DNA from: a virus
Length of the DNA stretch: 22,221 nucleotides
Reading direction: 5' to 3' (one strand)
IMG/VR virus record: IMGVR_UViG_3300044301_003845
Span: 1-22,221 of that record
Positions within the stretch are counted from its first letter, which is position 1. Every line of letters starts with the position of its first letter. The position numbers and the translations under genes were made by a program. Positions 1 to 22,221 of the stretch are shown here, in pieces. The notes below the pieces were generated by a model. It did not search any database. It was not told the origin of the DNA and saw only the letters and a list, made by a program, of their open reading frames with translations.

Positions 1-1121
1 AATCTTACACCAAATGTTACTTTATTTAAAGTATTTAGTGGCGATGTAACACCTACTGAGAATGAATTAGCCCATATATTAAGATACATTTTAAGTAATG
101 TTATATTGCCTTGGAATAATGCTGCAAATATATCAGTACCTAATTCACCTAAACATATATTACCATTACCATACGTGTTGAAATGATTTATCATATTAGT
201 TTCACCATATCTATCAGCAGTATATACAAATGGATGCTCTAATCCATATAAATATGGAAATTTATGAGCTACTGTACCAACAAATTCAGTTTTAACCATA
301 TGTTGACCTTTTGATATTCTGCGATGATTTGTTACTAATGTTATTAAATCTACTGTAAAACATACTACTAATTTACCATAAGGTAATTCAGCATATTGTG
401 TAGTCATATCAGCATTAGTTACATTTATTTTAACATCATCTAATAACACTCTAATATTAACAAACCATTTACCTGGATTAATTTCTCCAAAATGGTCATA
501 CTTAATATCATTAGCGTGGTCTACATTTTCATACATAACTGTATTCCATACTCCAACCATTTCATTATTATCATCAATTTCAGGATATAATCTGCCAAGT
601 CTATCAGAACCAGCGTCACTATATTCACCACGATATCCTCTTAATGTTCTGCCATAATGTGGAATAGTGCTAATCTCTACTTTAACATTATCATATCCTG
701 TTGTAAAACTATTTAACAGTTCATATAATAGACCTTTTGCTTCATTTAAGTCATCATCAGTATAAAGCTCTGTTCCATCTTTTCGATAACGATATAACAT
801 TCCATCAAGAGTATCTAATGAATCTTGGAAATTTTGATATCTCCAATTATTTCTTTCTAATAGTTTATGAATACTATTAGCTCCACGTCTTTTCTTCCAA
901 TGTGGATATAATATATTGCTAATATTATCTTTTATTTTATTATATGTTCCTGGTTGCCATCTAGCAGTTTTAGTAGCTACTAAATCCATTTCATATCTTT
1001 CATTAAAAGCTAATAACTTTTCTGAAAACTCAGCAAATCCTGATAATTGTTGATAGTCTAAATGATTTAAATCTAAATCAGGCGTCTCTGGTTTTGCTGT
1101 AAAATCAAATGAATATTGCAT
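1..1121 (-). CDS. E2-like (ubiquitin-conjugating fold) protein, C-terminus cut by window edge
   Basis: The frame is open from an ATG at 1121 to the left edge, giving at least 373 residues. The start follows a good ribosome site (AAAGGAGT, about 8 bases upstream). The N-terminal ~220 residues are charged and unrecognised. The later part looks like an E2 core: a strand-rich stretch, then HKFPYLYGLEHPFVY (about 286-300), then NHFNTYGNGNICLGEL (312-327). His313-x-Asn315 followed by Cys323 reproduces the eukaryotic E2 arrangement of HPN with the catalytic Cys eight residues after the Asn, and the ICL and GEL positions also match. A helix follows, then SPLN. By family knowledge such a protein would take an activated ubiquitin-like protein onto the Cys; the role here is inferred. 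It lies just downstream of a Ubl gene, so the two probably work together. No E1 or JAB peptidase is visible; they would lie past the left edge if present. Fold confidence rests on motif reading, not on a profile search. Confidence 0.66.
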   Translation of the reverse strand, partial: MQYSFDFTAKPETPDLDLNHLDYQQLSGFAEFSEKLLAFNERYEMDLVATKTARWQPGTYNKIKDNISNILYPHWKKRRGANSIHKLLERNNWRYQNFQDSLDTLDGMLYRYRKDGTELYTDDDLNEAKGLLYELLNSFTTGYDNVKVEISTIPHYGRTLRGYRGEYSDAGSDRLGRLYPEIDDNNEMVGVWNTVMYENVDHANDIKYDHFGEINPGKWFVNIRVLLDDVKINVTNADMTTQYAELPYGKLVVCFTVDLITLVTNHRRISKGQHMVKTEFVGTVAHKFPYLYGLEHPFVYTADRYGETNMINHFNTYGNGNICLGELGTDIFAALFQGNITLLKMYLNIWANSFSVGVTSPLNTLNKVTFGVR

Positions 1122-1350
1122 TTTTATTTACTCCTTTATTTATCTCAGGGGAGATTGTATCACACATCTATCTCGATAGGAAAGGATAAGTATCCCCCCT
1201 GATGTATTCTAGTATTAATCAAATAAGCTGATTAGGGATTGAGGAAGTGACTTGACTATCTATTGCTAATTCTCCATTGCTGGACCATAGCTCAATGTAC
1301 TGTGCTTTTTCTCATACCTAAAAGAACCTTATTTGTACCCAATGTGATAA
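1122..1350 (-). promoter_or_regulatory. Structured leader or intergenic element before the E2-like gene
   Basis: This 229-base gap has no gene. Near the E2-like start, 1145-1155 pairs with 1192-1202 (11 positions). The one imperfect pair is A-C on the plus strand but G-U on the minus strand, so the RNA form fits the leftward transcript. Inside are small hairpins CTAT-CGAG-ATAG and GGAT-ACTT-ATCC (minus strand). The 3' arm ends 23 bases before the start codon and has no U-run, so a leader structure is more likely than a terminator. The remainder (about 1204-1350) shows only weak inverted repeats and no promoter I would defend. Confidence 0.4.
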
Positions 1351-1608
1351 TTACTGATTACCACCTCTTTTGTTACCTGCAACATGAACAACTCTATCAT
1401 CTTCAGCAACTGGTGTTGAATCAGAAGAATCAACATCATTAACACAAATATGACCTGTTAATCCTAACTCTTCTCTTAATGCGCCAACTGTGTTAGCTTC
1501 ATTGTTTTCTGTTGCTGCCATTACTACTCTTGTTGGTTGTAATGTCATTGTACCATTCATTAGTTGAATAGTTGTTTCTGTTGTAGTTACTACTGTTTCT
1601 GTAGCCAT
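1351..1608 (-). CDS. Ubiquitin-like (beta-grasp, ThiS/MoaD-type) protein ending in Gly-Gly-Asn-Gln
   Basis: An 85-residue protein. After a Thr-rich first strand pair (about 6-32), TVGALREELGL (40-50) forms the expected helix. Then HICVNDVDSSDSTPVAEDDRV (53-73) follows the ThiS/MoaD pattern of 'VN...T.l.dgD.V', and the chain closes with VVHVAGNKRGG (73-83). Gly82-Gly83 sits at the place of the conjugating di-glycine, with only Asn-Gln after it, like a precursor that a peptidase would trim. The pattern and size are seen directly; the Ubl call is inference from family knowledge. The gene starts two bases after the stop of the 57-residue gene upstream and precedes the E2-like gene on the same strand. 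Unlike ThiS or MoaD it has no thiamine or molybdopterin genes nearby, so a protein-conjugation role is more likely. A weak GAGAG ribosome site lies upstream. Confidence 0.66.
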   Translation of the reverse strand: MATETVVTTTETTIQLMNGTMTLQPTRVVMAATENNEANTVGALREELGLTGHICVNDVDSSDSTPVAEDDRVVHVAGNKRGGNQ

Positions 1609-1609
1609 T

Positions 1610-1783
1610 TTATTTACTCTCTTTCTCGCTTTTATGCGAACTATGAGAACTATTGTTCTCGTGATTAATCAATAATATGCTAGATGCCATATCTACCATA
1701 TTCACGTGTTCTTCTTTATTATATTTCAACTGTTCAAGCAATTTCTTACCTTTCTCAGTCAAGCCATATAATTTTTCTGACAT
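1610..1783 (-). CDS. Small hypothetical protein (57 aa)
   Basis: The ATG at 1783 follows a strong GAGGAGG ribosome site, and the stop (1610-1612) lies just before the Ubl start, so the two are translated as a pair. The N-terminus SEKLYGLTEKGKKLLEQLK resembles the last helix and wing of PadR-like winged-helix proteins, but the protein is too short for a full domain. The C-terminal third is Ser/His/Lys rich and probably unstructured. No function can be assigned; its position makes it a possible accessory of the Ubl/E2-like pair. Confidence 0.65.
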   Translation of the reverse strand: MSEKLYGLTEKGKKLLEQLKYNKEEHVNMVDMASSILLINHENNSSHSSHKSEKESK

Positions 1784-1785
1784 AC

Positions 1786-1980
1786 TTAATCCTCCTCTAT
1801 TTGTATGTTCATTTTATCTACTAAAAATAACAATACCGCTATTTCAAAGAAATCATCATGAGTGACACCTTCAGCATTATCTATAATAATTAACGCTTTC
1901 TGTAGTGTTTTATTATTCATTTTATCTACTTTCTTCTTAAATACGTGATATTGTTCCATTACACTTACTATTTTTTCCAT
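1786..1980 (-). CDS. Small hypothetical helical protein (64 aa)
   Basis: The start at 1980 follows AAGGAG, which lies inside the last codons of the HNH gene upstream. The stop is two bases before the start of the next gene, so it belongs to a coupled run HNH - this gene - 57-aa gene - Ubl. The protein is predicted mostly helical, with a hydrophobic stretch FFEIAVLLFLVDKMNI near the C-terminus that looks amphipathic rather than membrane spanning. No family recognised. Confidence 0.65.
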   Translation of the reverse strand: MEKIVSVMEQYHVFKKKVDKMNNKTLQKALIIIDNAEGVTHDDFFEIAVLLFLVDKMNIQIEED

Positions 1981-1981
1981 A

Positions 1982-2758
1982 CTACTCCTTCGGTATTATA
2001 CCATTCCAAGACTTAGGATAAATCTTTTTTGGTAATGTTTTTATTATTTTAATATCTTCATATCTAATTTTACTATGCTTAGATATATTTTCTTTAGAAG
2101 GTAACCATCTTAGATTATAATGAGAAAAGCATCTTTGTAAATCTTTTTTATTTTTTGGATTATACGCAGATACAGGTATAATATGGTCTATATGGTAATT
2201 TAAATTCTTAAGCTTTTTAATACTCATGCCTAAGCTTTTTGCATTAATACTTAAAGATTTTAAACAATCTTTATAGTTTATAATATCATGACTATTATTA
2301 TATGGCTTATTATCTAATGATGCTTTTATTGAATGTAAAAGTAATCGTTTTAAGCTATATTTAATAGGATTATTATAATATCTTTGCATATCATTTACTC
2401 TTCTTTTTAGTTTAGCTTTTTCTTTTCTTGCTTTACATTCAATACTTTCATGATATTCTATCCTCGATGTTTGCCATTCAAGTCTTTTATTTTGCAATTC
2501 TATTTCTTTTTTATTAGCTATTTTCTTATTTATCTTTGATTGTGTTCGAAATTGATTAAAATAAAATGCTTTATCTATCCATCTTTTAAATGATTTTGTT
2601 ATATCTTTTTTAGCAAAATGATTAATATAACTAAGTGGTATATCTTTCCTTTTATAAGTAATTCCTCTAATTATTACTTGTTTTGTATTATCATTTATAG
2701 ATTCTTTAATAGCTAACGCATCTTCATATCCAGTCCAATCTTTTTTTTCTAACATCAT
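1982..2758 (-). CDS. HNH endonuclease
   Basis: A 258-residue, very basic protein. The C-terminal part holds an HNH nuclease motif: HIDHIIPVSA (189-198) with Asp191-His192, then NLRWLP starting at Asn215, then Asn224 in KENISK, the usual beta-beta-alpha metal-finger order. The central region (about 70-130) is a long Lys/Glu-rich helix and the N-terminus is unassigned. The family cuts double-stranded DNA; in phages such genes are homing endonucleases or packaging-associated nickases. Here it is far from the terminase, on the opposite strand, and bounded upstream by a hairpin-rich gap, which favours a free-standing homing-type enzyme (inference). The start is the first of two adjacent ATGs after AAAGGAGC. 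Confidence 0.85.
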   Translation of the reverse strand: MMLEKKDWTGYEDALAIKESINDNTKQVIIRGITYKRKDIPLSYINHFAKKDITKSFKRWIDKAFYFNQFRTQSKINKKIANKKEIELQNKRLEWQTSRIEYHESIECKARKEKAKLKRRVNDMQRYYNNPIKYSLKRLLLHSIKASLDNKPYNNSHDIINYKDCLKSLSINAKSLGMSIKKLKNLNYHIDHIIPVSAYNPKNKKDLQRCFSHYNLRWLPSKENISKHSKIRYEDIKIIKTLPKKIYPKSWNGIIPKE

Positions 2759-3029
2759 AATATTGCTCCTTTACGTGTTTATATTAACTAAGTAGCAGTT
2801 ATGTACTGATATATCACTAAGTGGATACATTTGCGTGTTCAGCATACTGCTACTTAATTAATTGTTTAATTGAGGTAGAGAGTCAGGTGCGCTAGATGTC
2901 TTAATAGGGATAAAACCCATACCTAACTCTCTTTTTCAGAGTATCAAAAGGGTGACATGAATGGTAATATCAATAACCTGTAACCACCTGGCATATCTCA
3001 CGATGGATGCTCTCTACTCTGTCAGTAAG
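2759..3029 (-). promoter_or_regulatory. Gene-free gap with nested inverted repeats and TAAACACGT motif
   Basis: No gene fits here. On the downstream (left) side a perfect 10-base inverted repeat, 2790-2799 with 2846-2855 (AAGTAGCAGT), encloses smaller repeats. On the right side 2875-2882 pairs with 3010-3017 (GTAGAGAG/CTCTCTAC), and directly inside it 2884-2889 pairs with 2985-2990 (CAGGTG/CACCTG). Two further hairpins lie within (CTCT-GAAAA-AGAG and GGG-TTTTAT-CCC, minus strand). Between hairpin and HNH start lies AATATAAACACGTAAA (2785 to 2770, minus strand), a motif found at two other noncoding sites. This looks like a structured RNA or untranslated region plus a possible promoter; function unknown. 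Confidence 0.45.
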
Positions 3030-3602
3030 TTATTTTATAAATGGCCATAGTATTACATTTAAGATACTTGGTTGGTATTTAACCACTCCTACTATTAAAT
3101 ATAATATGAATATCCAACCTATTAAATAAGTTAAATCTTCATCTGTCCATTGACCTTTAAAGTTAATCCACCATGATTTAATACTACTTAATCGTGATGG
3201 TTCAGCTTTTTCCCATACTTTTTTCATAAAGTCATCTCCTACTTTTAATGCTTTGTTTTCTTTTTCTATTTTTTCATAGAACTTTTCCCAATGCTCCACT
3301 TCTTCATCAGTTAATGGTTCAACAAATAACCTTTGTAATGGAGTATTTTCTATATCATCTCTACCAACTGTATGAGTTAATGCATATTCATTATATTCAT
3401 CTTCTTCAGGTGGATAATCAGGTGACCAGAAATCATTACATATTGGAGGTAATGTATCATCCTTATTACTTTCTGGCTCAAGGACACAATCACTAACATC
3501 ATGTCCTTGTTCTCTTAATTCTATAATAGCATCTTCCATAGTTTCAGGAACATCATTACATTCTTCTACTAGTTTACCATCTCTATAATATTTCCAAGAC
3601 AT
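3030..3602 (-). CDS. Acidic protein with C-terminal membrane anchor (190 aa)
   Basis: The first ~150 residues are strongly acidic, with EPES and PPEEDEYNEY stretches, and probably poorly ordered. The C-terminal 35 residues (from TYLIGWIFILYLIVGVV to the end) are hydrophobic and can form one or two membrane segments, so the protein likely sits in the host inner membrane with its acidic part in the cytoplasm (inference). The ATG at 3602 overlaps the stop of the gene upstream (TAATG) after GAGGTAG, indicating translational coupling. No family recognised. Confidence 0.7.
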   Translation of the reverse strand: MSWKYYRDGKLVEECNDVPETMEDAIIELREQGHDVSDCVLEPESNKDDTLPPICNDFWSPDYPPEEDEYNEYALTHTVGRDDIENTPLQRLFVEPLTDEEVEHWEKFYEKIEKENKALKVGDDFMKKVWEKAEPSRLSSIKSWWINFKGQWTDEDLTYLIGWIFILYLIVGVVKYQPSILNVILWPFIK

Positions 3603-3790
3603 TATTCTACCTCACTTTCATCATAATATGGTATTTCATCACATTCTGACCAATGTTTAGCTTCTTTAATAGCTTCTTCTTTGTCATTATATGCATAAAA
3701 TCCTGTTTGTATTGGATTATGTTTATTATCCATTAAAACTGCTTTCCAACCACATATTGGCTGATAAACAGTTATGTAATAACCTTCCAT
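3602..3790 (-). CDS. Small hypothetical protein (62 aa)
   Basis: I place the start at the ATG at 3790, because AAAGGCGG lies at the right distance before it. The earlier in-frame ATG at 3814 lacks a ribosome site and overlaps the basic gene upstream. The protein has a short beta-rich first half (YYITVYQPICGWKAVL) and a helix (NDKEEAIKEAKHW) ending in an acidic tail. Small phage proteins with a YAY...KEEAIKEAK pattern are common but have no assigned role. Confidence 0.7.
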   Translation of the reverse strand: MEGYYITVYQPICGWKAVLMDNKHNPIQTGFYAYNDKEEAIKEAKHWSECDEIPYYDESEVE

Positions 3791-3791
3791 A

Positions 3792-3917
3792 TTAAACCGC
3801 CTTTCTTTTAGCATTTCTCGCTTTTATACGTGCTATTTGTGCAGGTGTTCTACCATGCCGTTTTAATTGAATATTCTTTTTCTTTCTATCCATTTTAGTT
3901 TGCTTACTATTTCTCAT
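3792..3917 (-). CDS. Very basic small protein (41 aa)
   Basis: A short gene after AAGAGGT, with its stop just before the ribosome site start of the next gene. Composition is dominated by Lys and Arg (RKKKNIQLKRHGRTP, then IARIKARNAKRKAV), giving a high positive charge compatible with nucleic-acid binding. No family recognised. Confidence 0.6.
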   Translation of the reverse strand: MRNSKQTKMDRKKKNIQLKRHGRTPAQIARIKARNAKRKAV

Positions 3918-3932
3918 AATTACCTCTTTTCT

Positions 3933-4301
3933 TTATTTTTTTGGTTGTCTATTTTTAATTTGTACTTCTTTATTGCAATTATTACAAAATCCTTTTACTA
4001 GCCATGATGTTTCAAATTTCCATGATTTTCGTGCTTCTGTATTATGAACAGCACAATCATAAGGATAATTCTTTACATTTGATGGCCATTGAACTATTTG
4101 AGCAAATACATCAGAACTATAACATTCTTTACAACAGAAATTAAATCCTTTTGGTTTTATAGGAGTTAAATTACTGTTATATAAATCTTTTCCACTGATA
4201 TAATGTTCAACAGGCTTTACTTCATGGCATTTTATATTTAACCATACTGGATAATTATATTGCTTTTTATTAACAAAATATAATTTAGGAAGATTCTTCA
4301 T
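3933..4301 (-). CDS. Cys-rich, zinc-binding-like protein (122 aa)
   Basis: The protein has several Cys pairs: Cys25, FCCKEC (about 55-60), DCAVH (about 82-86) and FCNNCNK near the C-terminus. The CxxC pairs suggest one or two zinc ribbons formed in the order CKEC ... CNNC. Trp and aromatic residues are frequent between them. By analogy such small phage zinc proteins bind nucleic acid or host proteins, but nothing here fixes the role. It starts after AGCGAGGTAG and leads a coupled run of four genes ending at 3030. The motif TAAACACGTAAAA lies just upstream. Confidence 0.7.
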   Translation of the reverse strand: MKNLPKLYFVNKKQYNYPVWLNIKCHEVKPVEHYISGKDLYNSNLTPIKPKGFNFCCKECYSSDVFAQIVQWPSNVKNYPYDCAVHNTEARKSWKFETSWLVKGFCNNCNKEVQIKNRQPKK

Positions 4302-4343
4302 CTTACTACCTCGCTTTCTTTATTTTACGTGTTTATTATTAAA

Positions 4344-4471
4344 AATGTTGAGAGATGCTAACCCTGAGGCCCTCGCTAGCCTCACGCCACCGCCCCTACT
4401 CTGCGTAGAGTGCCCATTTCATTGGGTATGAATATTTCATCATCCCACTCATCCTCGCATCTCTCAATATT
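4344..4471. ncRNA. Candidate structured RNA: closing stem with four hairpins
   Basis: A 15-base stem (4344-4358 with 4457-4471) with one imperfect pair encloses four hairpins in a row: TGAGGC/GCCTCA (4365-4384), TACTCT-GCGT-AGAGTG (4397-4412), CCCA/TGGG (4413-4426) and ATGAA/TTCAT (4428-4440). No gene overlaps. The imperfect pairs are G-U if read from the plus strand, but the U-run that could end the RNA (CATTTTT) follows the stem on the minus strand, so the strand is undecided. No known RNA family recognised. Confidence 0.45.
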
Positions 4472-4580
4472 AAATCAAAATTTTAGACAGTTTAAAGTCA
4501 TGTCTAGGACTATCAAGGAAGAGTATTTGAGTTAGTTTTACTTCTTACTCAGGAAGACGGACTAAACGCCCTATTATATG
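4472..4580 (-). other. Remainder of gene-free gap 4302-4580
   Basis: Contains weak inverted repeats only, such as TAGAC/GTCTA around 4483-4505 and GAGT/ACTC around 4528-4550. No promoter, terminator or small gene could be supported. Confidence 0.3.
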
Positions 4581-4766
4581 TTATATTGGATTCACTTCAT
4601 TAGTTTTACTCCTTTTATTTATCGTTTTTATGTATGCATCTTTTATTCTATCTTTATACTGCTTAAGAGTATGCTCTAAATGCTTAATTCTTTTTTCCTG
4701 CTCAATACAACAACTACAACAATGTTCAAAATTAGTAGGTTCTTTATGCCTTGGTTTATGTGCCAT
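4581..4766 (-). CDS. Small Cys-cluster, coiled-coil protein (61 aa)
   Basis: After AAAGGAGTAATAC the gene encodes a short basic protein with HCCSCC near residue 15-20, a compact Cys cluster that could hold a metal. It is followed by a continuous charged helix (QEKRIKHLEHTLKQYKDRIKDA) with heptad-like spacing, likely a coiled coil. The His residues around the cluster (HKPRHKEP, EH) add possible ligands. No family recognised. Confidence 0.65.
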   Translation of the reverse strand: MAHKPRHKEPTNFEHCCSCCIEQEKRIKHLEHTLKQYKDRIKDAYIKTINKRSKTNEVNPI

Positions 4767-4824
4767 TATGTATTACTCCTTTTAAAAAAAATCATTTAAC
4801 TCACAGCTATGTGTGTAGTACTAT

Positions 4825-4870
4825 AAAAAAAACATATCTATCCCGCTTAATATAAACAGGATAGATATGT
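4825..4870 (-). terminator. Intrinsic terminator of the leftward unit's first gene
   Basis: On the minus strand a perfect 12-base stem (ACATATCTATCC with GGATAGATATGT; 4832-4843 and 4859-4870) with a 15-base loop is followed at once by seven U residues (4825-4831). It lies 20 bases after the stop of the 4891-5268 gene, so that gene is transcribed as a separate unit from the rest of the left arm. Confidence 0.88.
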
Positions 4871-4890
4871 CGTAAAGCTTTAAGGTGAAT

Positions 4891-5268
4891 CTATTCAACA
4901 GTATCAGAAAACTCAACAGAATCATATAAATCGTCAATAGCTTTAACATCTTTGACAACAAATTCAATTCTATGATTGCATAATTTACCATTAAAATAGG
5001 TATTATCATTATTAGGTTTATAACGATAAGTTATTCCTGATTCATTACTAGGAATACAATTAGCAAAACGAGCTTGTTCAGATTCAGTTAATTCACGAGA
5101 TAATTTAACAGTCAAATTACCTTTATCAGTAACAGTAGGAAAATCAAACATCATTAAATCCTTAATAGTTCTAATAGATTTAACAGTTTCAAAGATTTCA
5201 GTTCTACATTCAATAAACTGATTAGACAAAGCATTTATAAATTTATCAAAATATTCATTCATATTCAT
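4891..5268 (-). CDS. First leftward gene, hypothetical protein (125 aa)
   Basis: I choose the ATG at 5268 because AAAGGAATTATC precedes it; a longer in-frame reading to 5361 would run through the inverted repeats of the leader and lacks a ribosome site. The protein is a soluble alpha/beta chain without membrane segments: a helical start (MNMNEYFDKFINALSNQFIE), a central strand region with LTVKLSRELTESEQARFANC and a C-terminal RIEFVVKDVKAIDDLY. Position next to the divergent control region, its own terminator and a structured leader suggest an early-expressed, post-transcriptionally controlled gene (inference). No family recognised. Confidence 0.75.
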   Translation of the reverse strand: MNMNEYFDKFINALSNQFIECRTEIFETVKSIRTIKDLMMFDFPTVTDKGNLTVKLSRELTESEQARFANCIPSNESGITYRYKPNNDNTYFNGKLCNHRIEFVVKDVKAIDDLYDSVEFSDTVE

Positions 5269-5503
5269 GATAATTCCTTTCATTTTTATTATATCAGATT
5301 TATTCGTTAATGCTATGCAACAATCTGATATAATTGCATAGCAAGGTGTAAGTGGGCACATTGGTGCACTGATTGAAAATTTTATAGCAAGTTAGTTTCG
5401 ATGAAAGTTCGCCGTTGTATATCACCTGAACTTTCAACGAAAGTAAGTTGGTATAGCCCTTTTTTTCAAGCGGTGTACCAACTTGTATATCTCGTGCACG
5501 CAT
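5269..5503 (-). promoter_or_regulatory. Highly structured leader of the first leftward gene
   Basis: Four sets of inverted repeats lie before the ATG at 5268. Two are interlocked: 5289-5300 with 5322-5333 (12 of 12) and 5311-5320 with 5334-5343 (10 of 10). Upstream of these, 5389-5410 pairs with 5428-5449 (19 of 22) and 5445-5453 with 5476-5484 (9 of 9). The last two share bases 5445-5449, so they cannot both form fully. The arrangement resembles a riboregulator with mutually exclusive folds or a pseudoknot; protein operator use of the same palindromes is the alternative. Confidence 0.5.
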
Positions 5504-5737
5504 TCTAAGGCTATTTTTTGAAAAGAGTGTATTTCAACGTGTTTTTGTGAGGAATCGCTGATGAAAGGGGGGCCTTATATAGCTACTAGTATCTGCTATT
5601 TTTTAATATAAACACGTTAATACTAGTATATAGTAGTATTATATACTACTACGTAGTAAAATAACCCAAAATGGTATATAAGTCAAGCTTTTTATTTTTT
5701 TCTTGTTTTATATATTATTTTAATATTATATTTAGAA
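5504..5737. promoter_or_regulatory. Divergent control region with clustered palindromes
   Basis: No gene lies here. It holds two copies of TACTAGTA (5584-5591, 5621-5628), a perfect inverted repeat 5631-5639/5643-5651, the 12-base palindrome TACTACGTAGTA (5647-5658) and a 9-base inverted pair AACGTGTTT/AAACACGTT (5536-5544, 5610-5618). The motif TATAAACACGTTAA sits at 5607-5620. A possible rightward promoter is TTGTTT (5703) and TATATT (5727) with 18 bases between; transcription would then begin very near the ATG at 5738. No convincing leftward promoter was found. Confidence 0.45.
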
Positions 5738-5941
5738 ATGGTATTTTATGGCGATATAAGCATAAATAGGGGTCATTGGTCGATTTTTAAGAAAAACGTC
5801 CGTAAAACGCCTATTTTGGTCCTTAATAACGAATATAGCAATGTTGATGACCCACTGCTAGATACTGCAAAACAGGTAGCTATTAGGGATATGGAAGAAG
5901 AAATCACGTATATTCACCCAGATTTAACAGAAATGGAGTAA
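5738..5941 (+). CDS. First rightward gene, hypothetical protein (67 aa)
   Basis: The ATG at 5738 has no ribosome site and lies right after a candidate -10 sequence, so the message may be leaderless (inference). The protein starts with a beta-like segment (MVFYGDISIN), then basic residues and PILVLNNEY, and ends with an acidic helix (AIRDMEEEITYIHPDLTEME). Its stop is two bases before the next start. No family recognised. Confidence 0.6.
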   Translation: MVFYGDISINRGHWSIFKKNVRKTPILVLNNEYSNVDDPLLDTAKQVAIRDMEEEITYIHPDLTEME

Positions 5942-5943
5942 TT

Positions 5944-6027
5944 ATGCCTTACGGACCAGGAACTTACGGTAGTAAAAAGGGAAGACCTAAAGCAAAGGTA
6001 GTTAAAAAGAAAAAGAAAAAGAAGTGA
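5944..6027 (+). CDS. Tiny basic protein, PYGPGTYGSKKGRPK type (27 aa)
   Basis: The product begins MPYGPGTYGSKKGRPKAK and ends in a run of lysines. Very short proteins with an MPYG.GTYGSK.GRP start are common near structural or packaging genes of aquatic phages, without assigned function. The stop overlaps a GTG start of the next gene (GTGA). Confidence 0.6.
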   Translation: MPYGPGTYGSKKGRPKAKVVKKKKKKK

Positions 6028-6131
6028 TTCCAGACTGGATTAAGCTATTTATTGAATTATGGGCTTTTTTGTCTGCATTAGCAGTGGTTTTAATACTTAT
6101 CTATCTAATTATCATAGAATGGAAAGATTAG
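6024..6131 (+). CDS. Single-pass membrane peptide, holin-like (35 aa)
   Basis: A GTG start inside the stop of the gene before it (GTGA) opens a 35-codon gene: VIPDWIKLFIELWAF then SALAVVLILIYLIIIEWKD. The central ~24 residues are fully hydrophobic and flanked by charged residues, so a one-pass membrane peptide is clear if translated. With the lytic-transglycosylase-like gene 150 bases downstream it may be a small holin or lysis accessory (inference). The stop TAG overlaps the GTG of the next gene. Confidence 0.55.
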   Translation: MIPDWIKLFIELWAFLSALAVVLILIYLIIIEWKD

Positions 6132-6289
6132 TGGGTAATATACAATTATTAACTTTAAGGGAATGGGCACGTAAACATGGGGTAAATAACCCGTATTCTG
6201 ATGAATATGACTATATTACGGCATATAAGCGCAATATTAGCCCTGATAGTAATGGTAAATGGCCAAGATTGGAGAATAATGGGAAATAA
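6131..6289 (+). CDS. Small hypothetical protein (52 aa)
   Basis: I place the start at the GTG at 6131, which overlaps the stop before it (TAGTG); an ATG upstream at 6059 would lie inside the membrane-peptide gene. The product has TLREWARKHGV and an EYDYITAYKRNISPDSNGKWP segment. This resembles the YD.rgay......GHWPD pattern of small conserved phage proteins of unknown role. Its end overlaps the next start by 11 bases. Confidence 0.55.
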   Translation: MGNIQLLTLREWARKHGVNNPYSDEYDYITAYKRNISPDSNGKWPRLENNGK

Positions 6290-6974
6290 TAAAAATATAC
6301 CTGCTTGGCAGCAGGCTGGCATTACATCTGCAAAGAACTTGCAACCAATAGTAGATGAGGCAGATTCATTAATGCAGACACTAGGTTACTCTCCTGCAGC
6401 TGATTTTATGCTAGATATAGCGGGTCAAGAGACTATATATGGTCAATTACCGCAACATATGGGGTCTTTAGGCATTACGCAAGTAGATGCAATTACTTAT
6501 AATGATTTGGTAAATGATATAAATAAGATGAATATTGACTTTCCTACAGCTCAAAAGGGCAAAGGTGCTCATGCGAAGAAGATAAATGAGTATATAAGAA
6601 GTAAAGGGGATTACTATAAAGATTTCGATATTACTAAATTAGCTACTATGAAGACGGATGCAGATGGAAATGTAGTATATTCTGACAAATCTAAGTATCA
6701 TAATGACCCATTAGCTAATTTTATGTTAACACGTATGGTTTTAAGTAGGGATAAGAAAAATAAGATTCCAACCAGTACTAAAGAAAAAGCTCGTGTTTGG
6801 AAAGAATTTTGGAATACTAAGGCTGGAAAAGGTGACCCTCAAGAGTTTATTGATAAAATTAACCTATATAGAGGTGATTCAGTAAGTCCTGTAGACTCTA
6901 CTGTAGATAAGCATAATAAGGTTAGCTCAGCTTTTGTAACTCAATTAATGGATAATCTTCGTGGCCTTGTATAA
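6279..6974 (+). CDS. Lytic-transglycosylase-like protein (231 aa)
   Basis: The start at 6279 is chosen for the GGAG six to nine bases upstream; the frame stays open to an earlier ATG at 6201, which lacks a ribosome site and would overlap the gene before. Residues 43-71 (FMLDIAGQETIYG ... GSLGITQVD) match the order of the SLT lysozyme-like motif: a catalytic Glu (Glu51) followed by S-x-G-x-x-Q-V/I. This family cleaves peptidoglycan without water, for entry or lysis. The remaining residues do not add a recognised domain, and no signal peptide is seen, so export would need a holin or virion delivery. The neighbouring membrane peptide at 6024-6131 fits a lysis module. A virion-associated role is the alternative. 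Confidence 0.5.
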   Translation: MGNNKNIPAWQQAGITSAKNLQPIVDEADSLMQTLGYSPAADFMLDIAGQETIYGQLPQHMGSLGITQVDAITYNDLVNDINKMNIDFPTAQKGKGAHAKKINEYIRSKGDYYKDFDITKLATMKTDADGNVVYSDKSKYHNDPLANFMLTRMVLSRDKKNKIPTSTKEKARVWKEFWNTKAGKGDPQEFIDKINLYRGDSVSPVDSTVDKHNKVSSAFVTQLMDNLRGLV

Positions 6975-7095
6975 AAAAGACAGATTAGATGGCAATAGGC
7001 ATCATGAGGCAGGTAAAGGTGGGGCATTACGCTTCTTTGCTGATAAGAAGTATAGAGAAAACTATGATAAAATATTTAAGAAAAAGTCTAAATAA
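6961..7095 (+). CDS. Small basic hypothetical protein (44 aa)
   Basis: The frame opens after a stop at 6946, with GTG at 6961 overlapping the end of the gene before; TTG at 6967 is an alternative. The product, MALYKKDRLDGNRHHEAGKGG and a C-terminal KKYRENYDKIFKKKSK, is strongly basic. Its stop overlaps the next ATG (TAATG). No family recognised, and no ribosome site supports the start. Confidence 0.5.
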   Translation: MALYKKDRLDGNRHHEAGKGGALRFFADKKYRENYDKIFKKKSK

Positions 7096-7163
7096 TGCCA
7101 AAATACTTATATATAGACCAGGATTACTGGGAATCTTCATATCCTTACTGGGATAATGAATAA
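7095..7163 (+). CDS. Very short aromatic peptide (22 aa)
   Basis: A 22-codon gene locked between two TAATG overlaps (7093-7097 and 7161-7165). The product is rich in Tyr, Trp and Asp (YLYIDQDYWESSYPYWD). The overlaps on both sides are the main support for it being translated; it may serve mainly to couple translation to the next gene. Confidence 0.45.
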   Translation: MPKYLYIDQDYWESSYPYWDNE

Positions 7164-7939
7164 TGTATATTATTAAGATTAAACATAAGGGGGATAAAGA
7201 AGAGACACATTATCCCATTTATAGAGAAAAGGAAGCGAAAGAACGTGGAATTGATTATAAACAATGGAAAACTGCTGATATTGGAGAACATGCACTTACT
7301 GATGACAAGTATGTGGCCACAGTGCTTTCCCGTCGCGAGTATACTGATAATACAGGTCGTAAGAATATTTACATGAGATTCCCTTTTGGGTATACGTTTT
7401 TTAGCCCAAAGCATAAAACTAAGCCTTTAAACGCTAAAGGACGCAAAACTAATGTTACTATGACTGGAAAGTCTTATTTAGAGGTTCAGTCTAAACAACA
7501 GAAGATGAAAGCATTAGCTATGATGTTTGCATTAAAGCCTGATTATGACCAGGCTATAGAGTGGGCATTAGGTGAAATTAATGATTCTCAGAAACGTAAG
7601 TGGAAGAGAACAATGAAAACGGAGATATTTCAAGGTATGGTAAGAGAAGAACTAGGTAAAAGATTAACGGAGCACGGTCTAGATGAAGACTATACGTTAG
7701 ATTTATTAAAGCAGGCTATTGAGTTAGCTCAAGATAAGAAAGATATATCAAATCTTTTAAAAGCAGTAGATAACCTTCAGGACATGCATGGTATGAAAGA
7801 AAAGCATTTACTTAAGACTACTGATACAATTGAGGCCTTTTCTAGTGTAAAGCTTATAGATGAGCTAAAAGAAGAAGAAAAAGGATTAACGGTGCAAAGA
7901 GTGCAGATTGAGGAGAAGAAGGAAGATAATGAAGAATGA
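7163..7939 (+). CDS. Putative terminase small subunit (258 aa)
   Basis: Located one gene before the large terminase. The first ~80 residues are mixed alpha/beta with basic patches. From about residue 105 the chain is mostly helical: a TerS-like helical block (KTEIFQGMVREELGKRL and TLDLLKQAIELAQDKKDISNLLKAV, then DMHGMKEKH) similar to the oligomerisation part of small terminases. The C-terminal ~30 residues are charged (EEKKEDNEE). Its role would be to recognise the packaging site and hand DNA to the large subunit. The call rests on position and helical pattern, not on a strong motif. The end overlaps the next start by four bases. Confidence 0.5.
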   Translation: MYIIKIKHKGDKEETHYPIYREKEAKERGIDYKQWKTADIGEHALTDDKYVATVLSRREYTDNTGRKNIYMRFPFGYTFFSPKHKTKPLNAKGRKTNVTMTGKSYLEVQSKQQKMKALAMMFALKPDYDQAIEWALGEINDSQKRKWKRTMKTEIFQGMVREELGKRLTEHGLDEDYTLDLLKQAIELAQDKKDISNLLKAVDNLQDMHGMKEKHLLKTTDTIEAFSSVKLIDELKEEEKGLTVQRVQIEEKKEDNEE

Positions 7940-8613
7940 CAGATTATAGCAAATACAATACTAATTTAATTTTAGACGTTGCAATGAAAGACCCTGAAAT
8001 GCCTGGTAATACGCATCCAGGATACTTTCAACCAATAGGCGAAAGAAATATAGGGCAAGAGAAGTTAGCTGCAATGGGAGTAACTCCAGAATTAGAGCAG
8101 CTAGCATTTGATATGGCAACTGGAAGCGGTGCTCCTATGGCAATAGGTAGTATAGCTAAAACAGGTAAAGGATTATTACAAAGCTATTTAAAAAAAGCAT
8201 TTTCTAAGACGCCAAGGGTTAAATCTAGTAAAGACGTATTTGAAGCAGGCAGGTTTGATATATTAAGTGACGCATATACAGGTGGTAGATTTACTCCTGG
8301 AATGTCATCAAAGACTGGTTCTGTCCCAGGAGGTAAAAGTCTAAGAAGAACAGCAGTTGACCCAATACAAGCACCTAGTGGTATTGAGAATTATTATAGA
8401 AACTTAGTATTAGAATCGGGAGGAAAAGACGGTTTAAGAAACTTTGATAATATGATTAATAGCAGGATGGATTGGATTAAACGTAATTGGGACAGTCATA
8501 AAGTAGATATGAGGTATAATAGACCTGCAGATAAATCGTTTCCTAAAGTAGGAACTAAGCGTTATCTTGAAATAAGAAATAAATTAGCTAAAGAAATAGC
8601 CTGGGATATGTAG
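7936..8613 (+). CDS. Hypothetical protein between the terminase genes (225 aa)
   Basis: No domain recognised. The first half is rich in Gly, Ala and Pro, including MATGSGAPMAIGSIAKTGKG, which is weakly hydrophobic; the second half is basic, with NYYRNLVLESGG and RMDWIKRNWDSHKVDMRYNRP. The composition fits a virion or internal protein. It overlaps the gene before (ATGA) and its stop shares a base with the GTG of the large terminase, so it is translated in the packaging run. Confidence 0.65.
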   Translation: MTDYSKYNTNLILDVAMKDPEMPGNTHPGYFQPIGERNIGQEKLAAMGVTPELEQLAFDMATGSGAPMAIGSIAKTGKGLLQSYLKKAFSKTPRVKSSKDVFEAGRFDILSDAYTGGRFTPGMSSKTGSVPGGKSLRRTAVDPIQAPSGIENYYRNLVLESGGKDGLRNFDNMINSRMDWIKRNWDSHKVDMRYNRPADKSFPKVGTKRYLEIRNKLAKEIAWDM

Positions 8614-10109
8614 TGGATTTTGAAGAAAAGTATGCTCAACTAGAAGCACTAAAGAAGATGCGGAAGAATATGGCACTATTTGGAAGATACTGCTTCCCGA
8701 CAGCCCTCCGCAAACAAACACCCCCGTTCCATCACGAGGTGTATTCTTCTTTAAAGGATGACGACACAAAAAGAGTGCTAATAGCTGCTCCTAGGGGAAC
8801 GGCAAAGAGTACTGTTACCACTCTTATTTATCCGCTATGGAGAACAGCGTTTAAGTCATCTAAAGAAGACTTGTTTATAGTTATAGTATCTGAGTCACAA
8901 GCTCAGTCTATTAACTTCTTATCACGTATTAAATATCACTTAATACATTCAGATAAGTTTAGAAGTGTATTTGGAGACCTTGGTCCTAATACTGCATCTA
9001 GATGGACTAATACAGATGTATTGCTTGCTAATGGTACTAGGATAATAGCTGTAGGTACAGGTCAAAGAGTCCGTGGTTTTATTGAAGGAGATACCAGACC
9101 TAACTTAATTATCGTTGATGACTTTGAGTCAGAGCTTAATGCATATACTCCAGAAGCACGTGCAAAGAATAGAAAGTGGATGACAGAGGCTGTTATACCT
9201 TCGCTATCAGATGATGGTAAGATATGTATGATTGGAACGGTTATATCAGAGGATTGCTTCTTATATTGGGCAAAAGATAGTACTGCATGGAAAACCTTAT
9301 GGTATTCTATATGGGATGATAATCAAAAGTCTATATGGCCAGAAAGGTTTCCTAAAGAGCGTATATTAGGAATTAAAGATGAATTTGCATCCGTAGGTAA
9401 TTTGAACGGGTTTTATCAGGAGTATATGAATATAGCGCAATCTCCTGATGATGCACCATTTAAACCTGAGTGGATTAAGATGCATCATTATAAGTTTGAA
9501 AGAAGAGATGGACAAGCATGTTTAATACAGGAGCTAGATGATGATGATGAAAAAATTATACCAGTGGATGTGTATAGTGGGGTTGACCCTGCTAGCTCTC
9601 TATCAAGGCGCGCTGACTTTTTTGTCATCGCTACCATTGCTGTTGATGGCGATAATAGGAAATATCTTATTGATTGTGTACAAAAGCGGATATCACCTGC
9701 AGAACAACCTAATGAGATTATATCTGTATATAAAAAATTCAGGCCTAAAAGGATGAAAATAGAGACAGTTGGGTACCAAGAAGCGCTTAGGACTGCAACT
9801 AAACAACTAATGCAAGAGGAGAATTTATATATTCCAGGACTAGAAAGAGGCGTTAAACCTAGAAATGCGAAATCAGAGCGCTTGCTCTCACTGGTTCCTA
9901 TTTTTGCAAAAGGCGATTTTTACTTTAGGCCTGAAGATTTAAGTGCACAACAAGAATTTCTATCTTATCCAAAGGGTAAGCATGATGATATAATGGACGC
10001 AGTATGGACTGCGTTAGATGGACATAGGGCTTGTAGGGTGAAAAAATACGTCCCACAAGACGATAAAAGCAACTTTATTAAAAAAATCCTTGACTGGAAG
10101 GTAATGTAG
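8613..10109 (+). CDS. terL: Terminase large subunit (packaging ATPase-nuclease)
   Basis: A 498-residue protein starting at a GTG that overlaps the stop before it. It has the full TerL order: Walker A APRGTAKST (59-67); Walker B LIIVDDFESE (165-174) with the catalytic Glu after Asp169-Asp170; coupling motif MIGT (206-209). The RNase H-like nuclease follows, with SGVDPASS (322-329, Asp325), Asp335, and KHDDIMDA (456-463, Asp458/459 and Asp462). It pumps DNA into the procapsid and cuts concatemers. Length is normal for the family and no key residue is missing. It is followed by the portal after 17 bases. Confidence 0.96.
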   Translation: MDFEEKYAQLEALKKMRKNMALFGRYCFPTALRKQTPPFHHEVYSSLKDDDTKRVLIAAPRGTAKSTVTTLIYPLWRTAFKSSKEDLFIVIVSESQAQSINFLSRIKYHLIHSDKFRSVFGDLGPNTASRWTNTDVLLANGTRIIAVGTGQRVRGFIEGDTRPNLIIVDDFESELNAYTPEARAKNRKWMTEAVIPSLSDDGKICMIGTVISEDCFLYWAKDSTAWKTLWYSIWDDNQKSIWPERFPKERILGIKDEFASVGNLNGFYQEYMNIAQSPDDAPFKPEWIKMHHYKFERRDGQACLIQELDDDDEKIIPVDVYSGVDPASSLSRRADFFVIATIAVDGDNRKYLIDCVQKRISPAEQPNEIISVYKKFRPKRMKIETVGYQEALRTATKQLMQEENLYIPGLERGVKPRNAKSERLLSLVPIFAKGDFYFRPEDLSAQQEFLSYPKGKHDDIMDAVWTALDGHRACRVKKYVPQDDKSNFIKKILDWKVM

Positions 10110-10126
10110 GGGTTATATTACGTTTT

Positions 10127-12355
10127 ATGGAAGAGAAGAAAAATACAAAATACGGTGAAATGACAGATAAAGAGGCTGTGGACAAGGTTCATGACCTTTG
10201 GCGTACATATTCCAAGAATAGAGACACTTGGGCAAATCATGCACAAGAAGATAAAGAATTTAGATTAGGCAAGCAATGGACTGATGAGCAACGTAAAGTA
10301 TTACAAGCTCGCGGACAAGCTCCAATAGTAGTTAATCGAATACACCCAGCGGTAGAAGCTGCAAAGGCTATGATTACAGCCAATAGGCCATCATTTAGAT
10401 GTGCTGCTCGAGAAGACTCAGATAACAAAGTGGCTCAAGTATTAAGTGCTTTATTGTCATATATGTATGACATATCTGATGGAAGGAGCGTAATCAGGGA
10501 AGTTGTTGATGATTACTACGTAACTGGCTTGGGTTATATTCACGTATACCAAGACCCTATGATGGACATGGGTAAAGGCGAGGTGCGCTTTCATAGCGTA
10601 GACCCTCTTGATGTCTATGTGGACCCTAATTCAAGGGACCGCTTTTTTGATGACGCTGAGAATATTATAATATCTCGGTTTTTTACACGTGACCAAGCCA
10701 AAAAATTATATCCTATGTATGAAAAAGCTATTGATAACGCTGAATCAGAACAATGGTCAGATAGGCCTAGTACTGAACGTAGAGATGAAGGGCAAGTTAT
10801 ATTCCCTGAAGACATAGAAACTAAAACCAATTATGGTACATTTGGTGAGAATGATGAATACGTTAGAGGATATGAATGGTATTCTAAAGAAATAGTAGAT
10901 AGATTTCGAATTTTTGAAAGGTTTTCTGGCAAGGAAGATTTGTTAGAGCAGGAAGCATTTGATAAGTATATTAATCAACCTGCATGGATTATAAACGGTC
11001 AACCAATAGTTGATGAAGAAAAAGCTAAACAGCTTGCTATGCAAGTTGAGCAACAGATACAACAGCAGTATCAAATGAAAGTCGAAGAGCTTTCTAGACA
11101 TGGAGCAAAAGTAGATGATTTGCCAACGCCTCCTAAGCCAGATATTAGACAAGTTGACTTTCAAGAGTTGATATTATTAAAGTTTATTGAAGTTGCAAGA
11201 GTTCAAGTTAGGCGAGTTCATCAATGCGTAGTAATAGGTGATAAAAAATTATATAGTAGAATTTTACCTACTGAAAATTATCCTATTGTTCCTTTTTGCA
11301 ATATACATACAAGGACTCCATACCCTGTATCAGATGTAAGAATGGTACGTGATATGCAAGAGTATATCAATAAAACACGTTCTTTAATAGTAGCTCATGC
11401 TACTACAAGTACTAATACAAAAATATTAATACCTGAAGGTAGTGTGGACATGAAAGAGTTTGAAGAGAAATGGGCACAGCCTGGAGTTGCAATTCCTGTT
11501 GATATGGATGCTGGAGCTCCTCAGCCTGTTCAACCTATGCCTCTTCCTAATGAACTCTATAAAAATGAAGCTGATGCTAAAAACGATATAGACCATCAAT
11601 TAGGTTTATATGAAATGATGCAAGGAAATTCATCAGTTGCTCCTCAAACATATAAGGCTACTATTGCGTTAGATGAGTTTGGACAAAGAAAAATTAAATC
11701 AAAATTAGCTGATATTGAAGCCAGCCTTACTCGCGTAGCAGAAGTGGCTATACCTTTAATACAGCAATTGTATACTGTTGAGAAAGTATTTAGAGTTGTA
11801 CAACCTAATAACTCTCTATCAGAGTATGCAATAAATAAAAAACTTTATGATGATAAGACAGAAGAGATTAAAATTGTAAATAATATTACAATTGGTAAAT
11901 ATGATGTTATTGTAGTAGCAGGTTCAACCTTACCTACTAATCGATTTGCTGAACTTGAGTTTTATATGGATGCTTATACTAAAGGACTTATTGATAAAGA
12001 AGAGGTTCTTAAGAAAACAGAAGTATTCGATATTGAAGGTGTATTAGAGAGGACTGATATTATTGGTCAACTACAACAACAACTTCAAGGAGCGCAAGAG
12101 CAAATTAAAAAATTAACTGGCGATTTACAAACTCGTGATAGAGAAGCTGTTAATCTTCGTAAGAGAATTGAAGTTGAGAAGTTTAAATCAGATATGGACA
12201 AAGTTAGTAATAAAGCGCAAGCTGCTAATACTGTATTTGAAAAACGACTTGATGACAATTTATCCACCATAAAAAACGACATTCGTCGTTCAATCAAAGA
12301 TAGCTCACCTCCTAAAGGTGGTACAGGAGCAGCTAAAAACAAGGAAAAAGAATAA
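10127..12355 (+). CDS. Portal protein, P22-like
   Basis: A 742-residue protein directly after the terminase, about the length of the P22 portal (725). The N-terminal half has the typical pattern RLGKQWTDEQRKVLQARGQAP then VVNRIHPAVEAAKAM, DDYYVTGLGYIHVY and HSVDPLDVYVDPNSRD, all characteristic of P22-type portals. A Gln-rich insert (about 300-320) and a C-terminal coiled coil (about 655-720) follow; the latter may match the barrel of the long P22 family portals. It forms the dodecameric ring for DNA entry and exit at one vertex. The stop overlaps the next start (TAATG). Confidence 0.9.
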   Translation: MEEKKNTKYGEMTDKEAVDKVHDLWRTYSKNRDTWANHAQEDKEFRLGKQWTDEQRKVLQARGQAPIVVNRIHPAVEAAKAMITANRPSFRCAAREDSDNKVAQVLSALLSYMYDISDGRSVIREVVDDYYVTGLGYIHVYQDPMMDMGKGEVRFHSVDPLDVYVDPNSRDRFFDDAENIIISRFFTRDQAKKLYPMYEKAIDNAESEQWSDRPSTERRDEGQVIFPEDIETKTNYGTFGENDEYVRGYEWYSKEIVDRFRIFERFSGKEDLLEQEAFDKYINQPAWIINGQPIVDEEKAKQLAMQVEQQIQQQYQMKVEELSRHGAKVDDLPTPPKPDIRQVDFQELILLKFIEVARVQVRRVHQCVVIGDKKLYSRILPTENYPIVPFCNIHTRTPYPVSDVRMVRDMQEYINKTRSLIVAHATTSTNTKILIPEGSVDMKEFEEKWAQPGVAIPVDMDAGAPQPVQPMPLPNELYKNEADAKNDIDHQLGLYEMMQGNSSVAPQTYKATIALDEFGQRKIKSKLADIEASLTRVAEVAIPLIQQLYTVEKVFRVVQPNNSLSEYAINKKLYDDKTEEIKIVNNITIGKYDVIVVAGSTLPTNRFAELEFYMDAYTKGLIDKEEVLKKTEVFDIEGVLERTDIIGQLQQQLQGAQEQIKKLTGDLQTRDREAVNLRKRIEVEKFKSDMDKVSNKAQAANTVFEKRLDDNLSTIKNDIRRSIKDSSPPKGGTGAAKNKEKE

Positions 12356-13308
12356 TGGAAAACGCAAATGTGCAGGACACTCCACAACAGTTTAATGAAG
12401 GTACTTCCGATGCTTTTGGAACCCCTCAAGTAGAAGCTGGACAGGACTCCTCAAGCGAATTGTCCGTTGACGATATTATACTAGGTAATGTTGATGACAC
12501 GGCTCCCGCTTTTGGGACACCCATAGATGAATCAGTAGAAACACCATCTCCAACTCCAGAAGGCGATGCTAGAAATGATGATACTAGATATCAGTACTGG
12601 CAATCGCAAGCTTCTAAGTTAGAGAATGAATTAGGTCAAGTTAAAGAAGCACAGGCTCAACAACAGTTAATGATGCAACAGCAAATGTTAGCTAATCAGC
12701 CTCCTGCTCAAGAAGCTGAGCCTGAAAGGTTTCCTGATGCTCCAGCAAGACCAGTAAAACCTCGTAATTATTCACGAGAAGAGGCATATAATGACCCTTC
12801 AAGTGAAAGTGCTCGATTTTTAGACGAGCAAGAAGAATGGCGAGATAACATGGAAGAATATAGAGACCTTAAAAGTCAATATGAATCAGCCGTTATGCAA
12901 GACAAGCTTCAGCAAGAGCAAGCTGTACGTGTTCAAGAAGCACAAAGACAGCAAGCTTATGCTCAACAAAAAGCTCAAATAAACCAAGTTGGAAATCTAG
13001 TGATGGAAAAATATGGTTTAACACAGCAAGAAGCTGGTTCTTTTATTCAAGACATGTCATCTGACGATTCATTAACAATGGATAATTTGGTACAATTGTG
13101 GAGGATGAAGACAGGACAGAGAGCTCCTCAGGGGACTCCTGTTCCAAATAATCCGTCTCCTACGTTTGAACAAACGAAGAGAGCGCAACAAATACCTTCT
13201 CCTATGGGTGTTATGCCTGGCACAGGCCAGGAAGCGACAACTGCCACAGAAGACCAAGTTATGGATTCAATGATTGCGGATTTTAATAGTAAAAATCCGT
13301 TCAAATAA
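12355..13308 (+). CDS. Probable scaffolding protein (317 aa)
   Basis: It lies between portal and major capsid genes, the usual place for a scaffold. The chain is acidic, with a disordered first ~75 residues, then coiled-coil and Gln-rich runs (ASKLENELGQVKEAQAQQQL; later EQAVRVQEAQRQQAYAQQKA) and a Pro-rich C-terminus ending NSKNPFK. This fits scaffold proteins, which guide capsid assembly and leave before packaging. No sequence motif proves it. Confidence 0.7.
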   Translation: MENANVQDTPQQFNEGTSDAFGTPQVEAGQDSSSELSVDDIILGNVDDTAPAFGTPIDESVETPSPTPEGDARNDDTRYQYWQSQASKLENELGQVKEAQAQQQLMMQQQMLANQPPAQEAEPERFPDAPARPVKPRNYSREEAYNDPSSESARFLDEQEEWRDNMEEYRDLKSQYESAVMQDKLQQEQAVRVQEAQRQQAYAQQKAQINQVGNLVMEKYGLTQQEAGSFIQDMSSDDSLTMDNLVQLWRMKTGQRAPQGTPVPNNPSPTFEQTKRAQQIPSPMGVMPGTGQEATTATEDQVMDSMIADFNSKNPFK

Positions 13309-13370
13309 TAAATAGCTCTACTTGAAGGCGAAAGCAGTTGATAGAGGGCTTTAGATAGAGAGGTATTAAA
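13309..13370 (+). promoter_or_regulatory. Capsid gene leader with ribosome site
   Basis: A 62-base gap, unusual in this tightly packed unit. It carries a weak inverted pair AGCTCT/AGGGCT around 13314-13352 and GAGAGG just before the capsid ATG. This may favour strong translation of the capsid gene; no promoter is evident. Confidence 0.3.
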
Positions 13371-14699
13371 ATGGGAACATTTTATAGTCAGGCGCCTGGT
13401 AATACTCCTTCGGGTGTATCTCTACAAGATAATAGAAGAATATTTAACTTTGGTGATAGAGTAGCTGAATTAGCTCCTAACCAAAGTCCTTTTTTCGTAT
13501 ACTTATCTAATGTGGCAAAGAAGGCGACCAATGACCCAGTCTTTAAGTTCTTAGAACAAAGACATCAATGGCAAAGACGTAATTTTAACTTAGGTGAAGC
13601 AGTTGGAACTAACACTTATTCAGTAGGTGAGTTCATAAATGACGCTGGCGATGACAAAGTTTTAACTTACGTAAATTATGATAAATATGGAGCAATCCAA
13701 ACAACTGAATATGTACCTGAATTTTTCGTAGAAGGTTTAATAGTTGGTATTGAAGATACTACTGGAACGGTAAGGCGTTACAGATGTTCTGAAACACCTA
13801 CAATAACATCTGGTGCTGGAACTGCAGATGTTAAATTTAAAGCTTTAGAAGCAGGAGATTGGGCTCATGCAGATGATGCTAAAGCAGCTGTAATTGGTAG
13901 CTCATGGGGTGAGGGTACAAACGCTCCAGACGGTTGGCAAGATGCATTAATGGACAGAGAGGGATATTGTCAGATTTTTAAAACTGCAATGAACATGTTC
14001 TCTGGTACTGCAATGGCAACTGAATACAGAGGTATATCTAATGAATATCAACGTGTTTGGCAAGATAAGTTGATGGAACATAAAATGGATATTGAGCAAG
14101 CTTTATTATTTGGTGTAGGTTCATCAAGTAATGATGCAGTAGCTGATACTGGTGCTCCAAATAGATATACACATGGTATCCTTCCTTATACTCAATCTAA
14201 CGGTAAAGTATATAATATGTCATATGCTTCATCAGGTTACGATGCTTTCTTAGATGCAATGGAAGATTTCTTTGCACCTGAAGGTGGTAACTCTGGTAAT
14301 AAATTAGTATTAGCTTCAAGAAAAGTTATTACTTATTTAAATAAATTAGGTTCTGGTTCATTCTTAAATAACTCTGTTGGTGCAAGCCAATATAGATTAG
14401 ATGTAGACCAAGTTCCTGGTGCATTTGGCCATACTGTTACTGTTGTAAATACAATATTTGGTAACTTACACTTTGTTCAAGAGCCTTTATTAAGAGGACT
14501 GTGGGAAGATTACTGTATTTGTATTGACTTAAGTAATGTTGCTTATCGACCATTGGTTGGTAACGGCATTAGCAGGGATACATTTATTGAAACCAACATC
14601 CAAGATAACGGCGCGGATGGAAGAAAAGACCAAATCATTACTGAGGCTGGTCTAGAAATACAACTTCCTGAAACTCACGCTATCTTGAAATTTAGTTAA
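13371..14699 (+). CDS. Major capsid protein, SU10/DUF5309-like (HK97 fold)
   Basis: A 442-residue protein in the expected place after the scaffold. The N-terminal arm (SVSLQDNRR-like QDNRRIFNFGDRVAELAP), a KFLEQRHQWQRRNF segment, LMEHKMDIEQALLFGVG helix and a C-terminal segment NIQDNGADGRKDQIITEAGLEIQ resemble the SU10-type major capsid family (DUF5309), in which the last region carries the 'G.d...d.i.tE.gLe...' pattern. It would form the head shell. A ribosome site GAGAGG precedes the ATG. Family assignment is from memory of the pattern; the capsid role is well supported by order. Confidence 0.85.
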   Translation: MGTFYSQAPGNTPSGVSLQDNRRIFNFGDRVAELAPNQSPFFVYLSNVAKKATNDPVFKFLEQRHQWQRRNFNLGEAVGTNTYSVGEFINDAGDDKVLTYVNYDKYGAIQTTEYVPEFFVEGLIVGIEDTTGTVRRYRCSETPTITSGAGTADVKFKALEAGDWAHADDAKAAVIGSSWGEGTNAPDGWQDALMDREGYCQIFKTAMNMFSGTAMATEYRGISNEYQRVWQDKLMEHKMDIEQALLFGVGSSSNDAVADTGAPNRYTHGILPYTQSNGKVYNMSYASSGYDAFLDAMEDFFAPEGGNSGNKLVLASRKVITYLNKLGSGSFLNNSVGASQYRLDVDQVPGAFGHTVTVVNTIFGNLHFVQEPLLRGLWEDYCICIDLSNVAYRPLVGNGISRDTFIETNIQDNGADGRKDQIITEAGLEIQLPETHAILKFS

Positions 14700-14707
14700 G
14701 GGGGTGT

Positions 14708-15226
14708 ATGATGTCTTGGACTAAAACACAAGCAAATGGGTATGATATATATACTACGTCCGCTCTTACTTTAGCAGATAATGCAGGAACTAATGCCGAA
14801 GTAGTCGCTGTAACAGCAGCTATTCCTGATGGAGTAAACTGGGAAAATGTTAAGTTTCCAGTAAATGCTGACATGACAGTTGCTGCTGGAGCCGCAGTTA
14901 CTTGCGATATGATTCTTCAAACATCTAGCACTGGCACAACTAGTGATGATGTTATAGGAACAGGTAGTGCTGTTACTCCTAGTTGGGTAGATTCAGTAGC
15001 TATTGATATCGATATCTTGGCTGGAGGAACTGCAAATCATAGTAAAGAATGTGATGCAAGCAGTGTTTATGCACCTTATGCAAGGTTTGCTATAAAAACT
15101 GCTGCAACAGACTTAACTGATGCTGCAGGAAGATGCGTTGTATCTTTCGCTCATAAACCATCTAAACCAAACAATGAAGGTTTGGCATCTGGTGATTTTA
15201 GCGGTGTAGGTAAAGACCCATCATAG
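14708..15226 (+). CDS. Virion protein after capsid, possible head decoration (172 aa)
   Basis: Starts after GGGGGTGT, at the first of two adjacent ATGs. The protein is rich in Ala, Thr, Gly, Val and Asp with alternating hydrophobic residues, suggesting a beta-sandwich (for example VTCDMILQTSS, VAIDIDILAGG, ARFAIKTAA). Its place immediately downstream of the capsid gene is typical of decoration or cement proteins, but no motif confirms it. A strong hairpin follows the gene. Confidence 0.6.
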   Translation: MMSWTKTQANGYDIYTTSALTLADNAGTNAEVVAVTAAIPDGVNWENVKFPVNADMTVAAGAAVTCDMILQTSSTGTTSDDVIGTGSAVTPSWVDSVAIDIDILAGGTANHSKECDASSVYAPYARFAIKTAATDLTDAAGRCVVSFAHKPSKPNNEGLASGDFSGVGKDPS

Positions 15227-15239
15227 TAAGTAATAAAAA

Positions 15240-15269
15240 TATAGAGGGGAGCTTCGGCTCCCTTCTATA
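15240..15269 (+). other. Strong UUCG-loop hairpin after capsid block
   Basis: A 13-base stem (TATAGAGGGGAGC with GCTCCCTTCTATA, one G-U pair) capped by the very stable C(UUCG)G tetraloop. No U-run follows, so it is more likely an mRNA-protecting or partial attenuation hairpin separating the abundant capsid messages from downstream genes than a full terminator. Confidence 0.65.
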
Positions 15270-15282
15270 AATAAGAGGCAAT

Positions 15283-15822
15283 ATGGCAACAACATTTGGA
15301 AAAAAGTTAGTAACTAATAGTATTTATTTATATCCTCAATCTATTGGTAAAATTGATAAAAAAATAGGTGGAACACTAGTTGAAGAACGTGGTGTTTATA
15401 CATTTCAATTTCAAAACGCTGTTGATGGTCCAGCTGTTGAGACTCATAACTTAACGGCTAATGATATATGTTTATGCCCATTAATGGATTATGAGTTTAC
15501 AACAGATATGATGATATGGTTTAAAAGAATTGGAACTATTTCAGATACATCTGTTGAGCTTGGATGGTATGGACAAAATGATGAAAGTATTATTAGCGAT
15601 AATTGGGTTACATTAGATGCAGATGGTATTACTAGTGTAGACCCTAATCCAAATCAAGGCGACTGGGGTTCTCCTAGATTAATAGATTTTGATGCATTCG
15701 ATGTAGATACAACTGCATCTTCAATGCAAGCACGTCATACTGCAATTGGACTTAAATTCAGTACAGCACAGTCCGCTGGAGCTGTAACATTAAAAGTAAA
15801 AATTATGCCATATAGGGCATAG
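15283..15822 (+). CDS. Beta-rich virion protein, hypothetical (179 aa)
   Basis: No domain recognised. Alternating strands are visible (GVYTFQFQNAV, FTTDMMIWFKRIG, SVELGWYGQ, VTLKVKIMPY), typical of a jelly-roll or sandwich structural protein. It follows the capsid block and precedes a similar-looking protein (16192-16659), so it probably belongs to the head surface. The ribosome site AAGAGG precedes the ATG. Confidence 0.6.
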   Translation: MATTFGKKLVTNSIYLYPQSIGKIDKKIGGTLVEERGVYTFQFQNAVDGPAVETHNLTANDICLCPLMDYEFTTDMMIWFKRIGTISDTSVELGWYGQNDESIISDNWVTLDADGITSVDPNPNQGDWGSPRLIDFDAFDVDTTASSMQARHTAIGLKFSTAQSAGAVTLKVKIMPYRA

Positions 15823-15832
15823 GAAGGTAATC

Positions 15833-16180
15833 ATGGCAAAAGGTGATAAAATTAATATAAATTTACAAAAGCTTGAAGGTTCAATGGAAGGTATTATGAA
15901 TCAAATGGGCTTAGGTGTAAATGTAGCTCAAGGCGGTAGTTTAGGAATGCCTAAAAAAACTGTTAAAAAGTCTCTAAAGAAAAGTACAAAACCTGGTAAT
16001 GATTCTAGGTCATTAAATGACTCAAAATCAAGCGCTGCAATTGACATCATCGGTATTAAAAAAGGTGATGAGAAAAAGAAAACTTCTGACGGCAAAATAC
16101 AAGTAGAGACTCATCCTACTAAGAAAAAAGAAGATTCAGCTACTGCTAACCTTAGTGATGTACATAGAAGAAAACCATAG
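15833..16180 (+). CDS. Lys-rich disordered protein (115 aa)
   Basis: Starts after GGAAGG. Apart from a short N-terminal helix (INLQKLEGSMEGIMNQMGL) the chain is Lys/Ser-rich and low in hydrophobics (PKKTVKKSLKKSTKPG; KKKEDSATA), so it is probably unstructured. It may be a DNA-contacting or minor head protein (inference). No family recognised. Confidence 0.6.
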   Translation: MAKGDKININLQKLEGSMEGIMNQMGLGVNVAQGGSLGMPKKTVKKSLKKSTKPGNDSRSLNDSKSSAAIDIIGIKKGDEKKKTSDGKIQVETHPTKKKEDSATANLSDVHRRKP

Positions 16181-16191
16181 GGGGTTAAATT

Positions 16192-16659
16192 ATGGCTAAT
16201 ACAATAACTAAATGGAAAAGTGGGCAAAACCCCACCCCTGGGACAGAATCGGTAGGCTATCCTAATTGTGATTTTACATGGAATGTAGGAAGTGGTACAG
16301 ACCATGCAGAAGTATTGTCTGAGCCATTTGCATATCCTGGGCGATATTTTACACTTCTTATTAATACTGCAGGTGCTTCTATATCAACAAGTACTACAAT
16401 GACATATACGTTATATGGCTCTAATAAAGCAGATTTAACTCATTCAATGTGGGATACTATTGTAACGGGTTCTATATCTAATGCTGAAATAGATGATGAA
16501 ATAGCGCTTGTAAAGTATGCAGCAGAAACTAATGGTAGCACTTTAGGCTTTGGCATTTATAAGTTTTATAAATTAGGTTTAGACCCTAATCAAGACCCTG
16601 GAGTTGATTATGCTATTAAAGTAGGTATTAATGCTCCTCCAGTAGGAAGTGATGCCTAA
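16192..16659 (+). CDS. Beta-rich virion protein, hypothetical (155 aa)
   Basis: Starts after GGGGGTTAAATT. Alternating hydrophobic strands (RYFTLLINTAG, STTMTYTLYGS, GFGIYKFYKLGL, YAIKVGINAP) suggest a beta-sandwich; the YTLYGSNKADLTHSMWDTI pattern is reminiscent of small head-surface proteins found near capsid genes of environmental phages. No firm family. The end overlaps the next start by eight bases. Confidence 0.6.
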   Translation: MANTITKWKSGQNPTPGTESVGYPNCDFTWNVGSGTDHAEVLSEPFAYPGRYFTLLINTAGASISTSTTMTYTLYGSNKADLTHSMWDTIVTGSISNAEIDDEIALVKYAAETNGSTLGFGIYKFYKLGLDPNQDPGVDYAIKVGINAPPVGSDA

Positions 16660-16771
16660 TAGCAAAGTAGTATATTCAAGTAATGTAGGAAACCCTTGGA
16701 AGGGGGAAGTTGCGCCTAATACTAGGCGTAAATTGAATGTAGAGAATAAATCTAAAAAAGGTAAAAAATAG
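16652..16771 (+). CDS. Tiny basic hypothetical protein (39 aa)
   Basis: The ATG at 16652 lies in the end of the gene before, with AGTAGGAAG upstream as ribosome site. The product (MPNSKVVYSSNVGNPWKGEV, then a Lys/Arg-rich tail NKSKKGKK) is basic. Its TAG shares a base with the GTG of the next gene, which supports translation by coupling. No family recognised. Confidence 0.55.
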   Translation: MPNSKVVYSSNVGNPWKGEVAPNTRRKLNVENKSKKGKK

Positions 16772-17559
16772 TGGCTTTAGTTACGAATTTTGAAGATAGA
16801 ATTAAAGATTTAGCTGGCGTACCAATTACGGCTGATACAAATGCTTTAGAGCAATTTGTAGTAGATGGTTGTTATGACGTGATAGATAAATTAAAACAGA
16901 CTGGTGATTTTGAAGTTCATAATTTTGTAACAGCTTCTTTAGCAGAAGAAGATGGAAGTGGTCTTGATACTGATGAAATTCGTAATATAGAATATGTTGA
17001 ACGAAATGGGTTTCCTTGTAGGAAAGTTCCTGAAACACAACGTCAATATTTAGATAATGCTAATTCTATTTATAAGGCCACCGCTGATGACCCAGTATAT
17101 TATATATTTAATGGTACTGCTCATGTTAAACCTGAGCCCAGTGGCAGCGAACCTGCTTATTTTTATTATATTAGACCTTTTACAATAACATCATTCAATA
17201 GCTCCACTTCTTCTATTAACGGGTTTCCTGATGAGTATTATGAACATATAATATTATATGCTGCTCATATGGCTTTAGGTAGGCAATTATTAAACTTAAT
17301 ACAAGATACTACTGATGCTTCTATTTCTATGGATGTTATATCTAAATTGATGAATGATAATAAGCCAAATTCAGGTCAAGACGTATGGGATTATTTAGTA
17401 GATGAAGATTCTGAAATGGCTCAAGCTACAATGGCAGCTATTCAAAGTGCTAGTGCGATTAATAAACAAAAGTATGATTACTATAAGGATAGAATGATGG
17501 CTTTAAAAGCAGAATATATGGGCAAGTTTAACTTTCAAGCCGCAGGAGGACAAGGTTAA
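16771..17559 (+). CDS. Head-tail adaptor/neck-like protein (262 aa)
   Basis: GTG start overlapping the stop before it. The N-terminal segment (FEDRIKDLAGVPITADTNALEQFVVDGCYDVIDKL), a central strand region with VYYIFNGTAHVKPEP, and a C-terminal helix PDEYYEHIILYAAHMALGRQLL fit small adaptor-type proteins that bind under the portal, found after the capsid genes in P22- and T7-like genomes. That role is inferred from position and helix pattern. It ends at a TAATG overlap with the fibre gene. Confidence 0.5.
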   Translation: MALVTNFEDRIKDLAGVPITADTNALEQFVVDGCYDVIDKLKQTGDFEVHNFVTASLAEEDGSGLDTDEIRNIEYVERNGFPCRKVPETQRQYLDNANSIYKATADDPVYYIFNGTAHVKPEPSGSEPAYFYYIRPFTITSFNSSTSSINGFPDEYYEHIILYAAHMALGRQLLNLIQDTTDASISMDVISKLMNDNKPNSGQDVWDYLVDEDSEMAQATMAAIQSASAINKQKYDYYKDRMMALKAEYMGKFNFQAAGGQG

Positions 17560-19814
17560 TGGCAACTTTAGCTAATAATACTATAGCATCTACATATCCA
17601 TTATTATTAAAAATATCTGATACAGGTCTTAATGCAAGTTTAAAAGCGATAGAAGATGGTGATGGAACTAGCTCTGCATTAATGGTATCTACAGAGGGTA
17701 TTGCTGTTGAAACTTCTGGCTTACAGGTACATATAGATAGTGGTTCTCCTATTTATGGAGTGCAAATAGAAACTGCAGCTAGTGATGGCGCTGGCTGGTC
17801 ACGTAGTTATAATTTTGGAAAGCAAAGTGACAATACAAAATTAACTGGATTTGGTGGATATGGAACGGCTGAAGCTCTTACATATAATTGGATTGGGACT
17901 GAGTATAATGATTGCAATATGAGAATTAGAAAAGATTCTCAAGTTAATTTTATAAATGCAGACGTATCAATTACAGGTACTAATAAGTTATATTTTGGAG
18001 CTACGTCTAGTACTACTACAGATACTGTAGGAGACACTTATATCACTGAAGGAAGTGCGAATAAACTTAAAATTTATGCTGGTGGAGTTAATTGTGCAAC
18101 ATTTGAAGATGATTCAATAGAGCTTGGAACATCTCAGCTATCTCTTACAAGCGATTCTGGAGCTGAAATATATTTTTCAGGTACTGGAAATGCTGCTAAT
18201 ATAATAGGCGAACAATCGATGGGGTTACGTGCTGGTTATGGAAGTTCAGATTCAAGTCATGTAATTACATTTGGAACAGCGGGGGTAGATGGCCAAATTG
18301 TAATGAGAAGTGGTAATCTTAGATTTGCTCAAGCATCTTATATAGAGCCAGAAGCAACTGCTCATAATGCTGTAGGTCTTGGTTTAACTATAGCGGGAGG
18401 AAATCCAACTGCTGGAACTACAGATAATATAGCTGGTGGTAGTTTAACTATTGCAGGAGGGCAAGGTAAAGGAACGGGAGCAGGCGGAGATATAATATTT
18501 CAAGTAGCAAATGCAGGTGGTTCTGGTAGCTCTCTTAATAGTTTAGCAACAGCAATGACTATTAGTGATGATACAAATATTACTATGGCTGGAGGCTTAA
18601 CTGTAGTTGGAGATTTAGATTTACAAGGTGGAGATATTACTACTGATGCAGGCGACATAGTCATTAAATCTAATGGTAATTTAACATTCCTTTTAGATGA
18701 TGATAATGATGAAACATCTCAAAGTTTTGCATTTTATAATGATACTACAGAAGTGGCTAATTTAGATGAATCAGGAAATTTACAAATAGATGGCAGTTTA
18801 ACAGTTGGTAGTAATATTATTAAAGCTTCTGATGGTGGAAGTACTATTACGATGGACACATCTGACAATGTAATTATTGCTGGAAGCTTATCAGTCGGAG
18901 GACCATTTTTAATTATGCCTAATGGAGGTCTTATAGCGCCTGACAACACAGCTCATAATGTTGCAGGAGCATCTATGTTAATATCTGCTGGAGATACTAC
19001 TGCAGGGGATACTAACGATATAGCTGGTGGGACTTTAACTATAGAGGCTGGTAAAGGTAAAGGAACAGGAGTTGGTGGCGATATTCTTTTTAAAGTTGCA
19101 ACGCCAGCTGTAGGTACTGCAAGCACTATGAACTCGTTAGCTACTGTTTTAACTATTAGTGGGACCACTGGGAATGTCTCAGCGACAGGATATGTAAGTG
19201 CAGAGAATTTTGGAGCAGCTAGTTATCATAATAAAGCAAGTACTGATTTATTAATTAGCTCTACACAAGATGTTATTATACGTGTTGATGATGACCAGGG
19301 AGTTGGAGCTGGTGCACAAAAATTTAAAGTAAAAAATGGAGCTGATAATGTTGTTTCTGAAATGAATGAATCAGGAGACTTAACTATACAAGGTACATTT
19401 TTAGAAAATAGAACTACAATTAAGATACCTCCTACAGCATTTACTTCAAATGAGGGAGGTACTGCAGATATAAATTATGCAGTAATTGATGATAGTAGTT
19501 CTGTTAAAGGTCTTAGAGTATCTTCCCCAGATTGTGAATTATATGCATATATAGATGTTCCTACTGGCTATACGGCAACAAAAGTTAGAATTAACGGTAG
19601 TGATGATGCGATGGATATAGAGGTATATACGTTAGATTTAGACGCTGGTACAATTAGTGCTGAGATATCTAATAGTGGATTACAGACAAATGATGATACT
19701 GCATTAGCATCTAATCACGTTGGAGCAGATGATAAAATGTTATTTATAAAAGTTGTAACCACAGCTACAGATGATATTATCTGGGGCGGTTACGTAACAA
19801 TACAACAAACATAA
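17559..19814 (+). CDS. Fibre- or spike-like repeat protein (751 aa)
   Basis: A Gly/Thr/Asp-rich beta protein. Two copies of a module of about 75 residues are seen: one at about 267-340 (AHNAVGLGLTIAGG ... GGSLTIAGGQGKGTGAGGDI ... SLATAMTISDD) and one at about 465-540 (AHNVAGASMLISAG ... GGTLTIEAGKGKGTGVGGDI ... SLATVLTISGT). Such TIAGG.GKGTG.GGDI repeats are typical of trimeric fibre stalks in environmental phages. The last ~130 residues (from KIPPTAFTSN) look like a separate beta domain and could be the receptor-contacting end. It may be a head or tail fibre; position among neck genes does not decide. Confidence 0.7.
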   Translation: MATLANNTIASTYPLLLKISDTGLNASLKAIEDGDGTSSALMVSTEGIAVETSGLQVHIDSGSPIYGVQIETAASDGAGWSRSYNFGKQSDNTKLTGFGGYGTAEALTYNWIGTEYNDCNMRIRKDSQVNFINADVSITGTNKLYFGATSSTTTDTVGDTYITEGSANKLKIYAGGVNCATFEDDSIELGTSQLSLTSDSGAEIYFSGTGNAANIIGEQSMGLRAGYGSSDSSHVITFGTAGVDGQIVMRSGNLRFAQASYIEPEATAHNAVGLGLTIAGGNPTAGTTDNIAGGSLTIAGGQGKGTGAGGDIIFQVANAGGSGSSLNSLATAMTISDDTNITMAGGLTVVGDLDLQGGDITTDAGDIVIKSNGNLTFLLDDDNDETSQSFAFYNDTTEVANLDESGNLQIDGSLTVGSNIIKASDGGSTITMDTSDNVIIAGSLSVGGPFLIMPNGGLIAPDNTAHNVAGASMLISAGDTTAGDTNDIAGGTLTIEAGKGKGTGVGGDILFKVATPAVGTASTMNSLATVLTISGTTGNVSATGYVSAENFGAASYHNKASTDLLISSTQDVIIRVDDDQGVGAGAQKFKVKNGADNVVSEMNESGDLTIQGTFLENRTTIKIPPTAFTSNEGGTADINYAVIDDSSSVKGLRVSSPDCELYAYIDVPTGYTATKVRINGSDDAMDIEVYTLDLDAGTISAEISNSGLQTNDDTALASNHVGADDKMLFIKVVTTATDDIIWGGYVTIQQT

Positions 19815-19824
19815 GAGGAGTTTT

Positions 19825-19989
19825 ATGAATAAGGTAAAAGAAGAAGTAAAAAAAGAAGTATTAAGTAATGATGAAGTAATAGAGTCTTTAAAGATTCAAT
19901 TAGAAACACATAAAGCAATGGCTTTAAAAGCTCAAGGAGCTATAGAAATATTAGAAAAAATGAATGAGGAAAACTCTAAGGAAGACTAA
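19825..19989 (+). CDS. Short coiled-coil protein (54 aa)
   Basis: Preceded by AAGAGGAG. Almost the whole chain is a charged helix (VIESLKIQLETHKAMALKAQ, then AIEILEKMNEEN) with heptad spacing, so an oligomeric coiled coil is likely. The stop overlaps the next ATG (TAATG). Role unknown. Confidence 0.6.
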   Translation: MNKVKEEVKKEVLSNDEVIESLKIQLETHKAMALKAQGAIEILEKMNEENSKED

Positions 19990-20663
19990 TGACTCAATTA
20001 GAACTAATAGAAATAGTACAACAACATCATCCTGCTATGGGACAGACTGAAATACGTTTAGCTTTAAATAGAGCTCAAGATGATTATTGTGCACGTACTG
20101 AATTAATTAAAACTTCATATGTGCAAAATTCTACAGCAGGGAAACGTTATTATGAATTACATAGTGATATTTTAAAAATTACTAAAGTTCAAATTAATGA
20201 TGTTGAAATACCACGATTATTAGAAATGCCTGTTATTGATGATGATGAATGGTCTGATGGTACTAATGAATTACCTACTCCTACAACATCGTCAAATGAA
20301 AGATATTGGTATGTTGATAATCGTAGATTAGGGGTTGTTGAAAAGGTAATAGATACTGTATCACGTGATGATAAGACAACTAATTTTCAATCTATATCAG
20401 AAGCTAAAGAAATGAGAATACATGCGATTGCTCAGGCGACAGATTTTACTACTACTTTAACAAGTAGTTCTGATTTGCCTAATCAATTCCATGAAGCTTT
20501 ATCAAGCAAGGTAATTGCAGAGGGTTATTTAAGACCTCCCAATCTAAATCCTAACTTACATACTGTATTTGATATAAAATATAAAGACTTTGTAAAAGAA
20601 GGTAGAAAATATGCTAGGTCTAATTATGGACACACTGGTCATATTAAGCCTATAGACTTTTAA
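19989..20663 (+). CDS. Second adaptor/neck-like protein (224 aa)
   Basis: The N-terminal helices (TQLELIEIVQQHHPAMGQTE, IRLALNRAQDDYCARTELIK) and the following YYELHSDILKITKVQIND strand segment are the pattern of head-completion or adaptor proteins, in which a helical start precedes a small beta region. The C-terminal part has EALSSKVIAEGYLRPPNL and a basic tail. It resembles the 262-residue protein in layout though not in detailed sequence. Function inferred from position and pattern. Confidence 0.5.
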   Translation: MTQLELIEIVQQHHPAMGQTEIRLALNRAQDDYCARTELIKTSYVQNSTAGKRYYELHSDILKITKVQINDVEIPRLLEMPVIDDDEWSDGTNELPTPTTSSNERYWYVDNRRLGVVEKVIDTVSRDDKTTNFQSISEAKEMRIHAIAQATDFTTTLTSSSDLPNQFHEALSSKVIAEGYLRPPNLNPNLHTVFDIKYKDFVKEGRKYARSNYGHTGHIKPIDF

Positions 20664-21007
20664 TGAGTTGGGGAATTAAAAATATTGCATCTGTAGGTAC
20701 ATGGGGCAAAAAGCCTATAAGCCTAGACTCTAATTGGATTACTCGTTCTATTGGTAGTTTAAAATGGAACTTAACACTAGAGTCGTGGGATGAAACAACA
20801 GCAAAATGGGATGATAATAGTACTTATGATTGGGCAATTAAAAATGTAAATATAAATCCAGCAGAAGACTATGAGTGGGATGAAAGTCCTCAAGTATGGT
20901 CTTCATTTGGAGTTAACTGGAACGATGCTACCTCAACTACAGATGGTGCTTGGGTATTAAGTTCTAAAAATACATCTTCATGGACGCAAAAGTCTATTGT
21001 AGATTAG
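20663..21007 (+). CDS. Trp-periodic protein (114 aa)
   Basis: Twelve Trp in 114 residues (3, 14, 25, 35, 42, 49, 57, 72, 79, 86, 97, 107), spaced mostly 7-11 apart with surrounding Ser, Thr, Asp and Asn. The spacing looks like a run of short degenerate repeats, each with one Trp (TW, NW, KW, SW, KW, DW and so on). Likely a small beta-rich virion protein; similar W-spaced proteins occur next to neck genes in other phages, but I cannot name a family. ATG overlaps the stop before it (TAATG). Confidence 0.65.
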   Translation: MSWGIKNIASVGTWGKKPISLDSNWITRSIGSLKWNLTLESWDETTAKWDDNSTYDWAIKNVNINPAEDYEWDESPQVWSSFGVNWNDATSTTDGAWVLSSKNTSSWTQKSIVD

Positions 21008-21016
21008 AAGGGAATA

Positions 21017-21169
21017 ATGATAAACGATACTTTAAAAACAACATTAATCGGAGGCAGTTCAGCAGGAGTAATTTTAACAGGCTGGTTGCCTGATGCTGTT
21101 GCAGTAGCAGTAGGGCTATTAACAGCTTTACATTTAGCTATTAAAATAGTAAAAGAATTTAAAAAGTAA
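21017..21169 (+). CDS. Holin-like small membrane protein (50 aa)
   Basis: The ATG at 21017 has GAAGGGA upstream. After a short N-terminus the chain has two hydrophobic stretches (TLIGGSSAGVILTGWL; DAVAVAVGLLTALHLAIKIV) separated by Pro-Asp, and ends in a basic tail KEFKK. Two short membrane helices and a charged tail are typical of small holins, which form the lethal membrane lesion, or of other phage membrane peptides. A distant lytic enzyme is the 6279-6974 gene. Confidence 0.6.
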   Translation: MINDTLKTTLIGGSSAGVILTGWLPDAVAVAVGLLTALHLAIKIVKEFKK

Positions 21170-21179
21170 AAGGAGTAGT

Positions 21180-21338
21180 ATGATAAGTAAAGCAATGGGT
21201 TTTGTTATGAAAAATGTTATGACAGAATCATTAGTAAAAAGTGTAGTAGGTGTTTTAGGGGATTATTTAGTAGCATCTTCAAAGAATAAGTTAGATGACG
21301 CTCTGTGGAGTAAGGTTAAAAAAAGCTTAGGTATTTGA
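21180..21338 (+). CDS. Small hypothetical protein (52 aa)
   Basis: AAAGGAGT lies just before the ATG at 21180. The product, with FVMKNVMTESLVKSVVGVLG and a helical C-terminus LDDALWSKVKKSLGI, is amphipathic. It follows the holin-like gene closely, and small proteins of this kind often sit beside holins in phages; role unknown. Confidence 0.6.
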   Translation: MISKAMGFVMKNVMTESLVKSVVGVLGDYLVASSKNKLDDALWSKVKKSLGI

Positions 21339-21346
21339 AGGAGAGT

Positions 21347-21652
21347 ATGATACTATTAGAGGACCTTGTTGTAGATAATCAAGCAGATAGCGTGGTTGAG
21401 TCAATAGGTGTAGAAAATGAAGTATATTTTGAAGAAAAACCTAAAAAATGTCTACACTGTAATTCACGCCATATGGAAGCAATAGAGGTATTAGGAGCAA
21501 CAGATGAACCGATATTATGGGCATGCTTAAAATGCGATGCTTTATTTTTGAAGTTCCCACGAAGCGAAACTGAAGTTTTGCTTGCAAGTGCAAAAGGACT
21601 CTGGACATCCCCTCTTGATTGGGGATTTAAAGAAAGAGACCTTTTCAGTTAG
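21347..21652 (+). CDS. Zinc-ribbon protein (101 aa)
   Basis: I use the ATG at 21347, preceded by GAAGGAG; a TTG twelve bases upstream is in frame but would sit on the stop of the gene before. A CLHC pair (about 34-37) and a CLKC pair (about 60-63), 22 residues apart, make a typical zinc ribbon, with ILWACLKCDALFL as the second half. The acidic first 30 residues and the C-terminal WTSPLDWGFKERDLF are unassigned. It may bind nucleic acid or protein; no specific family. Confidence 0.7.
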   Translation: MILLEDLVVDNQADSVVESIGVENEVYFEEKPKKCLHCNSRHMEAIEVLGATDEPILWACLKCDALFLKFPRSETEVLLASAKGLWTSPLDWGFKERDLFS

Positions 21653-21664
21653 GAGTTTTTTGAT

Positions 21665-22221
21665 ATGGCTAGTATCGACAAAGGTGTCGTTAAGCGTGCA
21701 ATTGTTACGCCTGATAAACACGCACCTATTCACGATAGAAAAGCAATCAGCGTAGTAAAGCAAGCGATTGAGATAGTAAAACCTGACATATACGTTGATT
21801 TAGGTGATTTAGGTGAATTTGCAGGATGTTCACATTGGCAATGGAAAAGAAAGAAAAAACCACCATTGGAATTTATATTACCTCAAGTAGAGGAAGATAT
21901 AAAAGGTGTGAATGAACTGTTAGACGATATTGATGAATCGTTAGATAAAGCGAATGTAAAGACAAAGCATATATGTGCTGGTAATCACGATGAGTGGCTA
22001 GATTTCTTTAACGCAGAGCATCCTTATTTAGATTTATCGTTTGAGAAAGCTGGCAAGTTTAAAGAGCGTGGTTATAAGTATCATGCACCAGGTGAATATC
22101 TTAAGATAGGTAAGCTATATTACTATCATGGACATCACTTTGGGGGTCAATACCACGCTGCTAATCATCTTAGGAAGTTAGGATGTAATATTATATATGG
22201 TCATCATCACGCTTTACAGCA
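21665..22221 (+). CDS. Metallophosphoesterase (calcineurin-like), cut by right edge
   Basis: At least 185 residues, incomplete at the C-terminus. All visible metal-site motifs of the family appear in order: TPDKHAP (Asp17, His19), DLGDLGEF (Asp48), AGNHDEW (Asn107, His108), YHGHHFGG (about 154-161) and YGHHHA (about 178-183). The family hydrolyses phosphoester bonds in nucleotides, nucleic acids or proteins with a two-metal centre; the target here is unknown. No signal peptide is present, so it is probably cytoplasmic. It lies 12 bases after the zinc-ribbon gene and follows a weak AGGAG-like site (TTAGGAG). Confidence 0.88.
   Translation, partial: MASIDKGVVKRAIVTPDKHAPIHDRKAISVVKQAIEIVKPDIYVDLGDLGEFAGCSHWQWKRKKKPPLEFILPQVEEDIKGVNELLDDIDESLDKANVKTKHICAGNHDEWLDFFNAEHPYLDLSFEKAGKFKERGYKYHAPGEYLKIGKLYYYHGHHFGGQYHAANHLRKLGCNIIYGHHHALQ

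Follow-up and report, generated by a model that had tools for sequence, protein, structure and literature searches.

The DNA analysed here, referred to as the window, is a virus record of 22,221 bases. Its plus strand carries genes for the terminase large subunit, the portal and the major head protein, together with other phage genes. The minus strand of positions 1-1980 contains, in order of transcription, a 64-aa ORF, a 57-aa ORF, a Ubl-like ORF and an E2-like ORF, with these features:

1786-1980, minus strand: 64-aa ORF, the upstream gene, present only in the closest relatives of the window
1610-1783, minus strand: 57-aa ORF, upstream of the Ubl gene, present only in the closest relatives of the window
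1351-1608, minus strand: Ubl gene, 85 aa, putative ThiS/MoaD-type beta-grasp protein, C-terminus KRGG plus the tail NQ (...GNKRGGNQ)
1123-1222, minus strand: RNA hairpin predicted by a covariance model, in the Ubl-E2 gap and immediately before the E2 ribosome-binding site
3-1121, minus strand: E2-like gene, truncated at its 3' end by the window edge, 373 of 601 codons present, Cys323 in GNGNICLGE

The coordinates and the position of Cys323 given in a preliminary description of this sequence are right, and the Ubl and E2-like genes are, as it had stated, adjacent and on the same strand. Each of the four genes has a purine-rich ribosome-binding site. The 64-aa ORF, the 57-aa ORF and the Ubl gene are spaced by 1-2 nt, and the Ubl-E2 junction is a 229-nt gap and is not coupled. 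The ORFs are real genes, since independent viral contigs conserve both the genes and their order, at 81-95% identity for the Ubl and 53-83% for the E2-like protein.

The two small genes had been described as the beginning of the operon. They are indeed nearly contiguous with the Ubl gene; being found only in the closest relatives of the window, they fall outside the conserved core system and were rejected as members of it. No credible family was found for the 64-aa ORF in family searches, and the 57-aa ORF has a weak winged-helix match (HTH_45, E 0.0097) that is below the cut-off. Upstream of the 64-aa ORF, at 1982-2758 on the minus strand, lies an HNH-type endonuclease gene (endonuclease VII PHROG, 8e-6). 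Differing HNH genes occupy the same site in L003, L004 and L014, which suggests that it is a homing-endonuclease insertion site.

The operon does not end at the edge of the window. When viral contigs were scanned with the E2 fragment of the window, an overlapping contig, L001, was retrieved. It is 99.8% identical to the window along 8,764 bp and adds 2.67 kb on the left. This contig supplies the following:

L001 7641-9446: complete E2-like gene, 601 aa
L001 9436-10359: JAB/JAMM isopeptidase gene, 307 aa, JAMM motif HCWWHSHHTMGAFWSGTDD
L001 10349-11005: ThiF-type E1 gene, 218 aa

In L001 the E2-like gene, the JAB gene and the E1 gene follow each other with short overlaps, and a Sak4-like ssDNA-annealing ATPase comes next. 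The preliminary description had expected an E1 or JAB gene further left and had proposed a leftward extension to look for ThiF/E1 and JAB genes; both lie immediately left, at L001 9436-11005, and at this level of identity their presence is confirmed for essentially the same virus. Positions 1-1980 are probably the 5' half of a phage operon with the order Ubl-E2-JAB-E1, operating as the full cascade set out below.

Relatives were collected with a JAB-alignment scan of viral contigs, giving at least 600 candidates, of which at least 330 were confirmed and 80 kept, and gene content and order were analysed in 82 distinct viral contigs. In every one of the 53 contigs with all four genes, the order is Ubl-E2-JAB-E1 and the strand is the same. 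Where a contig reaches 3.2 kb or more upstream of JAB, both Ubl and E2 are present (52 of 52), and where it reaches 0.9 kb or more downstream, E1 is present (74 of 74). As the contigs were chosen by JAB only, the co-occurrence of Ubl, E2 and E1 is not circular. The JAB and E1 genes usually overlap or abut. An exception to the compactness of the operon is a 3.3-kb insertion between E2 and JAB in L066 and L068 (5683-8998), which breaks an otherwise tight arrangement.

The surroundings of the four genes are also constant. They lie between divergent terminase genes and DnaB, with terminase and portal upstream on the opposite strand and DnaB downstream, accompanied in one branch by Sak4 and an SSB-like protein. 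This fixed place beside replication genes across the whole clade makes the four genes a conserved module and not part of an accessory arm, where the preliminary description had put them. The phage group that carries the module is large and mostly uncultured, and the four genes resemble the ubiquitin system, with a small tag, two enzymes that would attach it and one that would remove it. A tblastn search of 50,697 phage records with three E2s and one divergent JAB of the clade found nothing; the clade is therefore without a detected annotated relative except through E1 and JAB proteins of the L001 type.

In 84,980 cellular genomes, the same JAB scan identified 8 loci, against the at least 330 JAB relatives in viral contigs. 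In six of the eight, E1 is upstream of JAB, which is a Bil-like order. A bacterial chromosome (L096) has exactly Ubl-E2-JAB-E1, and a viral-looking archaeal contig (L095) has Ubl-E2-JAB followed by the end of the contig. At most two of the 8 cellular loci resemble the phage type, one of them on a possibly viral contig. The operon in L096 (8033-11051) is in a Deltaproteobacteria MAG, and its E2 carries repeated cysteine-rich units in a C-terminal tail. L095 is binned as a Natrialbaceae MAG; its Ubl-E2-JAB genes (5981-10504) adjoin a 653-aa protein and the locus looks viral. The 653-aa protein contains a GGDFDRDQ motif, like the catalytic motif of RNA polymerase.

The Ubl is predicted to be a beta-grasp modifier with a C-terminal Gly-Gly. 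In an alignment of 34 homologues of roughly 30% identity, only G82 and G83 are invariant (34 of 34). The tail after the Gly-Gly has 0 residues in L055, L063, L070 and L089, 1-3 in most members and up to about 100 in L028, L062 and L066. An invariant Gly-Gly with a variable tail is the signature expected of a modifier precursor processed by a protease. Pfam ThiS is matched by 17 of the 34 members, at best with 1.2e-4, the Ubl of the window itself being below the curated cut-off, and the best PDB profile match is a weak one to MoaD (E 0.018). Against cellular Ubls the profile gives E 6e-6, and in a blind ranking of 455 small cellular ORFs it put three Ubl-like proteins at ranks 1-3. The Ubl ORFs of L062 and L072 and that of L028 (637-1191) have extensions of 60 to 100 residues after the Gly-Gly, like ubiquitin-extension fusions. 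The high scores of some Ubl ORFs raised the possibility of tandem (poly-)Ubl, which was rejected, as each contains a single domain.

The E1 matches Pfam ThiF (8.3e-21, above the cut-off) and also bacterial E1-E2 defence models with 1e-14. Residues G23, G25, R37, D47, K70, D112 and C172 are invariant in all 68 sequences, and C172 is the presumed thioester cysteine. At positions 55-59 (L001 numbering) most phage E1s have N-[IV]-G-V-S, compared with N-I-G-R-Q in the PRTRC E1 used for comparison. An arginine expected near the ATP phosphates therefore seems to have been lost, and adenylation may differ in detail. In the JAB, the JAMM residues E-HxH-x7-S-x2-D are all invariant (75 of 75; for the E, 73 of 73 ungapped sequences), and the match to Pfam Prok-JAB is below the cut-off at 0.0028. 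Gene content, gene order, their conservation and the invariance of the catalytic residues are direct observations. In the E1 tree, 63 E1s from viral contigs form one clade (support 91/97), those of crAss and Flavobacterium phages a second (98/97) and those of PRTRC a third (100/99); the join of the two phage clades is weak (82/29).

E2 enzymes have an HPN...C pattern, which the motif of the phage protein recalls. In the window this motif is HPF-V...GN-I-C323-L-G, and the pattern of the homologues is HP-[FY]-[VI]-x(about 25)-N-x-C-x-G. P297, C323, G325 and C391/C411/C414/C420 are invariant in the 45-53 homologues aligned and in all 53 full-length ones. The four-cysteine cluster is in the part of the protein that is missing from the window; following the E2 core, it probably forms a metal site that would bind zinc. 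An AlphaFold model from 45 homologues has a pLDDT of 86.7 and replaces an earlier one, made on a shallow alignment, with 49. Its predicted order of strands, HP motif, Cys323 and helices is that of an E2 with large insertions.

The Pfam E2 models, including UQ_con, matched none of 45 homologues of this protein, and a Foldseek comparison of the model with the PDB gave no E2 (best E 0.56). Nothing was found in the PDB by sequence either, whether the query was the E2 profile or a single E2-position protein from a cellular locus. The profile also had no significant match to the crAss protein, PRTRC_B or Bil-type E2s. It did match the proteins encoded between the Ubl and JAB genes of L095 and L096 (E 1.5e-5), which have the compact motifs HPHV-SSDG-IPCLG and HPYV-NSGG-TPCFG. 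In a blind ranking of 210 ORFs of eight cellular loci, the E2-position genes of L096 and L095 took the first two places, and two genuine UQ_con E2s (2e-14) came 4th and 5th, aligned on the catalytic Cys although not significant alone. The E2 fold is supported by motif, context and profile comparison, but it is not recovered in the PDB fold search. On balance it is likely that the protein is an E2.

It is possible, if unlikely, that the four genes instead make a sulfur carrier system. The E1 and Ubl would then form a C-terminal thiocarboxylate in the style of ThiS, MoaD, CysO or TtuB, the JAB would trim the Ubl or free a sulfur adduct, and the 'E2-like' protein would be a cysteine-dependent sulfurtransferase, with a metabolite of the phage, a nucleic acid or tRNA as the molecule to be thiolated. 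The closeness of the Ubl to ThiS and MoaD and the best NCBIfam match of the E1, which is ThiF, fit with this, as does the absence of an E2 fold from the PDB results, and the four-cysteine cluster could serve sulfur chemistry. However, the loci examined showed no rhodanese, cysteine desulfurase or sulfur-acceptor enzyme. The match of the E2 profile to cellular E2-position proteins and the high rank of genuine UQ_con E2s, with Cys323 on the catalytic Cys, also speak against it, along with the same four-component order in PRTRC cassettes, of which the B component is E2-like. The ThiS/ThiF and MoaD/MoeB pairs share the Ubl fold and the E1 adenylation domain with the phage module, but have no E2-like partner and a context of cellular cofactor biosynthesis.

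The hairpin in the gap between the Ubl and E2 genes matches its covariance model with 95 bits. There is one strong copy per genome, in the Ubl-E2 gap only. The carriers in the set searched are the window and 12 further phages, from a subclade of the relatives. The hairpin of L028 was found (E 9e-8) though this contig was outside the set from which the model was built. The hairpin has a long outer helix; two-sided (compensatory) changes are seen in 6 of 9 pairs and 94.9% of the hairpin cells are paired, against 57-70% in slid controls, counts that lean towards the model because the alignment was fitted to it. No Rfam family corresponds to the hairpin. As a guess, it may set the ratio of Ubl to enzyme.

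Bacterial operons of Ubl, E1, E2 and JAB have been known chiefly as antiviral systems of hosts and as cassettes of plasmids. A tblastn search with the E1 yielded 77 phage records, most of them from Crassvirales and Flavobacterium phages. In five of these phages (crAss001, DAC15, cr111_1, cr128_1 and FpV4) the order is primase, a protein with a Ubl-like N-terminus, an E2-position protein, JAB and E1. The E2-position and JAB genes overlap in four of the five, DAC15 being annotated without an overlap. The crAss001-type genes (gp79-gp78-gp77-gp76) and those of FpV4 resemble the clade in gene order and in overlapping or abutting genes. The crAss001-type E1 and JAB are homologous to those of the clade (JAB E 2e-9), and this module is beside a primase, a Sak4-like ATPase and a helicase, a setting of replication genes like that of the clade. 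In BFVD, the model of the window E2 has structural matches to a protein of the crAss-like phage ctDAq1 (prob 1.00, E 2e-3) and to the cr128_1 protein in the E2 position (prob 0.93). Unlike the protein of the clade, the crAss001-type E2-position protein is shorter and has no four-cysteine cluster. The crAss Ubl has a long C-terminal extension and, in the members compared, SGA instead of GG; FpV4 has SGG. With a profile E of 1e-3, its assignment as a Ubl is weaker than that of the clade. The crAss001 genes gp79-gp76 (L007 4259-8669), annotated as 'hypothetical', 'metalloprotease' and 'thiamine biosynthesis', are better read as Ubl-E2-JAB-E1.

The plasmid PRTRC cassette (ParB-E-C-F-B-A-ThiF) has the relative order C(Ubl)-F-B(E2)-A(JAB)-ThiF(E1), as in the phage module, and both are on mobile genetic elements. 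This order is seen in L106, L108-L110 and L113; L111 and L112 are without an annotated A gene. By profile, the PRTRC E1 and JAB are homologous to those of the phages (prob 98% and 93%). However, the ParB, E and F genes are absent from the phage module, where replication genes follow instead in complete contigs. The phage JAB scores 14.7 bits against PRTRC_A (cut-off 101.8) and the phage E1 17.5 bits against PRTRC_ThiF (cut-off 144.75). The phage E2 and Ubl have no match among the curated NCBIfam PRTRC models, and their profiles have no significant match to PRTRC B and C. On our reading, the PRTRC cassette is the operon type in row 6d, a bacterial Ubl-JAB-E1-E2 type, of Iyer et al. 2006 (PMC1779556).

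Bil (BilABCD) and related systems have the same four activities, Ubl, E2, JAB and E1. They differ in gene order, E1 being upstream of JAB in the Bil-like loci L097-L102, and in their E2, which is of the UQ_con type without long decorations; Bil is also cellular and antiviral, not viral. The phage module would work like the PRTRC and Bil systems and is a member of neither. Cellular operons of these four components, such as Bil and type II CBASS, act against phages, and the E1 matches E1-E2 defence models. These two points are what could be expected if the phage carried such a host defence to block competing phages, in defence between phages or against superinfection. We consider this highly improbable. 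Defence cargo usually occurs sporadically and changes from locus to locus, whereas every complete relative has the module, always at the same site next to replication genes, and there is no consistently attached effector gene, for example for a nucleotidyltransferase or nuclease.

A Ubl with a conserved C-terminal glycine (TAPI) and a JAB peptidase (TAPK) are encoded among the tail genes of phages of the lambda/T1 group, and tail pairs of this kind are the only phage cases in Iyer et al. 2006 (PMC1779556). Those of lambdoid tail assembly have been proposed to tag or process structural proteins. The existence of such pairs in lambdoid and T1-like phages (PMC1779556) lends something to the idea that the module modifies the virion itself, by tagging or processing the phage's own structural proteins or by shielding virions from host Ubl defence. 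The prospect is nevertheless remote. The tail pairs have no E1 or E2 and are in tail clusters; the window clade has both, and its module sits beside replication genes, with transcription running away from the head genes. Complete sets of cascade genes are a fixed module of many phages, beyond the tail Ubl/JAB pairs previously credited to them (PMC1779556). No paper on a complete phage E1/E2/JAB/Ubl operon was found in the literature covered, which included few subscription papers, and an earlier mention is possible.

The favoured reading is a protein-conjugation cascade. The preliminary description had called the locus a possible protein-conjugation operon; a four-gene phage operon with Ubl and E2 is present, and conjugation itself is the predicted activity. 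Its steps and chemistry are taken from knowledge of the families, and its timing and targets are read only from its place beside replication genes in two phage groups. The JAB would cut the short tail after the Gly-Gly off the Ubl precursor, and the E1 would adenylate the exposed glycine with ATP. The Ubl would then be relayed from the E1, probably through the invariant Cys172, to Cys323 of the E2, which would attach it to target proteins, the four-cysteine module perhaps being a built-in substrate adaptor. The JAB could also take the Ubl off its targets. Judging from sequence, these phages probably tag other proteins with a small protein in the course of infection. The role is most likely an early one, and the targets would be host or phage proteins that serve DNA replication, repair or takeover, as suggested by the position of the module, which is co-directional with and adjoins recombination and replication genes in two distantly related phage groups.

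A wider proposal is more speculative, and as a whole we regard it as rather doubtful. Ubl conjugation would be an old and core part of the replication programme in at least two large phage groups, the uncultivated clade and the crAss-like and Flavobacterium phages. It would combine an E2 that has a metal-binding adaptor of its own with a ratio of Ubl to enzyme tuned by the hairpin, would serve the takeover of host replication, and would be a reservoir from which plasmid and cellular Ubl systems were exchanged.

If the system works, bacterial viruses would have ubiquitin-like tagging of their own, and there would be a counterpart in viruses to the enigmatic PRTRC cassettes. With crAss001, DAC15 and FpV4 in culture, a direct test is possible. 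As the Ubl of the window ends in KRGG, trypsin would leave the Lys-GlyGly remnant that is standard in ubiquitin proteomics.
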